Source: Myxosarcina sp. GA_180221_E-2-1-MAG-40_15
GTDB taxonomy: Bacteria; Cyanobacteriota; Cyanobacteriia; Cyanobacteriales; Xenococcaceae
DNA: 64,000 nucleotides
Direction of reading: 5' to 3'
Assembly: GCA_020692205.1 (NCBI GenBank)
Contig: JAIMKV010000001.1
Span: forward strand, 4,814-68,813
The notes under the pieces were generated by a model. It ran no database searches. It was given only the letters and a program-made list of their open reading frames with translations, and had not been told where the DNA came from. Below are positions 1 through 64,000 of this stretch, piece by piece; within the stretch, counting starts at the first letter, position 1, and every line of letters begins with the position of its first letter. The translations under genes and the position numbers were made by a program.

Positions 1-551
1 GCTGGTTCATCAAGATTATCTAAACTAATTTCAGCGACTGATTCTTGATCTAAAGATTCTACCGTCTCCAAATTATCGAGTTCACTGAGTTCCAAACCAT
101 CCAGTTCTAGATCGGATGAACTAGCTAAATTTATCTCTATTGCAGGTTCAGCGGCCAATAATTCTAATTCTTGAGAATGCTCTGACTCTAAATCTGCTGT
201 TGAAGCTGTTGATTCGGATAAAACATCTAATTCTAGACCCGAATCGAAATCTTCAGTTGAGCTTATCTCTGGCGGATTGCGAAAATCCCAATCATCTAAA
301 TCTAAATTAATATTATTTTTCGGTTTTTGAGACTTAGATTCATTATTGGTGGGGGCAATTTCTGCTAAAGCTTCAGCATCATTTTGGGCAGCAGTTTCTG
401 CTGAGATAAATTCCGTGACAATTTCAGCATCTTCATTTTCTCCTGTCCATAAATCTACTAAATTTTCATCTCCCTGCCTTGAGGCATTAGAAATTTCCAA
501 TGATTCATCGAGATTATCATTTGCATCGATAGGCTTATCTTGACTGTTCAT
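1..551 (-). CDS. Acidic low-complexity protein, N-terminal part (runs off left edge)
   Basis: An open frame reads leftward from an ATG at 551 without a stop and leaves the window, so only the first 183 residues are seen. It begins MNSQDKPIDANDNLDE. It is rich in Asp, Glu, Ser, Leu and Asn, with recurring short motifs such as LDNLDE, LELDGLEL and LDLDDWDF and no hydrophobic segment. This looks like a disordered acidic N-terminal region ahead of a folded domain outside the window. I do not recognise the family. The overlapping plus-strand frame is a mirror artefact of this composition. Confidence 0.6.
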   Translation of the reverse strand, partial: MNSQDKPIDANDNLDESLEISNASRQGDENLVDLWTGENEDAEIVTEFISAETAAQNDAEALAEIAPTNNESKSQKPKNNINLDLDDWDFRNPPEISSTEDFDSGLELDVLSESTASTADLESEHSQELELLAAEPAIEINLASSSDLELDGLELSELDNLETVESLDQESVAEISLDNLDEP

Positions 552-1027
552 ATTAGTTAGTAGTTTTAACCGAATATTGCTTTATTGCTTAACCTTGAAA
601 TACGGTTGAGATAAATTTAATGCTTCCAATAAGTAATTGCCAGGTCAGTTTCACGAAGTCAGAGTCAGCCCCGTCGTTTGCGGGGCTAACGCCCCATCGT
701 CTGCGAAGCAGACTGTCAAAGCTTCGCTTTGTGCGCGGGGTCTCTCTGACCACAAATGTTTAAGCTTAGGTTTTGTAAATTTAAAAATATAGTTCAGACA
801 TTTAGTTAAATGGTTGTCAGTAAAACAGATTAAATTAGCTATATTTATCTGAATTATTATAGTTGACGACACATTTTTAGTTTGCCCAAAATTGCAGTGT
901 CAAATTAAGTCTGGTGATCAAAAAATCCAGTTACCTCTGTATAATCTGTTATTCCCTACTGCGCCATACCTAGATCAACATCTTGGTAATAGTTGTTATA
1001 AAACGTTACTTGTTAAGTATGTTATGT
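552..1027. other. Intergenic region with GC-rich palindromic repeat
   Basis: This gap between divergently oriented genes is AT-rich except for a GC-rich block at about 655-750. The block contains nested palindromes: GCCCCG...CGGGGC around 670-685, and GCGAAGCAGAC followed by AAGCTTCGCTTTG near 705-735. It begins and ends with GTCAGAG/CTCTGAC-like arms. It resembles the interspersed palindromic repeats common in cyanobacterial genomes. No small gene or RNA is recognised. Confidence 0.4.
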
Positions 1028-1882
1028 ATGAATCAACCTACTGCAACCCTATTAGTTTCTTGCCCTGATAGTCCTGGATTAGTTGCTAAAATAGCTAACT
1101 TTATCTACGCTAACGGAGGCAATATTATTCATGCCGATCAGCATACCGATTGCGCTACAAGTTTATTCTTGATTCGCATTGAATGGCAACTTGAAGGCTT
1201 TAATTTGCCCCGTGAAGCGATCGCAACTGCCTTTAAGGCGATCGCTAAACCGCTAAAAGCAACCTGGCAGCTACACTTTTCCGACACTTTGCCCAAAGTG
1301 GCAATTTGGGTCACCAAACAAGATCATTGTCTTTGGGATCTCCTCTGGCGACATCAAGCTAAAGAACTACCTGGTACTATTGCGCTGATTATGAGTAATC
1401 ATCCGCATTTAGAAGCGATCGCTAAACAGTTTAAGCTTGATTTTTATCATTTTACGATTACTCCAGAAACTAAAGCAGCACAAGAAGCTAAACAGCTAGA
1501 GCTTCTCAACCAATACGAAATAGATTTAGTAGTCTTGGCTAAGTATATGCAAATTATCAGCCCTGAGTTAATTAACCAGTTTCCGAATATTATTAATATC
1601 CATCATTCATTTTTGCCGGCTTTCCCTGGGGCAAAACCTTATCATCGCGCTCATGCTAGAGGGGTTAAAATTATTGGAGCGACGGCTCATTATGTTACCA
1701 AGGATCTTGATGAAGGCCCAATCATCGAGCAAGAGGTGGTACGAGTCAATCACCAAGATACGGTAGCGGATCTAATTCGTCAGGGAAAAGATCTTGAAAG
1801 ATTGGTCTTATCTCGTGCGGTAAGACTACATTTGCAAAATCGCATTTTAGTTTATGAAAATAAAACCGTAGTTTTTAGTTAA
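1028..1882 (+). CDS. purU: Formyltetrahydrofolate deformylase (PurU)
   Basis: PurU hydrolyses 10-formyltetrahydrofolate to formate and tetrahydrofolate in the cytoplasm, balancing the one-carbon pool. The 284-residue product has an N-terminal ACT domain (LLVSCPDSPGLVAKIANF, about residues 7-24, and onward) and a C-terminal formyltransferase domain with NIHHSFLPAF and LDEGPII, which carry the conserved Asn, His and Asp. I chose the ATG at 1028 because the protein then begins MNQPTATLLV and matches the usual length of about 280 residues. In-frame TTG (983) and ATG (1019) starts upstream would only add a non-conserved leader. Confidence 0.93.
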   Translation: MNQPTATLLVSCPDSPGLVAKIANFIYANGGNIIHADQHTDCATSLFLIRIEWQLEGFNLPREAIATAFKAIAKPLKATWQLHFSDTLPKVAIWVTKQDHCLWDLLWRHQAKELPGTIALIMSNHPHLEAIAKQFKLDFYHFTITPETKAAQEAKQLELLNQYEIDLVVLAKYMQIISPELINQFPNIINIHHSFLPAFPGAKPYHRAHARGVKIIGATAHYVTKDLDEGPIIEQEVVRVNHQDTVADLIRQGKDLERLVLSRAVRLHLQNRILVYENKTVVFS

Positions 1883-2334
1883 AACTGTTGATGGCTGTGA
1901 TTACTTGATAGAGTGATTATATAGACAAAGAATAAACTAGCTGAGATCTTAAAGCTTTAACTTACTGCGCTATTTGTTACTCACGTCTTACGAAATTTCG
2001 CGCTACTTCCTACTTCTGGCTTTTTACTGCGCTTTTGAAATGAGTAGACCACAACAATGAAATTCAAAAAAGCGCGTGAGGGATGCTGAATTTATTTCAG
2101 CATATCCAATCACGTAAGAAGCTAAAAGTTAAAAGCTACGAACTAACTAATTAAAAGCGAAGCAGCGCGGTCTTGGGGCGGCGGCTTTTGGGTAAGAAGA
2201 TTCTTACCCAAAACGCGCCTTGGTTTCCCCGCAGCGCTTCGCGCAGATCGTCGTCTTACGACGACTGGCGGGCGAATGCCCGCGCAGCGACTGCTTCAAG
2301 AAAACGTAGTCTATTCAAATGAAAACGGCTGTAA
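1883..2334. other. Intergenic region with dispersed repeat and GC-rich palindromes
   Basis: The gap between purU and rsmA holds a 79-bp repeat (2038-2116), then AGCTAAAAG-type short repeats. From about 2160 to 2300 there is a GC-rich block with the palindromes TTTTGGGTAAGAA/TTCTTACCCAAAA and GTCGTCTTACGACGAC and many GCG/CGC runs. No coding sequence or known RNA is recognised. The last part (about 2309-2333) also resembles sequence at 62454-62478. Confidence 0.5.
2038..2116. repeat. 79-bp dispersed repeat, copy 1
   Basis: The stretch from AAATGAGTAGACC to CCAATCACGTA reads identically to 62263-62341. Its second half can fold: ATGCTGAA and TTCAGCAT form an 8-bp stem, extended by CGTGA...TCACG (2075-2114). 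Both copies are followed by AGCTAAAAG-type repeats and a shared string TACGAACTAACTAATTAAAA. It is non-coding in both places, so a short mobile or structured RNA-like repeat is the best description. Confidence 0.75.
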
Positions 2335-3186
2335 ATGACATCTAGTAAAAAAAACAAAAAACATTCTAGTTTTAGACCGCGCAAACAGTTTGGTCAACAT
2401 TGGTTACGGAATGAAGCTGTTTTAGATCAAATTATCATTGCTGCGGAATTAAACCAAAGCGATCGCATCTTAGAAATTGGACCAGGTACAGGAAATTTAA
2501 CTTCTCGGTTACTCTCAGAAGTTGCGGCTTTAGTTTCCGTAGAAATTGACCGTGATTTGTGTCAACAACTCGTGCATAAATTTGGCGATCGCGATAATTT
2601 TTTGTTAGCTCAAGATGATTTTTTAAAGTTAAATTTATCATCTTTACTCCAAAATTTTCCCAAGTTTCAAAACCCGAATAAAGTAGTTGCTAATATTCCA
2701 TATAATATTACAGGGCCAATTATCGCAAAGCTCTTAGGAAAAATTGCTACTCCTGCACCGCAACAGTATGAATCAATCGTATTACTCGTGCAAAAAGAAG
2801 TCGGAGAACGTTTAATAGCTTTGCCTGGTAGCAAAGCCTTTGGGGCATTATCTATTCGGGTTCAATATTTAGCTGATTGTGAATTAATTTGTGATGTACC
2901 CGCCAAATCCTTTTATCCACCACCAAAAGTTGATTCCGTTGTAATTAGATTACATCCCAAAAAAGTTAAAGATCCAGCCGATAATCCTCGGCAGTTAGAA
3001 ACATTAGTTAAACTAGGGTTTGCTAGCAGAAGGAAAATGCTGCGAAATAATTTAAAAAGCCTAATCGACACCGAAGTTTTGAACCAAACATTAGAAAAAC
3101 TTAACTTTAATCTTCAATGCCGTGCCGAAGATTTGAGTTTAGAGAATTGGATTTTATTAAGTAATAATCTTCATCTTTTAAGCTAG
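2335..3186 (+). CDS. rsmA: 16S rRNA adenine dimethyltransferase RsmA (KsgA)
   Basis: RsmA dimethylates the two adjacent adenines in the 3'-terminal helix of 16S rRNA with S-adenosylmethionine, a late 30S assembly step. The 283-residue protein shows the family start RPRKQFGQHWLRN, SAM motif I ILEIGPGTGNLT, the acidic motif VSVEID, the catalytic NIPYNITGP, and a C-terminal FASRRKMLRNNLKSL helix region. The ATG at 2335 gives the family length. The upstream gap is repeat-rich, and an alkyltransferase-like gene follows 64 bp downstream in the same direction. Confidence 0.95.
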   Translation: MTSSKKNKKHSSFRPRKQFGQHWLRNEAVLDQIIIAAELNQSDRILEIGPGTGNLTSRLLSEVAALVSVEIDRDLCQQLVHKFGDRDNFLLAQDDFLKLNLSSLLQNFPKFQNPNKVVANIPYNITGPIIAKLLGKIATPAPQQYESIVLLVQKEVGERLIALPGSKAFGALSIRVQYLADCELICDVPAKSFYPPPKVDSVVIRLHPKKVKDPADNPRQLETLVKLGFASRRKMLRNNLKSLIDTEVLNQTLEKLNFNLQCRAEDLSLENWILLSNNLHLLS

Positions 3187-3250
3187 TTCCAAAAACTGTC
3201 CGCCCTAACTATCTATTATCTATTTTTGTTTCATAGTTAATCATCGATCG

Positions 3251-3571
3251 ATGTCACAATACGATCGCATTTACGCCACTGTCCGTAAAATCCCACCAGG
3301 TAAAGTAGCAACTTATGGACAAATTGCTGATTTGGCAGGACTATATGGCAAATCTCGTTTAGTCGGATATGCTCTTTTTCGGGTAGATATTGAAGCTGAT
3401 ATTCCTTGGCAAAGAGTAATTAACGCTAAAGGCGAGATTTCGTATTCTTTTCAACGTCAAGGTGGAGACTATTTACAAAAGCTTTTATTGGAAGAAGAAG
3501 GAATTAAATTTAAAAATAACGGTAAAATTGACCTTAAGAAATATCGTTGGCAACCGAAAAAAATTGGCTAG
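3251..3571 (+). CDS. Alkyltransferase-like protein (MGMT family, no acceptor Cys)
   Basis: The 106-residue protein is the DNA-binding domain of the O6-alkylguanine alkyltransferase family: the helix-turn-helix core KIPPGKVATYGQIADLAG and the arginine-finger region SRLVGYALFR. The acceptor motif PCHRV is replaced by PWQRV, with Trp53 where the reactive Cys should be. That is the signature of alkyltransferase-like proteins, which bind alkylated guanine and recruit nucleotide excision repair rather than reversing damage. It follows rsmA in the same direction and may share its transcript. Confidence 0.88.
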   Translation: MSQYDRIYATVRKIPPGKVATYGQIADLAGLYGKSRLVGYALFRVDIEADIPWQRVINAKGEISYSFQRQGGDYLQKLLLEEEGIKFKNNGKIDLKKYRWQPKKIG

Positions 3572-4016
3572 ATTTTAGCAGAACCATTTGTAGATTTTCT
3601 AGTAAAATTTAGCCTAAAAAAATGGGTTTGAAAAAATTATTAGGAGATAAAACTTGATAGTCTACGACTAGAAAATGTTTAGTTTATAATATAAAACTGT
3701 AGTTTAAATATTAATTGATTGATCTTTATTTGCTCAATTAATTAATCGTAGAACAAGGTGAATACCGCTAAATTTCTGACCCTAAAATAATTAAACTTAC
3801 CAACTCCAATGCTGATTAGTTGAATTATTTACAATAGCTTAAAACCCAGTAAAATTTGTCAGCTTTGCCAGCGATTTACCCAGTTAAACTTTAATTGTTT
3901 TGCTCTAATTAACTGTAAAATAAAATTGTCTAGAGATTGTTGCTCATAGCCAGTGAATAATCAAAAACAATTGTTTCCAGTAATTAATCTCATTTCTGCC
4001 GACACACCACAACAAA
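3572..4016. other. AT-rich intergenic region
   Basis: This 445-bp AT-rich gap lies between the alkyltransferase-like gene and rlmN, which point the same way. I see no ORF with coding character, no convincing hairpin terminator and no known RNA. It presumably holds the rlmN promoter. Confidence 0.3.
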
Positions 4017-5060
4017 ATGACACTACAAACGACAAACCAAGCAAATACCGATCAAGTTCTTTTGGGTCAATCTTTATCGCAATTAACCGACTGGGTAGAG
4101 AAGCACGGACAACCAGCCTATCGAGGTAAACAATTATATCAATGGTTGTACCAAAAAGAAGCGCGATCGCTTTTAGATATTTCTGTCTTCCCAAAAAAGT
4201 GGCGGGAGGAAATGGCGGATTATCCTCTTGGACGCTCGACAATTCATCATCGCAGCATTGCCCCCGATAAAACTCGTAAGTATTTATTAAGCCTGGCGGA
4301 TGGTTTGATTATCGAGGCAGTTGGTATTCCTACGGCAAAACGTTTAACTGTATGTGTTTCAACTCAGGTCGGTTGCCCAATGGACTGTGATTTTTGCGCT
4401 ACTGGGAAAGGAGGTTTTACACGTAATCTTAAGGCTTACGAAATTGTCGATCAGGTACTGACGGTACAAGAAGACTTTGAACAAAGAGTTAGTAACGTGG
4501 TGTTTATGGGCATGGGAGAACCCTTGGCAAATATTGATGAAGTTATCGCGGCGGTCAAATCTCTCAATCAGGATGTTGGCATTGGGGCGCGATCGCTCAC
4601 CGTATCAACTGTAGGCATTCCAGGAAAAATTCAACAGCTAGCTCAACATCGATTACAAATTGTCTTGGCGGTAAGTCTTCACGCTTCTAATCAAGCTTTG
4701 CGAGAACAGTTGATTCCTAGTGCCAAAAAATATACTTTAGACAATCTTTTAGATGAGTGTCGAGATTATGTTCAGGTTACGGGTAGAAGAGTAACCTTTG
4801 AGTATATTCTTCTGGCAGGAATTAATGATTTGCCTGAAAATGCCCATGAATTAGCTCAATGTTTAAAAGGTTTTCAAACTCATGTTAATTTAATCCCTTA
4901 CAATCCTATTTCTGAAGCTGATTATCAAAGACCAAACAATCATCGAATTAGAGAATTTACTAAGATTTTAGAATTGGCTAATATAGCTGTTAGCGTACGC
5001 TATTCCCGTGGCTTGGAAGCGAATGCAGCTTGTGGACAATTAAGAGCTTCAAAAGTTTAA
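4017..5060 (+). CDS. rlmN: 23S rRNA / tRNA adenine C2-methyltransferase RlmN
   Basis: RlmN is a radical-SAM enzyme that methylates C2 of an adenine in 23S rRNA and of A37 in some tRNAs. The 347-residue protein has an N-terminal accessory domain ([16 protein letters not shown]), the cluster motif CPMDCDFC (Cys120, Cys124, Cys127), the family signature [15 protein letters not shown], and a C-terminal ANAACGQL with the second catalytic Cys. The ATG at 4017 is the natural start. The final 4 bp overlap the stop of a small gene on the other strand. Confidence 0.95.
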
Positions 5061-5254
5061 GCAGATGTAGCATTAATCAGACAATAACTATTAATGCCTG
5101 GAGCATAAGCTTCGATTACTTTGCCAGTTTTAGCGCACTGTACTAGCAAGTAGTCACAACTATCGCAGGAAGTGCGTTGAATCGAATCATCTATAATGCT
5201 TCTCGTAGCGCGATTGCCACAGTTAGGACAATATATTATCTGTGTTTTAGTCAT
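5057..5254 (-). CDS. Small zinc-ribbon protein, conserved-looking hypothetical
   Basis: This 65-residue protein has two Cys pairs, CPNC and CDSC, 17 residues apart, plus later single Cys residues, so it should form a zinc ribbon. I start it at the ATG at 5254 ([12 protein letters not shown]), eight codons inside the longest frame, because the upstream residues look like leader. It is convergent with rlmN and its stop overlaps that of rlmN by 4 bp. No function can be assigned. Confidence 0.65.
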
Positions 5255-5674
5255 TTTGATTATAGAAAATATAGGCACTTATTTGGTCCCATAAATTCTG
5301 CTTAAGTAAAGGTGGTTGATTATTAAATGTAACTCTCCAATTATAATTTTCAACTAGATAAAAATAATCATTCTTTATATAGATTTCATCTGCTTAAGGC
5401 TCGATCCCCAATTAGATCAAGTTAATGTATAGCATAGTCGCAAATTCAAAATAGTATTAATGTAACTCTGTATATAGTTAATCAACAACAGTAATTTTTG
5501 GGGTCACAATTGATTCATAGCTCAATCTGCTACTACATTTTACTTGGCTGAGTAATTTAGCAATGATTTGTTTAACGTCAAAAAATACACTCTAAATATC
5601 TATTTATGGTTCATCGTGAAGTTCAATGATTTAATTTTAGAAAACAATTACTTTGCTTTTGATAGCGATAAACT
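5255..5674. other. Intergenic region upstream of menB
   Basis: This AT-rich 420-bp gap lies between the divergent zinc-ribbon gene and menB. A spurious plus-strand frame starting at 5568 overlaps menB in another frame and is not credible. No recognisable RNA or repeat is present; it should contain both promoters. Confidence 0.3.
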
Positions 5675-6508
5675 ATGCAAGTTGAATGGCAGACAGCTAA
5701 AACTTACGAAGATATTCTTTACCAAAAATGGTCTGGAATTGCCAAAATTACGATCAATCGCCCTCACAAACGTAACGCCTTTCGCCCCAAAACTGTATTT
5801 GAGATGTACGATGCTTTCGTTGATGCTCGTGAGGACAATACTGTTGGCGTAGTTCTCTTAACTGGCGCAGGGCCTCATACAGATGGTAAATATGCTTTTT
5901 GTGCTGGTGGAGATCAAAGCATTAGAGGTAAGGCAGGTTACATAGACGATCGCGGCACACCAAGACTAAACGTTTTAGATTTACAGCGTTTAATTCGTTC
6001 GCTACCGAAAGTTACGATTGCTTTGGTTGCAGGTTATGCCATTGGTGGGGGACACGTACTTCATGTCTTATGCGATCTAACCATTGCAGCCGACAATGCT
6101 GTTTTTGGACAGACTGGTCCCAAGGTAGGTAGTTTTGATGGCGGGTTTGGCTCTGGGTATTTGGCTCGAATTGTCGGGCAAAAAAAAGCCAGAGAGATTT
6201 GGTTTCTCTGTCGGCAATATAGCGCGACTGAAGCCCGGGAAATGGGTCTGGTCAACTGTGTTGTGCCAATAGAACAATTAGAAGCCGAAGGAATTAAGTG
6301 GTCTCAAGAGATCTTGACCAAAAGTCCGATCGCGATTAGATGTCTTAAAGCCGCATTTAATGCTGATTGCGATGGACAAGCTGGCATACAAGAGCTAGCA
6401 GGTAACGCTACCATGCTCTATTACATGACGGAAGAGGGTGCAGAAGGAAAACAAGCCTTCCTAGAAAAACGCCCCCCAGATTTTCAGCAATATCCCTGGT
6501 TACCTTAA
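5675..6508 (+). CDS. menB: 1,4-dihydroxy-2-naphthoyl-CoA synthase (MenB)
   Basis: MenB cyclises o-succinylbenzoyl-CoA to 1,4-dihydroxy-2-naphthoyl-CoA in phylloquinone synthesis, which in cyanobacteria supplies the photosystem I quinone. The 277-residue protein is a crotonase-fold member: [14 protein letters not shown], the oxyanion-hole segment [22 protein letters not shown], and [18 protein letters not shown] with the conserved Asp of MenB. The C-terminal [14 protein letters not shown] is typical. The ATG at 5675 fits. A strong hairpin terminator follows about 95 bp downstream. Confidence 0.96.
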
Positions 6509-6527
6509 GCAATGAGATAATAAGTTA

Positions 6528-6565
6528 GCGGTACACCGCCTGACGCGGTCGAAGGTACTCCTCCC
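6528..6565. repeat. Short GC-rich repeat (GGTACACCGCC family)
   Basis: The string GGTACACCGCCTGACGCGGT just after menB contains the inverted pair ACCGC/GCGGT. A close relative, GGTACACCGCCCATACGCGG, sits at about 56563-56586. A third similar string, GGTACAGCCCCTGACGCA, lies inside kaiA near 29741. It looks like a small family of dispersed palindromic repeats. Confidence 0.45.
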
Positions 6566-6603
6566 TAAACGGACGGAGTCAAAGCGTTAACAAAAATACA
6601 GTG

Positions 6604-6637
6604 AAAACGCGCTCCTAAAATTTTAAGAGCGCGTTTT
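6604..6637 (+). terminator. Hairpin terminator after menB
   Basis: AAAACGCGCTC and GAGCGCGTTTT are perfect inverted arms, extended by TAAAA/TTTTA around a tiny loop. The A-run before and T-run after the stem make it usable in both directions, so it can end menB from the left and the 95-codon gene on the opposite strand from the right. Confidence 0.75.
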
Positions 6638-6737
6638 AAATCAAAAAGCCGATTAAGCTAGGGTTTGCTGTTTCAATTGATGAACTAAGAAAATGGGAAA
6701 ATTTAAATCATCTTGGCAAATTCTGGGTTACAGCAAC

Positions 6738-7025
6738 CTACTGCGATTTTGGAGAAGCCATTTGAGGACAACTATCGTCAACTTTAATCTTAGATGGGCT
6801 AGAAGCTATTTGAGTGGAAGAATTCAGCGAAATTGAAGTTTCCAGCTGAAAAATGTCTTCTAATTTTTTTAGCGTTGTTTTAAAAGGTGGAGAAGCAAAA
6901 GAGCAGGCTTTCCAATTACCCTGGACTGGTACATCTAACATTTGGCAACAACCGCCTCTACGTCCCTCTGGCTGATAAAAACGGCAGTAGCGACATGCCG
7001 AGGTAGAAAAATTTATTTCATTCAT
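6738..7025 (-). CDS. Cys-rich hypothetical protein
   Basis: The 95-residue protein has a compact cysteine-rich N-terminal half: ACRYCRFYQPEGRRGGCC, then a further Cys in NWKACSFA, with an FYQPEGRRG core. This pattern suggests a metal-binding module. The C-terminal half is Ser/Thr-rich and probably disordered. The start is the ATG at 7025. I see a likely conserved cyanobacterial protein but cannot assign a role. It is convergent with menB across the terminator at 6604-6637. Confidence 0.6.
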   Translation of the reverse strand: MNEINFSTSACRYCRFYQPEGRRGGCCQMLDVPVQGNWKACSFASPPFKTTLKKLEDIFQLETSISLNSSTQIASSPSKIKVDDSCPQMASPKSQ

Positions 7026-7233
7026 TAGTTCATTAGGTTTTCTGGCTGGATCGGTTCTATTCCATTCCGCTATTTATATTCTGCTCTGTCTTCATAATCA
7101 CGATAATCCAATTGAAATGATTATTTGGTAAGGCTTAGAATGATCCCCAAGCACGAGCGCTCTTTCATATTCTCTTTATAATTGATTAATGAACAGATAC
7201 AAAATTGCCAAAAAATAGTATCCCAAAATACTT

Positions 7234-7262
7234 TTGACTAGGTATTTTTATGGAGATATAGC
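7234..7262 (+). promoter_or_regulatory. Candidate sigma-70-type promoter for a small RNA
   Basis: TTGACT at 7234-7239 is followed after 17 bp by TATAGC at 7257-7262, close to the -35/-10 consensus. No plus-strand ORF follows before the terminator-like hairpin at 7291-7318, so the predicted transcript would be about 50 nt and non-coding. Confidence 0.35.
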
Positions 7263-7268
7263 GACGAA

Positions 7269-7318
7269 AATCTATAGGGATCATTAATAACTTAAGCAAA
7301 ACGGCTTAAGATTTTTTT
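7269..7318 (+). ncRNA. Candidate short non-coding RNA ending in an intrinsic terminator
   Basis: Between the candidate promoter at 7234-7262 and a T-run at 7312-7318 lies a short segment ending in the hairpin CTTAAGC-AAAACG-GCTTAAG (7291-7310). A 7-bp perfect stem plus seven Ts is a good intrinsic terminator on the plus strand, yet no plus-strand gene precedes it. It does not match a small RNA family I know. The alternative is a weak terminator serving the minus-strand gene that stops at 7321. Confidence 0.3.
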
Positions 7319-7320
7319 AT

Positions 7321-7950
7321 TTACGTTTGAGGAAAATTTGGAGGTTGATATTCTTCAGACCATTTCTGAGCAATACAGTGATAACATAAATTCCAACGTT
7401 CTATTTCTCCCTTGGGCGTGAGAGAATTACAGCCAGAACAAATCAGCCAAGCAGAAGATTTATGTTCAAGAGTTTTTAGCCAACGTTCAGCAGCATTCTT
7501 AGCTTTAGCCGAAGCAGATTCAGACAAAGACAAACGAGCATTTTGGCTGTTTTCGTCTTCTTGCTTCGTAGTAATTGAGTGCATCGGAGCTATGTTAAAT
7601 TTTCGTTGATCACCAGCACCAAACAAACTTGGTTGAATTTCTAGTTGAGCCGTTTTTTGATGCCAGTGAAAAGATGAAAAACGAATATCTTTTAAAGTAA
7701 AGGTTAGCTTTTGGTTGAGCCGTTTTAATAGAGAATATCGTTGAAAAGAAAGTTCTTGCGCTCTTGCTGCACTAGATGTTGCCACCCAAAGTACTTGTCG
7801 GGTAATGTGAAGTGGACGAGTATGTTTGAGCGTCTGCTGATTAACGCTATTTTCCCAGCATTGTAGTAATTGGCGATGTTCTCTGAATTTTTCCCAACCA
7901 GGCTGCTGCTCAAGTTGGGTTAAGATTTGTTCTACAGAGTTGAAATGCAA
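7321..7950 (-). CDS. DUF721 / DciA-like protein with C-terminal zinc ribbon
   Basis: The N-terminal 100 residues fit the DUF721/DciA family (FNSVEQILTQL, WEKFREHRQLLQCWENSVN, HTRPLHI, LWVATSSAARAQELSF). DciA is the widespread helicase operator that interacts with DnaB at replication initiation. The C-terminus adds a putative zinc ribbon, CSGC (from CSGCNSLTPKGE) and CYHC 20 residues apart, beyond the DUF721 core. The start appears to be TTG at 7950: an in-frame TAA lies six codons upstream and no ATG precedes the conserved block. It may act as the replicative helicase loader here, since cyanobacteria lack DnaC. Confidence 0.72.
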   Translation of the reverse strand: MHFNSVEQILTQLEQQPGWEKFREHRQLLQCWENSVNQQTLKHTRPLHITRQVLWVATSSAARAQELSFQRYSLLKRLNQKLTFTLKDIRFSSFHWHQKTAQLEIQPSLFGAGDQRKFNIAPMHSITTKQEDENSQNARLSLSESASAKAKNAAERWLKTLEHKSSAWLICSGCNSLTPKGEIERWNLCYHCIAQKWSEEYQPPNFPQT

Positions 7951-8079
7951 GTTAAAGACTAGGAATTAAGGACTGAAGATTAAGAATTAAAGATCTGCCT
8001 AAAATATTGAGGTCTTGGATCTATCTAGATATAAATATAGTTTATCAAAAGCGTAGAACTTACAGTTGGTGAGTAATAG

Positions 8080-8883
8080 CTATTGAGCAATAATTCCTGA
8101 CCATTGGACTTTTTTCTCGCCAGTACGCCGATAAGAAAAGAAGAGATGGCTCTGTTGGAACGTGCAGTAAGGAGCGATCGCAATATGTTCTGAACTAATA
8201 CCTAATTGCTCAAGTTGAATTTGATTGATTCGCGATACGTTTAAACGGGCTTTTTCTGGTAGCGCATCATTGAGAATTGGTGTGTTAGGAAGCTGTTTTA
8301 ACTCAGTTAAAATTTCTGAGTCGGTTTTGCTCTGAGCATCTAAAATTATGCTTTGACCAACCTTGCTCGCCACACTTTCATCTACCTGGTAAACTTCTCC
8401 AGAAATCGCCGGACCAATAGCAACACGCAAATTTTGTTTCTGACTGCCGCAGCTTAAGAATCTAGCGATCGCCTTAGGGACAATTTTCTGCGCTGTTCCG
8501 CGCCAACCCGCATGAATTGCACACACCTGTCGGGTAACCACATCGCCAATTAATATAGGTGTACAGTCGGCACTAGCTACCCAAACAGACTGTTGCGGGC
8601 GATCGCTAATTACGGCATCGGCTTCGGCAAAGGAATTGTGACAATTTGGTTGCTTAACTAGATCGATGATTTCCCTTGGTGTTAAGACTAAATTGCCGTG
8701 TACCTGCTGAACCCGATATGCGGTTGTATCAGGTTGCAAAATCGAGGTTAGTTCTTCTGGGGTGCGGGGATAAAACTTTTGAGTAAAGAAGCCATGCTGC
8801 CAAGCCGATAAAAGTTTACAGGCTAAGTAAGAATAATCTTGGCAGGCTTGCCAATGCCAGTGCTGATTAATCAGATTAGACAC
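8080..8883 (-). CDS. pgeF: Peptidoglycan editing factor PgeF (YlmD/YfiH family)
   Basis: The 267-residue protein belongs to the family once called multicopper polyphenol oxidase, now known as a purine-nucleoside-processing enzyme and peptidoglycan editing factor. Conserved zinc-site motifs are visible: VQQVHGN, SADCTPILI, CAIHAGWRGTAQKI, VAIGPAISGEVYQVD and FFSYRRTGE. The start is GTG at 8883. Its neighbours, a DUF721 protein and a membrane protein in the same orientation, are separated by gaps over 100 bp, so a shared transcript is uncertain. Confidence 0.88.
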   Translation of the reverse strand: MSNLINQHWHWQACQDYSYLACKLLSAWQHGFFTQKFYPRTPEELTSILQPDTTAYRVQQVHGNLVLTPREIIDLVKQPNCHNSFAEADAVISDRPQQSVWVASADCTPILIGDVVTRQVCAIHAGWRGTAQKIVPKAIARFLSCGSQKQNLRVAIGPAISGEVYQVDESVASKVGQSIILDAQSKTDSEILTELKQLPNTPILNDALPEKARLNVSRINQIQLEQLGISSEHIAIAPYCTFQQSHLFFSYRRTGEKKVQWSGIIAQ

Positions 8884-8975
8884 AAAAAATCACCAATGAA
8901 GTAAATAGAAATTAAGTCTTGATACTTTCAAAAGTTACAAGATGATAGAGCTAACATAACCCATTAAAACTTAAA

Positions 8976-9037
8976 GGATTAGGAAGAGTAGAAAATAGGA
9001 CCTGTACAGGCTATTTTTCCAACTCAAACCCTAATCC
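8976..9037. terminator. Long imperfect hairpin between two minus-strand genes
   Basis: GGATTAGG (8976-8983) pairs with CCTAATCC near 9030-9037. Inside it are GAAAATAG/CTATTTTT arms around the palindrome CCTGTACAGG (9001-9010). It lies just downstream of the minus-strand gene at 9125-9931 and before pgeF. It could terminate that gene, although the T-run on the minus strand is poor. Confidence 0.35.
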
Positions 9038-9124
9038 TGTTTAAAAATTGAAAGTTTTACTAGGCTCGAAATGATCTTGAGGTAAAATCGGGTTGACAAA
9101 TCAGGCTTAACTACAAGAGAAATT

Positions 9125-9931
9125 TTAGTTTGGCAGAACCGCTACATAAAGCTTGGTATCCGATTCGTATTTCCAAGCTATTCCTTCAGGATCTTTACTT
9201 TGACTCCACTCTTCAAAATCTGGATCGGATTTACGTCTACCAACTGTGCTGGAATTTAGGTCGAGGCGTTTTGCTAGTTCAGCTTGGATCAAAGATTGAC
9301 CAGCATCAATAGAAGCGGATCGATCAATGGTTATTATATCTGCCTCGGACTCAGGTTCTGTTGCAGTTGAGTGTGGAGATTCGTCTCTGGTAGCCAGTGC
9401 TACAGAAGATAATTCGGAATTTGTAACTGTCTGAGTAACTTCATGTTGTTCTTGCTTTGCCAATTGAGCAATACCTCTAACAGATAATTTATTAGAGTCT
9501 TTAGCCGCTAATTGATAAGAGTTTACTGCTGCTTCTGGTTCACTATCATCTAAGATACTGCCCAAAGCACTTGCAGTGGGGAAATAATAGACAACACCTT
9601 TGTCGGCAACAGTCTGTGGCTTAGTGCCATACTCATCACTTTTACGAGTGAGAAATGCTTTGGCTGCTCTAGGAGTAAGGTTGGCTTTTACGGATAGATC
9701 TACGGGAGTTAGATAGCCTCTATTTTCCTTAATCAGTTGATTAAAGTAAGGATTAATTTCTCTACACCACTTTTGCCACTGATAGTTCTGCCAAAGTTGG
9801 AAAGCTACAATTACCGCTGCTATTAATAGCAGAAAGGGCCATAGCATATACAAAACGACAAAACCAAATGCCAAAGGTAAGATGAGAACTAAAGCTCCAG
9901 CAGAACCATTATCTAGTACTTTTCCAGTCAT
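9125..9931 (-). CDS. Membrane-anchored protein with winged-helix-like segments, hypothetical
   Basis: The 268-residue protein has a hydrophobic hairpin at about residues 12-45 (LVLILPLAFGFVVLYMLWPF and onward). A soluble region follows, containing LTPVDLSVKANLTPRAAKAF, which looks like a helix-turn-helix or winged-helix segment. A low-complexity Glu/Ser stretch leads to a second DNA-binding-like segment, AELAKRLDLNSSTVGRRKSD, then FEEWSQSKDPEGIAWKY. This layout suggests a membrane-tethered protein with a repressor-like tail. I do not know a named family; function unknown. Confidence 0.65.
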   Translation of the reverse strand: MTGKVLDNGSAGALVLILPLAFGFVVLYMLWPFLLLIAAVIVAFQLWQNYQWQKWCREINPYFNQLIKENRGYLTPVDLSVKANLTPRAAKAFLTRKSDEYGTKPQTVADKGVVYYFPTASALGSILDDSEPEAAVNSYQLAAKDSNKLSVRGIAQLAKQEQHEVTQTVTNSELSSVALATRDESPHSTATEPESEADIITIDRSASIDAGQSLIQAELAKRLDLNSSTVGRRKSDPDFEEWSQSKDPEGIAWKYESDTKLYVAVLPN

Positions 9932-10063
9932 AGTTGTGGTTGCAATTGCAAAAATTTACGAGTTGCAAGGTTATCTTGCATAAATTGTCTCATTGCAATA
10001 TTAAGGCAAATTGTGTTGCAGCGCACGCAACTGAATGCAAAGATTAACAACAAGTTGAAGATG

Positions 10064-10858
10064 CTATTTGGCAACAGCTAGTTTCGACAAACCCAAACGT
10101 TGCAACATCGCCTTACGTCCAGAAATAGCTAAAGCATCATCTAGAGGAGTCAGGGCAATTTTTGTCTCATATTTTCGTTGTAGGGCTTTTGCGATCAGCC
10201 AGTCGGCAATAAAATAATTTTTGGGGAGTAAAGGACCATGAGCATACGTCGCGATCGCATTCTGATAAAAAGCTCCTGCGGTTCGATCTTCACCATTGTT
10301 GCCATATCCTTTAATGACTCTGCCCAAAGGCTGCACATCTTGCAAATAGGTTCTGCCTCCGTGATTCTCGAAGCCGATGACGACAGGTTTTTCACCTAAC
10401 ATTGCTTCTAGCTCAGAGGCGATTGGAGTTGCTGTAATTTCAAACACCAGGTTACCAATACAGCGTTGCGCTTCAATACCTGGGTGTTGGCTAACCATAT
10501 CTAGTAGACCTAAGCCCTTAATTCTTTTGCCTAGTGCTGGCTCATAGTAGTGACCTAGCAGTTGGGGGGAACCACAGGTAAATACTCCTGGAGTGCCTTG
10601 AGCTAATTTTTGCTGTAAAGCCGCTGCTTTTGCTCCCTGCAAGTCGCGCATGACAATTTCTTGCTGACGATCTTGCGCTCCTCCGCCAACAATTAAGTCT
10701 ACACGATCAAACTCGGCAATCTCTGTTTCTCGTTTGAGGGGAACAATCTCGACCTCTATTCCTCGCCACTGACATCGCCGTTGCAGACAGATAACGTTGC
10801 CGCGATCGCCATAGGTACTCATTAGCGTTGGATATAGCCAGCCAATTGCAATTTTCAT
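10064..10858 (-). CDS. gatD: GatD-like type 1 glutamine amidotransferase
   Basis: The 264-residue protein resembles GatD, the glutaminase subunit of the MurT/GatD lipid II isoglutaminyl synthase and a CobB/CobQ-like amidotransferase. It begins MKIAIGWLYPTLMSTYGDRG, then has DLIVGGGAQDRQQ, the catalytic nucleophile in VFTCGSPQLLG (Cys95 from this start), GFENHGG, and the catalytic His in TYAHGPLLPKN. I use the ATG at 10858 because the five preceding residues are not conserved. The usual MurT partner is not adjacent and is not recognised in the window. Confidence 0.8.
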   Translation of the reverse strand: MKIAIGWLYPTLMSTYGDRGNVICLQRRCQWRGIEVEIVPLKRETEIAEFDRVDLIVGGGAQDRQQEIVMRDLQGAKAAALQQKLAQGTPGVFTCGSPQLLGHYYEPALGKRIKGLGLLDMVSQHPGIEAQRCIGNLVFEITATPIASELEAMLGEKPVVIGFENHGGRTYLQDVQPLGRVIKGYGNNGEDRTAGAFYQNAIATYAHGPLLPKNYFIADWLIAKALQRKYETKIALTPLDDALAISGRKAMLQRLGLSKLAVAK

Positions 10859-11070
10859 TAATCTAATTGTCAAAGTTCAAGAATAACAAATTCACAATTG
10901 ATCGCCATAATTAAATGAAAATTAGCCAAGTATTCTGTTTGGTAAATTTTGAAGAAATTGTTAAAAATAGTTAAACTGTTTATGAGCAAATTATGAACGA
11001 ACATCGCTAGTAGATTTGTTTGATATCTACAAACCCCTTTTGTTTAGTTGAGTTATGAGGATTTATTAAT

Positions 11071-11364
11071 ATGACTTTTACCCCCACCGTAACTAAAGAA
11101 AAAGCTGGTCAGACAATCAAGCAACATTACCCTAACTACAAGATAATTGTTTTGAATGATGACTACAATACCTTTCCTCACGTGATCGAGTGTTTGATGA
11201 AGTACATTCCGGGGATGAATGGCGATCGCGCTAGAGAATTAACCGATCAAATACATTTTGAAGGACAAGCTTTAGTTTGGGTTGGCCCTCAAGAACAAGC
11301 AGAACTATACCACCAACAGTTAAAACGCGCTGGCTTAACTATGGCACCCTTAGAACAAGCCTAA
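11071..11364 (+). CDS. clpS: ClpS adaptor for Clp protease
   Basis: ClpS binds the N-domain of ClpA/ClpC and delivers N-degron substrates. The 97-residue protein has the family core YKIIVLNDDYNTFPHVIE, in which the NDDYNTF acidic loop and following helix form the N-degron pocket, and a C-terminal AELYHQQLKRAGLTMAPLE. Length is normal. A DUF2103 gene follows 99 bp downstream on the same strand. Confidence 0.92.
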   Translation: MTFTPTVTKEKAGQTIKQHYPNYKIIVLNDDYNTFPHVIECLMKYIPGMNGDRARELTDQIHFEGQALVWVGPQEQAELYHQQLKRAGLTMAPLEQA

Positions 11365-11463
11365 TTCATTGAGCATCCAACATTGAGCGTTTACTATTAA
11401 ATAAACGTTTAGATAGAATTTTGCTGTCTCACTCAATGGTAAATGCTATGGAGAAAAATAGGT

Positions 11464-11745
11464 ATGTCTTCTGATGGTCGGTTAGTCTGGAATCATTCAA
11501 CTCATCTCCCTGGCTTGATTCCGATCCTGGAAAAATTAATTAAGTGCGAAGGAGTTACTACCGTTACTCCAGGCAGAATTAAGCAGACTAGAAGTCACAT
11601 ACCGAAAATGAAGCTGCGAGTTTCTGTGCCGATTCGAGGCGGTTACAAAGTTATTGCGCGTCAAGGAAAGACAGTGCAAGAAGTCTTTATTCTTAGTACC
11701 TTAGAGCAGGGACAGTTAGAACAGGCGATCGCCAATTTATTATAA
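11464..11745 (+). CDS. DUF2103 family protein
   Basis: The 93-residue product (MSSDGRLVWNHSTHLPGL) matches the cyanobacterial DUF2103 family, with conserved GRLVWNHSTH, VTTVTPGRI and LRVSVPIRGGYKVIARQGK. The His and Asn residues near the N-terminus could bind metal, but no function is established. I chose the ATG at 11464, which has a GGAG 10 bases upstream (11450-11453), over the ATG at 11443, which adds seven unconserved residues. Confidence 0.78.
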   Translation: MSSDGRLVWNHSTHLPGLIPILEKLIKCEGVTTVTPGRIKQTRSHIPKMKLRVSVPIRGGYKVIARQGKTVQEVFILSTLEQGQLEQAIANLL

Positions 11746-11894
11746 ATAAAAATTATGTATTGGCGATCGCAAAGTAGTAAATAGCGAATTGAACAACTGT
11801 AGGTTAGGTTAACGGCAGTGTAACCCAAAAAAACTAACGCCTAATAGCTACGAATAAAATCGCCATCGGCTTATGACATTAAATAAACAACGAC

Positions 11895-13082
11895 TTAAAT
11901 CTTAGCCATATCTTTAAAGGTAATTTTCAAGTAATCATCATCCATTTTCGCTCCTGATGGTTGGAGTGCTGCCAGAGCTTGAGGCAGAACTAAATTACGG
12001 CGGTGATTACCAATGCGAACGTTTAGCTCATCCCCAGTTTTATTGAGCTGAATTTGTTCTTTCGGAATTCCTGGCAAATACAGCTGAAGGCTATAGTTGC
12101 CTTCTTCTTGAACTATCTTGATCGTGCTTTCTTTGTAATAGACTTGAGTGGGATCTTCATCCTGATACAAAATTTCTTTGAGCTTTTCTAAAGCTTCCAT
12201 GCCACACATTTCAGTAGGAAATAGAGGAGCTTCTTTGACTGGTAAAGGGTGAAAATTATCGTATATTTCTTGCTTGTATACGTCTTGATTTGCTTTCCAG
12301 CGTTCAAAGAAAGGATCGTTAACTTCATTAGGAATCACTCGATTGGCAATGACTAAATCTGTGGCAACATTATATAAACTTAGATAAGCATGAGCGCGCA
12401 GAGATTCTTTGATGACCATCTTTTCAGGATTCATTACTAAGCGCACTGAAGTCTTAGTATTGTCAGTCAAGACTTTTTCTAAAGCTTCAATCTGCTCGTA
12501 AAACTCATAAGGCGCGTCCATAACTTCTTTATCTGGCAGCGAAAAACCCGCAATGGGTTTGAAGAAAGGCTCAACCAAAGGACGTAATGCTGCCGACATC
12601 CCCTGTAATGGTTTATAAAAGCGTCTCATATACCAACCACCAACTTCTGGCAAACTCAATAGCCTTAAGGCTGTTCCAGTAGGTGCAGAGTCGATGATTA
12701 GAGTATCAAAATCACCTTCATCATAGTGGCGTTTCATTCTCACCAAGCCAAAGATTTCGTCCATTCCAGGCAGAATGGCTAATTCTTCAGCCTGTACCCC
12801 ATCCAAACCTCTAGCCTGCAAAACCTGAGTAATGTAACGTTTTACCGAACCCCAGTTGCCTTCTAATTCCCGCAAGGCGTCAAGTTCTGCACCCCAAAGA
12901 TTAGGACGAATCTCTTGCGGATCATGTCCTAGCTCAAGATCGAAACTATCTGCTAGAGAGTGTGCTGGGTCAGTACTAAGTACTAAAGTTCTATGACCCA
13001 ATTCCGCACAGCGTAAACCCGTAGCAGCAGCAACGGAAGTTTTACCAACTCCACCCTTGCCAGTCATTAAAATTACACGCAT
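11895..13082 (-). CDS. ArsA/Get3-type ATPase with C-terminal Hsp20-like domain
   Basis: The 395-residue protein has the deviant Walker A of ArsA/Get3 ATPases ([17 protein letters not shown], residues 6-22), the switch motif [13 protein letters not shown], and [15 protein letters not shown]. The last 85 residues ([20 protein letters not shown], then [16 protein letters not shown]) form an alpha-crystallin/Hsp20-like beta domain, a known addition in photosynthetic lineages. Get3 relatives target membrane proteins or act as chaperones; arsenic transport is unlikely because no arsB is nearby. A DUF2358 gene lies 43 bp upstream in the same orientation. Confidence 0.88.
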
Positions 13083-13125
13083 CTAAATTTAGATCCTAGA
13101 TTAAATATATTTACATTACTTAACT

Positions 13126-13560
13126 TTATTGTGACGCTTTTTGACTGTAAAAGAAATTCTGACGTAAAACTTTCCAGGGAGAAATGTGCCAATAATCGAT
13201 ATGAGAGCTAATCAAATTCTCATCGTTTACTTTCAATTCGCTCCAGCCAGGAATAGACAAGTGAGGTTTCCAAGGTAGTGGAGAAGTCATATTAAGCGTC
13301 CACTCGGTTTTAATTACTTCTCCTTCTTGGTCTACGTTGTGAACTTCCATTTCAACATCGCTAAAAAAGCTGCCTAAAAAAGCAATCATTGCCTGATACT
13401 TTTTGATACCATTAAATTCATTCAACGGGTCTTTAAAATAAACATCATCAGCATAGATCCCAAAAGTTTGATCCTCAGGAAATTTTTCATAATCCTCTTT
13501 GAGAATCTCCATCAGATCTGGTTGCTGTTGCTTGTTAATTGTTGAGGATCGATCGTTCAT
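13126..13560 (-). CDS. DUF2358 (NTF2-like fold) protein
   Basis: The 144-residue protein shows features of the cyanobacterial/plant DUF2358 family: ILKEDYEKFP, TFGIYADDVYFKDPLNEFNG, and WTLNMTSPLPWKPHLSIPG. The family probably has an NTF2-like cone fold and no known enzymatic role. It sits 43 bp upstream of the ArsA-type ATPase gene in the same direction, so the two are probably cotranscribed and could work together. Confidence 0.78.
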   Translation of the reverse strand: MNDRSSTINKQQQPDLMEILKEDYEKFPEDQTFGIYADDVYFKDPLNEFNGIKKYQAMIAFLGSFFSDVEMEVHNVDQEGEVIKTEWTLNMTSPLPWKPHLSIPGWSELKVNDENLISSHIDYWHISPWKVLRQNFFYSQKASQ

Positions 13561-13629
13561 GGCGTTGGTTTTTCAGTTAATAATAATTTTAAGTTTGTGA
13601 AAAGATGAATCATAAGCGAATACTCAAAG

Positions 13630-13663
13630 GCTAATAGCTAAAAGCTAATAGCTGATAGCTAGC
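13630..13663. repeat. Short tandem heptamer repeat (AGCTAAT/AGCTAAA)
   Basis: Near-perfect heptamers GCTAATA, GCTAAAA, GCTAATA and GCTGATA occur in tandem between the DUF2358 gene and the next upstream gene. The same family occurs at 62346-62386, and shorter versions lie near 2117-2140 and, inverted, 15040-15060. Confidence 0.6.
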
Positions 13664-13701
13664 AAAATAAATTCACTTTCAACTAATGCCAAAAAATCAG
13701 C

Positions 13702-14271
13702 TCAAACCTCAACCTCAGACCATAAACGTTCCAACTGAGCTTTCCAGGCAGCTAGAAATTGTTCTCTTTGAGCAGGATCTTGGTCAATACCGCCCATAAT
13801 TCCTTCTTGATAGAAGCGGTCAATAGTTTGGTAAGTAGACTCTAAGCTTTGTCCTTGAGCTTTGGCTGCTTTGACAATTTGGATAATTTGTTTTTCGATT
13901 AGCTGGTTAAAAGACTGAGATAAACCTTTTTCAACGAGAGATGCTAAAGATGCGATCGCACTTTCTAAATCTTCTGAGGTCAAACTTGCCAAACGATGAT
14001 GAAATACACCCCACAGGACATTTTGATTGACAGCATAGCGAACTTCTTGGGTAGTATCAAAGTTGTCTTCTAATAGTTGGGGCAATAAAGACTGAGCTTC
14101 ACTAGCTGCTGCGATGGGAGATAATAATCTCAACCAAGTATGATCTTCGGAAAGAATAACTAATAAATGTATTTGAGAATTTTTAATTTGCCAAGCTTCT
14201 TCTACATCGTGGTTAATATCTTCGCGATTGAAAAGACGCTCCAGGATGGATGATATTTCCGCTGTTTTCAT
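13702..14271 (-). CDS. Hypothetical protein, possibly a CesT/YbjN-like fold
   Basis: The 189-residue soluble protein starts MKTAEISSILERLF and continues with VLWGVFHHRLASLTSEDLES. The first 120 residues alternate strands and helices in an order reminiscent of type III chaperone/YbjN-like domains, but this is only an impression. The last 70 residues are helical and end in AAWKAQLERLWSEVEV. It is divergent from tadA and lies upstream of DUF2358 in the same orientation. Function unknown. Confidence 0.55.
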   Translation of the reverse strand: MKTAEISSILERLFNREDINHDVEEAWQIKNSQIHLLVILSEDHTWLRLLSPIAAASEAQSLLPQLLEDNFDTTQEVRYAVNQNVLWGVFHHRLASLTSEDLESAIASLASLVEKGLSQSFNQLIEKQIIQIVKAAKAQGQSLESTYQTIDRFYQEGIMGGIDQDPAQREQFLAAWKAQLERLWSEVEV

Positions 14272-14380
14272 TACTAATAATTAAAAAATAATCTTATCTG
14301 GTGAATGGTTTAACATTAGTTTAATGTTTTTCTCAGACAGATCGATCTGCAATTGTATATATTCCCACTGATGTTTGGAA

Positions 14381-14902
14381 ATGACTAAAAAGTCAAGCTA
14401 CAAAGTAGTCACAGATTCTCTGGCTCAATTAAGCAATGATTCATATCTGATTCATTGCCGCTGGATGAAATATGCTCTAAAGTTAGCTCAAACCGCTGGA
14501 AATGTAGGCGAAGTACCTGTTGGGGCAGTAATTATTGATCGCCAGGGCAATTTGATAGCTGAAGCAGCCAACCGCAAGTTAAGAGAGCAAGATCCAACTG
14601 CTCACGCTGAAATTTTAGCCATCCGTACAGCAACTAAAGCCGTCCAAAATTGCTATCTTAAAAATTGTACCCTCTACGTCACTCTTGAACCTTGTCCGAT
14701 GTGTGCGGGGGCAATTGTTCATGCCCGTTTAGGTTTATTAGTTTACGGTGCTGACGATCCCAAAACTGGAGCGATACGAAGCGTTACCAATATTCCTGAC
14801 GGTTATTGTTCCAATCATTCTTTACAAGTTTTAGCGGGGATCGAAGAAACATCTTGTCATCAACAGTTGCAGACTTGGTTTAATCGCCAGAGAAAAAAAT
14901 AA
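14381..14902 (+). CDS. tadA: tRNA-specific adenosine deaminase TadA
   Basis: TadA deaminates the wobble adenosine (A34) of tRNA-Arg(ACG) to inosine. The 173-residue protein carries the zinc-deaminase motifs TAHAEILAIR (ligand His, proton-shuttle Glu) and EPCPMCAGAIVHAR (two Cys ligands), preceded by NVGEVPVGAVI. I start it at the ATG at 14381, two codons inside an upstream TTG. This gives about 20 residues before the conserved core, slightly longer than usual, so an internal ATG (MKYALK) is possible. Confidence 0.92.
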   Translation: MTKKSSYKVVTDSLAQLSNDSYLIHCRWMKYALKLAQTAGNVGEVPVGAVIIDRQGNLIAEAANRKLREQDPTAHAEILAIRTATKAVQNCYLKNCTLYVTLEPCPMCAGAIVHARLGLLVYGADDPKTGAIRSVTNIPDGYCSNHSLQVLAGIEETSCHQQLQTWFNRQRKK

Positions 14903-14929
14903 TGGCGTTGCCGCTTTGAAGTATACCAT

Positions 14930-15062
14930 TTGCGAAGCTTATCCTTTAGGACAAGGGCGACGCGAAGCTAGTGTGATGCGAAGCGAATCCTTTAGGGCTT
15001 TAGCATACAATGTGAAACTGAGAGTAATACTGTTCGTAGCTCTTAGCTCTTAGCTCTTTAAA
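14930..15062. repeat. GC-rich interspersed repeats after tadA
   Basis: The gap holds the alternating strings GCGAAGCTTATCCTTTAGGA and GCGAAGCGAATCCTTTAGGG, then GTAGCTCTTAGCTCTTAGCTC tandem heptamers. The CCTTTAGG word also occurs inverted (CCTAAAGGAT) near 62210-62240. These look like dispersed palindromic repeats, with no coding sequence. Confidence 0.5.
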
Positions 15063-15139
15063 ATTTCGTTTCTTCGAGTGAAAAATTCAAAATCGTACCT
15101 CGATTCAGCAACGCCTAACTAATTCACATTACTTATTAC

Positions 15140-16840
15140 TTATTTCTGTGACATCTTATACATTTTTTCCGTCATTGCCATGCTGGTTAAAGAGCGTAAG
15201 AGCAAGATAAACCAAAAGGTAGCAAAGCAAAAAAGAGCGATCGCCACACCTTTGAATTGACCTACTAGCAGCACTGAACCCGATAGCAAGCTAAAACCTG
15301 ATAAGCAAGTGTAAATTAAGCTTTTGATTCCTAACTGAATTTGTTTGAGAGAGCGTTCGCTTTCTATAGATTTAACCTTGACCTGTAGTTCGCCCAAATC
15401 TAGACGAGATTCTAGACGCATAATCGACATTTGAGTACGGTTAGGCTGTTTCAATTTATATTGAATAAAATCTTTTGTTTGTCTGGCTAAAATACCCAAC
15501 ATACTTCCTTGCTGCTGCTGGAAGGCAATTTGTTTTAAAAATGGTTGAGCTGCTGCTAATAGGTTGTATTGAGGATCTAAGGCGCGAGCTATTCCGTCGA
15601 GGGTAGTTAAGGACTTAACGATAAAAGTCATCTGAGGCGGGAGACGAAATGGCTGTTGCTCAAAGATCGCATAGACTTCATCGGTTATTTGTTCAAAAGC
15701 CCTAACGTCTACAGGTTTATCACGAAATTCCTCAATCATAAAGGCGATCATCCGCTTAACGGGAGTCATATCGGCAACAGGTTCAATTAACCCCATATAG
15801 ATTAGAGTTTCTACTACCTCATCCGTATCTTTCTTTAAAACCGCAAAAAACGTTTTGATCATTTGATCTTTGTCGATGGTTTTGACTTCTGCCATCGTGC
15901 CAAAATCATAAAAGATAATATCTCCTCTGGGACTAACCGCCATGTTACCTGGATGGGGGTCTGATTGAAAAAATCCGTCTTCTAGAAGCTGCTTTAAATA
16001 ACAGGTGATGCCTAGCTGAATAACTTCTTGAGTGTCAATTTGACTAGCTTCTAAAGCAGGGCGATTATCAATTTTGATACCTGGTAGATATTCTAAAGTT
16101 AAAATCTTTGAGGTAGTATATTGCCAATAAACTTGAGGCACAGCCACTCGCTGATAGTTTTGGAAGTTCTCTCGAAAGCGATCGGCATTTTTGCCTTCGT
16201 GAATATAGTCAATTTCTAAATAGAGCAGTTCAAAAAATTCGCGATAAATTGCTTCTAAATTAAATTTTCTCGCGCTTTTAAGCAAACGATTGAGCCATCT
16301 GACCAAACGGTGTAAGATTTCAAAATCTAAGTTAAATAACTGGGCTAAACCAGGACGCTGCACTTTAATTACCACGTCTTCCCCTGTATGTAGCCTAGCT
16401 TTGTGTACCTGACCTAAAGAAGCAGCGGCTAAAGGAGTCGGATTAAACTCGGCAAACAGCGTTGAGATTGGCTTGCCCAATTCGGTTTCAATTACGGCGA
16501 TCGCTAGGTCTGAACTAAAGGGTGGCACTCGATCCTGTAGCTGACCAAATTCCTGAATATATTCTAGGGGAATCAAATCGGCACGAGTTGATAAAGCTTG
16601 TCCAATTTTAATAAAGGTTGGACCTAGTTCCAAAATATTTCTGACCAACCATTTGGCGATACGATGTCTACGCCCAGAGGAATTGTTCCCTGTAACTTTG
16701 TTCCACCACAAAGAAAATATTAGTTTAATCGTGATGCCAAAGATTTTTAGCTGACGAAAAAATGGCGAGTAAGGATAGCTGCCTGAAGGCGATCGCGATA
16801 ACTTTAGCTTAGTAGGCTTTTTGTTTTTATGCCATTTCAT
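15140..16840 (-). CDS. ABC1/UbiB/AarF family atypical kinase
   Basis: The 566-residue protein has the ABC1/UbiB hallmarks: the inhibitory KxGQ motif in FIKIGQALSTRAD, the Ala-rich loop AAASLGQVHKA, VVIKVQRPG with the lysine, the catalytic-loop equivalent SDPHPGNM, and YDFGTM in place of DFG. Two C-terminal hydrophobic segments (about residues 505-555) anchor it in a membrane. Relatives support prenylquinone or lipid metabolism in thylakoids and plastids; the substrate here is unknown. A GAF histidine kinase gene lies upstream in the same direction. Confidence 0.88.
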   Translation of the reverse strand: MKWHKNKKPTKLKLSRSPSGSYPYSPFFRQLKIFGITIKLIFSLWWNKVTGNNSSGRRHRIAKWLVRNILELGPTFIKIGQALSTRADLIPLEYIQEFGQLQDRVPPFSSDLAIAVIETELGKPISTLFAEFNPTPLAAASLGQVHKARLHTGEDVVIKVQRPGLAQLFNLDFEILHRLVRWLNRLLKSARKFNLEAIYREFFELLYLEIDYIHEGKNADRFRENFQNYQRVAVPQVYWQYTTSKILTLEYLPGIKIDNRPALEASQIDTQEVIQLGITCYLKQLLEDGFFQSDPHPGNMAVSPRGDIIFYDFGTMAEVKTIDKDQMIKTFFAVLKKDTDEVVETLIYMGLIEPVADMTPVKRMIAFMIEEFRDKPVDVRAFEQITDEVYAIFEQQPFRLPPQMTFIVKSLTTLDGIARALDPQYNLLAAAQPFLKQIAFQQQQGSMLGILARQTKDFIQYKLKQPNRTQMSIMRLESRLDLGELQVKVKSIESERSLKQIQLGIKSLIYTCLSGFSLLSGSVLLVGQFKGVAIALFCFATFWFILLLRSLTSMAMTEKMYKMSQK

Positions 16841-16934
16841 AGAAATCTCAGAGAATCGATCGAGAGGGAAATCAACTTAATTGAAAAGCGATCGACTGTG
16901 GTCATTACCTAACATTAAATAATTTACCATTAGC

Positions 16935-18842
16935 CTAACTAATAGACGGTTGAATTTGAGGTAATCTAAGTACAAAAGTAGTCAAAAACGATGCCAGATC
17001 ATTGTCAAATGGTTCGCTGGTTACTTCAATAGTGCCGTTCAAATGTTCGACTAAGTATTGAACTAAAGTCAAACCTAGACCTGTTCCTGGTACAGCGCGA
17101 TCGGTAACTCCTTTACCACGTCTAAATTTATCAAAGATATAAGGTAGTTCTTCTGGAGTGATTCCTGCACCAATATTGGCTACTGAAATTACGATGTCTT
17201 TGCTGTCTATGGTGGTGCAGCTTTCTACTGATAGTTCAATGGTGGTATGGGGAGCGGAATATTTACCAGCATTGGACAACAGCTCGTTAAGAATATACTC
17301 CAGACTATCTGCATCAGTATAAATTTTTAAATCTGGTTCGGAGATAGTGCTGACTAAATTAATTTCTCGGTCTGATTGCCATTTAAGGGTAAAACATTGC
17401 GTCAGATTATTAATAGTTTGATTTAAATCTAGTTCTTGAGGGCTATAGTCTAATTCTCCTGATTCTACCTGTTGCAGCGTCAGTAAATCCTTAATTAAAC
17501 CATATTCGCGATTCCATTCCTGTTCGAGAATATTTAGGTATTTTTCCCGCATTTCAGGTGATATTTGCCCTTGACGCAGCATTTTGATGGCGATTTTCAT
17601 GCTGGTTAAAGGTGTTTTTAGTTCATGACTTATGCTGTTCATGAAGTCATCTTTTAACTGATTTAGCTTTTGTAGTTGTTCAATATGTTGGCGCATTTTG
17701 GCTGAAAGTTTTGCCTGCATATCGATGCTGGACTTGAGTTGAGCTGTTCTTTCATCAACAATTGACTGCACCCGATTTAGGGTTTGATGATGAATAATCG
17801 CCGTACTAATTTGAACTCCAACCCAATCGACCAAATCTCGTTCATCTTCTGACCAACGACGGGGAAAATTATGCTGTAAAACTAGAAAGCCTAGAACCAT
17901 TGCTGTATCTGTTTCACTAGTTTTTTTGCCCATCAAGGGCATGATTAACAATGCAGTTCCACTGGGATGAACCTGATCGTTAGTCAGATCGGGAAAAGGT
18001 GCGTTAGATTCAAAGTACAGGCAGTTGGGAGCATTTTGCCAGGCTTTTTGACATAAAGCTGAGTTGTTAATACTAAAAGATGGTTCTGCATGAGAACCTG
18101 ATCCTGGCTGAGAATTCCACTGATAAGCAATTTTAGCTGTTCCTTTAACAGTATGTTTGCCTCTACCTTTAGCTCTTAAAGGATTTTGATACTTCAGCAT
18201 CAGGATGCTGCCTTGGTTTACTTGCAGGGCGCTGCAAATTTCAGCTAGGCAATTATGAAACAATCGCCGAGGCTGATAGCCCTGACTGATCTCTCGGCTC
18301 AAATTTTTCAGGAGATTTTGATATCTGGTTTTAGTATTCGCTTGTTGCTGAAGTTGCACTTGAGAAATTGCGATCGCCATTGAATCTAAAGTCTTGGTTA
18401 ATAGTTCGCGTTCAGAATTAGTCCAGGTCGAGGACTGCTTAAGTAATAAAACTAAGCCGTTGGTCTGATGCTGAAATCGAGTGGTCATTCCCAGCCAGGT
18501 TACTGTGGGAAATATTGACCGAAGCAAAGGCTCAAGTAAATCAAACAGAGGAGATGCCGGCTCGATTATCGGAAACTGAATAGAATCATCATCATCTAGG
18601 GATATACAGCTTAATTGCTGAATAACTTGATCGGGAAGTACAGCAGCATTTTTTTGCCAGTAACCTAGATCGTGAAAACTTTGAGGGTGAGCTGCGATGG
18701 AAATAACAATACAAACGTCTGCTAGCAACAAATCACCAATTTTACCTGCTAAATCTGACAGAATTGTTGAGCTGTTAGAACTTTCTAGAACAACTTGTAG
18801 GATTCTGCCGTCAAGGTGGTCGATTCTTGATGCGTGTTGCAT
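16935..18842 (-). CDS. GAF-domain sensor histidine kinase
   Basis: The 635-residue soluble kinase begins with two GAF-like regions (about 1-165 and 190-370). The HisKA domain has SISHELKTPLTSMK, with phosphoacceptor His near residue 406. The ATPase domain has YILNELLSNAGKYSAP (N box), VANIGAGITPEELPYIFDKF (G1/F) and GTGLGLTLVQYLVEH (G2). No transmembrane segment is seen, so it should sense a cytoplasmic signal or bind a chromophore; no chromophore Cys is obvious. I start at the ATG at 18842; an upstream TTG would add four residues. No cognate regulator is adjacent. Confidence 0.85.
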   Translation of the reverse strand: MQHASRIDHLDGRILQVVLESSNSSTILSDLAGKIGDLLLADVCIVISIAAHPQSFHDLGYWQKNAAVLPDQVIQQLSCISLDDDDSIQFPIIEPASPLFDLLEPLLRSIFPTVTWLGMTTRFQHQTNGLVLLLKQSSTWTNSERELLTKTLDSMAIAISQVQLQQQANTKTRYQNLLKNLSREISQGYQPRRLFHNCLAEICSALQVNQGSILMLKYQNPLRAKGRGKHTVKGTAKIAYQWNSQPGSGSHAEPSFSINNSALCQKAWQNAPNCLYFESNAPFPDLTNDQVHPSGTALLIMPLMGKKTSETDTAMVLGFLVLQHNFPRRWSEDERDLVDWVGVQISTAIIHHQTLNRVQSIVDERTAQLKSSIDMQAKLSAKMRQHIEQLQKLNQLKDDFMNSISHELKTPLTSMKIAIKMLRQGQISPEMREKYLNILEQEWNREYGLIKDLLTLQQVESGELDYSPQELDLNQTINNLTQCFTLKWQSDREINLVSTISEPDLKIYTDADSLEYILNELLSNAGKYSAPHTTIELSVESCTTIDSKDIVISVANIGAGITPEELPYIFDKFRRGKGVTDRAVPGTGLGLTLVQYLVEHLNGTIEVTSEPFDNDLASFLTTFVLRLPQIQPSIS

Positions 18843-19094
18843 AGTCTTAGACAATTACTGCTCCATAAATTGGATGTGGAATTGAACAGGGTCTTAAATT
18901 TGATCAACCTGTCTCGAGTTAATCGATTATTGTTTTAATCAGCTACTCCCTACAGCCACAGAAAATAAATTGATTACGATAGTTCTGTAGTTTGTTCTGC
19001 CAAAATTAGCATTCCCATTTTTGCTAAATTTATACCAGGATAACTATTTTTGCTGAAGTATTGAGGGATGATTGATTTTAGTCACTGACCAAAA

Positions 19095-20096
19095 TTAGAA
19101 ATGCTGAAATCCTTTATTTAGATTTAAGATTTTTGCAGTGGCGCAATTTTGCGGATTGACGATTTGAATCCCTTGACTGGCAGTAATTTCACCAATCACG
19201 GCTGCATTTTCACCTAATTCCTGGACTAGGTTAGAGGCGCAATTTTGAGTTAGGCAGAGAACTAGCTCAAAGTCTTCACCACCATAGAACATCCATTCCC
19301 AAGCTGTTTTATCTCCCGCTAGCTTAACTAATCCTGGAGCAATAGTTATGGTAGATAAATCAATCGCAGCACCAACTCCACTACACCAACAAATTTGTCT
19401 AACTGCATCTGCTAATCCATCGCTGCTATCCATACCAGAGATCGTAATTTGCTCGGGAAGTTTTGCCAAATAAGGCAATATGTCTAGTCTGGGTTTTGGT
19501 CGTTGATGAGCCTCAATTAGCTGCGATCGCTCTGCTGGAGTCAAATTATTTCCCCGACTAGGATTAAGCAGCAGTTCTAATCCTCCTCGTGAAAGCCCAT
19601 GCCCACCAGTAATTATAATTGCATCTCCTGGTCGCGCCAAGTTGCGACGTATAGCTCGATTTGGAGTTACTTCGCCAAATGCGGTGATAGCCAAACTGAC
19701 TACAGGAGAACGACAAACATCACCGCCAACTAGAGATGTCTGATAAGTTTTTAAACACTGATCGATTCCTTGATAGACTTCTTCAACCCAACTGACTAGC
19801 TTTTCTCCTGGTAAAGACAAGCCAACGGTAATACCCAGGGGAGTTGCCCCCATAGCTGCTAAATCCGATAAATTAGCCGCCGTAGCCCGCCAGCCAACAT
19901 CAAAAGCAGCAGTAGTGCGATCGCTAAAATGAACCCCCTCTACCAAAACATCAGTGGTAACTACCAAAGAGCGATCTGGATGAGTGTCGATCATCGCCCC
20001 GTCATCACCAACCACACCAGGAGGACAAAAACGCTGCAACCTTGCCAACAAACCACTCTCCCCCAAATCTTTGACTACCAGCGGTTTATTACTCAT
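19095..20096 (-). CDS. thiL: Thiamine-monophosphate kinase (ThiL)
   Basis: ThiL phosphorylates thiamine monophosphate to the active cofactor thiamine pyrophosphate. The 333-residue protein shows GDDGAMID, VVTTDVLVEGVHFSDRT, VGWRATAANLSDLAAMGATP, LVGGDVCRSP, and SGMDSSDGLADAV followed by FYGGEDFELVLCL, all hallmarks of the PurM-like ThiL fold. The start is the ATG at 20096. It lies downstream of the lumenal cyclophilin gene in the same orientation, with a hairpin between them. Confidence 0.95.
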   Translation of the reverse strand: MSNKPLVVKDLGESGLLARLQRFCPPGVVGDDGAMIDTHPDRSLVVTTDVLVEGVHFSDRTTAAFDVGWRATAANLSDLAAMGATPLGITVGLSLPGEKLVSWVEEVYQGIDQCLKTYQTSLVGGDVCRSPVVSLAITAFGEVTPNRAIRRNLARPGDAIIITGGHGLSRGGLELLLNPSRGNNLTPAERSQLIEAHQRPKPRLDILPYLAKLPEQITISGMDSSDGLADAVRQICWCSGVGAAIDLSTITIAPGLVKLAGDKTAWEWMFYGGEDFELVLCLTQNCASNLVQELGENAAVIGEITASQGIQIVNPQNCATAKILNLNKGFQHF

Positions 20097-20173
20097 TTTG
20101 GACTTTAGCCTAAAGTAGTTGGTAAATACTTATGATAGCTATAGCTATCAACTCTCAGCTTCTAAATCCACTT

Positions 20174-20200
20174 GTAGGATGAGTTTAACGCCCATCCTAC
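20174..20200 (-). terminator. Hairpin after the cyclophilin gene
   Basis: GTAGGATG (20174-20181) and CATCCTAC (20193-20200) form an 8-bp stem immediately downstream of the minus-strand cyclophilin stop (20208). There is no long T-run on the minus strand, so termination may be partial. Confidence 0.45.
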
Positions 20201-20207
20201 TTAACAG

Positions 20208-21341
20208 TTAACTGTTAGCTGAATTTGGTTCTTTGAGATTTTCTATTCCCTCAATCACCTTGGCGGAGATGATTTGATCTCCTGCGGTCAATTCCTCTAG
20301 AACTTCTTTTCCTTCTGTGAGATAACCAAAGACCGAATAACGCCCATCCATCAAGTTATAGCCAGGGGGTGTAATTTCTGTATCAAACTTGAAAAAGAAA
20401 AATTGGGAAGAACCGCCATTGGGATTGTCAGCAGGGCGAGCCAGAGCAACTGCACCATAAGCATTGAAAGGAATTGCTGGGACATCTAGATAGCGACCCA
20501 ATTCTTCTAGAGTTTCACCATATACAGGTAGTTCATCTCCTTTTACCAAGACTTCCATGGGAATAGCTCGATATTCATTGGTTTCCGGGTCAATAAAGCC
20601 ATCTGCTTCACCTGGAGGATCACCAGCTTGCAAAATATAGAAATCTTCAGCGCGATTAAAATCTAAGCCGTCATAAAAGCCTCGTTTAACCAAATCGACA
20701 AAATTGCCTCCATTAATGGGCGCACTATAGCCATCTACGACAATTGCCAAATTACCTTTATTTGTTTCCAATTCAACTGTGGCGCGGCCTAAAAGTTGTG
20801 GCAGATCAGCATATTCTTCTGGTACTTCAAAAGGATATCCCACCACCATTAATTCTTCCAAGTCAGTGACTAAATCTAGTAGCTCTTTTCTTTTGATATA
20901 AGTTGCTTCGCGGTTTTTAGATTCGACGATTTCTTTTAGTTCGGAAGTTCCAGCAGCTAATCGATCGATTAAAGATTCTGCTTCGAGTTTACGAGCATCA
21001 GGAACGCTTGCCAGCAGGCGATCGCGACGAGCAGTCAGCACAAAACTAGCATCTGTAAGATCGCGACTAATACCTTTCCAACGTTTCCCCCGTAGTTGAT
21101 TGGAAATATCTTCGAGACTTTTTTGCAGTTTTCTAACCGAGTCATTATCTATAGGTAATGAATATCTCAAAATAGCTTGGGGATCGGTGACAGCATCTCC
21201 TTGGGCTAAGATAGCTGATGCCTGAGACTGCCAACCCAACAAGCCCGCACTAAAAATAGTGAGGCTGAGGATCAAGCTTAAAACTCGATAATTAAACCAA
21301 TGCTGAAACCATCGAAAAAGAATATTTTTGTGTGTGTTCAT
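20208..21341 (-). CDS. Thylakoid-lumen cyclophilin-type peptidyl-prolyl isomerase (CYP38/TLP40-like)
   Basis: The 377-residue protein has an N-terminal signal (hydrophobic core VLSLILSLTIFSAGLLGW, then SQASA cleavage-like site). A helical domain (about 50-165) precedes a divergent C-terminal cyclophilin domain with NGGNFVDLVKRGFYDGLDFN, YILQAGDPPG and SSQFFFFKFD. This order matches plant CYP38/TLP40 and its cyanobacterial homologue, which assist photosystem II assembly in the lumen. I chose the ATG at 21341 (MNTHKNILFRW) over a start 12 codons upstream because it gives a cleaner signal peptide. Confidence 0.88.
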   Translation of the reverse strand: MNTHKNILFRWFQHWFNYRVLSLILSLTIFSAGLLGWQSQASAILAQGDAVTDPQAILRYSLPIDNDSVRKLQKSLEDISNQLRGKRWKGISRDLTDASFVLTARRDRLLASVPDARKLEAESLIDRLAAGTSELKEIVESKNREATYIKRKELLDLVTDLEELMVVGYPFEVPEEYADLPQLLGRATVELETNKGNLAIVVDGYSAPINGGNFVDLVKRGFYDGLDFNRAEDFYILQAGDPPGEADGFIDPETNEYRAIPMEVLVKGDELPVYGETLEELGRYLDVPAIPFNAYGAVALARPADNPNGGSSQFFFFKFDTEITPPGYNLMDGRYSVFGYLTEGKEVLEELTAGDQIISAKVIEGIENLKEPNSANS

Positions 21342-21628
21342 AAATTCAATTTTGATTAGAGTGCGGACATAAGACAAATCAAAACTACTAACTACTAAGG
21401 TGTATGTTCTTAGTATTCGCTCTACCTTGTCAACATTTCTTTACTTCTAGTGGTACTTCATTGCTTTTAATTCAGGGAGACTGAAAATAGGCGATTGGAG
21501 ACTTAAAGACTTAAAGCTAATTGATTAGCTACTACCTTCTCATTTTTTATCCTTCATGCTTCATCCTTTTAAAAGTCCTTCATCAGGTACAATGAAATGT
21601 CGATCTCTAAGCAAGTATTTTTAGCTTC

Positions 21629-22189
21629 ATGATTTCTAGTAATGACTTTCGTACAGGAGTTACTGTCGAGCTAGATGGCTCTGTCTGGCGAGTAGTAGAG
21701 TTTCTGCACGTCAAACCAGGTAAAGGTTCAGCCTTTGTTAGGACTAAACTCAAAAACGTCCAAACAGGAAATACAGTAGAAAAAACCTTCCGCGCGGGAG
21801 AAACTGTCCCTCAGGCAAATTTAGAAAAACGCACCATGCAGTATACCTATAAAGATGGAGACGAATTTGTCTTTATGGATATGCAAACCTATGAAGAGAC
21901 GCGGATAAGTGGCGAGAGTTTAGGCGATCGCATTAATTTTCTTAAAGAAGAAATGGAGGCTAATGTTATCTTCTGGAATGAAAAAGTACTAGAAATAGAG
22001 TTACCAACTTCAGTGGTGTTAGAAATTATCGATACCGATCCTGGAGTTAAAGGAGATACTGCTACAGGGGGGACAAAACCAGCTATAGTGCAAACAGGCG
22101 CTCAGGTTATGGTGCCATTGTTTATCTCAATTGGTGAAAATATTAAAGTCGATACCCGTGATGGCTCTTATTTGGGTCGAGAAAATTAA
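21629..22189 (+). CDS. efp: Translation elongation factor P
   Basis: EF-P relieves ribosome stalling at polyproline. The 186-residue protein has the three-domain family pattern: [20 protein letters not shown], the loop with the modifiable residue in [14 protein letters not shown] (Lys at the tip), and C-terminal [20 protein letters not shown] followed by GSYLGREN. The ATG at 21629 is the family start. accB follows 108 bp later, an efp-accB order common in cyanobacteria. Confidence 0.97.
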
Positions 22190-22297
22190 TCCCTGCTGAA
22201 GCATTAATCGGCAAGTTACTTAATCTCTTAGATCGGCAATACTACACAGCTATCTTTGAGAATGGCAAAATTACTCTTAATAACGGTTGTATAGTTT

Positions 22298-22792
22298 GTG
22301 TCTATAAATTTCCAAGAACTCCGCGAATTGTTAGGGGCGATCTCTCAAACCGACATCACGGAGTTAATTCTCAAAAATAACGATTTTGAATTGACTGTAC
22401 GTAAAGATAGAAGCGTAATTGCTGTTGCTCAATCGCCAATGTCTTCTCAAGCTATGGAAACTACTCCAGATACCGCAGCAGCTGGGAATCCTGTAACTGT
22501 TTCGGCTGTAACCTCAGAGGTAGCACCTATATCTACAGTAGATGATAAAAAGTGGGTAGACATTACCTCTCCTATGGTGGGAACGTTTTATTCTGCTCCT
22601 GCTCCCGACGAAGACCCTTTTGTCTCGGTAGGCGATCGGGTTAATAAAGGTGATACAGTCTGCATCATTGAAGCAATGAAGCTAATGAATGAAATTGAAG
22701 GAGAAGTAACTGGACAAATTATGGAAATATCTGTTCAAAATGGCGATCCAGTAGAGTTTGGACAGGTTCTAATGAGAGTTAATCCAGGATAA
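22298..22792 (+). CDS. accB: Biotin carboxyl carrier protein of acetyl-CoA carboxylase
   Basis: AccB carries carboxybiotin between biotin carboxylase and carboxyltransferase in fatty-acid synthesis. The 164-residue protein starts with NFQELRELLGAISQTDITEL, has a Thr/Ala/Val linker (about 55-85), and a C-terminal biotinyl domain with SPMVGTFYSAPAPDEDPF and the biotinylation motif EAMKLMNEI. The start codon is GTG at 22298, supported because the conserved N-terminus follows it directly. It probably shares a transcript with efp. Confidence 0.95.
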   Translation: MSINFQELRELLGAISQTDITELILKNNDFELTVRKDRSVIAVAQSPMSSQAMETTPDTAAAGNPVTVSAVTSEVAPISTVDDKKWVDITSPMVGTFYSAPAPDEDPFVSVGDRVNKGDTVCIIEAMKLMNEIEGEVTGQIMEISVQNGDPVEFGQVLMRVNPG

Positions 22793-22800
22793 ATCAATCG

Positions 22801-22849
22801 ACAGGATGAAGATAAGAGGTCACAATTAAACAATCTCCATCCTGTTTTA
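22801..22849 (+). terminator. Possible terminator after accB
   Basis: ACAGGATG (22801-22808) and CATCCTGT (22838-22845) form an 8-bp stem with a 29-nt loop, followed by TTTTAA, starting about 10 bp after the accB stop. The large loop makes it weaker than a canonical terminator. Confidence 0.4.
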
Positions 22850-22968
22850 AGTATGTTTATTTATTTGGTTAAACTCATTTTTTACCTTAAGGTAAAACTA
22901 CAGCGACTAGCAACTAAAATTGAACAATGCTAATTTCCGACAATGTTTAGTTAATAATTACTTTTAGC

Positions 22969-23895
22969 ATGGAAATTCTGACAATTGTGCTGTCTGGATT
23001 GCTGTCTTTAGTCTCTGGTGGGAATACAATTTTGGACTTGATTGCTGCTAGCCAAATTCGCTCGCAAATAATTAGTGTCGAGGAGCAGGCAGTTAGAGTT
23101 GATAATCGACCTAGCTATCAGATTGCTCGCGGAAAGCTGCATCAGGTCAGAATTGCTAGTAGAGGTGTGATGGTTCAACCAGGTCTAAGAATTGCCGCCG
23201 TAGATCTAGCGACTGACCCCATAGCATTTAAACTGCCAAACTTAAATTTCGACAGTGTTGATGGATTGAGAAATTCTTTAGCAAAACCAGCCTCAGGAGC
23301 AATAAAACTGGTTTTGACGCAAACCGATCTCAACCAAGCCTTACAGTCTCCTGAAATTTTAGCTCAACTACAAAAAACGCTCAATCGCCTGCTAACTAGT
23401 CAAGCAGGTTCAGCTAGAATCAGCTATCAGCTATCCAATCTTCACCTAGAGTTACAACCTGAAAATCGTCTAGAAGTAAGATTTAAGCTAAGTAGACCCA
23501 GGCCTAATATTGGTATTAATGAACAGGGAATGGCTGACTCAGCTTCTGGAACTAATACGATTAATAATCGCTCTAGAGAATTAAATATTACCTTAAAATT
23601 AGCTATTGAGGTTATAAATGGCAAAACACTTCGTCTCATCGAACCCCAGGGAACTGTCAACGCTCACCCCATTTCAGCCAGGCTGCTTAACGGCTTTGCT
23701 GAAGGTATAGGCGATCGCCTTGACTTAAATTTTCTAGAAGCCGACGGAATCTTAGCCCGTATCTTACAATTAGAGATTGAAGAGGATAGATTAGAGCTGG
23801 TTAGTTTTATTAGACTAGAAACAAAATCAACGTTATCTTCAGAACAGATCAAACTATTTCCTCGTATCGGGAGCGTAATCCATGCAGGATCGTAA
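22969..23895 (+). CDS. DUF2993 (LmeA-like) protein
   Basis: The 308-residue protein resembles cyanobacterial DUF2993 proteins. These relate to LmeA-type phospholipid-binding proteins with a tubular lipid-binding fold. Typical segments are RGKLHQVRIASRGVMVQPG, IAAVDLATDPIAFKLP, and a C-terminal ARLLNGFAEGIGDRLDL. The N-terminus (EILTIVLSGLLSLVSGG) is hydrophobic and may be a signal or anchor. Its 3' end overlaps the next gene by 14 bp, implying cotranscription and translational coupling. Confidence 0.8.
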   Translation: MEILTIVLSGLLSLVSGGNTILDLIAASQIRSQIISVEEQAVRVDNRPSYQIARGKLHQVRIASRGVMVQPGLRIAAVDLATDPIAFKLPNLNFDSVDGLRNSLAKPASGAIKLVLTQTDLNQALQSPEILAQLQKTLNRLLTSQAGSARISYQLSNLHLELQPENRLEVRFKLSRPRPNIGINEQGMADSASGTNTINNRSRELNITLKLAIEVINGKTLRLIEPQGTVNAHPISARLLNGFAEGIGDRLDLNFLEADGILARILQLEIEEDRLELVSFIRLETKSTLSSEQIKLFPRIGSVIHAGS

Positions 23896-24511
23896 TAAAA
23901 ATCGTTTTTCTCTTCCCGTGGTGGCAGCCATCACAGGGGCTATTCTGGCTTTGGGAGGAGGCGCTGCTTGGTGGGCAAAATCCGCCCTAGAACAAAAAGC
24001 GCTGGTTACTCAGCCTAATCCCGCTCCCATAGTGGAATCAGAATTAGAAGTTCCAGGAATCCCAGAACCAATTACTCAGCAACAAGTCGTCGAGATTTCC
24101 TGGCTGAACCCAACCGATCAGAGCATTGAGCTAGTTTCTAGCACCATGACCTTTCAGAAGTCGATTAGACCTGAACGAGTCTTGGAAACTGCTTTAGAAA
24201 CCCTATTAGCTCGTCCTCCTAAAGATTCTCCCTACACTACGGCGATTCCCCAGGGAACTCAGTTAATTAGTGTCAGTAAAGATCAAAAGGGAATTCATCT
24301 CGATTTATCCCAAGAGTTTACTTCTGGCGGTGGCAGTGCCTCCATGACTAGCAGATTAGCTCAGGTTATATATACTGCAACTAGTGTCGATCGTAATAGC
24401 GCCGTTTGGATTAATGTTGAGGGTCAACCTTTAGAACATTTGGGACAAGAAGGAATTATTGTCAACCAACCCATGACCAGACAAGATTTTAAAGACAACT
24501 TTACTCTATAG
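23882..24511 (+). CDS. GerMN-domain membrane-anchored protein
   Basis: The 209-residue protein has one N-terminal transmembrane segment (PVVAAITGAILALGGGAAWW, about residues 12-31) and a GerMN-type domain: a central ALETLLARPPKDSPYTTAIP, then GIHLDLSQEFTSGGGSASM and AQVIYTATSVD. GerMN domains occur in envelope and spore proteins and usually bind peptidoglycan or partner proteins. The ATG lies inside the end of the DUF2993 gene (14-bp overlap), so the pair probably acts together at the cell envelope. That is inference from context. Confidence 0.8.
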   Translation: MQDRNKNRFSLPVVAAITGAILALGGGAAWWAKSALEQKALVTQPNPAPIVESELEVPGIPEPITQQQVVEISWLNPTDQSIELVSSTMTFQKSIRPERVLETALETLLARPPKDSPYTTAIPQGTQLISVSKDQKGIHLDLSQEFTSGGGSASMTSRLAQVIYTATSVDRNSAVWINVEGQPLEHLGQEGIIVNQPMTRQDFKDNFTL

Positions 24512-24542
24512 ATTTATATTTTTTGCTCTGACTTTGAGTTGA

Positions 24543-25361
24543 TTATTGTTTGTGATTAATTTTCCTAATTATACCGTCAAAGTACCAGTTTAATATAGGA
24601 GTCAGTAAACTATGAAATCGATTTAGAATTGTGAGTTCCATCCCAGGAGCGATCGCAAAATTACCTTTTTCTAGTCCTCGAAGAATTTGCTCGGCTACGG
24701 CTGCTGCACTCCAAGTTTTTGCCGTGGCCGTAATTTTCTGAGTTTCAGGAGGCTTAATTTTATTTTCGGCTGCTAGCTGGGGAGTGTCAGTATCAGGAGG
24801 ATAAACAATTGTTATGCTAATACCTTTGGGCTTTAATTCTCCTCGTAAAGACTCTGCCAGTCCCCTCAGGGCAAACTTAGAAGGACAATAAGCACTGTAG
24901 CCATAAATGCCGATTAAGGCTGCACCAGAAGAGATTAGAACTATCTGTCCTCTTTGCTCTTTTTCCATGGCTGGTAACACTGCTTTAATGCTGTATAGAG
25001 AACCAAAATAATTTACCGCCATTGTTTGCTCAAAAATTTCCAGGGGAATTTGGTTAAAATAACCAGGATGAGCAATTCCTGCTGAGGTAATTAATAGTTG
25101 AGGCGTTCCTAATGTCGCGATCGCCTTATTAATTGCGGCGGTAATTGACTGGCGATTGGCTACATCTGCGGCAATAGTCAGGATTTTTGAGCTTGAATTA
25201 AGGCTTGCTGTTGCTATTTCCCGTTGAGCATTAACCAGCTTTTGGCGGTCGCGGGCAATCAGGGAAATATTTGCCCCTCGCGGTGCTAATAATTTAGCTA
25301 CCGCTTTACCAATGCCACTAGAACCACCAGTGATAATTACGTGTTGATTAAAATATTCCAT
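24543..25361 (-). CDS. Short-chain dehydrogenase/reductase (3-ketosphinganine-reductase-like)
   Basis: The 272-residue classical SDR has the NAD(P)-binding TGGSSGIGKAVAKLLA (about 11-26), an RDR pair that favours NADPH, the LLITSAGIAHPGY region, catalytic Ser in VLISSGAALIG, and YSAYCPSKFAL with the Tyr-x3-Lys dyad. The C-terminal YPPDTDTPQLAAENKIKPPE matches the 3-ketodihydrosphingosine reductase branch. The true substrate in a cyanobacterium is uncertain. It is convergent with the GerMN gene, with a 31-bp gap. Confidence 0.8.
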   Translation of the reverse strand: MEYFNQHVIITGGSSGIGKAVAKLLAPRGANISLIARDRQKLVNAQREIATASLNSSSKILTIAADVANRQSITAAINKAIATLGTPQLLITSAGIAHPGYFNQIPLEIFEQTMAVNYFGSLYSIKAVLPAMEKEQRGQIVLISSGAALIGIYGYSAYCPSKFALRGLAESLRGELKPKGISITIVYPPDTDTPQLAAENKIKPPETQKITATAKTWSAAAVAEQILRGLEKGNFAIAPGMELTILNRFHSLLTPILNWYFDGIIRKINHKQ

Positions 25362-25533
25362 CCTAAAATTATAAATTGTTGACTTGAAAAACTAGCTTAA
25401 TTATGCTTAACACCTGACCAATATCTTGAATTTTAATCTGCCCAAGAAATTTACCCACAACATTGCAAAATGTCAAAATTGACGGAGAAAGACTAGTATA
25501 GAAAAGCAGCTTTTATCTTCCCGAATTTTTATC

Positions 25534-26403
25534 ATGCTAGCCAAGCAACACCCTTTAATACGAAGAAAAATTAGAATATGGATAAGTAAATTTACGCTAA
25601 TTATAATTGTCTTTACTACTTGCTGTTATATTTACGCTGCAAAAATAGAGCCTAACTGGATTGAAGTTGTACCAATTCAGCTGACAATTCCTAATTTATC
25701 TATGGTGTTTGAAGATTTTAAAATTGTTCAGATTGGTGATATTCATGCTAGTAAATTTATGCCAGAAAAGCGGTTAGCAAAAATCATTAGATTAGTTAAT
25801 CAACAACAGCCAGATGTGATCGCAATTACGGGAGATTTAATTACTCACGGCTACAGCTTTGATGCTAACCAACTTAGTCAGACATTAAGTCAGCTACAGT
25901 CTAAGTCAGGAATATTTGCCGTTTTGGGCAACCACGATCATTGGGAAGAAATGCTCGCTGTGCTGAAACAAGTCTTGGTCGAGAGCAACATCACCAATTT
26001 AGACAATCAAGTTTGCTTAATTGAGCGTGATGATCAACAATTGGCTTTTGCTGGGCTTGACGACCCCTATTGGGGCAAACCAGACCTTCAGAAAACTATT
26101 ACTCAACTGCCGAATGATACTACTGCCTTATTGCTAGTTCACGAACCAGACTATATTGAAACAAGTGCAGCGACTCATCGGTTTGTGCTTCAATTATCAG
26201 GTCATTCTCACGGAGGACAAATTAGAGTTCCTTTTCTCGATCCTTTGATCTTGCCACCTGGCGGCAGAAAATATTTTGCGGGATTAAACCAGGTTGAAGA
26301 CACAATAATTTATACTAATCGGGGTCTGGGTATGACTAACCTACCTTTCCGCTTTGGTAGTCGCCCAGAAATTACTGTCTTTACCCTTCACAGTGCATCA
26401 TAG
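25534..26403 (+). CDS. Metallophosphoesterase, YkuE/YaeI type, membrane-anchored
   Basis: The 289-residue protein has one N-terminal membrane segment (TLIIIVFTTCCYIYAAK) and a calcineurin-like phosphoesterase domain with all metal-ligand blocks: QIGDIHASKF, ITGDLITHG, LGNHDHWEE, VHEPDY and SGHSHGGQI. The YkuE/YaeI branch hydrolyses lipid-A-type or other membrane phosphodiesters in some bacteria; the substrate here is unknown. It lies in a divergent pair with the SDR gene. Confidence 0.85.
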   Translation: MLAKQHPLIRRKIRIWISKFTLIIIVFTTCCYIYAAKIEPNWIEVVPIQLTIPNLSMVFEDFKIVQIGDIHASKFMPEKRLAKIIRLVNQQQPDVIAITGDLITHGYSFDANQLSQTLSQLQSKSGIFAVLGNHDHWEEMLAVLKQVLVESNITNLDNQVCLIERDDQQLAFAGLDDPYWGKPDLQKTITQLPNDTTALLLVHEPDYIETSAATHRFVLQLSGHSHGGQIRVPFLDPLILPPGGRKYFAGLNQVEDTIIYTNRGLGMTNLPFRFGSRPEITVFTLHSAS

Positions 26404-26416
26404 TATCGCTACGCGG

Positions 26417-26445
26417 AAGTCATCAGAAGTCAGGAGTCAGGAGTG
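26417..26445. repeat. Short tandem repeat (GTCAGGA/GTCATCA)
   Basis: AGTCATCAGAAGTCAGGAGTCAGGAG follows the phosphoesterase stop. It is the inverted form of the ACTTCTGA heptamer family found at 42548-42609 and around 52870. Confidence 0.45.
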
Positions 26446-26536
26446 GTTAATATAAAGGCTTGTAGGTTTTGTAAATGGTTGCTTTACTTACGCCTGCGAC
26501 TACTAGTTAAACTCAATCGAGTGACTTGTTGAGCGT

Positions 26537-28756
26537 TTAAACTCCTGTGGCAATTTGAATTACCTGCATCAAGTCGGCAACGCTGCGATGTTCAGCAGGA
26601 AGCAGACAAGGATATACATTTAACCCTTTGATTTGGTTGGCTGCTTCTGTGGTTCTAGCATCTAAGGTGATTAAAGGTAAAGCAGCTAAATATGCTGATT
26701 CTTGAAGCGATCGCAAATATTGAGCGGGTTCAATAATTTGATAGCCATTTAAGATAATTACGTCTAGTTGCCAAATCCGCGCTAGAGTATGTGCCTGTTC
26801 TAGACTATCTGCTTCAATAATGCGATGTTGACAATCGAATTGTTGTTCGCTGGTGTCTGACCGCGTTAGGCAGGGAACGCTTGACCATTTTTTGAGATCG
26901 AAATTTGCACCACTGCCATGATTAGCTTGAGGATCGATTACCTCCAGTTCAGGATAGAGGCAAAGAATAGTTAAATTCTGATTAGTTGGCTTGGTTAAGC
27001 TTTTGGGATTGATATTTGAATTACCAGCTAACTGCTGCTGAGTCTGATCTTGAGGTAACAACAGGGTGAATTGACAGCGATTTGATAAATAAAGGCTAGT
27101 TACACTACCGCAAATGACTTCAGCTAAATATTCAGCAATTACTAAGTTTAAGTCCGAATCTGACCCCAATGAGCTATTTTTTGAAGCTGATGATCCATCG
27201 CTTAAGTCGCTACTGACCACAATTTCCGTCATTCCCTGTAGACTCTTAATATTGATCTTTAAATTGTCTGGAGATTTGGCAAGCTTAATTGTCGCCAAAA
27301 CCAAGTGAGAAAGTATACAGGACAAAAATAACTTGTCGGCGATCGCTATTCCTCCTGATTCAATTTCCAGATCTAATTTTGACCCAAAAGCCTGAGCCTT
27401 AAACGAAGATTCAGCCGATGCCAGTTCGACTTTATTTAAGACCTGTTGATAAAGCTGCCGACAGAGAAACTCTAAATTGATTAACTCAGGCTCTAATAGC
27501 TGTTTAGTAGTTAGGCTTGTCAGTTTTGATAAGTCATCAACAATGCTCATCATTTTTTGTCCGCTGCTTTGGATCAGCTGCACGTATCGAGCTTGTCGCT
27601 GATTTAGTTGACCTAATTTTTGTTCTCTAAGCAAGCTAGATAAGCCAATAATGCCCGTTAAAGGAGACTTAAGCTCATGACCAATAGTTGCCAGCAATCT
27701 ATGGTTAAGTGTTGCCAGACTTTTCGACTCACTAATGCTTGTTGGATTTAAAGGCTTTTGTAAAGCTATTTTAGTGGCGATCACCAACCGATAGGGAAAA
27801 TTATTGATTTGGGTTAACCGTTGTTTAGCAACTAGAGGAATCTTCAGGTAATTCCAATCTGATACTTGTTCGATCACTAAGCTTAATTGGGAATGATCTA
27901 GCTGTTCTTGCTGTTCTACCCTAGAGTCTGGATTAGACGCTGTGTAACCTGAATTGAGTATTTTTGGTGATATTTCAGACAAAAACAACTTATGACAATT
28001 ACTCTTGGCGCGATCGCCATTGGCTAAATTTGGTAGTTTTTGGGCTTGGCATTGCTGCTGGCAATCCTGTTGTGCTGAGTATAGCTGCTGTTCCATCCAC
28101 CAGGTTGCGATCTTAGTATCGGGTTGTGCTAGCGGTGGCTGTGAATCTTGATTGTCAGCAACTTGTTCTTGCCAACACTGATTCAGCTGAATATCTTTGC
28201 CTTCAACAGTTTCTATTTTTAAGGGCAAAGCAATAAAATCAATTAATTTACTTATGTAGTCTAAGCTAGCTGGTAATTGAGGAGGATTAGTTGAAGATTG
28301 TTTAGCTAAATATTTGAGTATTTTGTTTCGATCTAACTTGCCCTGTAGCTCTCCTGTAGCATTAACAACTAAGTATTCGTCTTGATGATCAAATAAAGAT
28401 TCGTAATGTAAGTAATTTAAAAATTCATCTAGCTGAATATCTGCCTGACAAATCAGCGCGGGTTTGATTATAGAATCAAAGTCTGAAGTCTTTACATAAG
28501 GAATGCTGCGTTGATCAGCTTCACTTGTGGGATGACTAACCAACGCCACTTTGTCTGCCAACCAAGTTTTAGCGATTAAGGAAAGTAAATCTTCAGCATA
28601 AATAATTCCCCACCCACCATAATTTTGAGGAACTGCCAGTAACTTGCAATTTAAATGTTGAAAAATTTTGAGGAGGCTGCTTAAATCAGTTTCTGGTTGA
28701 CAGATCGCAATTGGGTAAACAAAATTTTTTAAATAAGCAGTATTGCTAATAGACAT
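26537..28756 (-). CDS. CBS-domain histidine-kinase-like protein with degenerate ATPase and pseudo-receiver
   Basis: The 739-residue protein (from the ATG at 28756; a TTG eight codons upstream is possible) begins with a CBS-pair-like region (about 10-160). Then comes HisKA with TIGHELKSPLTGIIGLSSLL (phosphoacceptor His near 360). The ATPase region lacks the expected Asn box (ILSHLVLATIKLAK where NLLxNA is usual) and the DxGxG motif. The C-terminal 150 residues look receiver-like but have DVIILNGYQ, with Asn where the phosphoacceptor Asp is expected. It probably signals by binding rather than by standard kinase chemistry. It is divergent from kaiA. Confidence 0.72.
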   Translation of the reverse strand: MSISNTAYLKNFVYPIAICQPETDLSSLLKIFQHLNCKLLAVPQNYGGWGIIYAEDLLSLIAKTWLADKVALVSHPTSEADQRSIPYVKTSDFDSIIKPALICQADIQLDEFLNYLHYESLFDHQDEYLVVNATGELQGKLDRNKILKYLAKQSSTNPPQLPASLDYISKLIDFIALPLKIETVEGKDIQLNQCWQEQVADNQDSQPPLAQPDTKIATWWMEQQLYSAQQDCQQQCQAQKLPNLANGDRAKSNCHKLFLSEISPKILNSGYTASNPDSRVEQQEQLDHSQLSLVIEQVSDWNYLKIPLVAKQRLTQINNFPYRLVIATKIALQKPLNPTSISESKSLATLNHRLLATIGHELKSPLTGIIGLSSLLREQKLGQLNQRQARYVQLIQSSGQKMMSIVDDLSKLTSLTTKQLLEPELINLEFLCRQLYQQVLNKVELASAESSFKAQAFGSKLDLEIESGGIAIADKLFLSCILSHLVLATIKLAKSPDNLKINIKSLQGMTEIVVSSDLSDGSSASKNSSLGSDSDLNLVIAEYLAEVICGSVTSLYLSNRCQFTLLLPQDQTQQQLAGNSNINPKSLTKPTNQNLTILCLYPELEVIDPQANHGSGANFDLKKWSSVPCLTRSDTSEQQFDCQHRIIEADSLEQAHTLARIWQLDVIILNGYQIIEPAQYLRSLQESAYLAALPLITLDARTTEAANQIKGLNVYPCLLPAEHRSVADLMQVIQIATGV

Positions 28757-29407
28757 AATTATTAAATTTTTGTTTTCCAAAGCAAGCTTAAATTATGAGC
28801 AAGCATAACTTTTAAATACCTTAAAGCCATTTCATCTTAATAGTAACTAGCTAATATTTTTCAAGTAAGTTTTTTAAAGAACCAGCAACTTATCTTGTCT
28901 CGGTTCTTAACCGATAAAATGTGATGAAACTAAATCTGCGACATAGCTTTTAGCTGCCTTAGCCTCGATCTATACTTGAGAGAGGTGATCCTTAGTTTAC
29001 TAATAACTTTGATTTGACGCTTTATTTAACTAAACTAGAAAATTCATTTCACGTTTTACCAGTCTTAAGTTAAACAGATATATTATGTACAATCCTAATA
29101 CGTTCTGCCCATAAAATGAATCTCTTTTTAGGTTGCTTTTTATTACAATTCGCAAAGAGGCTCAATAAATGTTAACTTTTTATTAAATAGGATTATGTCT
29201 TGATTGAACTCGAATCATCTCTAACCTTTAGCGGATGAGCATTAGAGACTATATATCAGAGGTTGTTGCGATCGCGGGTATCTTCGTTAAAGTCTCAGCT
29301 GATATTTTGCAATCAATGACCGCGGAAGGCGGTCACAGGCAAGCACCGCCTTTTAAAGGCGGTGAACCTGTGACATTTGCAATTATTAACGTATAAATTA
29401 TCCAGCA
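28757..29407. other. Divergent regulatory region upstream of kaiA
   Basis: This 651-bp AT-rich gap separates the CBS-kinase-like gene from kaiA and should contain both promoters. Near the kaiA end is a strong hairpin (29332-29374), and TTGACG at 29014-29019 is a possible -35 element. No small ORF of coding character is seen. I cannot place a clock-output promoter with confidence. Confidence 0.35.
29332..29374. repeat. Long hairpin just upstream of kaiA
   Basis: GTCACAGG (29332-29339) pairs with CCTGTGAC (29367-29374). Inside, CACCGCCTT pairs with AAGGCGGTG, giving a nearly continuous stem whose foot is 33 bp before the kaiA ATG. The CACCGCC/GGCGGTG words recall the GGTACACCGCC dispersed repeats, so this could be a repeat insertion, or a 5'-UTR structure acting on kaiA expression. 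Confidence 0.6.
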
Positions 29408-30421
29408 ATGTCAGATTACCCAGAATTCAGTTCTGCTAAAGAATTTGCCTCAGCTAAATTATATATCTGCTTGTTTTTGACTCAACAGCAGCTATCTAAT
29501 TCGGTAACCCAACTATTAAACAGCGATCGCTATGAGCTAAAATATCTCAGTCTGGTTCAAGATTTAACTGATTTTATCGTTGAAAACCAAGAACAGATCG
29601 ATTGTTTGGTTCTATTTAGAGATGCCCAGTTAGATTCGGTCATGAATCAGCTATGGCAATCAGAGATTTTACTGCCGACGGTAATAGTTGAACTAGAGCA
29701 GTTAGTTGACGGGGCATACAAGCCCTGCCCTTCGAGGCCAGGTACAGCCCCTGACGCACTAGCTGAAGCACCGACAGAATATAGTACCTCTTTACCTAAT
29801 TTGACTACTATTCATCCTCTTTATCACCAAGCAGAAATCCGCCTCTATCCAACACAACTAACCGAAATAAATTCATACATCAATTTAGCCATTACCAAGT
29901 TCATCAGCTTTGCTCCAGGTTCAAAAATTGAGCATAATTCCCTTCAAAACGAACTCCAAAAAGAATCGGTAAGAAAGTCTTTAATCGCGCAGCAGCGACG
30001 GTTAACCGAAAAGCTCAAGGAAAGACTCGGTTATTTAGGCATATATTACAAGCGCAATCAAAACTCTTTCTATCGTAATTTATCCTCAGCCAAGCAAAAA
30101 GAGTTACATCATCAATTAAGTTTGAGGTATCGCCAGATTTTAATTGAATACTTCAATAGTAATTCCCAAACCAATAAATTAATTGACGAATTTGTCGATC
30201 TAGCTTTTTTTGCGGATATTGCTACAGCTCAAATTTTGGAAATTCATATGGAGTTAATTGATGATTTTTCACACCAGCTAAAAATAGAAGGAAGAAATGA
30301 TGATATTTTACTTGACTACCGTTTGCCACTAATCGATGTTATTTCGCATTTATGTGAAATGTATCGTCGTTCTATCCCTGGAGAAAAAGACTCTTTGGAA
30401 TTGCTCTTTGCAGTAGAATAA
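29408..30421 (+). CDS. kaiA: Circadian clock protein KaiA
   Basis: KaiA promotes KaiC autophosphorylation. The 337-residue protein has an N-terminal pseudo-receiver (about 1-135, with CLVLFRDAQLDSV) and the C-terminal four-helix KaiC-activating domain: ERLGYLGIYYKRNQNSFYRN, FVDLAFFADIATAQILEIHM, DDILLDYRLPLIDVISHLCE and MYRRSIP. It is longer than the roughly 284-residue protein of Synechococcus elongatus. Much of the excess is an unusual GC-rich stretch (29708-29776, residues about 101-123, including YKPCPSRPGTAPDALAEAP) that looks like a repeat insertion. Confidence 0.96.
   Translation: MSDYPEFSSAKEFASAKLYICLFLTQQQLSNSVTQLLNSDRYELKYLSLVQDLTDFIVENQEQIDCLVLFRDAQLDSVMNQLWQSEILLPTVIVELEQLVDGAYKPCPSRPGTAPDALAEAPTEYSTSLPNLTTIHPLYHQAEIRLYPTQLTEINSYINLAITKFISFAPGSKIEHNSLQNELQKESVRKSLIAQQRRLTEKLKERLGYLGIYYKRNQNSFYRNLSSAKQKELHHQLSLRYRQILIEYFNSNSQTNKLIDEFVDLAFFADIATAQILEIHMELIDDFSHQLKIEGRNDDILLDYRLPLIDVISHLCEMYRRSIPGEKDSLELLFAVE
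29708..29776. repeat. GC-rich repeat-like insert inside kaiA
   Basis: This segment is markedly GC-rich within an AT-rich gene and includes GGTACAGCCCCTGACGCA, close to GGTACACCGCCTGACGCG after menB. It keeps the reading frame and encodes a Pro/Ala-rich loop between conserved blocks of the pseudo-receiver region. It looks like a dispersed repeat that entered the gene without breaking it. Confidence 0.45.
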
Positions 30422-30527
30422 ACGATAGTATGTTAGGCCAAGATTAAAATAATTAATTAAGTGCTTGGTGTTTTTCAAGCAAAATTTTCGATTTATCATC
30501 TCAAAACTAGTTGATAAATTACTTAGT

Positions 30528-30863
30528 ATGATGGATCAATTTAGAAAAACTTATGTACTTAAATTGTACGTAGCTGGCAATACACCAAATTCAGTTCGAG
30601 CCCTCAAAACTCTAAAAAATATCTTAGAAAAAGATTTTCAAGGAGTTTATGCTCTCAAGGTCATTGATGTGTTAAAGAATCCTCAATTAGCTGAAGAAGA
30701 TAAGATTTTAGCGACTCCAACTTTATCTAAAGTGTTACCACCCCCTGTACGAAAAATTATTGGTGATTTAAGCGATCGCGAAAAAGTATTAATTGGCTTA
30801 GATCTACTTTACGAAGAAATTCGCGAGCAAAGATTGTCCAATCCTACGGACGGTTTACTGTAA
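30528..30863 (+). CDS. kaiB: Circadian clock protein KaiB
   Basis: KaiB is the fold-switching clock protein that binds the KaiC CI ring, sequesters KaiA, and competes with SasA. The thioredoxin-like sequence [20 protein letters not shown], then [20 protein letters not shown] and [10 protein letters not shown], is diagnostic. Two adjacent ATGs (30528 and 30531) precede [11 protein letters not shown]; the longest frame begins 21 codons earlier but adds unconserved residues. The resulting 110-111 residues are slightly longer than the usual 102-105. It sits between kaiA (106-bp gap) and kaiC (76-bp gap). Confidence 0.97.
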
Positions 30864-30939
30864 GATATTATACTGTTGCTTAAAACCCAATCACTATCGT
30901 TTTAAAGTAAATTCTTCAGTCCCGCTATTTCTGTTTTAG

Positions 30940-32535
30940 ATGAACGAACCAAATCCTAATAATCAGCCACAGCAGCAAGAATTAAGTACTAAGGGAGTTC
31001 GTAAGATCCGCACCATGATCGAAGGATTTGATGAAATCACTCATGGTGGTTTACCTATTGGCAGAACTACGTTGGTCAGTGGAACTTCAGGCACGGGAAA
31101 AACACTTTTAGCAGTTCAGTTTCTTTATCGAGGAATTGAATTTTTTAATTGTCCTGGGATATTTGTGACTTTTGAAGAATCTCCCAAAGATATTATTGAA
31201 AACGCCTATAGTTTTGGCTGGGATTTGCAAGACTTAATTGATCGTGGCAAGCTTTTTATCTTAGATGCATCCCCCGATCCTGAAGGGCAAGAAGTAGTTG
31301 GTAACTTCGATTTATCCGCGTTAATCGAGCGCATTCACTATGCAATTCGTAAGTACAAGGCAAAACTGGTTTCGATTGACTCAGTAACAGCAGTCTTTCA
31401 ACAGTACGACGCGGCTTCGGTGGTGAGGCGAGAAATTTTTCGTTTAGTTGCACGTCTTAAACAATTAGAAGTCACTTCAATTTTGACGACTGAAAGAGTT
31501 GAAGAATACGGTAAGATCGCCCGATTCGGCGTTGAAGAATTTGTTTCCGATAATGTAATTGTTATTCGTAATGTTTTAGAAGGAGAGCGTCGTCGCCGTA
31601 CCATCGAAATTCTCAAGCTTAGGGGAACAACCCACATGAAAGGAGAGTATCCTTTCACTATTACTAATGATGGGATTAATATTTTTCCCTTGGGAGCGAT
31701 GCGCCTTACCCAGCGTTCTTCTAATGTTCGGCGCTCTTCTGGGGTTAAAACCCTGGATAAACTATGTGGAGGAGGTTTTTTCAAAGATTCGATTATTTTG
31801 GCTACCGGTGCCACAGGAACTGGCAAAACTTTACTAGTCAGTAAGTTTCTGGAAGAAGGTTGCCGTCAGGGAGAAAGATCAGTGCTGTTTGCCTATGAAG
31901 AATCTAGAGCGCAGCTATCTCGCAATGCCTCTTCTTGGGGCGTGGACTTTGAAGAAATGGAGCGCCAGGGTTTACTCAAGCTGCTCTGTTGCTATCCAGA
32001 ATCAGCAGGTTTAGAAGATCATTTACAAATGATTAAGTCTGAGATTACTGATTTCAAGCCTTCTCGCATTGCGATCGATTCCCTGTCTGCTTTAGCCAGA
32101 GGAGTTACTAACAATGCCTTTCGTCAGTTTGTGATCGGAGTCACGGGTTATGCCAAACAAGAAGAAATCACGGGTTTCTTTACCAACACTACCGATCAAT
32201 TTTTAGGAGCTAACTCAATTACGGAATCTCATATTTCTACCATTACTGACACCATTATTTTGCTACAGTATGTTGAAATTCGGGGCGAGATGTCTCGGGC
32301 GATGAACGTATTTAAAATGCGTGGTTCGTGGCACGATAAAGGAATCCGCGAGTATGTGATTAGCTCTGACGCGCCAGAAATTCCCTTAATCAAAGAATCT
32401 TTTCGCAATTATGAGGGAATTATTAGCGGTTCTCCGTCTCGCGTTGCTCTCAACGAAAAAAGCGAGCTATCTCGAATTGCCAGAAACGTGAAAGATCTCA
32501 GCGTCGATGGGATAAAAGACGAAGATAGGCGATGA
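30940..32535 (+). CDS. kaiC: Circadian clock ATPase/kinase KaiC
   Basis: KaiC is the hexameric double-RecA ATPase and autokinase/autophosphatase at the centre of the clock. The 531-residue protein has Walker A motifs GTSGTGKT (48-55, CI) and GATGTGKT (CII), catalytic Glu pairs in TFEES (Glu79-Glu80) and AYEES, and the phosphorylation pair Ser433-Thr434 in SHISTITDT (431/432 in S. elongatus). It has IRGEMSRAMNVFKMRGSWHD and the C-terminal A-loop/tail SGSPSRVALNEKSELSRIAR. All key residues are present, so it should be active. Its stop overlaps the next start. Confidence 0.98.
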   Translation: MNEPNPNNQPQQQELSTKGVRKIRTMIEGFDEITHGGLPIGRTTLVSGTSGTGKTLLAVQFLYRGIEFFNCPGIFVTFEESPKDIIENAYSFGWDLQDLIDRGKLFILDASPDPEGQEVVGNFDLSALIERIHYAIRKYKAKLVSIDSVTAVFQQYDAASVVRREIFRLVARLKQLEVTSILTTERVEEYGKIARFGVEEFVSDNVIVIRNVLEGERRRRTIEILKLRGTTHMKGEYPFTITNDGINIFPLGAMRLTQRSSNVRRSSGVKTLDKLCGGGFFKDSIILATGATGTGKTLLVSKFLEEGCRQGERSVLFAYEESRAQLSRNASSWGVDFEEMERQGLLKLLCCYPESAGLEDHLQMIKSEITDFKPSRIAIDSLSALARGVTNNAFRQFVIGVTGYAKQEEITGFFTNTTDQFLGANSITESHISTITDTIILLQYVEIRGEMSRAMNVFKMRGSWHDKGIREYVISSDAPEIPLIKESFRNYEGIISGSPSRVALNEKSELSRIARNVKDLSVDGIKDEDRR

Positions 32536-33599
32536 ATAGTGAGATTGAGCAAATTGAGTCTTTTTTACAAGCTCAGATTGCTCCTTTAGCCAACAAAATA
32601 GATCGTCAGCCTCAAGTTTTAAAGTTAGCCTTGCAAAAAATCGGCGATCGCTCTTGGTTGGCTTTAAAAGCTGCTCCCGAATTGGGCGGAACAGGTTTGA
32701 GCGACGCAGACTATCTGAGTTTACAAATCAGGATGGCAAGAGCTTCTGGAGCTTTGACTTTTTTGCAAACCCAACATCAGAGTGCCGTAGCTAAGCTCGC
32801 ACAAAGCCAAAATAAGTCTTTGCAGCAAGAATTTTTTCCTGATGTAGCACAAGGCAAGGCTTTAATCGGGGTTGGGTTTTCTCATTTGCGCCGTCGCGGG
32901 GTGCCAATGATGCAGGCAACCCAAACGCCAGGGGGATATCTTTTAACCGGAAAAGTTCCCTGGATTACTGGCTATGGTTTTTTTACCCAGTTTGTTTTAG
33001 GGGCAACCTTGCCCGATGGTAGAGAGCTTTATGGCATGCTGCCGCTGCAAAATCAATCACCAGAATTGGGAGGCGAAATAAAGCTCAGCAAACCGATGGA
33101 ATTGATTGCCATGTCTGCTACTAATACCGTTAGTGCAGAAATCAATCAGTGGTTTTTGACTAGCGATCGCCTAGTAGCCATCAGCCCAGCAGGAGCAATT
33201 CACGCTCTTAGTCGTCGAAACATCCTCAATCATGGTTTTTTCGCTTTAGGCTGTGCTTACGCGGGGCTAGATATTCTTGAGGCTATAGCTGCAAAAAAAC
33301 AGTTAGAGTTTTTGCAAGAATCTTGGCAATCTCTCCATGGAGAGGTAATGCAACAAGAACATAAGGCGATCGCTGCTTTATTAAACAACCATTATCCCCA
33401 ACAATTACAGCTTCGTGCTGCGATGATTAATTTAGCTCAACGCTGTAGTTTAGCTGCGGTAATTGCCTCTGGTGGCGCAGCAAACTATCTCAACTCCAGT
33501 GCAGGACGAATTTATCGCGAAGCTTTACTATTTAGTGTTTCTGGACAAACTATTGACGTAATTAAAGCTAGTTTAAACAACTTATTGCGATCGGGCTGA
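32532..33599 (+). CDS. Acyl-CoA dehydrogenase-like flavoprotein, overlapping kaiC
   Basis: The 355-residue protein has the acyl-CoA dehydrogenase layout: N-terminal helices (ALQKIGDRSWLALKAAPELG, with GGTGLS), a middle beta domain (GGYLLTGKVPWITGYGFFTQ), and a C-terminal helical bundle ending in GRIYREALLFSVSGQT. Its ATG overlaps the kaiC stop as ATGA, a 4-bp overlap that implies translational coupling. Classical beta-oxidation is generally absent from cyanobacteria, so the substrate is unclear; the catalytic base cannot be placed by eye. A hairpin follows at 33613-33640. Confidence 0.8.
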   Translation: MNSEIEQIESFLQAQIAPLANKIDRQPQVLKLALQKIGDRSWLALKAAPELGGTGLSDADYLSLQIRMARASGALTFLQTQHQSAVAKLAQSQNKSLQQEFFPDVAQGKALIGVGFSHLRRRGVPMMQATQTPGGYLLTGKVPWITGYGFFTQFVLGATLPDGRELYGMLPLQNQSPELGGEIKLSKPMELIAMSATNTVSAEINQWFLTSDRLVAISPAGAIHALSRRNILNHGFFALGCAYAGLDILEAIAAKKQLEFLQESWQSLHGEVMQQEHKAIAALLNNHYPQQLQLRAAMINLAQRCSLAAVIASGGAANYLNSSAGRIYREALLFSVSGQTIDVIKASLNNLLRSG

Positions 33600-33612
33600 G
33601 AATAACGAAGAC

Positions 33613-33640
33613 AAGCTGGGCGGGTTTTCCCACCCAGCTT
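33613..33640. terminator. Hairpin after the kai-linked gene
   Basis: AAGCTGGGCGGG and CCCACCCAGCTT form a 12-bp stem with one mismatch around a TTTT loop, 13 bp past the stop of the ACAD-like gene. The mismatch is C-A on the plus RNA and G-U on the minus RNA, and no T-run follows, so it may be a processing site or weak terminator rather than a strong one. Confidence 0.4.
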
Positions 33641-33745
33641 GAGATGTCACTGCTGTTGCGACGGGGAACCCATCGGTATAGCAAGCCCCGCCGCCCATAC
33701 GCAGATCTTCGCATTGTAGTAAAGTAATCAGCTTTTAAGCTGCTG

Positions 33746-35335
33746 CTAGATGGTTCTATAGGTACGGTAGTTAAGATTAGGAAAAATATTGTCGATCGCT
33801 TCAACTTTTTCTAACCATTCCGAATCCACTTTGCCTACCAACAGATCTTCGTAAATTTTATTAAAGCGGAGTAAATGCGATCGCGTTCTGCGAATTGCAT
33901 AGGGAACCATGGTTCCGGTACGCATAATAAACGCCCAATCAGAGGACTGCGCTAACAGCAACTCCCTAGCTGCTTGATTTAAGGCCCGCCACTCTAGTTC
34001 ATCAGCGGGTTCACGATTTGCCAGCTTAATCATTCTTTCGGCTGCTTTATGTAGATGAGGATAGACCCAAGCGTTAGTCTCATTTAACCAATATTCATGG
34101 AATCCTTTATAACCCCAGCTAGATTGTGACGGACGACAAACTTGTTGAGCGGGCTGCTGCTGCAAATATTCCGACAGGTGTGTCATGTCGTAAGTATTTT
34201 GATCGTACCAGCTCTTGCGAAAGAGAAAGTCAATAAATTGTGGTCCTTCATACCACCAATGACCAAATAATTCGGCATCATAGGGAGAAACTACAATCGG
34301 TGGACGTTGCAACATATCGTTTAGATGTTGAATTTGTCTTTCTCGGTTGTACATAAAGTTACTGGCGTGTTCTGCAGCTTTTTCCCTTGCCCAATAAGGA
34401 TCGTAAAGACCTTTTTCTGACAATCCGCCATCGCGACTAGTAATTTTATGATATTTGATACCCGTATTTTTGCGCTGACCATTAGGCATAATGTAGGGCT
34501 TAATATACTCATATTCTGCCTCCCAGCCTAAGTCTTTATAAAATTCACGATATTCAACTGCACCAGGATAGCCAACTTTAGAAGACCAAACTTGCTGCGA
34601 AGATTCGTGATCTCGACCAAAAGCAGCAACTCCTGTTTCGGTAAAAATCGGCGCATAAGAGCCGAAACGAGGACGAGGACGTGCATAAAGAATACCGTGT
34701 CCATCAGTTAAAAAGTAGCGTAAGCCAGCATCAGCCAGCATTCTTTCTAAACCTTCATAGTAGGCACATTCTGGTAGCCAAATTCCTTTGGGTGGACGAC
34801 CAAAGTTTGACTCATAGTGTTCGCAAGCGACCTTGATTTGTGACCACACTGCTTGAGGATACATCTTCATCAAAGGAAGATAACCATGAGTCGCACCACA
34901 GGTAATAATGTCAAGGTTGCCACTATCTAAAAATTGTTTGAATGCAGCTACTAAATCTCTACTGTAGTCTTCCCATGTTTTTCTGATTTGATTAAAAGAG
35001 TTAGCATAATATTCGGCCAGATAGCGCATATGACCATTGTGTTGATGACGTTCTAACTCTTTGCTAATTAATTCCTGTAGCTGAGTAAGATGAGCATCAT
35101 AACGATCTTGTAGTAGTTCATCACGTAACATTGACACTAAAGGCGGTGTCATACTCATCGTCATTTTGAAATCAACCCCGTCTCGCTTCAAGTTTTCAAA
35201 TACCTGAAGCAAAGGAACATAGGTTTCAGTTATGGCTTCAAACAGCCATTCTTCTTCTAAAACAAAATCGCTTTCTGGATGACGAACGAAAGGCAAGTGA
35301 GCATGTAAGACGAGAGCAAGATAACCAAGAGCCAT
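33746..35335 (-). CDS. GH57 family 1,4-alpha-glucan branching enzyme (DUF1957)
   Basis: The 529-residue protein is a glycoside hydrolase family 57 branching enzyme that introduces alpha-1,6 branches in glycogen. It starts MALGYLALVLHAHLPFVRHP, then has MTMSMTPPLVSMLRDE, the nucleophile Glu in GIWLPECAYYEG, the acid/base Asp in VVSPYDAELFGHWWYEG, and the C-terminal DUF1957 helical region. The start is the ATG at 35335. It lies on the opposite strand between the kai operon and sasA. Glycogen turnover is strongly clock-linked in cyanobacteria, so the placement is suggestive. Confidence 0.9.
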   Translation of the reverse strand: MALGYLALVLHAHLPFVRHPESDFVLEEEWLFEAITETYVPLLQVFENLKRDGVDFKMTMSMTPPLVSMLRDELLQDRYDAHLTQLQELISKELERHQHNGHMRYLAEYYANSFNQIRKTWEDYSRDLVAAFKQFLDSGNLDIITCGATHGYLPLMKMYPQAVWSQIKVACEHYESNFGRPPKGIWLPECAYYEGLERMLADAGLRYFLTDGHGILYARPRPRFGSYAPIFTETGVAAFGRDHESSQQVWSSKVGYPGAVEYREFYKDLGWEAEYEYIKPYIMPNGQRKNTGIKYHKITSRDGGLSEKGLYDPYWAREKAAEHASNFMYNRERQIQHLNDMLQRPPIVVSPYDAELFGHWWYEGPQFIDFLFRKSWYDQNTYDMTHLSEYLQQQPAQQVCRPSQSSWGYKGFHEYWLNETNAWVYPHLHKAAERMIKLANREPADELEWRALNQAARELLLAQSSDWAFIMRTGTMVPYAIRRTRSHLLRFNKIYEDLLVGKVDSEWLEKVEAIDNIFPNLNYRTYRTI

Positions 35336-35896
35336 GATAAAGTAATATTTCTAAAAATTTTCTGACCGCGAAAGGGGTTGGGGCGTGTAACCTGAAAAAC
35401 ATTTTGAGGGCGTAACAAATGCGGGTTTAGCCTTGATGAGGTTTTATGCCCGATGTCAACCGCCACCCGAATTAGGTAACAGCCCTTCGTCAACGCAAGC
35501 GCCATCGTCTTATCTCAATCCTGCTTGACAGGGGACAAGTCCGCATCGTCAGGGGTCTTTCCTGACGTTTGAGTGCGTGGGCTATGCCACTGATGAAGCA
35601 GCTAATCTAACCACGCTGTTAGCGAACGCGGTGGTTTAACGTTGAGCGAAATTAAGCAATTGAGGCAATCTGGGTAAATTTTATGATATCTTAATAGTGT
35701 CTTATAAGAAAGTTTGAGTTGTGGGGAAAATCTTTCCAACAGCGGTGATTGCTGGCTAATAGCTACTTTCTAATAAACTAAATAAGCTACTAATATTGGC
35801 ACAATAAGTATTAAAAGGCAGTTTATTTAATTGCCATTTTGTTTATATTAAAGGGTTAAGGTAGCTTTTAGCTACCTTGTTGGGTTTTTAGATCTA
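35336..35896. other. Intergenic region with GC-rich degenerate block upstream of sasA
   Basis: The gap holds a GC-rich stretch (about 35360-35640). One plus-strand frame near 35562-35637 reads SFLTFECVGYATDEAANLT before a stop at 35638, faintly like the zinc-finger end of a TnpB-type protein, but too short and degraded to call. The remaining 250 bp are AT-rich and end in a hairpin before sasA. No intact gene is present. Confidence 0.35.
35858..35886 (+). promoter_or_regulatory. Terminator-like hairpin directly upstream of sasA start
   Basis: AAGGTAGCT (35858-35866) and AGCTACCTT (35870-35878) form a 9-bp perfect stem with a TTT loop. It is followed by GTTGGGTTTTTAG and then the sasA GTG at 35897. 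It resembles an intrinsic terminator but lies in the leader, and it leaves no room for a visible Shine-Dalgarno sequence. It could attenuate transcription or limit translation of sasA. Confidence 0.5.
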
Positions 35897-37075
35897 GTGT
35901 TGCAATCCAATAAGCAATACCCTGATTACGACCAAAGTAATTCTGAGGAACTATTGCTTCAACTATTATTGTTTGTAGATAAACGCTCTTCTTCAGATGA
36001 GCAAATTCAAGAAATTCAGGCTTACTTAGAGAGTTTGCAATCTGATTACTCTTTTAAGCTAAATGTGGTTGAGATCGAAAAACAACCTCACTTAGTAGAG
36101 TTTCTGAAGCTGGTTGCGACTCCTGCTTTGGTTAAAATAGCTCCAGCACCCCGACAGACTTTAGCAGGAAGCAATTTAATTAAGCAGTTAGAAAAATGGT
36201 GGCCTAAATGGAAGACTTCTCAAGCAGATTTAGCAGCAAGCGAAAATGAACCTAATACGCTAGAGAAATCAAACTACCTCGTAGCCCAGCAGAGTTATTC
36301 TGTTAAAGATATTGAACTAGCCGACGAAATATTTAGCCTGAAGCGAGAAAAAGAAGAACTGGCTGCACAGCTAAAGTTTAAAGATCAGATTCTGGCTATG
36401 TTAGCCCACGACCTGCGGACACCTCTGACAGCAGCTTCAATGGCAGTAGAAACTATTGAACTATCAGAGCAAAATGATCGCTTAGAAGCGAACAAGCTAA
36501 AAACTCTCAAACAAAGGCTTTTTCGACAAGCCAAAAATCAATTCGGCATCATGAATGGCATGATTAGCGAACTATTACAAAATTCTCAGAGTGTGAATGC
36601 TAACTTAGCCGTTAAGCCTAGATCGCTAGATTTACCAACCTTATTCCAGGAAGTAATTAGTCAGTTTGATGCCAGGCTAAAGCAGAAACTGATGAATTTT
36701 CAACAAGATATTCCTCGAGATCTGCCTCAAGTTTATGCTGACGAAGAGTTAATTCGTCAGTTAGTGGGCAACCTGCTTGATAATGCCATCAAATACACTC
36801 CCAAGCAAGGTAAAATTTCGTTATCTGCATTACACCGTACCAATCAGAAAGTTCAGGTCAGTATTTGTGATACAGGACCAGGGATTCCCCCAGAGAAAAG
36901 AGAACGAATCTTTGAAGATAGCTTCCGTCTGAAGCGCGATCGCGACTCCGAAGGCTATGGATTAGGGTTAGCAATGTGTTATCAAATAGTTTGCGCCCAT
37001 TACGGTCAAATTTGGGTGGAAAGCTCTCCTGAATCAGGTAGCTGTTTTCAATTCACTTTGTTGGTCTACAAGTAA
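35897..37075 (+). CDS. sasA: Clock output histidine kinase SasA
   Basis: SasA binds KaiC through a KaiB-like domain and phosphorylates RpaA. The 392-residue protein has that thioredoxin-like N-terminus (LLLQLLLFVDKRSSSDEQIQ, FLKLVATPALVKIAPAPRQT), HisKA with LAHDLRTPLTAAS (His171), VGNLLDNAIKYTP, CDTGPGIPPEKRERIFED and GYGLGLAMCYQIV. The start is GTG at 35897, and no Shine-Dalgarno is visible. sasA is unlinked to kai in S. elongatus; here it is 2.3 kb from the ACAD-like gene. rpaA is not in the window. Confidence 0.94.
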   Translation: MLQSNKQYPDYDQSNSEELLLQLLLFVDKRSSSDEQIQEIQAYLESLQSDYSFKLNVVEIEKQPHLVEFLKLVATPALVKIAPAPRQTLAGSNLIKQLEKWWPKWKTSQADLAASENEPNTLEKSNYLVAQQSYSVKDIELADEIFSLKREKEELAAQLKFKDQILAMLAHDLRTPLTAASMAVETIELSEQNDRLEANKLKTLKQRLFRQAKNQFGIMNGMISELLQNSQSVNANLAVKPRSLDLPTLFQEVISQFDARLKQKLMNFQQDIPRDLPQVYADEELIRQLVGNLLDNAIKYTPKQGKISLSALHRTNQKVQVSICDTGPGIPPEKRERIFEDSFRLKRDRDSEGYGLGLAMCYQIVCAHYGQIWVESSPESGSCFQFTLLVYK

Positions 37076-37095
37076 TTATTTTAGTCATTTTGGTT

Positions 37096-37132
37096 GGGGC
37101 AAACGGCTGTTTGCCCCTCTGTTATGTTTTTT
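37096..37132 (+). terminator. Intrinsic terminator after sasA
   Basis: GGGGCAAAC (37096-37104) and GTTTGCCCC (37109-37117) form a perfect 9-bp stem with loop GGCT, followed by TCTGTTATGTTTTTT. It terminates sasA and sits in the gap between the convergent sasA and ppc genes. Confidence 0.8.
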
Positions 37133-37143
37133 AGCTGCTAAGA

Positions 37144-40100
37144 TTAGCCTGTATTACGCATTCCCGCAGCAATACCGTTGATAGTTAGCATCGCACCTCT
37201 GAGTAACTCTTCTTTGCTAAAACGGAAGTGTAGAGCCTGAGATTTATCATGCTGACGCAGGCGTTTAATTAAAGCCACCTGTAAAAACCCTAAAGGCACA
37301 ATTGTCCCGTTGCGCAACTGTACCGATCGCTGTAGTTCAGGATCGCCATCGAGAAGTTTCTTCTGACCATTAATTTTCAGAATTAGAGCTTTGGTCAGAT
37401 TATATTCTTCCGAAATTTGGGCGAACAACTTTTGAAAACGTTCTAGATCCTCTGGTTGAGACAACTCTTTGACATAATGTTCGGCTATCTGCAAATCTAC
37501 CTTAGCCAAAGTCATTTCCACTTTGGAAATCACCACTCTAAAGAAGGGCCACTTAACGTAAAAATATTGCAGCAGATCGAGATTTTTCTTGGGTTCTTGG
37601 TCTAAGAATCCCTGTAAGGCAGAACCTACTCCATACCAAGCAGGTAGCAAAAAGCGACTTTGAGTCCAGCTAAAGACCCAGGGAATTGCCCTCAGACTGC
37701 TCATGTCTTTTTTCTTGTTAGCGTTTCCCTTGCCAGGACGCTTAGAAGGACGAGAGCCAATCTGTAGCTGGCTAATCACGTCTACTGGCGTAACCGAATG
37801 AAAGAAATCAACAAAATCTGGCTGCTCATAGATTAACGAGCGGTATACGGTACGCGATCGCGCCGATAATTCTTCCATAATCTGGTTCCAGGGAGCTACT
37901 CGGTCAAATCCACTACCGAGCAAACTAGACTGAATCACTGCCGTGGTCATAGTTTCGAGATGATATAAAGCCAGTTCTGGCAAAGAATATTTAGAAGCTA
38001 ATACTTCTCCTTGTTCGGTAATCTTTATTCGACCCTGAATTGTATCTGTAGGCTGGGCTAAAATCGCTGAATAAGCAGGACCACCACCACGACCGACCGA
38101 ACCACCACGACCATGAAAGATTCGCAGGGAAATGCCAAATTCTGAGGCTACCTTTTGCAATGCTCTTTGAGCTTTATGAATCTCCCAATTACTGCTGAGG
38201 AAACCAGAATCTTTGTTACTGTCAGAATAACCCAGCATCACTTCTTGAAGATCGCTAGGCTGGAGGGGAACGAGACTAAGATGAGCTTTAATGTTTTGTT
38301 GATTTGTGGCAACATGCTCGTAGCCTCCTGCCAGAGATGCGCGGTAAAGAGGCAGTTCAAATAATTCCCGCATTACCTCAGGAGCGCGTTTTAAATCTTC
38401 AACTGTCTCAAACAAAGGTACGATTCTAACGCAGGTGCTACAGGTAGCTGGATCGTATAGACCTGCTTCTTGGGAAAGTAATAATACCTCCAAAACATCA
38501 CTAACAAAGTTAGTCATGCTGATAATATAAGTCTGACAAATATCCCGCCCAAATTCTTGCTGCAACAAGTGCAACATCCTAAAGGTTTCAATCGTCTCGC
38601 AAGCTGTATCAGAAAAAGGCATCTCCGCAGGAATCAAAGGGCGACGAGTTTTTAATTCTTGAATTAGCCAGGCAGTTTTTTCGGCTTCGGAAAGCTCTTC
38701 GTAAGGTCTGGGTAGAATTTGGAGATATGCAGTGATTTCGGCGATCGCCTCACTATGGCGGGAGGAATCTTGTCGAAAATCTAGTTCCACTAAATTAAAG
38801 CCAAATACCTCCGCCTGACAAATTAAATTATCTAGCTCGCGACATTGTAAGCTGGTTGCAGCCAAACTATTCTGCATCAACTTCAATTCAGCTACAAACT
38901 CAGCTCCTGTAGCATAGATATTGTCGGTATTAATTTCCGAAATTGCCTGTCTTCCAGCCGCTGAAGATAAAGCCCGATTCCGCTCTAAAGTAATTTTTAA
39001 CCTCTGAGCAATATAAGCCAGCTTGAGTCGATAGGGTTCTTGGCGATAGCGAATTGCTAATTCTTCATAAATGCCAGACATACTTTGCTGGTCTTGCTCC
39101 AAAGAATCTAGTAATTCCTGCTGAACATCGCTCCAATGTAACGAAAGGCTCAATAATTCCCGTAGTTGATCGATGGAACTGAGATATTTTTCAATGACAA
39201 TTTTTCTTTGATAACAAGCCGTTTCCCAAGTTACCTGAGGCGTTACAAAAGGATTACCATCGCGGTCTGAACCGACCCAAGAGCCGAAATAACAAAAATT
39301 ATGAGTTGGAGCAACCAGACCAGGAAAAGAATTGGCTAATGACTGTTTGAGACGCGAAGCCAGTTGAGGAATTACGTCAAACAATACCTCCTGAAAATAG
39401 TGCAGCGAATAATCAACCTCATCTAAAACTTTAGGCTTAAACTGGTGTAGTTCGTCCGTACGCCACCAGAGCCTAATCTCTTCGGTTAGTTGACCAACAG
39501 CCTCATTAGATTCCCAAGATTCTGATAATCCGATTTCCCGCATTACTTCTTCTGCTACATCGAGCTGTTCGAGAATGTGGGATATACGACGCTGTTTTTT
39601 ACGGATCGTGTGACGCACAATCTCCGTCGGGTGAGCCGTAAAAACTAGCCTAATGTCTAAGCGATCTAATAATCTTTGTAGCATTAGCGGTGGCATATTA
39701 ATTTCCTTAAGATAAGGAAATAGCCAGTGAAACAGCCCTGCTTGATTGCTACTAGATATAGTGGGTTCAACCCAATTATCAGCTAATTCATTCGCTAGCG
39801 AGCTATTATTGCTGCCAAAAGGAGTATTGGAGTGCTGCTGTAAACCATTGCCATTAGCAGCCTGTGGTAATGATACAGTACGGGTAACACGCCGAGCTAG
39901 TTTTTGTTCTCTAGATTCGTAGTGTTGTTCAACAATATTAGTTAATTGAAAATAAAGAGCAAACGCCCTAGCTGCTTGAATAGCATCGCTCAAGGTTAGC
40001 TTTTCAATTAGCTGTGGCACAGAAGACTGAGGAAATGTATCTGTTACCTGTCCTTCAGCAGAAGAAAGAGAGCGCATTTGCTGAAGTAGGTCAAGCATTT

Positions 40101-40239
40101 CCTGACCACATTCAGAACGTAATACAGATTCCCAAAGATCTTCTATCAATTTTTGGCGATGACGCAGCAGTAAATAAGAAGTGTCGACTACGTTAACCTC
40201 TGTTGGATCTGCTATCGAAGATTGAACAACCGAACTCAT
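37144..40239 (-). CDS. ppc: Phosphoenolpyruvate carboxylase
   Basis: Ppc adds bicarbonate to PEP to make oxaloacetate, the main anaplerotic reaction. The 1031-residue protein has [17 protein letters not shown] (catalytic His), [50 protein letters not shown], and the C-terminal IAAGMRNTG, all family blocks. The length is normal for cyanobacterial enzymes. The start is the ATG at 40239; a small membrane-protein ORF lies 85 bp upstream in the same direction. Confidence 0.97.
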
Positions 40240-40324
40240 AAAAACCTCTGCTTAGCGTGTGTAAATCGTAATTTGGTGAGTGTAGTAATAATATTTGAGT
40301 TTTGCTGTACTAGATCAATAGCGA

Positions 40325-40516
40325 TTATCGATCATCAAAGTTAGGAAAGTTCAAGATCGGCAAGCGTTCGGAACGAAATATTTCTTCACTGGCTTTACCT
40401 AGCTCAGTCATGAATTCGGTTAAGAAATATAAAGTCAAAATGCTAATAATGAAAGGACTTGTAGCAATACTCAATCCTAAAAATGAGACTAGGTAGGATG
40501 GATTATTAGGCTTCAT
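40325..40516 (-). CDS. Small membrane protein, hypothetical
   Basis: The 63-residue ORF starts at an ATG and has one strong hydrophobic segment (SFLGLSIATSPFIISILTLY, about residues 11-30) and a polar acidic C-terminus, ILNFPNFDDR. The composition is that of a genuine small single-pass protein rather than a shadow, and it lies just upstream of ppc in the same direction (85-bp gap). No family is recognised. Confidence 0.5.
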   Translation of the reverse strand: MKPNNPSYLVSFLGLSIATSPFIISILTLYFLTEFMTELGKASEEIFRSERLPILNFPNFDDR

Positions 40517-40674
40517 GGTTTGAATTGCTGATGTTATTTAACTACTATTGTATGGACTTTAGGCAATTGCAGCGCAAAGCTAGATTATTTTTCTTTAATC
40601 AAACCAAAACTTACCTTAGTTTTCTGTATATTTTGTTCAGACTTATATTTTAGGTGTAGAGCTAGCAAAATTTG

Positions 40675-41472
40675 ATGCCCCAAAAAATTATTCAGGTAGA
40701 TGCTTTTACCGCTCAAGCTTTTCAAGGAAACCCAGCTGCTGTATGTGTCTTGCCATCGCCCCAAGACGACTGCTGGATGCAGTTGGTAGCACAGGAGATG
40801 AATCTGTCCGAAACAGCATTTTTAGTCAAACAAGAACAACAACACTATAACCTGCGGTGGTTTACCCCAACTACAGAAGTTCCGTTATGTGGTCATGCAA
40901 CTCTAGCCAGCGCGCATGTATTATGGACCGAAGGTTATGCTTCTACTGGTCAAGAGGTTAAGTTTAAAACTAAAAGTGGCGTGTTAACTGCTAGGTATGA
41001 AAATGATTGGATTAAATTAGATTTTCCCGTAAATCGATCGCAAGACATTCCGCCGATTACTAAACTAGGCGATGCTTTGGGCGTACCTTTGAAGACTGTT
41101 TTATATAATTCTTTGGGTTACTTAGTCGAAGTTGCCTCGATTGAGCAGATAAAACAGCTACAGCCTAATTTTATTTTACTGAAGCAGCTTCCAATCTCCA
41201 ACGTAATTGTAACTAGTTTGGCTGGGGATAATTCAGAATATGATTTTGTCTCGCGATTTTTTGCTCCAGGGTTAGGCATAGACGAAGATCCAGTTACAGG
41301 TGCTGCTCATTGCTGTCTAGCTCCTTATTGGCGCGATCGCTTACAAAAAGATCGGTTTTTAGCTTATCAGGCTTCTCCCCGCGGTGGCGTGGTCAAAATT
41401 GACTACGATGGTGGCGATCGCGTTTTTCTTCAAGGACAGGCAATAACGGTGATGCGGGGGGAGTTAGTCTGA
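40675..41472 (+). CDS. PhzF-family isomerase/epimerase-like protein
   Basis: The 265-residue protein belongs to the PhzF/diaminopimelate-epimerase-fold family: QVDAFTAQAFQGNPAAVCVL, the catalytic-Glu segment MNLSETAFLV, LRWFTPTTEVPLCGHATLAS, and FFAPGLGIDEDPVTGAAHCC in the second half. No phenazine genes are nearby, so the substrate is unknown. The start is the ATG at 40675, one codon inside an upstream TTG. Gene fossils follow downstream. Confidence 0.86.
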   Translation: MPQKIIQVDAFTAQAFQGNPAAVCVLPSPQDDCWMQLVAQEMNLSETAFLVKQEQQHYNLRWFTPTTEVPLCGHATLASAHVLWTEGYASTGQEVKFKTKSGVLTARYENDWIKLDFPVNRSQDIPPITKLGDALGVPLKTVLYNSLGYLVEVASIEQIKQLQPNFILLKQLPISNVIVTSLAGDNSEYDFVSRFFAPGLGIDEDPVTGAAHCCLAPYWRDRLQKDRFLAYQASPRGGVVKIDYDGGDRVFLQGQAITVMRGELV

Positions 41473-41571
41473 TTTTTGGGTTATCTGCTTACAAAGGTCA
41501 AAACGTAAGGGCGAACAGCTTTTAGAGGCTTTAAGCTAAGAGGATATAACATCTTACTCTTTATGTCATGA

Positions 41572-41663
41572 GGTGCAGCCGAGTCGATTTTAGTCAATCC
41601 TGATGGAACAATGGTCGGTGTTAATGACGTTCGTAAACCCGCAGGAAAAGCGATGGCTTGTTG
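41572..41663 (+). pseudogene. Gamma-glutamyltransferase C-terminal remnant
   Basis: One frame reads GAAESILVNPDGTMVGVNDV and then RKPAGKAMAC before a stop. This matches the conserved C-terminal end of gamma-glutamyltransferases, where GAAxxI, a DP.TG-like turn and a final SDPRRPxGKAxGY are typical. An in-frame TGA lies just upstream, and the rest of the gene (about 500 residues) is absent. It is a fossil fragment, not a gene. Confidence 0.6.
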
Positions 41664-41836
41664 AGCAAAACTATTCCTTTAAGAATGCTGGATAAAACTC
41701 TAGATTGGGGACATCTGACCAACGCTGACGCAGCAGATCGAGAATTCGACTGAACGTACTACGTCAACTAGTAAGTTGATTAAATATAAAAGCGAGGGCT
41801 ATGCTCGAATTTGTTAGGTATTGTGCTTAAGAATTG

Positions 41837-42530
41837 ATGTTGAGCGATGCAGCAGCGATCGCCGAATCGATATTGTCTGACGCAGCCAAAAACCATTTAG
41901 CCAACCGTACCATAATTCAAATGGGGACGATCGCCCCGACAGAGAGTCTGTCAATTCGCGATGCGGTATCTGAAGCAGGCGGAGAATATTTGGAAGCACC
42001 TGTATTAGGCAGTATTCCCCAGGTAAAAACAGGGGAGTTGATTGTTATGGTAGGCAGTTATGGTAGGCAGTACTAAAGCGCAGTTTGATCGATATAGTGA
42101 ACTACTCAAATGCTATAGTCCTGAGCCGATGTACATTGGGGAAGTAGGTACAGCAGCAGCAATGAAGCTAGCTCTCAATCAATTAATTGTCGGTTTGACT
42201 AGTACTTTTGCCGTCAGCCTTAGTTTTGCTCAAAAGCAAGGAGTAGATATAGAACAGTTTATGTCAGTGGTACGTCAGAGTACTTTATATACCCCAACCT
42301 TTGACAAAAAGCTGGAGCAAATGCGCGATCGCAATTTCGCCAACCCAAATTTCCCTACCAAACACCTTTTAAAAGACACTAATCTGTTTCTCAACCAAGC
42401 AGCAGAGTTAGATTTAAATACCAGTAGTTTAGAGGGAATAAAACAAATTATCGAACAGGCGACCGCCATAGGTTTAGCAGATTTAGACTATTCAGCTATT
42501 TACTCCGCCATTAACCAATCCGACTTTTGA
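41837..42530 (+). pseudogene. Beta-hydroxyacid dehydrogenase (HIBADH/GLYR family), truncated and frameshifted
   Basis: Two frames together cover most of an NAD(P)-dependent beta-hydroxyacid dehydrogenase. The first (41837-42076) begins mid-Rossmann at MLSDAAAIAESIL and includes IIQMGTIAPTESLSIRD and EAPVLGSIPQVKTGEL. The second (42060-42530) continues STKAQFDRYSELLKCYSPEP and carries the catalytic-Lys segment AAMKLALNQLIVG. The N-terminal GxGxxG half is missing, and a 13-bp direct duplication (42045-42057 and 42058-42070) shifts the frame. Both defects mark it as a pseudogene. Confidence 0.85.
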
Positions 42531-42547
42531 TGTTATACCCTTGTGCT

Positions 42548-42603
42548 ACTTCTGACTTCTGACTTCTGACTTCTGACTTCTGACTTCTGACTTCTGACTT
42601 CTG
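42548..42603. repeat. Tandem heptamer repeat ACTTCTG x8
   Basis: Eight consecutive perfect copies of ACTTCTG, plus a partial ninth, lie between the dehydrogenase pseudogene and glmM. Such short tandemly repeated heptamers are typical of several cyanobacterial genomes. Copy number may vary between strains. Confidence 0.9.
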
Positions 42604-42609
42604 ACTTCA

Positions 42610-44013
42610 CTATGCTACTAAATTCTGTTCCACAACCTGAACTAATTTATCTGTCCAATAGTTAGTCAATTGACGATCTGCGGCTTCTACCATGACGCGA
42701 ATTAGAGGTTCTGTTCCCGAAGCACGAACTAAAATACGTCCTTGTTCTCCCATTGCCGCTTCCGCCTGAGCGATCGCCTGCTGTAAAGGTTCGCATTCTT
42801 GCCATTTACTACGACGTTCTTGATCTTCAACTCTGACATTACGCAAAATTTGCGGATAGGTTTGAAAACTGTTATCCACCAATTCGGTTAAGGAAGTTTC
42901 TGATTGACGTACCAAAGAAGTGAGGTGCAAGGCGGTTTGAATTCCGTCGCCTGAAACTCCATGATGATGACAGAGGATATGCCCAGACTGTTCTCCGCCT
43001 AACATAGCTCCTGTACTCCACATCGCCGCCTGCACATAGCGATCGCCAACTTTGGTGCGCTGCATTTTGCCACCTATAGCTTGCCAAGCACGCTCAAAGC
43101 CTAAATTTGCCATTACCGTCGCCACAATTAAATCGTCTGGCAGCTGTTGTTTCTGTCTTAATAGTTCGCCCCAAAGATAGAGGATATAGTCGCCGTCAAT
43201 GACTCTACCTTGACTATCTACCGCCATGACTCGATCAGCATCACCATCAAAGGCAAATCCCAGATCTGCCTGGTATTCTCTAACTCCTTGCTTTAGTGGT
43301 TCTAGATGAGTTGAGCCACAGTTAACGTTAATGCGATCGCCATTGGCTGACTGATGTAGGCTAATTACTTCTGCTCCCAACTGCTGAAAAATAGCAGGAG
43401 CAACCTGTACTGATGCTCCCCAGGCCAAATCTAAAACAATTCGCATACCTTCAAAGCTAGTGTTTTGAGGCAAAGATGCTTGGAGAAATTGAACGTATTG
43501 CTTGACCAATTCTGGACGATGATAATGCCTTCCCCAAGCTTGCTCAACTTGATCCTGCATATCGTTGCTTCTAAGATGTGTCTCGATTTTCTGAGTCAAA
43601 GAATCAGCTAACTTAGTTCCTTTCTTGCCAAAAAACTTGATTCCATTGTCTTGTGGAGGGTTATGGCTGGCAGAAATCATAATGCCACCAATTGCATCAC
43701 TCTGGTTAGTTAAGCTAGCAACACAAGGAGTCGGACATAAACCTAAATGCCAAACTTCTAGCCCAGCTGAAGTTAATCCTGCTGCGATCGCACACGATAG
43801 CATATCGCTTGAATTACGGGAATCCTGTCCAATGATAATTGGCCCTTTATTTTCTGCTGCCTGCGCTAAAACTTTTCCCGCCCAATAACCCAACTGAAGC
43901 GTAAAAGGTGCATTTAATATGTCTCCTGCTCTGCCTCTAATTCCATCTGTTCCAAATAGAGGAGTTGTGGGTAGTTGATTCGCATCCAATAAGGCTTTTG
44001 CTAAACTGTTCAC
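42610..44013 (-). CDS. glmM: Phosphoglucosamine mutase (GlmM)
   Basis: GlmM interconverts glucosamine-6-phosphate and glucosamine-1-phosphate on the way to UDP-GlcNAc for peptidoglycan. The 467-residue protein has [12 protein letters not shown], the phosphoserine loop [20 protein letters not shown], the metal-binding [22 protein letters not shown] in the sugar-binding loop, and the phosphate-binding [14 protein letters not shown]. The start is GTG at 44013. The general phosphoglucomutase family is an alternative, but the motifs favour GlmM. Confidence 0.94.
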
Positions 44014-44251
44014 ACCAATATACTCCTAAGTTAATTCCAGCTAATTTCTCTAGTCTTTTTATCTAAATATAGAATGTTTGATAATTAGGCAAAATTGCGC
44101 CGCTCAATCTAATACTTGCTTGAAATTTCACAACATCTACACCATAAAATTAAGCCATAAAGTTTAATTTTGGGTAAATAACTTGATTTTTGAGTATATG
44201 TGCTTAAGATATGTCCTACTCTCAGCCGATTCACCTCTCCGACTCTTGTAG

Positions 44252-44554
44252 TTAAAGATTCATCTTCTCTAAAAGATCGAGCATGGCTGCTAAACTTAGT
44301 CCAGATTCAATAATCTCTGGCTCTCTAGGGTTATAGGGACTAGCAAGGCGATCAATTGAGGTAATATAAGAATCGGCTGCAATTACAGGCACATCGGGAT
44401 CGAAGGCAGTAGCTCTCATTAAAGAACTAGAAAAACCCGCATAAATCATGACGGTATCAGGCTCACCTGAAGCAGTTTCCAAATGAACCATCAGTACTTC
44501 TTGTTTACGTTTGAGAGTATATTTTTCCAGACGCAGACTAATTGCTTCAGACAT
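44252..44554 (-). CDS. Conserved-looking hypothetical protein
   Basis: The 100-residue soluble protein contains RLEKYTLKRKQEVLMVHLET, DTVMIYAGFSSSLMRATAFD and VIAADSYITSID, ending in a Leu-rich helix (LSLAAMLDLLEKMNL). It has beta-strand character in the first half and no membrane segment. It resembles small proteins shared by cyanobacteria and plastids, but I cannot name a family with certainty. A DUF3177 gene lies 71 bp upstream in the same direction. Confidence 0.55.
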   Translation of the reverse strand: MSEAISLRLEKYTLKRKQEVLMVHLETASGEPDTVMIYAGFSSSLMRATAFDPDVPVIAADSYITSIDRLASPYNPREPEIIESGLSLAAMLDLLEKMNL

Positions 44555-44625
44555 GGTTTAAGTTGATTATTCTCTTAGTCTCTCAATTAATCTTAGCCAT
44601 TCAATCATAATGAAGAGCCAATTAA

Positions 44626-45219
44626 TTATTGTTCTAAGGCAGAACGCCCTTGCTTACCAAGACGAATCAACACGAAATAAGCTAGATAAATGATATATAT
44701 CACTAAGCCAACTGACCCCATAAAGCCTAAAAAGCCTTCATTTCCTGGCTCGCTGTGGAAGAAATTACGATAAGCTAGGGGTGCTTCTAACCATACTTGG
44801 CAAAAAGCCGTCTCAACGGTTGTGCTAGATAAACCACAGGGAAGAAAAATAGCTTTGGCGATCGCTCCTAAAACACAATAACCCGTCATTGCCCAACGCC
44901 AAGAGGTAAATACTAGCTTTAAAATACTCTGGGGTATATCTCTAATTTCTTCATTTAAATCTACCCAAAACCAGAGAGAAATTGCAATTAAAATGCGCGC
45001 CGCCAAGCCAGTAATAAATCCAATGTTCCAGCCAGGGATTAATAAATAGATCGTAATCATCAACAAACTGGCAACCCGCCAATAGATGATTAGTAATCTT
45101 TGCATGGCTTCTTGTTTTTGGAATAAAGTCCAAATCAACAGCACTAAGGGGATAATTACCCCCATCAGTACTCCTAAACGATAGTCCATCCATACTAAAG
45201 GTCTAAACCAAATATCCAT
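44626..45219 (-). CDS. DUF3177 family membrane protein
   Basis: The 197-residue protein begins MDIWFRPLVWMDYRLGVL and has at least four transmembrane segments (GVLMGVIIPLVLLIWTLF, ASLLMITIYLLIPGWNIGF, a segment around 105-130, and GSVGLVIYIIYLAYFVLI). The FRPLVWMDYRL start and loop CGLSSTTVETAFC fit the cyanobacterial DUF3177 family. No biochemical function is known. It is downstream of CP12, separated by a 410-bp gap, in the same orientation. Confidence 0.75.
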   Translation of the reverse strand: MDIWFRPLVWMDYRLGVLMGVIIPLVLLIWTLFQKQEAMQRLLIIYWRVASLLMITIYLLIPGWNIGFITGLAARILIAISLWFWVDLNEEIRDIPQSILKLVFTSWRWAMTGYCVLGAIAKAIFLPCGLSSTTVETAFCQVWLEAPLAYRNFFHSEPGNEGFLGFMGSVGLVIYIIYLAYFVLIRLGKQGRSALEQ

Positions 45220-45629
45220 TATTTATTGTTTGATTGAAATTATGTCGCTTATTGTGTTTGAGATCGAACACCCTTAGATCATCTTTTAAGAGTGCATTAA
45301 CAATTGCTCTAAGTCAACGCCTGAAACGCTAAACAATTCTGGTGTATTGTGGTTGATCTTTTATTTTTAGCCCCAAAAACAAAAGATCAACGCAGGCATC
45401 GTCAAAAAATAACGATGTAACGTTGACCGCATGCCACAGTGAGTAGATAATTATATTCTCACTTGTGTTTGGTAATAATTAGTTAACCGCAGAATGCGGT
45501 AGAGCGTTTGAACTACCTGTAAGTAAATTCAGACGACAGCACATACGCCATTTAAAACCAAGTTGTTAAGGGACGTGACCGATAAAGCGTCGGCTGGCAA
45601 TTGTTAAGTCCGTTGACACAGAGCTAACG
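45220..45629. other. Intergenic region with strong inverted repeat
   Basis: The gap between the CP12 gene and DUF3177 contains a near-perfect 16-bp-arm inverted repeat (45352-45391), a second small palindrome CATCGT...ACGATG (about 45398-45418), and a GC-richer block to 45610. Short frames such as GRAFELPVSKFRRQHIRHLK (about 45490-45550) end soon and are not convincing genes. It may be a structured RNA or a decayed mobile sequence. Confidence 0.4.
45352..45391. repeat. Inverted repeat with 16-bp arms
   Basis: GTTGATCTTTTATTTTT and AAAAACAAAAGATCAAC are arms with a single mismatch around a loop of about 6 nt (AGCCCC). The stem is A/T-heavy with a GATC core. It lies downstream of CP12 on the minus strand, where the A/T tracts could make it a bidirectional terminator. 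Confidence 0.6.
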
Positions 45630-45854
45630 CTAGTCTTCGTAGACTCGACATTCTAAAGCATCAGGGTTATCTTCGCAATATTGCTCAAAAGAATTTTTCT
45701 TGGGAGCTTTTTGCTTTTGATGAGCTGCTTCAGCGGATAATTCTTCTACTGTGTCCCAAGCAGCAGCACATTCTCCCGAAGTGTCACCTTCAGTACTGCA
45801 AACTTGTCTTGCAGCCTCTCTTTCTCTTTGTATTTGTTCTTGTATATCGCTCAT
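45630..45854 (-). CDS. CP12, Calvin-cycle redox scaffold protein
   Basis: CP12 is the disordered redox switch that binds GAPDH and phosphoribulokinase in the dark. The 74-residue protein has the N-terminal Cys pair (VCSTEGDTSGECAAAWDTVE, with the core AWDTVEEL) and the C-terminal Cys pair CEDNPDALECRVYED, which is the GAPDH-binding tail. It is full-length. Transcription reads leftward toward DUF3177, but a large gap and an inverted repeat separate them, so it is probably monocistronic. Confidence 0.95.
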   Translation of the reverse strand: MSDIQEQIQREREAARQVCSTEGDTSGECAAAWDTVEELSAEAAHQKQKAPKKNSFEQYCEDNPDALECRVYED

Positions 45855-46099
45855 CTTAGTCCTCTTATTTTTAATATCAGGATTATGTTATACCATGCCA
45901 GGTTATTCAGCGACGGTAGCTGCTGACAGGCTTTATTATTATAAGAAATTTCATAAATACCATACATTTTGGTATCTATCAATAATTATTTCTCTAATAT
46001 TCGATTAGCCTAGGCATTTATACTTTATAATTTAGCATTTTTGCTAATCTAACTGGCTAACATCTATCTTAATTTAATCCCCCAGAACAAATTATAGAT

Positions 46100-47545
46100 C
46101 TAACCGCGATTCCAGATTGTTACCCCTCCAGGTTTATCGATTAAGGTAATACCTTGGGCTTGTAATTCATCCCGAAGGCGATCGCTTTGGGCATAATTTT
46201 TATTTTTTCTAGCTTCATTACGCTGCTGCACTAAAGCATCAATTTCCCAGTCCCTCAATCCTTCTGAACTATCAGTGCTAGCTTGTTCTGGTTTGGCTTC
46301 AAAACCCAAAATTTCGGCTAATTTAGTCAAAGTTCGCCATTGCAGCTCTAATTCTCTAGCTTCAGTTTTAGTCGTTCCTTCATGGATGATCATATGCCCT
46401 TCTTTGCTCAAGTTTTTAGCAATCTCAAACAGCACAGCCAAACCACCAGCAAAATTGAAGTCATCGTCTACGGCTAATTTAAACTTGCTTACTAATATCT
46501 CATCTTGCAAATCGGCATCAGCAAAACCTAATTGTTTTCCATACTGATGACCAAACAATAATCCTGCCTTTAAAGTTGACCAGCTACTAGTAGCAGTAGT
46601 TAAGGCTGCTTCGGTGAAATCTACTGGCTTGCGATACTGAGTTTGCAAAATGAACAACCGTACCGCCATAGACTCATATTTATCCAGCAGTTCACGGATG
46701 GTAATGAAGTTGCCTAGTGACTTAGACATCTTTTTCCCTTCCACAATAATCATGCCGTTATGCAGCCAATAATTAGCCAGGGGTTTACCTGTCACAGCCT
46801 CAGACTGAGCAATCTCATTCTCATGATGAGGAAAAGTTAAATCGCTCCCACCGACATGAATATCGATAGTTTCTCCCAGCATTTCTCGCACCATTGCCGA
46901 ACATTCTATATGCCAGCCAGGGCGACCATTACCCCAAGGAGACTCCCAGGCTGGTTCACCCTCCTTGGCTGCTTTCCAAAGGGCAAAATCAAAGGGGCAC
47001 TGTTTTTTGCTTCTTTGTGCGTCTTCTGTACTAACTCTACCGCTAGCACCCGCCTGCATATCCTCCAGTTTCCTACCCGATAACTTGCCGTATTCAGGAA
47101 AATTTTGGACTGCATAGTAAACATCACCGTCGGCGGGATAGGCAAAACCTTTTTGTTCTAATTCATAAATCAGACGCTTAATTCCATTTAGAGTATGGGT
47201 AGCACGGGGATAGGCATCTGCTTGTCCTACTCCTAACCTTGCCATATCTTCAAAATATGCGGCAATAAATTTCTCGGAAACTGCTGCCATTGATGTTCCT
47301 TCTTGCTTAGCGCGGTTGAGAATTTTATCGTCAATATCCGTAAAGTTCTGAATATAATTTACTTCGTAGCCAGACCATTGTAGGTAGCGACGCACTACAT
47401 CCCAAACCAAACAAGTTCTTGCATGACCAAGATGGCAATAATCATAGACAGTGATGCCACAGCAATACATCCGCACTTTGTTTTCTTCAATGGTCTGAAA
47501 CGTTGATTTGCTACGGGTAAGAGTATTGTATACGGTTAAAGTCAT
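46100..47545 (-). CDS. cysS: Cysteinyl-tRNA synthetase
   Basis: CysS charges tRNA-Cys. The 481-residue class I synthetase has the zinc-Cys start YCCGITVYDYCHLGHART (including the HIGH-like HLGH), the further zinc ligands GWHIECSAM and PHHENEIAQ, and KMSKSLGNF (KMSKS). The C-terminus contains an RNEARKNKNYAQSDRLRDEL helix. The start is the ATG at 47545. It is divergent from ilvA. Confidence 0.97.
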   Translation of the reverse strand: MTLTVYNTLTRSKSTFQTIEENKVRMYCCGITVYDYCHLGHARTCLVWDVVRRYLQWSGYEVNYIQNFTDIDDKILNRAKQEGTSMAAVSEKFIAAYFEDMARLGVGQADAYPRATHTLNGIKRLIYELEQKGFAYPADGDVYYAVQNFPEYGKLSGRKLEDMQAGASGRVSTEDAQRSKKQCPFDFALWKAAKEGEPAWESPWGNGRPGWHIECSAMVREMLGETIDIHVGGSDLTFPHHENEIAQSEAVTGKPLANYWLHNGMIIVEGKKMSKSLGNFITIRELLDKYESMAVRLFILQTQYRKPVDFTEAALTTATSSWSTLKAGLLFGHQYGKQLGFADADLQDEILVSKFKLAVDDDFNFAGGLAVLFEIAKNLSKEGHMIIHEGTTKTEARELELQWRTLTKLAEILGFEAKPEQASTDSSEGLRDWEIDALVQQRNEARKNKNYAQSDRLRDELQAQGITLIDKPGGVTIWNRG

Positions 47546-47719
47546 GACTTTAGTTTAGGGTGGAAATATTATTGCAGACTCGCAAAGATCGAAGCTAAAA
47601 GTCAAGCTTCCTTGGTCAAAAGCTTGATCTTTCATTTAACAGAAGCGATCGCCTTAAGCAAAATTACCTCAATAAACTTTGATAGAATTTTAAATTATCT
47701 TTACATAGTCATCCCACTA

Positions 47720-49231
47720 ATGAAATCCGACTACTTGGAGAGGATTCTCAACGCCCGTGTTTATGATGTTGCTCAAGAATCGCCTTTGGAATATGCGCCT
47801 ATTTTATCAGCTAGACTAAACAACAAGCTGCTATTAAAACGAGAAGATATGCAGTCGGTATTCTCCTTTAAGCTACGGGGTGCCTATAACAAAATGGCGC
47901 AACTACCGCCTGATGTTCTGCAACAGGGAGTGATTGCCGCCTCGGCGGGAAACCATGCCCAAGGAGTGGCTTTAGCTGCTCAACATTTGGTCACAACGGC
48001 AATTATTGTCATGCCCGTAACCACCCCACAGGTAAAAATAGATGCGGTAAAAGCTCGTGGCGCTACTGTAGTTTTGCATGGTGATACTTATGATGATGCT
48101 TGCGCCCATGCCAAACAACTATGTCAACAAAAAAACTTGACTTTTATCCACCCCTTTGACGATCCTGATGTAATTGCTGGCCAAGGAACAATCGGCATGG
48201 AAATTTTACGGCAATACCAGCAGCCAATACACGCGATTTTTGTGGCTATTGGTGGTGGTGGTTTAATTGGCGGAATTTCCGCCTATATCAAGCGATTGCG
48301 CCCCGAAATTAAGATTATTGGGGTAGAGCCTGTAGATGCCGATGCCATGTCTCAATCCCTCAAGGCAGGATATCGAGTTTGTTTACCCAGAGTAGGTCTA
48401 TTTGCCGATGGTGTAGCGGTGCGGGAAGTGGGGGCGGAAACTTTTCGTCTTTGTCAAGATTATGTAGACGAAATTATCTTGGTGGATACTGATGATACCT
48501 GTGCTGCGATTAAAGATGTATTTCAAGATACACGCTCTATTTTAGAACCCGCAGGCGCATTAGCGATCGCCGGAGCTAAAGCCTATGTAGAACGGGAAAA
48601 GATTACGGGAGAAACTTTGGTGGCGATCGCCTGTGGTGCGAATATGAACTTTGATCGCCTGCGATTTGTCTCGGAAAGGGCGGAATTTGGCGAACGTCGG
48701 GAGGCAATCTTTGCGGTGACTATTCCCGAAGCGAGGGGCAGCTTTCGTAAGTTCTGTGAGTGTATTGGCAAGCGTAATCTGACTGAGTTTAACTATCGTA
48801 TTTCTGACGACGAGAAAGCCTATATTTTTGTCGGCATCCAAATTCAAAATCGCGCTGATGCCGAATCAATAGTAACTACTTTTGAAGACCAAGGATTTGA
48901 AACGATCGATTTAACTGATGACGAACTGGCTAAGATGCACCTCCGTCATATGGTAGGAGGGCGATCGCCTCTTGCCAAAAATGAGCTACTCTATCGCTTT
49001 GAATTTCCCGAACGCCCCGGGGCATTAATTAAGTTTCTTAGCTGTATGAGTCCCAACTGGAACATCAGTCTATTTCACTATCGTAATAATGGTGCAGACT
49101 ATGGGCGCATTGCCGTGGGGATGCAAGTTCCTCCTGATGAAATGACCCAATGGCAAAAGTTCCTTAACTCAATGGGTTATCGTTATTGGGATGAAAGCTC
49201 TAATCCCTCTTATAAATTATTCCTGAGTTAA
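47720..49231 (+). CDS. ilvA: Threonine ammonia-lyase, biosynthetic (IlvA)
   Basis: IlvA deaminates threonine to 2-oxobutyrate, the first step of isoleucine synthesis, with feedback inhibition. The 503-residue protein has the PLP Lys in QSVFSFKLRGAYNKM, AASAGNHAQGVA, the phosphate loop GGGGLIGGISAY, and two C-terminal ACT-like regulatory repeats (EARGSFRKFCECIGKRN and RFEFPERPGALIKFLSCM). The ATG at 47720 (MKSDYLERILNARVYD) starts the conserved core; the longest frame would add 36 unconserved residues. Confidence 0.94.
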   Translation: MKSDYLERILNARVYDVAQESPLEYAPILSARLNNKLLLKREDMQSVFSFKLRGAYNKMAQLPPDVLQQGVIAASAGNHAQGVALAAQHLVTTAIIVMPVTTPQVKIDAVKARGATVVLHGDTYDDACAHAKQLCQQKNLTFIHPFDDPDVIAGQGTIGMEILRQYQQPIHAIFVAIGGGGLIGGISAYIKRLRPEIKIIGVEPVDADAMSQSLKAGYRVCLPRVGLFADGVAVREVGAETFRLCQDYVDEIILVDTDDTCAAIKDVFQDTRSILEPAGALAIAGAKAYVEREKITGETLVAIACGANMNFDRLRFVSERAEFGERREAIFAVTIPEARGSFRKFCECIGKRNLTEFNYRISDDEKAYIFVGIQIQNRADAESIVTTFEDQGFETIDLTDDELAKMHLRHMVGGRSPLAKNELLYRFEFPERPGALIKFLSCMSPNWNISLFHYRNNGADYGRIAVGMQVPPDEMTQWQKFLNSMGYRYWDESSNPSYKLFLS

Positions 49232-49319
49232 ACATAAATCACCCAGGAATAAAACCATAAATTAAGCTGCGATAAACTCCAGTAAATCAAAAGTGCTTAA
49301 CTGTTGACTGTTGACCATA

Positions 49320-49550
49320 CTACTCTTTCTGCTCAAACGTAACTGGTTTATAACCATCAGTCGCTTGAATCGGCGAAATCTTAGCTAAATCCTGATTAAT
49401 ACAGCCTTTTTGCTGCTCGGCGACATATTGACATACCCGCGCCCAAAGTTTAGTGCGATCGCCTGGCTTACCCGCGCTAAATATTACTTCGCGATCGTTT
49501 TTGATCTGAACCTTACAAACTGGGCAAATCTCGATGTTTTCTGAGGACAT
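49320..49550 (-). CDS. Small Cys-rich hypothetical protein
   Basis: The 76-residue protein (ATG at 49550) begins MSSENIEICPVCKVQI, a CPVC knuckle, then has GKPGDRTKLWARVCQYV and KGCINQ. The four Cys could bind one zinc, or the protein may be redox-active. It resembles small proteins common in cyanobacteria, but no function is known. It is convergent with ilvA, with an 88-bp gap, and divergent from the gene at 49721. Confidence 0.6.
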   Translation of the reverse strand: MSSENIEICPVCKVQIKNDREVIFSAGKPGDRTKLWARVCQYVAEQQKGCINQDLAKISPIQATDGYKPVTFEQKE

Positions 49551-49720
49551 AAACCTTACCAACTAGTGCTTGCTTTAATCATCATACGTATTTTTGTGAT
49601 CAATGCTACTTATTAAGCAGCGATACTTAATTAAACATAAAGTCGATCTGTTTTATTAACTTGCCTGTCGATGAGCAGAGATACAATGCAAATAAGAGCA
49701 GGCTTAGTCGCATTGGATTG

Positions 49721-50329
49721 ATGACATATACCACCAACGAACTAATCAAAATACTAGACTCTGAACTAAAAGAGAATTGGAAAGGAAAGCGTGTTGTCCT
49801 GTCTTCAGCGCAACGAATTAGCGATCCAGTAATGGCAAAAGCCCTTAATATGGATCAGGTCAACAAAGTCTTTGCCTATCGCGATTTTCGCCATCAAATT
49901 CATGAATACCAACACCAACATGGAGTATCGGGCATTATTTGGCGCACCTGTACTTTTAACCAGCAAAGTATTACCTATCCTGAAATTCATAATCAATTGA
50001 TTCCTGTTCCAGGAGATAAAGAAATTTTAATTTCTGCCCGTGCCAAGATTTTAAATTTTTGGCATCAAGTCACCTCCAAAATGAATTTTTGGCTAGTCAA
50101 TAATCGAACTAACCGCCATGGTAATCATCATCAACCAATTTCGCCAGAATATCTACATAAATTGGTCATTCAAACCGAGTGGGCAGAAATCGACGCAGCC
50201 CTGACTGAGATATACCTTGGCTTGTGTTGGGGAGATCCTAAAGATCATCAATATCAGTGGGCTAAACCAAAATCAGGTTGCGATCGCATTATCGCAACTA
50301 GATCCCAACCGAGCGCAATCAAGATATAG
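49721..50329 (+). CDS. Hypothetical protein upstream of ccmK3
   Basis: The 202-residue soluble protein (ATG at 49721) starts MTYTTNELIKILDSELKEN and contains GKRVVLSSAQRISDPVMAKA, then VFAYRDFRHQIHEYQHQHG and GIIWRTCTFNQQSITYPE. It has no membrane segment or recognised domain. It ends 92 bp before the ccmK3 start on the same strand, so it could be part of the carboxysome-shell transcript. The last residues, rich in Ser and Ile, are probably non-conserved. Confidence 0.6.
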   Translation: MTYTTNELIKILDSELKENWKGKRVVLSSAQRISDPVMAKALNMDQVNKVFAYRDFRHQIHEYQHQHGVSGIIWRTCTFNQQSITYPEIHNQLIPVPGDKEILISARAKILNFWHQVTSKMNFWLVNNRTNRHGNHHQPISPEYLHKLVIQTEWAEIDAALTEIYLGLCWGDPKDHQYQWAKPKSGCDRIIATRSQPSAIKI

Positions 50330-50421
50330 TGGTTTAGATAAAGCTTACTCCGTCTTCCAAGCGGTACGAGTTTATTTCAGAAAATCTGCCTTAACTATTA
50401 AAATTTTGAAGCAAAAAGTTT

Positions 50422-50736
50422 ATGTCTCAACAACACGCAGTAGGCGTAATCCAAACTTTAGGTTTTCCTGCTGTTTTAGCTGCTTCTGATGCGATGTTAA
50501 AAGCTGGTCGCGTCACTCTAGTTTATTTTGACAAGGGAGAAAGCGGTACTTTTGTCATCGCTATTCGTGGTCCAATCGCGGAAGTAAGACCGTCAATGGA
50601 AGCAGGATTAAAGGCGGCGGAAAATACTTTTGGTGGAGAGGTAACAACCCACTATACTGTCCCTAATCCGCCTGACAATGTGGTGACGGTCTTGCCCATT
50701 GATTATACCGAACAAGTAGAACAATTCCGCTTCTAG
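50422..50736 (+). CDS. ccmK3: Carboxysome shell protein, CcmK3-type BMC domain
   Basis: The 104-residue protein is a single bacterial-microcompartment domain: AVGVIQTLGFPAVLAASDAM, KAGRVTLVYFDKGESGTFVI, AIRGPIAEVRPSMEAGLKA, and the end VLPIDYTEQVEQFRF. It tiles the facets of the beta-carboxysome shell. The VYFDKGESGTFVIAIRGP pore-side sequence fits CcmK3 rather than CcmK2 (which has KIGSGR.T). CcmK3 usually forms hetero-hexamers with CcmK4, encoded 125 bp downstream. Confidence 0.9.
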   Translation: MSQQHAVGVIQTLGFPAVLAASDAMLKAGRVTLVYFDKGESGTFVIAIRGPIAEVRPSMEAGLKAAENTFGGEVTTHYTVPNPPDNVVTVLPIDYTEQVEQFRF

Positions 50737-50861
50737 CTTATCTTTTACCAAGAGTTGAATTTATTTAACAATTACCCCGCGTCAGTTAAAATTAGTATTC
50801 GTAAATGCAATTTAGCCTGACTAAATTTCTATTTGTAATTAATAATTTCAGGAGCAAATTT

Positions 50862-51215
50862 ATGCCATCTCAATCTGCCGTGGGGTCGATCGAAACAAAA
50901 GGATTCCCAGGCATCTTAGCAGCAGCCGATGCTATGGTAAAAGCTGGGCGAGTAACCTTAGTCGGCTACATTCGCGTTGGTAGTGCGCGCTTTAACGTTA
51001 ATATTCGTGGCGATGTTTCAGAAGTTAAAACGGCTATGGCTGCGGGAATTGAGGCCGTAAAAAAAGCCGAAGGCGCGACCTTAGAGTCTTGGGTAATTAT
51101 TCCTCGTCCCCACGAAAATGTCTGTGCTGTGTTGCCGATTGATTATACTGATGAAGTGCAGCCTTACCTAGATCGTGTTGAGGGTAGAACATTGCCTATT
51201 GCACCCAATAATTAA
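50862..51215 (+). CDS. ccmK4: Carboxysome shell protein, CcmK4-type BMC domain
   Basis: The 117-residue protein begins MPSQSAVGSIETKGFPGILA, with the BMC core VKAGRVTLVGYIRVGSARFN and VNIRGDVSEVKTAMAAGIEA, ending VLPIDYTDEVQPYL. The pore-loop region VGSAR and GSIETKGFPGILAAADAM match CcmK4. The ATG at 50862 is fixed by AGGAG at 50850-50854. The 19 codons upstream in the same frame have no support. Confidence 0.92.
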   Translation: MPSQSAVGSIETKGFPGILAAADAMVKAGRVTLVGYIRVGSARFNVNIRGDVSEVKTAMAAGIEAVKKAEGATLESWVIIPRPHENVCAVLPIDYTDEVQPYLDRVEGRTLPIAPNN

Positions 51216-51318
51216 ATTGCTTTGGTTGCAAACTTCTTGATTTAATCAATGAATTGAGCGATTGATTGTTCTGTTAAATGCAGTTTAAATCGAGCTAATC
51301 ATTAAAGTAAAAAGTAAC

Positions 51319-51348
51319 GGATGGGTTTAATCATAGCTTTACCCATCC
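51319..51348. terminator. Hairpin after ccmK4
   Basis: GGATGGGT (51319-51326) pairs with ACCCATCC (51341-51348) in the gap between convergent ccmK4 and the membrane-protein gene. A T-run is weak on both strands, so it is a possible bidirectional terminator. Confidence 0.5.
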
Positions 51349-51382
51349 ATCTTATATTGACTTGGCCTTGAATCATTAGAGT

Positions 51383-51928
51383 TTAATGATCTATCGTAGA
51401 TAACTTTCTTTTTAAAGCTCTGACATAGAGGAAAATTGGGAACTGATAATACTCAATAATGAGCCAAATAATACAACTTAGGTGAGCGCAGAAAGTCAAG
51501 ATTGCCCAAGTTAGAGGAAGCCATGATAGCAAGCTGCCACTCATTGGCGGAAATAAATATACCCCTGTGCCAATGACGGATGTGGGGATCACTACAAAAG
51601 CCAAAGCACACACTACATAAGTCCATCCTACCTCAGCACCTTCTCGATGAATACCCTTCCAGATTTTACCATTCCAGTACCAGGTCAGAGGAAGTTGGCT
51701 GTCTACCATCTTAAGTAACTGTTTATCAAAATTAGTCGTAAAAATATGCTGACAAAAATTACAAGAAAAAGTTTCCATTAAGGGCATTTCAGTAACTTTG
51801 CCATGACGACATACGGGACAGGGATATTCTCCATGGTCATGAAAGCGATTATGCTCTGTCCATTCTTGCTGCAAAAGATCGATTCTAGAATTTGTTAGTG
51901 AACTATGAGAATTATGAGCGTTAGCCAT
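51383..51928 (-). CDS. Zinc-ribbon membrane protein, hypothetical
   Basis: The 181-residue protein has an N-terminal zinc ribbon (YPCPVCRHGKV...FSCNFCQHIF: CPVC and CNFC) and two or three transmembrane segments in the C-terminal half (TYVVCALAFVVIPTSVIGTG, TWAILTFCAHLSCIIWLIIE). It begins at an ATG. It resembles cyanobacterial proteins with a cytosolic zinc head and membrane tail. Function is unknown. Confidence 0.65.
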   Translation of the reverse strand: MANAHNSHSSLTNSRIDLLQQEWTEHNRFHDHGEYPCPVCRHGKVTEMPLMETFSCNFCQHIFTTNFDKQLLKMVDSQLPLTWYWNGKIWKGIHREGAEVGWTYVVCALAFVVIPTSVIGTGVYLFPPMSGSLLSWLPLTWAILTFCAHLSCIIWLIIEYYQFPIFLYVRALKRKLSTIDH

Positions 51929-52259
51929 ATACTTCAGATGTCGTGATACTTTTCAAGTGCTGATAGATCTGAAAATTATCGAGCTGGTAATTTGGATTTA
52001 ACGATTGTTTAACTAAGTGGTAAATTGTTGCGTCATGTAGGCAAAGCAAAATAGGTAAAATGCTGCTTCTCTACATTTGTTGATGAGCATTCGATTTAGA
52101 GTGTAATTATAGCTAGCTTAGTGTAGCTAATCACTAAGTTCAGCTATATTTCGATATAAATGTCAATATTAATTTGCAGAATAGACTTTTATTGTAAATA
52201 TTATGGGTATGTGAAAACAATTGGGGAGAAAATTCATCAAGCTCAAAAAAATGCTGTAT
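51929..52259. other. Intergenic region with small inverted repeats
   Basis: A 331-bp gap between two minus-strand genes. CTTAGTG and CACTAAG (about 52118-52140) form a short palindrome with a TAGCTAAT loop. No coding sequence or RNA is recognised. Confidence 0.3.
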
Positions 52260-52721
52260 TTAGGCGATATTAGGCGGAATTGAACCTAGTTGCTGGATCT
52301 GCTGTTGGATTAATTCAGCTAGGCGATCGCGCTTGATTTCGATACCGCGACTAAGATTTTGGGAATCTTCCAGAAAAATAATGCTGTCTACCTGCTGTAG
52401 AGAAAACAGCCTAAACAAAAGCTGGATAACAGAAATTGGCATTGCCATAAGATCGGGGTTAATTTTGCCTTGAAAAGTGGCGGCATCCTGAACTGAGACA
52501 AAAGCATAAATTACTTTTTTGTCCTGCTGTAGTTGATGATTAGTAATCGTAGTTAAGACCCAATCTTCGGCAAGATTTTGTAGCACATAATATTCGAGAT
52601 GCTGAAGCTGATCGGCAAACAATTTTAATACTGGAGCGATCGCCTGTTCGACTACTATGGCTGGCACACCATAATTTGCTGCATCTTGAATAATGATTTC
52701 TAACTGTTGCTCCAAGTTCAT
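52260..52721 (-). CDS. Hypothetical protein
   Basis: The 153-residue soluble protein starts MNLEQQLEIIIQDAANYGVP, has a strand-rich middle (VLTTITNHQLQQDKKVIYAF, then VQDAATF), and ends with a helix rich in Gln and Ile (ELIQQQIQQLGSIPPN). The Ala/Gln-rich N-terminal helix and DSIIFLEDS block may be conserved among cyanobacteria. I cannot name a family. The downstream gap to the next gene contains only repeats. Confidence 0.55.
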   Translation of the reverse strand: MNLEQQLEIIIQDAANYGVPAIVVEQAIAPVLKLFADQLQHLEYYVLQNLAEDWVLTTITNHQLQQDKKVIYAFVSVQDAATFQGKINPDLMAMPISVIQLLFRLFSLQQVDSIIFLEDSQNLSRGIEIKRDRLAELIQQQIQQLGSIPPNIA

Positions 52722-52864
52722 TTAATCTACTGATTGTGAGCTACTTTGGTTCAAATTTATGACTTCTGATACGAAATCCGATTGTCAACACGGTGATTGC
52801 ACAAGTGGAGGAAACCTCCGCGTCCCTCACAGTCAAAACCCACTTTTAATTAAAAGTGCAATAA

Positions 52865-52920
52865 AGACCTTTTAACTTTTGACTTCTGACTTTTGACTTT
52901 AATCTGACTTTTGACTTTAA
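52865..52920. repeat. Short repeat cluster (CTTTTGACTT/CTTCTGACTT)
   Basis: Repeated words of the form ACTTTTGACTTCTG and TGACTTTTGACTTT are interspersed between the minus-strand genes at 52260-52721 and 52958-54676. They belong to the same heptamer family as 42548-42603. Confidence 0.55.
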
Positions 52921-52957
52921 AGTGAGGAACTACTTAACAACTGTTACCTAAAATGTA

Positions 52958-54676
52958 TTAAGCTTTGGCTTTTTTCGGTTTTTGTTGCTTTTTCTCTGCT
53001 TGTTTAGCTCTTTTTGCTTCTTGCTTGGCTGCTTTTAACTCTGCTTCAGCTTTTTGTCGGGTTTTTTCTTTTTCTTCGGCAATTTTGTCTAGATAGTAGT
53101 GATAATCACCACGATAAGTAATCAATTCTCCATCGCGGATTTCGACAATTTTGTTGGCAGTTTGAGAAATAAAATAGCGATCGTGAGAAACAATTAGCAC
53201 CGTACCATCATAATGCTGTAAGGCTTCTTCTAGCATTTCTTTGGCGGGAATATCTAAATGATTAGTAGGCTCATCTAAAATCAATAAATTAGCTGGTCTA
53301 AGCAGCATTTTTGCCAATGCCAAACGAGCTTTTTCACCACCACTTAATGCGGCTACTTTTTTAAAGGCAGTATCGCCACTAAACAAGAATTGTCCTAGTA
53401 AAGTACGAACTTCCTCGTTTTTCCACTCAGGAACTTCATCATGAATCGTATCCATGACGGTTTTCTCAAGATCTAACGCTTCAGCTTGGTTTTGCTCAAA
53501 ATAACCAGGAATAACGTTATGTTTACCTAATTCAACCGTTCCCTCGTCAAACTTCTCCATCCCCATAGCCATCCGCAACAAAGTAGATTTTCCCGCACCG
53601 TTTGGCCCTAAAATGGCAATGCGATCGCCCCTTTCGATAGTCAATTGGGCTCCTAAAAATAAAATGTCGTTATTATAGGCATGAACTAAATCCTGAATCG
53701 TAATTACTTCTCTACCACTCCTAGGAGAAGGCGGAAAGCGAAACTTAAGCGTTCTTAAATTGGCAACTGGTGCTTCGACAAGTTCTACTTTATCTAGCTG
53801 TTTTTCTCGACTTTTGGCTTGAGTACTGCGAGTAGCACTGGCTCTAAATTTTTCGATAAATTCTTGCTGTTTGGCAATTTCTTTTTGCTGTCGCTCGTAA
53901 GTTGCTCCCTGAGATAACCGCGCTTCAGCTTTTTGTTGGAGATAAGCAGAATAATTTCCTAAATAAGTGGTCGAAATACCTCTCTCTGTTTCAACAATTT
54001 TGGTACAGAGACGATCTAAGAATTCGCGGTCATGAGAGACAATAACCATGGGGGTGTTAATGCCTCGCAAATAATTTTCTAGCCACTCGATCGTTTCTAA
54101 ATCTAAGTGATTAGTCGGTTCATCCAGCAGCAGCAAATCTGGTTCTTGCAGCAAAATTTTACCTAAACTCATTCGCATTTGCCAGCCACCACTATAGGAG
54201 CTTACCAGGCGATCGCCATCTTCTGAGGTAAATCCCATCTCTGGTAGGATTTTTTCAATTTGAGCATCTAGGCTATAGCCTTCGAGCGCTTCAAATTGAC
54301 GCTGTAGCTTGTCAAGCTGATCAATTAGACGATTTAACTCATTAGGATCGGCTGTCTCCATCTTTTGCTGTATTTGCCCCATCTCCTGCTGAATTGCATT
54401 GGCTTCGGTAAAAACCGTCCAGAATTCCTCATAGACTGTTCGTGTGGGTTCAACTTCAAATTCTTGAGTCAAATAAGCAATTTTAAGGTTAGCTGGACGA
54501 ATTACTTCTCCAGATGTAGCTTCAATTTCACCACTAATTATTTTTAGCTGAGTCGATTTTCCTGCACCATTAACTCCAACTAAACCCACCCTTTCTCCAG
54601 GTTTAACTTCCCAAGTAACGTCTTTGAGAACCTCCCCCGTGGTGTAAATTTTGTTGATGTGTTCGAGTCGCAACAT
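52958..54676 (-). CDS. ABC-F family ATPase (Uup/EttA-like)
   Basis: The 572-residue protein has two ATP-binding cassettes fused in one chain. The first has Walker A GVNGAGKST, signature SYSGGWQMRMSLGK and Walker B LLLLDEPTNHLD. The second has GPNGAGKST, LSGGEKARLALAK and LLILDEPTNHLD. No transmembrane segments are present, and the C-terminus is Lys/Ala-rich (KQEAKRAKQAEKKQQKPKK). ABC-F proteins act on the ribosome or DNA rather than transporting. Which subfamily (EttA, Uup, YdiF) cannot be settled by eye; the long charged linker and Lys-rich tail favour a Uup/YdiF-like type. Confidence 0.88.
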   Translation of the reverse strand: MLRLEHINKIYTTGEVLKDVTWEVKPGERVGLVGVNGAGKSTQLKIISGEIEATSGEVIRPANLKIAYLTQEFEVEPTRTVYEEFWTVFTEANAIQQEMGQIQQKMETADPNELNRLIDQLDKLQRQFEALEGYSLDAQIEKILPEMGFTSEDGDRLVSSYSGGWQMRMSLGKILLQEPDLLLLDEPTNHLDLETIEWLENYLRGINTPMVIVSHDREFLDRLCTKIVETERGISTTYLGNYSAYLQQKAEARLSQGATYERQQKEIAKQQEFIEKFRASATRSTQAKSREKQLDKVELVEAPVANLRTLKFRFPPSPRSGREVITIQDLVHAYNNDILFLGAQLTIERGDRIAILGPNGAGKSTLLRMAMGMEKFDEGTVELGKHNVIPGYFEQNQAEALDLEKTVMDTIHDEVPEWKNEEVRTLLGQFLFSGDTAFKKVAALSGGEKARLALAKMLLRPANLLILDEPTNHLDIPAKEMLEEALQHYDGTVLIVSHDRYFISQTANKIVEIRDGELITYRGDYHYYLDKIAEEKEKTRQKAEAELKAAKQEAKRAKQAEKKQQKPKKAKA

Positions 54677-55166
54677 GAAGTATCTCCTGTAATGAGTGAA
54701 ATGTAACCAGACAAAATTTTGAGCTGTTTGTTTATTTTTGTTACATTTTTAGTCTAATTTCTATTATATGATTGATGGATTGAAACATATCTAATAATTT
54801 CTTCAAACTATTGTTTGGTTGATTTAGTCAAGCCAAGATCAACTTAACGAGCTTAGTTTCTTAGAAAAGCAAAGCTTTCCAGCGACTATTAGATAAGCTA
54901 GCTCAGATGAGTGCATCACAACTAGTATTAGCAAATCGTCCAGAAACAAATTAATCCTTGTCAGCAAATTGCCAATTGCATAACTTTAATGTCTAATACT
55001 TAAAATAAGTTAAATAGAGAAGGAGGCTAACTCAAAATTTAGGTAGCACTAGATTTGAGCTGTAATGCCTTTAACTATTAGTATTTTTTCGCCTATTCTT
55101 CAGTTTAGCTATTAATTTTTTAAACACGGGTTTAATTTTTCTGGTTGTATTTAATTTTGGATCAAG
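54677..55166. other. Divergent intergenic region
   Basis: The 490-bp AT-rich gap separates the ABC-F gene from a response-regulator gene. An AAGGAGG sequence at about 55019-55026 resembles a Shine-Dalgarno, but no start codon with an ORF follows. No hairpin of note or recognised RNA is visible. Confidence 0.3.
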
Positions 55167-56003
55167 ATGACAACAGTTCTAATCGTTGATGACTCAAGCA
55201 GCATTAGAGAGTTTTTGAAAATTAACTTATCTAGTGAACTAAATATACAAATAATTGGGTTAGCAGATAATGGAGAGAGAGCCATCTCGTTGGTTGAAGA
55301 ACATCAACCAGACGTGGTTTTGATGGATATTGATATGCCAGGCGAAATCAACGGCATACAAGCAACCGAAAAAATTATTCAGCGTTTTCCCGAGATCAAA
55401 GTTTTACTCCTAACTAGTCAAGATGATCGAGAACAGCTAAACCTAGCTCTCAAAGCGGGTTCTCGAGGCTATGTTCTCAAAAATACTAGCGTTAAAGATA
55501 TTGCCAGCATTATTCGCCTAGCTGAAAAGGGCTTTTTTCAAATCGGTCCTATATTCGGTAACTGGGACGGTTCACTACACAGCAACGTACAGTCAAGTAA
55601 TGGTACTAGAGCAATAGTGAGAACTTCTGGTCAAGCTGGAGCTATCATCCAGCAAGACACGCAGCCTGCTAACAATTACAGTGAAGCATCCGAAATGAAT
55701 TATGTCCTATCTAACCTGACATCTGGACTGTTTCAATTGCAAGAAACAATTAAATCTCAGGAAGATACTATTGTTAATCTAACTAATCAATACTCGCTAG
55801 TTCAACAAGAAATTAGAGCTAAGCTAAACAAAGACAAGCGTACTTTTAATGCACCAAAAGCCCCAGGCTATAGTTATAAAATAGCATCCAAAAGTCGCAC
55901 CCAAAGACGGCAACATCTTTTATTTATTAGCAGTTTTTTCTTGGGAGTATTTACTGTACTTATTTTAATGCTGCTAATTATGACTTTAGGAACAGTAATT
56001 TAG
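55167..56003 (+). CDS. Response regulator with C-terminal transmembrane anchor
   Basis: The 278-residue protein has an intact receiver domain (VLIVDDSSSIREFLK; phosphoacceptor Asp54 in VVLMDIDMPG; TSQDD; Lys in YVLKNTS) and no helix-turn-helix DNA-binding domain. After a linker (about 125-190), a coiled-coil-like helical region (about 190-225) leads to a transmembrane segment, HLLFISSFFLGVFTVLILML (about 253-272), and a short tail. This makes it a membrane-tethered receiver. No kinase gene is adjacent, so its partner is unknown. Confidence 0.82.
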   Translation: MTTVLIVDDSSSIREFLKINLSSELNIQIIGLADNGERAISLVEEHQPDVVLMDIDMPGEINGIQATEKIIQRFPEIKVLLLTSQDDREQLNLALKAGSRGYVLKNTSVKDIASIIRLAEKGFFQIGPIFGNWDGSLHSNVQSSNGTRAIVRTSGQAGAIIQQDTQPANNYSEASEMNYVLSNLTSGLFQLQETIKSQEDTIVNLTNQYSLVQQEIRAKLNKDKRTFNAPKAPGYSYKIASKSRTQRRQHLLFISSFFLGVFTVLILMLLIMTLGTVI

Positions 56004-56036
56004 TTTAACCTAGTAACTAATTGTTTTTAGCTTTAC

Positions 56037-56480
56037 CTAGTTTGACGCAGCAGTTTCGCCAATTAAATTAGAATGCCTCCCGCCAAAAATTACTTCAGGC
56101 TTGCTATAGTATTTAAATTCAAGCAAGTTGAAGAATGGATCTTCTAAAAAAAAGCAATAATGCTCTAAACTTTGATCACGAAAGCGTAACTTTGGTTGAT
56201 GATAAAAAGTAATTTTTTGCTCCTGAGCGCGATCGCAAATCTGCGACCAAGCCAATTTTGTCGGTAAGATTAAACCCAAGTGTCTGGGATAGATCCCTGG
56301 TTGTCTGGTCAAGGTTTCTCTCGTAACGTGACCTACTAGCTGAGTACCGTAAAAATTAAAGATTACAGCGAATTGGTTTTCACGCCCTACTTTGCAGCCT
56401 AAACCCTCAGCGTAAAATTCTTTGGCTTGAGCAACGTTGCTAATGGGAATAGTTAAATGAAAAATAGCTTTTTGATTCAT
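56037..56480 (-). CDS. VOC/glyoxalase-superfamily protein
   Basis: The 147-residue protein shows the vicinal-oxygen-chelate fold pattern: FHLTIPISNVAQAKEFYAEG, GLGCKVGRE, HLGLILPTKLAWSQICDRA, and HYCFFLEDPFFNLLEFKYY, where His and Glu would be metal ligands. It is likely a small glyoxalase-like lyase or binding protein; the substrate is unknown. It converges with the response-regulator gene and lies 227 bp from cysC. Confidence 0.78.
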   Translation of the reverse strand: MNQKAIFHLTIPISNVAQAKEFYAEGLGCKVGRENQFAVIFNFYGTQLVGHVTRETLTRQPGIYPRHLGLILPTKLAWSQICDRAQEQKITFYHQPKLRFRDQSLEHYCFFLEDPFFNLLEFKYYSKPEVIFGGRHSNLIGETAASN

Positions 56481-56562
56481 AATTTTGCTACCGTCAATTA
56501 TATTTAGTCTAGATCGATAATTCTAGAAAAATTCTCGATTGAAAAACAGTCGAGCAAGTGAC

Positions 56563-56589
56563 AGGTACACCGCCCATACGCGGTCAGAG
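56563..56589. repeat. GGTACACCGCC family repeat, copy upstream of cysC
   Basis: GGTACACCGCCCATACGCGG lies in the gap between the VOC gene and cysC. It matches the menB-downstream copy (6528-6565) in GGTACACCGCC and ACGCGGT. Confidence 0.45.
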
Positions 56590-56707
56590 ATTAATCCATC
56601 GCGTTTGATTTTGGATGCCAACATGTATTTTCAGGCTTACTAGCCTTGCCACATTCCAGGGTAGAATACTGAATGTCTTAAAAACATATTAAAGAATCTA
56701 AAGAATC

Positions 56708-57238
56708 ATGAAGCACCAGGGAGTAGCAGTTTGGTTGACAGGGTTTAGTGGTGCAGGCAAAAGCACTATTGCTGCGGCACTTACTGACAAATTGAAATCG
56801 GAAGGGTATCAGTTAGAAGTTTTAGACGGCGACGAAATCAGAGAAAATTTGACCAAAGATCTTGGTTTTTCCAAAGCAGATCGAGATACTAATATCCGTC
56901 GTATTGGCTTTGTTGCCAAGCTATTAGCCCGTAATGGAGTAATTGTCTTAGTCCCTGTCATTAGCCCTTATCGTGCTATTAGAGAGGAAATGAGGGCAAA
57001 AATTGGCAACTTTGTCGAAGTTTTTGTGAATGCTCCTTTATCAGTATGTGAAGAGCGAGATGTCAAAGGGCTTTATAAACAAGTTAGAGCTGGAAAAATT
57101 AAACAATTTACTGGTATTGACGATCCTTATGAGCCTCCAGTCAATCCTGAAGTAGAATGTCGAACTGATCTCGAAGAATTATCTGAAAGTGTGGAAAAGA
57201 TATTCAGCAAACTCAAAGAATCAGGATATATTTCCTGA
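56708..57238 (+). CDS. cysC: Adenylylsulfate kinase (CysC)
   Basis: CysC phosphorylates adenosine 5'-phosphosulfate to PAPS in sulfate assimilation. The 176-residue protein has the Walker A GFSGAGKSTIAAAL (about 12-25), LDGDEIRENLTKDLGFSKAD, NIRRIGFVAKLLARNG, and ISPYRAIREEMR, all family motifs. It is a stand-alone kinase, not fused to ATP sulfurylase. The downstream small gene follows after 86 bp. Confidence 0.95.
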   Translation: MKHQGVAVWLTGFSGAGKSTIAAALTDKLKSEGYQLEVLDGDEIRENLTKDLGFSKADRDTNIRRIGFVAKLLARNGVIVLVPVISPYRAIREEMRAKIGNFVEVFVNAPLSVCEERDVKGLYKQVRAGKIKQFTGIDDPYEPPVNPEVECRTDLEELSESVEKIFSKLKESGYIS

Positions 57239-57324
57239 ACTAAAAAAATATTTGCTTGATTTTGATAGCTAGATTCTGCAATCTGGCTCCAAACTGCTTA
57301 ACTTTTTAAATGTATAGCTAATCT

Positions 57325-57801
57325 ATGGATGATGTAGTATTCGATACAGCCGATTGGCAATTTAAGGTAAATCAAATAGTTTGCCTAGAACATCAAAGCA
57401 ATCAACTTTATGGTGAAGTAATTCAGCTGATTCCTGATCGCCAACTATGCTGGTTTAGACCGAAGTGCTTGGTATTATCTAACTTTGATCCTGCACAGCA
57501 AAACGATTATTTATACAAGCAAAGTTCACAGGCTCAGTTGAACTCAAGCTCAGTCAATTTGGCGCAAAAAGCTTTTTGCCGCAGTTCCAATTTAGAAGCA
57601 ACTCAATTAATAGATCTACAATCAACTTCAGATTTATTATGGCCTGTAATCCTATTTAGACCAGCCTTAGACACTGAAATTATTTATTTATTAGCTCAAT
57701 TAAAAGATATAAACTATTGTTCAACTGATAAAACAACTAATCGACAATATTTAAACCGATTTGTTCAGCAAGTTTGGCAAGCCAATCAAGATAAGTTTTA
57801 A
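57325..57801 (+). CDS. Hypothetical protein
   Basis: The 158-residue protein starts MDDVVFDTADWQFKVNQIVC. Its first 60 residues (VNQIVCLEHQSNQLYGEVIQ, QLCWFRPKCLVL) look like a small beta-barrel (SH3-like) domain. A low-complexity Ser/Gln/Asn linker and a short helical C-terminus (NRFVQQVWQANQ) follow. No signal or membrane segment is seen and no family is recognised. It is downstream of cysC in the same direction and could be cotranscribed. Confidence 0.5.
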   Translation: MDDVVFDTADWQFKVNQIVCLEHQSNQLYGEVIQLIPDRQLCWFRPKCLVLSNFDPAQQNDYLYKQSSQAQLNSSSVNLAQKAFCRSSNLEATQLIDLQSTSDLLWPVILFRPALDTEIIYLLAQLKDINYCSTDKTTNRQYLNRFVQQVWQANQDKF

Positions 57802-58327
57802 ATATATATATAGAAGATAATCTACCTTATTATTACTTGACTCTTTAATTCTTCATCGGTCTTTTTTCTCCTAGTTCTTTACTTTTGTAGTTTAATCTGA
57901 ATAAAACTAAATATAGCTCTCTAGCAATTAAAGATTTAGTAAATTCTAATACCAACTATTAGCTATAACTAAATCATAATAGGCGTATTATGCCAGTCAG
58001 GAGTAGTTTAATTAGTGCCAGCAAAAACTAAAAATTCAGTAATTGCCCCGATCTAGAAAAGCGATAAATTGATTATAAATGTAAGGTGTTTCTCATAGTT
58101 AAGGTGGAATGGAGTTTTTCAACGCACAGCGTGAAGCAAAAAAATGTAAAGCATTTTACATATATCCATAATTGACCAAGCTTTCAGGCAAAGTTTAGTA
58201 CTGCTTTATCTCCCTATCAAGATTCTATAAAGTAGGTTGAAAAAAGTGGATAACCGTAAATTTACCGATTATTCTTGGGACATAAAACTAATTTTTTTAA
58301 GCAATATCTAAAGTGAGAAACAATCAA
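57802..58327. other. AT-rich intergenic region
   Basis: This 526-bp gap is AT-rich, with an ATATATATA tract after the hypothetical gene and a few short palindromes (for example TGTAAAGCATTTTACA near 58145-58160). No convincing ORF, terminator or known RNA is visible. It probably includes the promoter of the STAS gene. Confidence 0.3.
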
Positions 58328-58666
58328 ATGAGCAGCACACAACTACGTACGCAATTTACCACTTTCAGACCAGAAGGTTTTTTGAATGCAGCAAATGCGG
58401 CAGAATTTTTGGAACGTTTGACGGTAGAAGTAAAATCTTCAGTAAATTCCGCTTTACTTGTCAATATGGAGGCGGTAGAGTTTATGGATAGTGCGGGATT
58501 AATGGCTTTAATTAAGGCATTTCGTCTAGCTGAAAGTTTAGGGCGTAGGTTTGGAATTTGCTCTCTTGCCCCTTCGGTACGCATGATGTTTGAGCTAACT
58601 CAATTAGATAAAGCCTTTGAAATTTTTGACACCCAAGATGATTTTCAACTAGCAATTAAAAATTAA
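58328..58666 (+). CDS. STAS-domain anti-sigma-factor antagonist-like protein
   Basis: The 112-residue protein (ATG at 58328) is a single STAS domain of the SpoIIAA type: AANAAEFLERLTVEVKSSVN, LVNMEAVEFMDSAGLMALIK (with the phosphorylatable Ser55 in FMDSAG), LAPSVRMMFELTQLDKAFEI. The intact Ser predicts regulation by a serine kinase/phosphatase pair. An upstream GTG (58313) would add five residues. It may tune a sigma factor or another partner-switching module; no partner is in the window. Confidence 0.85.
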   Translation: MSSTQLRTQFTTFRPEGFLNAANAAEFLERLTVEVKSSVNSALLVNMEAVEFMDSAGLMALIKAFRLAESLGRRFGICSLAPSVRMMFELTQLDKAFEIFDTQDDFQLAIKN

Positions 58667-58806
58667 GGATCAAGAGATTTTTATCTTGCTGTTAGAAGGC
58701 AGATAATCACCCAGTGAAGTCGTTAAGATCGTAACAGTTGTCATAATTTTTGAGCATTGCTTTTCCAGCTTGATTTTTGTAGTTTGGCTTTAGCAATCAG
58801 GTCTAT

Positions 58807-59160
58807 CTAAGCAAAGCGACTCGTTACTTTGCCTACTATGTCCAATAGCCCCACTACTCCCCAATGACGGCTATCAGTACTGGCGATTGGATTATCTCCA
58901 GTTAGAAAATACTGACCATTGCGATCTATAGCTGAAACTCTTTTGACAATAGTTAATTTATTTAGCTGAGGATGCTTTGTCACTACGATGTCATCAATTC
59001 TTGGGGGATATTGGTGATAAGCATATGGATCGACTAAGATCTCGTCTCCTGGATTGAGAAAAGGCTGCATTGATTCTCCGACAACTTTAAGTCGTTTTCG
59101 CTTACGTAGCAATAACAGTAATAGTTCATAATAGCTAGTTTTTGGTAGGACATTTGCCAT
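58807..59160 (-). CDS. Nickel-SOD maturation protease-like (SodX), S26 family
   Basis: The 117-residue protein is a small soluble S24/S26 peptidase: KVVGESMQPFLNPGDEILVD with the nucleophile Ser30, RIDDIVVTKHP, TIVKRVSAID with general-base Lys73, and GDNPIASTDSRHWG. This minimal form is typical of the protease that matures nickel superoxide dismutase. The usual partner gene sodN, recognisable by HCDLPCG near its N-terminus, is not seen next to it, so its actual substrate is uncertain. Confidence 0.8.
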   Translation of the reverse strand: MANVLPKTSYYELLLLLLRKRKRLKVVGESMQPFLNPGDEILVDPYAYHQYPPRIDDIVVTKHPQLNKLTIVKRVSAIDRNGQYFLTGDNPIASTDSRHWGVVGLLDIVGKVTSRFA

Positions 59161-59436
59161 GTTTTACCTGCTCAAAATTGAATTAGATCTTAAAACTTTA
59201 ACAAGTTATTGCATTTAATTAGCGTGAAATACGCTAACACACACACATAATTTTATTTGTTGTTCAAAGCTGTTATTAAAACTATTTTGGTCTTGATTAC
59301 CCGATCGCTTTTGACAATCTCAAGCAAGGTTAAGCAACTACAACCCGAGACTTGATAATTTTGCTTTCTTACCCAGACGATCTGGCGAATTACCCTTTAT
59401 CATTCGAGGTAGACTTTAAAATTATCTTACTTGGTA

Positions 59437-61086
59437 ATGAGTGATTATCGATTTTCCTGCCTTTGGCAACGACCAGAAAAAATCAGCAGATATCTATGCC
59501 TGTTTTTAATTTGCTTGTTCTTGGCTATAGGGTGCAACAATAGTCAAACTCCCGAAAATAGTAATAATAATGTTGACAGCAATCGAATTTCTTTTGGCAC
59601 AACTTTAAAACCCCGTACTCTCGATCCAGCAGATAACTACGAGCTAGCAGGATTGAATATTATTTACAATGTGGCAGAAAGTCTCTATACCTATGAAGTA
59701 GGTACAACAGAAATTAAGCCACTGTTGGCAACCGCAATGCCAGAAATTAGCGAGGATGGTTTAAGCTACACAATTCCTTTGAGAGAAGGAGTTACCTTCC
59801 ATGATGGTGCTGTTTTCGATGCTAAGGCAATGGAATTTTCTATCAAACGTTTTATAGAAAACGGCGGGCAACCCGCTTTTTTGTTAGGAGATGTAATTGA
59901 GACTGTAGAAGCGATCGCTGAATATCAACTTAAGATTGGCCTGAAGCAGCCTTTTGCTGCTTTTCCTGCTTTATTAGCTTTTCCTGGTGCTTGTGCGATA
60001 TCCCCTCAAGCTTACAAAATTGGTTCAGGAGAATTTAATCCCAATAACTTAGTCGGTACGGGAAAATATCAGCTAAATCAGTTTAACAGCGACTCAATTA
60101 GTCTTGATGCTAATAATAACTATTGGGGCGAAAAACCAGCTAATCAAGGGATCAATATGCAGATTTATGCTGGAAATTCGGCTAATCTGTTTAATAGTTT
60201 CAAAACTGGAGCAGTAGATGTAGCTTATCAGTCACTTGACCCGCAACAGATTGAGAGCTTACTTAACAGCAAGGACAATATACAGGTAACTGAAGGTTCG
60301 GGGACTGTAGTTAATTATTTGGTGTTAAACCTACAGCAAGAGCCACTAAATCAGCCAGAGATTCGTCAGGCGATCGCTGCTATGATAGATCGGGCTTTAA
60401 TCAATGAGAGAGTCTTAAAAGGGCAGGCTGAACCTATTTATAGTCTGCTTCCTACCGCATTTGATGCTTACCAGCCCACATTTAAAGAGCTATATGGTGA
60501 AGCTAATACAGACAGAGCCACAGAATTGTTAACCAAAGCGGGCTATTCAGTTGAAAATCCCGCTATTATCGAAATTTGGCATCCTTCTGGCTCGATCACG
60601 CGAGGTATTGTGGCAGATACGATCAAAGCCTACGCCGAACAAGAGTTAGGTGGGATCATTCAGTTTGTGCCTAACAGTATCGAATCAGCTTCATTTTTTA
60701 GCAATTTGAGTCAAGGAGTATATCCTGCTGCTTTGGTAGACTGGTATCCTGATTTTCTTGATCCTGATAATTATCTGCAACCTTTTTTAAGCTGTAGTCA
60801 GGGTTCTCCTAATGTCGGTTGCGAAGAAGGTGCAGCCCAAAGTCGGGGTTCATTTTATTATAGCGATCGCGCCAATCAATTAATCGAGCAATCGCGACAG
60901 GAACAAGATCCTCCTAAACGTCAGGCTATCTTAGTGGAACTGCAAAAACTTTTAGCGCAAGATGTTCCTTATATTCCCCTGTGGCAAACCAAAGACTATG
61001 CTTTTGCGCAAAATAACATTAACGGTGTGGTAATTAATCCTAGCCAAACTTTCCCCTTGTGGACAATTGAAAAAGCTGCTAGCTGA
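59437..61086 (+). CDS. ABC transporter substrate-binding protein, family 5 (peptide/nickel type)
   Basis: The 549-residue lipoprotein (ATG at 59437) has an N-terminal signal with a lipobox-like LAIGCNN near residue 33. The peptide-binding fold features include FGTTLKPRTLDPADNYE, EGVTFHDGAVFDAKAMEFSI, IRQAIAAMIDRALIN, AALVDWYPDFLDPDNYLQP and a C-terminal ILVELQKLLAQDVPYIPLW. It captures peptides or similar ligands for an ABC importer; no permease or ATPase gene is adjacent. Confidence 0.88.
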   Translation: MSDYRFSCLWQRPEKISRYLCLFLICLFLAIGCNNSQTPENSNNNVDSNRISFGTTLKPRTLDPADNYELAGLNIIYNVAESLYTYEVGTTEIKPLLATAMPEISEDGLSYTIPLREGVTFHDGAVFDAKAMEFSIKRFIENGGQPAFLLGDVIETVEAIAEYQLKIGLKQPFAAFPALLAFPGACAISPQAYKIGSGEFNPNNLVGTGKYQLNQFNSDSISLDANNNYWGEKPANQGINMQIYAGNSANLFNSFKTGAVDVAYQSLDPQQIESLLNSKDNIQVTEGSGTVVNYLVLNLQQEPLNQPEIRQAIAAMIDRALINERVLKGQAEPIYSLLPTAFDAYQPTFKELYGEANTDRATELLTKAGYSVENPAIIEIWHPSGSITRGIVADTIKAYAEQELGGIIQFVPNSIESASFFSNLSQGVYPAALVDWYPDFLDPDNYLQPFLSCSQGSPNVGCEEGAAQSRGSFYYSDRANQLIEQSRQEQDPPKRQAILVELQKLLAQDVPYIPLWQTKDYAFAQNNINGVVINPSQTFPLWTIEKAAS

Positions 61087-61189
61087 GTCGCTCAGATCTA
61101 GTTTGACTCAAATTGGTGAGCATTCATTTAAGATATGACAATTAGCTTACCCCACCAAACAATTGACGGTTTCAGTTTAGAACAAAGAT

Positions 61190-62185
61190 ATGAAGCTGAT
61201 TATTCAAATTCCCTGCTATAACGAGGAAGCAACTCTGGGGCTAACTTTGTCTGAGCTACCCCGCCAATTAACCGGTATAGACCAAGTAGAATGGCTAATT
61301 ATTAATGATGGTAGTCGAGATCGCACTTTAGAAGTAGCGCAGGCTTGTGGAGTGGATCATATTGTCGATTTACAGTCTAATCAAGGTCTGGCAAGAGGCT
61401 TTATGGCTGGGATCGAAGCTTGTCTCAAAGCGGGAGCAGATATTATTGTTAATACCGATGCCGATAATCAGTATTGTGCAGCAGATATTCCCAAATTGAT
61501 CGCACCGATCCTCGAAGGTAATGCAGAAATAGTCATTGGTGCTAGACCAATCCCCGACATTCCTCATTTTTCCCCAATCAAGAAGTTGCTGCAAAAGCTA
61601 GGTAGTTCTGTGGTTCGTCTGGCTAGTAAGACCAATATTCCTGATGCTCCTAGTGGTTTTCGGGCCATGAGTCGAGAAGCTGCTTTAAGGCTCAACGTTT
61701 TTAATGAATACACTTATACCTTAGAAACAATTATCCAAGCTGGTCAAAGGGGTTTGGTAGTTACCTCGGTGCCGATTCGCATTAATGGTTATCTACGTCC
61801 TTCTCGGTTAGTCAAAAGCATTACTGCCTACATCCAGCATTCTATTGTCACCATTGTGCGGATTTTTATGACCTATCGTCCGCTTCAGTTTTTTATGATG
61901 CTGGGTAGTGTGCCTTTTGGCTTGGGCTTTCTACTTTGTTGTCGTTGGCTACTGCTTTTTTGGGGCATTATTGGCGATAATCCCGCCAAGCCCCGTGTTC
62001 CCAGTTTGATTTTAGCTGCAATGTTAATCATCATTGGATTCCAGCTTTGGCTCTTTGGTCTAATTGCCGATTTGATGGGCGTAAATCGCCAGTTACTTGA
62101 AGACATTCAGTTGCGATTAAGACGTAAAGATTTTGAATCGCATCATAGTAAAAAAAGCGATCGCCAAAAAGATACTGTTTATTGA
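61190..62185 (+). CDS. Family 2 glycosyltransferase with C-terminal membrane helices (DPM1/GtrB-like)
   Basis: The 331-residue protein has the GT-A motifs MKLIIQIPCYNEEATLGLTL, WLIINDGSRDRTLEVA, ADIIVNTDADNQYCAADIPK and SGFRAMSREAAL. Two transmembrane segments follow (about 230-258 and 270-295), in the style of polyprenyl-phosphate glycosyltransferases. It probably attaches a sugar to a lipid carrier at the cytoplasmic membrane. A 28-codon upstream frame (61135-61221) overlaps its start in another frame. Confidence 0.85.
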   Translation: MKLIIQIPCYNEEATLGLTLSELPRQLTGIDQVEWLIINDGSRDRTLEVAQACGVDHIVDLQSNQGLARGFMAGIEACLKAGADIIVNTDADNQYCAADIPKLIAPILEGNAEIVIGARPIPDIPHFSPIKKLLQKLGSSVVRLASKTNIPDAPSGFRAMSREAALRLNVFNEYTYTLETIIQAGQRGLVVTSVPIRINGYLRPSRLVKSITAYIQHSIVTIVRIFMTYRPLQFFMMLGSVPFGLGFLLCCRWLLLFWGIIGDNPAKPRVPSLILAAMLIIIGFQLWLFGLIADLMGVNRQLLEDIQLRLRRKDFESHHSKKSDRQKDTVY

Positions 62186-62262
62186 TCGATTAACTTACTG
62201 CGCTTTTCCCTAAAGGATTAACTCCTACGTCCTAAAGGATACCGCTCCGCATATCGCGTCAC

Positions 62263-62341
62263 AAATGAGTAGACCACAACAATGAAATTCAAAAAAGCGC
62301 GTGAGGGATGCTGAATTTATTTCAGCATATCCAATCACGTA
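62263..62341. repeat. 79-bp dispersed repeat, copy 2
   Basis: This stretch from AAATGAGTAGACC to CCAATCACGTA reads the same as 2038-2116, including the ATGCTGAA/TTCAGCAT stem-loop. It is followed by AGCTAAGAGCTAAGAGCT heptamers and TACGAACTAACTAATTAAAA, as in copy 1. It lies just downstream of the glycosyltransferase gene. Confidence 0.75.
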
Positions 62342-62345
62342 TATT

Positions 62346-62386
62346 AGCTAAGAGCTAAGAGCTAAGAGCTAAAAGCTAAAAGCTAC
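62346..62386. repeat. Tandem heptamer repeat (AGCTAAG/AGCTAAA)
   Basis: Three AGCTAAG copies and two AGCTAAA copies run in tandem after the 79-bp repeat. The same family occurs, degenerate, at 13630-13663 and next to copy 1 at about 2119-2140. Confidence 0.7.
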
Positions 62387-62455
62387 GAACTAACTAATTA
62401 AAAACGTAACGGACATCTTACAGGCTTGAGGCAACCTCAAGCCCCGTGTCCTCGT

Positions 62456-63259
62456 CTATTCAACTGAAAATGGCTGTATTAGTTCGTCAATCAGCTTCAA
62501 ATCTAGTTTTTCCAGGTTACTCAAAACAACTTCTGCACCAGCTTCCATCAGCTGATGAGCGTAATCGGCTTGCTTTTCTGCCGAAGTTTGGACATGAGGC
62601 GGCAGAATTCCTACAGCAATCCAGGGACGTTCTGGTTTGATTTCTTTGGCTTTGACTACGGTATACATATCTGCCACCGTATCTCCCAAATAAAATACGG
62701 GAATGTTGCCTGGAGTAGTTTCGATTTGAGTCAAAACCGCAAACATTCCTGTAGGATCGGGTTTACTGGGAGCATCTTCCATGGCGATTAAAACTGGTTC
62801 TTTTAGTTTCAAACGCTGTTTCAGCACAAATTCTGCCGAACCTCTGGTTGCACCACTAAAAAAGCCGTAACTAATCTGATTTTTACTTAACTGCTCAAAA
62901 TAGCCAGGCGATCCCAGTAAAGGTTCATCGGTAATATACCCGTCAAGAACCTCAGGGTGTTTGCCACGATAGCGTTCTTGAAAAAAATCCACCAGGCGAT
63001 CATAATTGAGATTTACTGACTCACGGGTTCGATCCATTGCTTCAAAATAACGATAAATTAGTTCTTGTGATGCTAACCAATCGTTATTCCAAATTCCCTC
63101 TGACTTGAGCTGATCCATGTCTTGCATCGTCGGTCGCCAACCACCATTGGTAAACTTTTCTACGGTATCAGCGATCGTCTTCCGATAAGAATTTCCCACA
63201 TCCCTAATCACGCCATCTATATCAAAAACAACAATTGCGATTAATTGATTTCTATTCAT
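62456..63259 (-). CDS. HAD-superfamily hydrolase, subfamily IA (TIGR01548 type)
   Basis: The 267-residue protein has HAD motif I VVFDIDGVIRDVGNSYRK (nucleophile and acid/base Asp), the motif II SGATRG, a Lys in KQRLKLKEPVLIAMEDAPSK, and motif III/IV YLGDTVADMYTVVKAK. The long cap with GGWRPTMQDMDQLK and EVLDGYITDEPLLGSPGYFE fits the cyanobacterial TIGR01548-like subfamily. It is probably a phosphatase for a small phosphorylated metabolite; the substrate is unknown. Its stop region resembles sequence near 2309-2333. Confidence 0.85.
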   Translation of the reverse strand: MNRNQLIAIVVFDIDGVIRDVGNSYRKTIADTVEKFTNGGWRPTMQDMDQLKSEGIWNNDWLASQELIYRYFEAMDRTRESVNLNYDRLVDFFQERYRGKHPEVLDGYITDEPLLGSPGYFEQLSKNQISYGFFSGATRGSAEFVLKQRLKLKEPVLIAMEDAPSKPDPTGMFAVLTQIETTPGNIPVFYLGDTVADMYTVVKAKEIKPERPWIAVGILPPHVQTSAEKQADYAHQLMEAGAEVVLSNLEKLDLKLIDELIQPFSVE

Positions 63260-63331
63260 GTTCGCTTTCTTGTATAATTATCATTGGTTAATTATGTAAA
63301 ATATTGATTTAAATATTTATTGGAGGCTTAA

Positions 63332-63640
63332 TTGGAGTCAGAGGCAAGGTTTAAATTAAAAGTTTTGTGGTTAGATAAAAATGTAGCGATCGCAGTAGAT
63401 CAGGTAGTAGGGAAGGGTACGAGTCCCCTGACGGCTTATTACTTTTGGCCGCGTAACGATGCTTGGCAACAGCTTAAAGACGAATTAGAAGCTAAGCACT
63501 GGATTGAGGAAGCAGAGAGTATTGAAATCCTCAACCAAGCTACAGAAGTGATCAATTTTTGGACAGAAAGGGGTAAGACTACTCCGATGACTCAAGCCCA
63601 AACTAAGTTCCCTCACATTGTGTTTACTGGAACTAACTAA
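63332..63640 (+). CDS. Plastid-type ribosomal protein PSRP-3 (Ycf65)
   Basis: The 102-residue protein matches PSRP-3/Ycf65, a small-subunit ribosomal protein shared by cyanobacteria and plastids: [55 protein letters not shown]. The start is TTG at 63332, fixed by GGAGG at 63322-63326 five bases upstream and by the family N-terminus. A strong terminator lies 75 bp after the stop. Confidence 0.93.
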
Positions 63641-63716
63641 ATGCTAAACAGAGAAAGAAATTATAAATTTAAGCTTCAAAATTTGAATTAATCTTTTCTC
63701 TAAGATCAACCTACAG

Positions 63717-63754
63717 ATAAAAGGGCAGAATTAACTCCTATTCTGCCCTTTTAT
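63717..63754. terminator. Bidirectional terminator between ycf65 and atpC
   Basis: ATAAAAGGGCAGAAT (63717-63731) and ATTCTGCCCTTTTAT (63740-63754) are perfect 15-bp arms around an 8-nt loop, with A/T tracts on both sides. It sits in the gap between the convergent ycf65 and atpC genes and can stop transcription from both. Confidence 0.88.
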
Positions 63755-63837
63755 GCGGCAATTTTGGTATACAGACTTAAAATAGTTTACAGCTTAATTT
63801 AATGCTGCCTTTCATCTCTCATCCTTGTTTTAGCCAT

Positions 63838-64000
63838 TTAAACCATTCCGCCTGCGGCTTGAAGACGCGCTCTAGCTTTTCTCATTGAGTTTTCAGCTTG
63901 GATTTTCTCTTGGCGATCCTCGCTCTTTTCAACTTTTTGAAATCTGGTTTGTGCCTCTTGATACTCGGTACGAGCAGTATCTCGGTCAATGTTATCTCCT
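63838..64000 (-). CDS. atpC: ATP synthase epsilon subunit, C-terminal part (cut by right edge)
   Basis: The last 53 codons of a minus-strand gene are seen, reading GDNIDRDTARTEYQEAQTRF, then QKVEKSEDRQEKIQAEN and the end KARARLQAAGGMV. This is the C-terminal helical domain of the F-type ATP synthase epsilon subunit in cyanobacterial form (ATPase-inhibiting helices, ending in RLQAAGG-V). The start lies outside the window, and atpB is expected beyond it. Confidence 0.88.
   Translation of the reverse strand, partial: GDNIDRDTARTEYQEAQTRFQKVEKSEDRQEKIQAENSMRKARARLQAAGGMV

Follow-up and report, generated by a model that had tools for sequence, protein, structure and literature searches.

Directly behind kaiC, at the 3′ end of the kaiABC cluster in a 64,000-nucleotide stretch of cyanobacterial DNA (hereafter the window), lies an intact gene for a protein with a predicted acyl-CoA dehydrogenase (ACAD) fold and no acidic residue at the known catalytic glutamate positions. 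The reading that we prefer, and regard as fairly probable, is that it encodes an accessory metabolic flavoprotein-like enzyme that was relocated behind kaiC and is expressed in phase with the kai genes, and that it is not part of the oscillator. The gene probably reached kaiC by chance, and would be expressed with the clock without belonging to it.

The kai locus and the gene behind kaiC

The features of the locus, with the matches on which each assignment is based, are as follows.

29408–30421, plus strand: kaiA (PF07688, 7e-57; PF21714, 3.6e-36)
within 30465–30863, plus strand: kaiB (PF07689, 1.1e-30, from residue 33)
30940–32535, plus strand: kaiC, 531 aa (TIGR02655 circ_KaiC, 985 bits, cut-off 546)
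32532–32535, plus strand: ATGA, overlap of the kaiC stop and the ACAD-like start
32532–33599, plus strand: ACAD-like reading frame, 355 aa, intact, no internal stop (PF02771, 2.3e-10; AlphaFold2 model; PDB fold matches; catalytic Glu positions non-acidic)
33612–33641: hairpin, 12 nt past the ACAD-like stop
33746–35335, minus strand: GH57 branching-enzyme gene, convergent with the ACAD-like frame, beyond the hairpin

The kaiB frame as listed opens at an upstream TTG; because the reading frames at the kaiB position in relatives are mostly 101–122 aa long, the true kaiB start probably lies inside the listed frame. The preliminary description of this DNA had the ACAD-like gene starting within the stop codon of kaiC, and both the four shared bases, at 32532–32535, and the coordinates that it gave for the two genes are borne out. 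No terminator-like site was found between kaiC and the ACAD-like frame in a terminator scan of the plus strand. The hairpin downstream of the gene forms 12 pairs on the plus strand and 13 on the minus strand (counting G-T), with a z value of -3.0 for the 111-nt stretch that holds it. It scores as terminator-like on the minus strand only, serving the convergent GH57 gene, and kai transcripts may possibly end in this structure. Among reading frames of at least 90 aa around the gene, the neighbours identified were KaiC, the GH57 enzyme and a SasA-like kinase.

Fold and active-site residues

The N-terminal ACAD domain was recognized by Pfam in residues 6–109 of the window protein (PF02771, 41.3 bits, cut-off 22.9), and no match to PF02770 or PF00441 was obtained at E values up to 1; in one relative (L088), PF00441 reached 21.4 bits, below its cut-off of 22.4. 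An AlphaFold2 model built from 30 orthologues had a pLDDT of 93.1 and a pTM of 0.91. The best Foldseek match of this predicted model was 2cx9 (E 3.3e-16), and over the 50 PDB entries listed by VIA-align the Z scores were 33.3–35.8, the best (35.8) covering 346 residues. As modelled, the window protein has the whole ACAD fold, with a helical N-terminal, a β middle and a helical C-terminal domain.

Residues were mapped by profile alignments to IVD, MmgC and Tfu_1647, and conservation was counted over 117 family rows, distinct in full but including some near-duplicates. The catalytic glutamates are Glu376 in MCAD and Glu254 in IVD. The equivalent of the former is G338 in the window protein (G in 106 rows, A in 10 and a gap in one), and that of the latter is at or near N230, which is found in 97 of the 117 rows. 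No acidic residue is present in the surrounding segment of the window protein (225–232, A-L-S-R-R-N-I-L); other family members carry D227 (84/117) or E225 (58/117), and by alignment either could act as a substitute base in those members, not in the window protein.

Other parts of the flavin site fared differently when the protein was aligned to characterized dehydrogenases, an alignment that had been proposed as a check on the catalytic base and the FAD-binding residues. The base is not kept, as above, and the FAD loop T/S-E-P is replaced by S-H/Q-L-R-R. W144 is retained in all 117 rows, T146 in 113 (S in 4) and T340 in 111 (S in 3). Furthermore, the stretch linking the two long C-terminal helices (R-x-x-F-G) is about 8 residues shorter than in MmgC, and S72, G73, F77, Q81, H82, R120, G147, G240 and R295 are invariant in 117/117.

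The name ACAD-like given in the preliminary description is thus borne out as regards the fold and the PF02771 domain, and the notion of an ordinary acyl-CoA dehydrogenase falls with the non-acidic glutamate positions. A canonical dehydrogenase or oxidase acting on acyl-CoA or acyl-carrier substrates would explain the fold and the N-terminal domain match, and would agree with the similarity of the model to ColB1 (Z 34.8), an ACAD-fold flavoprotein that works on a carrier-tethered substrate. We nevertheless consider it quite unlikely: neither known catalytic position carries Glu by alignment, the FAD-loop motif is replaced and the inter-helix C-terminal segment shortened, the best NCBIfam equivalog scores 32.1 bits against a cut-off of 600, and the genome lacks a detectable electron-transferring flavoprotein (ETF).

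The genomic context points the same way. Cyanobacteria are stated in PMC7379126 to lack β-oxidation. In the genome to which the window belongs (99.99% complete), no ETF was found with PF01012, a model that gave matches in 10 of 14 genomes as a control, and the ACAD middle domain (PF02770) gave no match above cut-off, one weak match reaching 23.3 bits; the PF02770 model also misses the window protein itself. Because neither ETF nor an ACAD middle domain above cut-off is detectable, these two models being the measure of β-oxidation used here, a role of the protein in that pathway is unlikely; the preliminary description had noted that classical β-oxidation is generally lacking in cyanobacteria. 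An ordinary ACAD was rejected on the same absence of ETF together with the two non-acidic glutamate positions in the alignment.

Placement behind kaiC in the genus and family

The same gene order was sought in related genomes. In a family sample of 27 genomes, the ACAD-like gene is present in 18 and kaiC in 26. Within the genus, which is Waterburya-like and takes in Waterburya agarophytonicola KI4 (L177), 7 of the 13 genomes have an unbroken copy immediately after kaiC, one (G004) has a broken copy and five have none; these five keep an intact kaiC in assemblies that are 95–100% complete. The gene also follows kaiC directly in G016, the one genome sampled of a related genus of the family. The order is therefore not unique to the window genome. 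In eight unbroken copies, one of which runs into a contig end, the gene closes the kaiABC cluster with ends that overlap or nearly do so.

The distance from kaiC to the gene is -4 nt in the window, -11 nt in G005 and G011, 0 nt in G010 and G016, and +3 nt in G008, G012 and G001; the G001 copy ends at a contig edge and has a GTG at 0 as an alternative start. Among the copies compared, the exact ATGA overlap occurs in the window genome only, and the tight spacing is the common feature. The gap between kaiB and kaiC measures 75–158 nt in the seven of these loci that have a complete kaiC. The broken copy in G004 starts +3 nt from kaiC; one contig carries its residues 1–35 after kaiC, and another carries residues 193–353 with the stop, next to a transposase gene (DDE_5, 7.9e-40).

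The kaiC end and stop codon vary among the nine copies, and the spacing still stays between -11 and +3 nt. Since the spacing is held within these limits, the kai mRNA most likely includes the gene, with ribosomes re-initiating at the stop codon of kaiC to translate it. It is conceivable that the protein is functional and its place behind kaiC inconsequential, the gene being driven by a promoter of its own within kaiC. One plus-strand promoter-like match does lie within kaiC (32246–32274), though the region as a whole (29200–33800) shows no excess of such matches over shuffled sequences (10 vs 9.1, sd 3.6); the kaiC 3′ flank is variable across the family, and elsewhere the gene follows many unrelated genes. 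The preservation of the spacing in nine copies, despite their differing kaiC ends and stop codons, makes this explanation an unlikely one, and transcription from the kai operon is the reading retained below.

Phylogeny and selection

In the protein tree, the eight family rows adjacent to kaiC cluster together (support 85), and among them the seven genus rows group at 97, a starred branch. The kaiC tree, built without G010, whose kaiC is divided between two contigs, likewise places the genus and G016 together (94/96). On the best topology of that tree the five absences require three changes, and the strongly supported forks by themselves force just one; the label ‘next to kaiC’ showed no excess of clustering on it over shuffled labels, 232 of the 500 shuffles being as low. 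One gain followed by several losses is therefore no more than a likely history.

Wherever it is kept, the gene is under purifying selection. Estimates of dN/dS, made by simple counting and with many saturated dS values, were 0.107–0.228 for the ACAD-like gene (27 finite of 28 pairs) and 0.011–0.065 for kaiC (21 pairs); for the least diverged pairs they were 0.175 and 0.173 for the former vs 0.027 and 0.011 for the latter. A chance reading frame or a pseudogene artefact was rejected on these ratios and on the presence of orthologues at up to 83% identity in relatives. A paralogue within the same genome was also rejected, as only one match was found there.

A second lineage with the gene beside kaiC

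Adjacency to kaiC was also observed in two distant genomes (G091 and G428), both of the two sampled from their order, which we presume from their KaiA and KaiC to be Synechococcus elongatus. Here the orthologue runs towards kaiC from the other strand, so that the two genes meet tail to tail, and their stop codons share the bases CTAG; in G091 a glutathione peroxidase gene follows behind the orthologue. Because the two genes are convergent, the orthologue lies outside the kai mRNA in these genomes. The proteins are 37–40% identical to the window protein and retain FLQTQHQSA, SHLRR and PW-L-TG.

Among the 125 genomes that have both genes, the gene touches kaiC in 11 (10 unbroken, 1 broken), in two lineages only. 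In the remaining 114 it was not seen beside kaiC, being on the same contig at a distance of at least 79 kb in 37 and on another contig in 77, where a contig break could hide adjacency. A crude estimate, allowing for two flanks, 2,700–6,000 genes and 32–60 genera, gives a chance of 0.01–0.04 for a second adjacent lineage, which is suggestive of a functional link without proving one. On the protein tree the kaiC-adjacent rows need two changes, and the starred branches force two. These changes speak against the gene having been linked to kaiC from the start, though not firmly, given the long-branch warning attached to the S. elongatus-like rows.

A functional link between the protein and the clock is possible, and the preliminary description had suggested that it could connect redox or acyl metabolism to timing. 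The form in which we weighed this is a clock-linked flavoprotein, either a redox or metabolite sensor feeding the clock or a dedicated output, selected beside kaiC in two lineages. It draws on two distant lineages in which the gene adjoins kaiC, on the same strand at -11 to +3 nt in one and tail to tail in the other, on the low chance of a further lineage given above and on the two separate changes needed by the protein tree. Against it, the gene is not beside kaiC in 114 of the 125 genomes, is convergent and hence off the kai mRNA in the S. elongatus-like genomes, and has recurrent partners elsewhere that are not clock genes; moreover, it is absent from five and broken in one of the 13 congeners with kaiC intact, and that the genus has lost it in this way speaks against the clock needing it. 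The proposed tie to timing is not upheld by these distributions. We hold a clock-linked function to be highly doubtful, and keep it under consideration because of the S. elongatus-like kaiC neighbour. Equally improbable is the more specific version, in which an ACAD-fold protein was recruited to the clock at least twice, as a sensor or an output, once through joint translation with KaiC in relatives of Pleurocapsa and once with overlapping stop codons in S. elongatus.

Family distribution and recurrent partners

The gene is a member of a widespread cyanobacterial family whose genomic place often changes. Family matches at E 1e-40 or better were present in at least 52 of 386 genomes of a phylum sample and in at least 218 of 388 genomes (at least 93 of 149 genera) of an order sample, these counts being lower bounds because at most five candidates per genome were scored. 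An alignment-based scan of genome contigs returned 275 relatives. Of the 80 retained from these, two are labelled Armatimonadota (L144 and L173, labels left unchanged) and the others are titled cyanobacteria. A scan of genome contigs with the single protein returned no relative.

Partners were surveyed over 114 sources (the window, 33 genome loci and 80 named loci, with some duplicates) by BLAST to representatives, with Pfam applied to six partner-bearing proteins. A PF04199 cyclase domain is fused to the C-terminus in 13 of the 114 and encoded by the next gene in five, and a small PRA-PH/MazG-like protein is the upstream neighbour in seven and fused in two; one more fusion of each type was found beyond these sources. 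The cyclase domain scored 49.6 and 52.2 bits against TIGR03035 arylformamidase (cut-off 223), and the PRA-PH match, at 20.8 bits, is just below the Pfam cut-off of 21.3. The other neighbours are unrelated housekeeping genes, such as HSP70-DnaJ, glucokinase and glycine cleavage P-protein. Neither a cyclase nor a PRA-PH/MazG-like partner was found beside the window copy.

Proposed history and significance

In the history that we favour, that of a relocated accessory enzyme, a divergent ACAD-fold, probably flavin-binding protein would have lost the residues of acyl-CoA dehydrogenation. Its gene would have moved to the variable site behind kaiC in the common ancestor of the Waterburya-like genus and the related genus, and would then have been kept there at the short spacing described. 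Through the kai mRNA it may have gained kai-phased expression, the protein serving as an accessory metabolic enzyme. Within the genus, the gene would have been lost about three times, on the best kaiC tree, and broken once, with kaiC intact throughout. As a best guess at the chemistry, the protein could use flavin to convert a small metabolite, which would then be processed by the cyclase-family hydrolase that is its fusion partner or neighbour in other genomes.

No literature was found on the S. elongatus locus Synpcc7942_1215, and we found no description of the pairing of kaiC with an ACAD-like gene in the open literature, most subscription papers lying outside the search. The passages searched in PMC11372060 and PMC12000584 hold nothing on a gene behind kaiC, and those in PMC3219970 and PMC12691664 nothing relevant on the neighbourhood of the ACAD-like gene; in PMC6358636, S. 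elongatus PCC 7942 and an acyl-CoA dehydrogenase are brought together by a reference title only. The passages searched in PMC6070526 have nothing on the gene apart from a cloning flank, a construct in which 300–330 bp downstream of kaiC were used, and we infer that this flank falls inside the ACAD-like orthologue.

If the protein does bear on the clock, it would be an overlooked component of the best-studied bacterial oscillator, one that could be overlooked because four bases at the end of kaiC also belong to the S. elongatus-like orthologue, so that any knock-out, tag or marker placed there would affect both. Should it have no role in the clock, the family still represents a widespread set of cyanobacterial ACAD-like proteins without the dehydrogenase residues, for which the database name would mislead, and its fusions to a cyclase-family hydrolase and to a PRA-PH-like protein point to a so far uncharacterized series of reactions. 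The fold itself is known. What is new to us is one family that combines missing catalytic residues, such fusions and a place next to kaiC.

Comparison with known systems

The isovaleryl- and short-chain acyl-CoA dehydrogenases (PF02771/PF02770/PF00441; 1ivh, 8sgs and 2dvl) share the fold of the predicted model, with Z scores of 34.9–35.8 over 344–347 aligned residues at 16–17% identity. Their W-I-T motif and the final T of their E-G-T motif are also present in the ACAD-like protein. Unlike them, it is without the catalytic Glu and has an altered FAD loop; it is also shorter (355 aa vs 372 in 2dvl and 394 in 1ivh), and their middle and C-terminal Pfam models miss it. ColB1-type assembly-line flavoproteins (7xp7) have the same fold, with 16% identity, whereas the identified neighbours of the ACAD-like gene are not assembly-line genes. 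Weak similarity was detected to SfnB (TIGR04022; residues 10–164, E 1.2e-5, 24.4 bits against a cut-off of 430.9) and to the Rv1679 type (NF049984; residues 18–164, E 7e-8, 32.1 bits against a cut-off of 600), both far below their cut-offs. Group D flavin monooxygenases were not among the 50 matches listed by Foldseek and VIA-align, a result that excludes nothing. Finally, the locus resembles the canonical cyanobacterial kaiABC operon in the order kaiA-kaiB-kaiC and in the intactness of these genes, and differs from it in the additional gene right after kaiC, which is found in part of one genus and in one related genome.

Kinase genes flanking the kai genes

Two kinase genes lie in the window on either side of the clock genes:
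26537-28780, minus strand, histidine kinase-like gene, HisKA being its only Pfam domain
35897-37075, plus strand, SasA-like kinase gene with a KaiB-like N-terminal domain, HisKA and HATPase_c

The former makes a divergent pair with kaiA, and a homologue occupies the same place at 13/13 kai loci reaching that far in the genus and G016, a member of another genus of the family; the congener G010 is outside this count, as its contig ends short of that place. The SasA-like kinase gene follows kaiC at a distance of only 3.4 kb, so that in the window the oscillator genes and the gene for the clock's output kinase come close to being linked.

ACAD-like proteins and their partners at other loci

One further frame was found in the window's own genome:
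G000:C40:16031-16249, frame of 419 aa that matches PF02770, the ACAD middle domain, weakly (23.3 bits, under the cut-off)

Its product may be a remote member of the ACAD fold. Close ACAD-like members (44-45% identity) also occur on two MAG contigs with an Armatimonadota label (loci L144 and L173); in the protein tree they form a supported pair amid cyanobacterial rows, which would reflect either transfer or misbinning. Neighbour clustering placed the ACAD-like gene after an HSP70-DnaJ pair at three loci from a group of small-genome cyanobacteria, the pair being identified by Pfam at L190 and by clustering at L191 and L197.

The PF04199 cyclase partners at L090:9511-10242 and L079:7066-7920 contain the motif H-S-A-T-H-I-N-A-P. 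The motif of the cyclase family is H-x-G-T-H-x-D-x-P. Because Asn replaces a metal-ligand Asp, the cyclase partner, like the ACAD-like protein, may be unusual in its own right.
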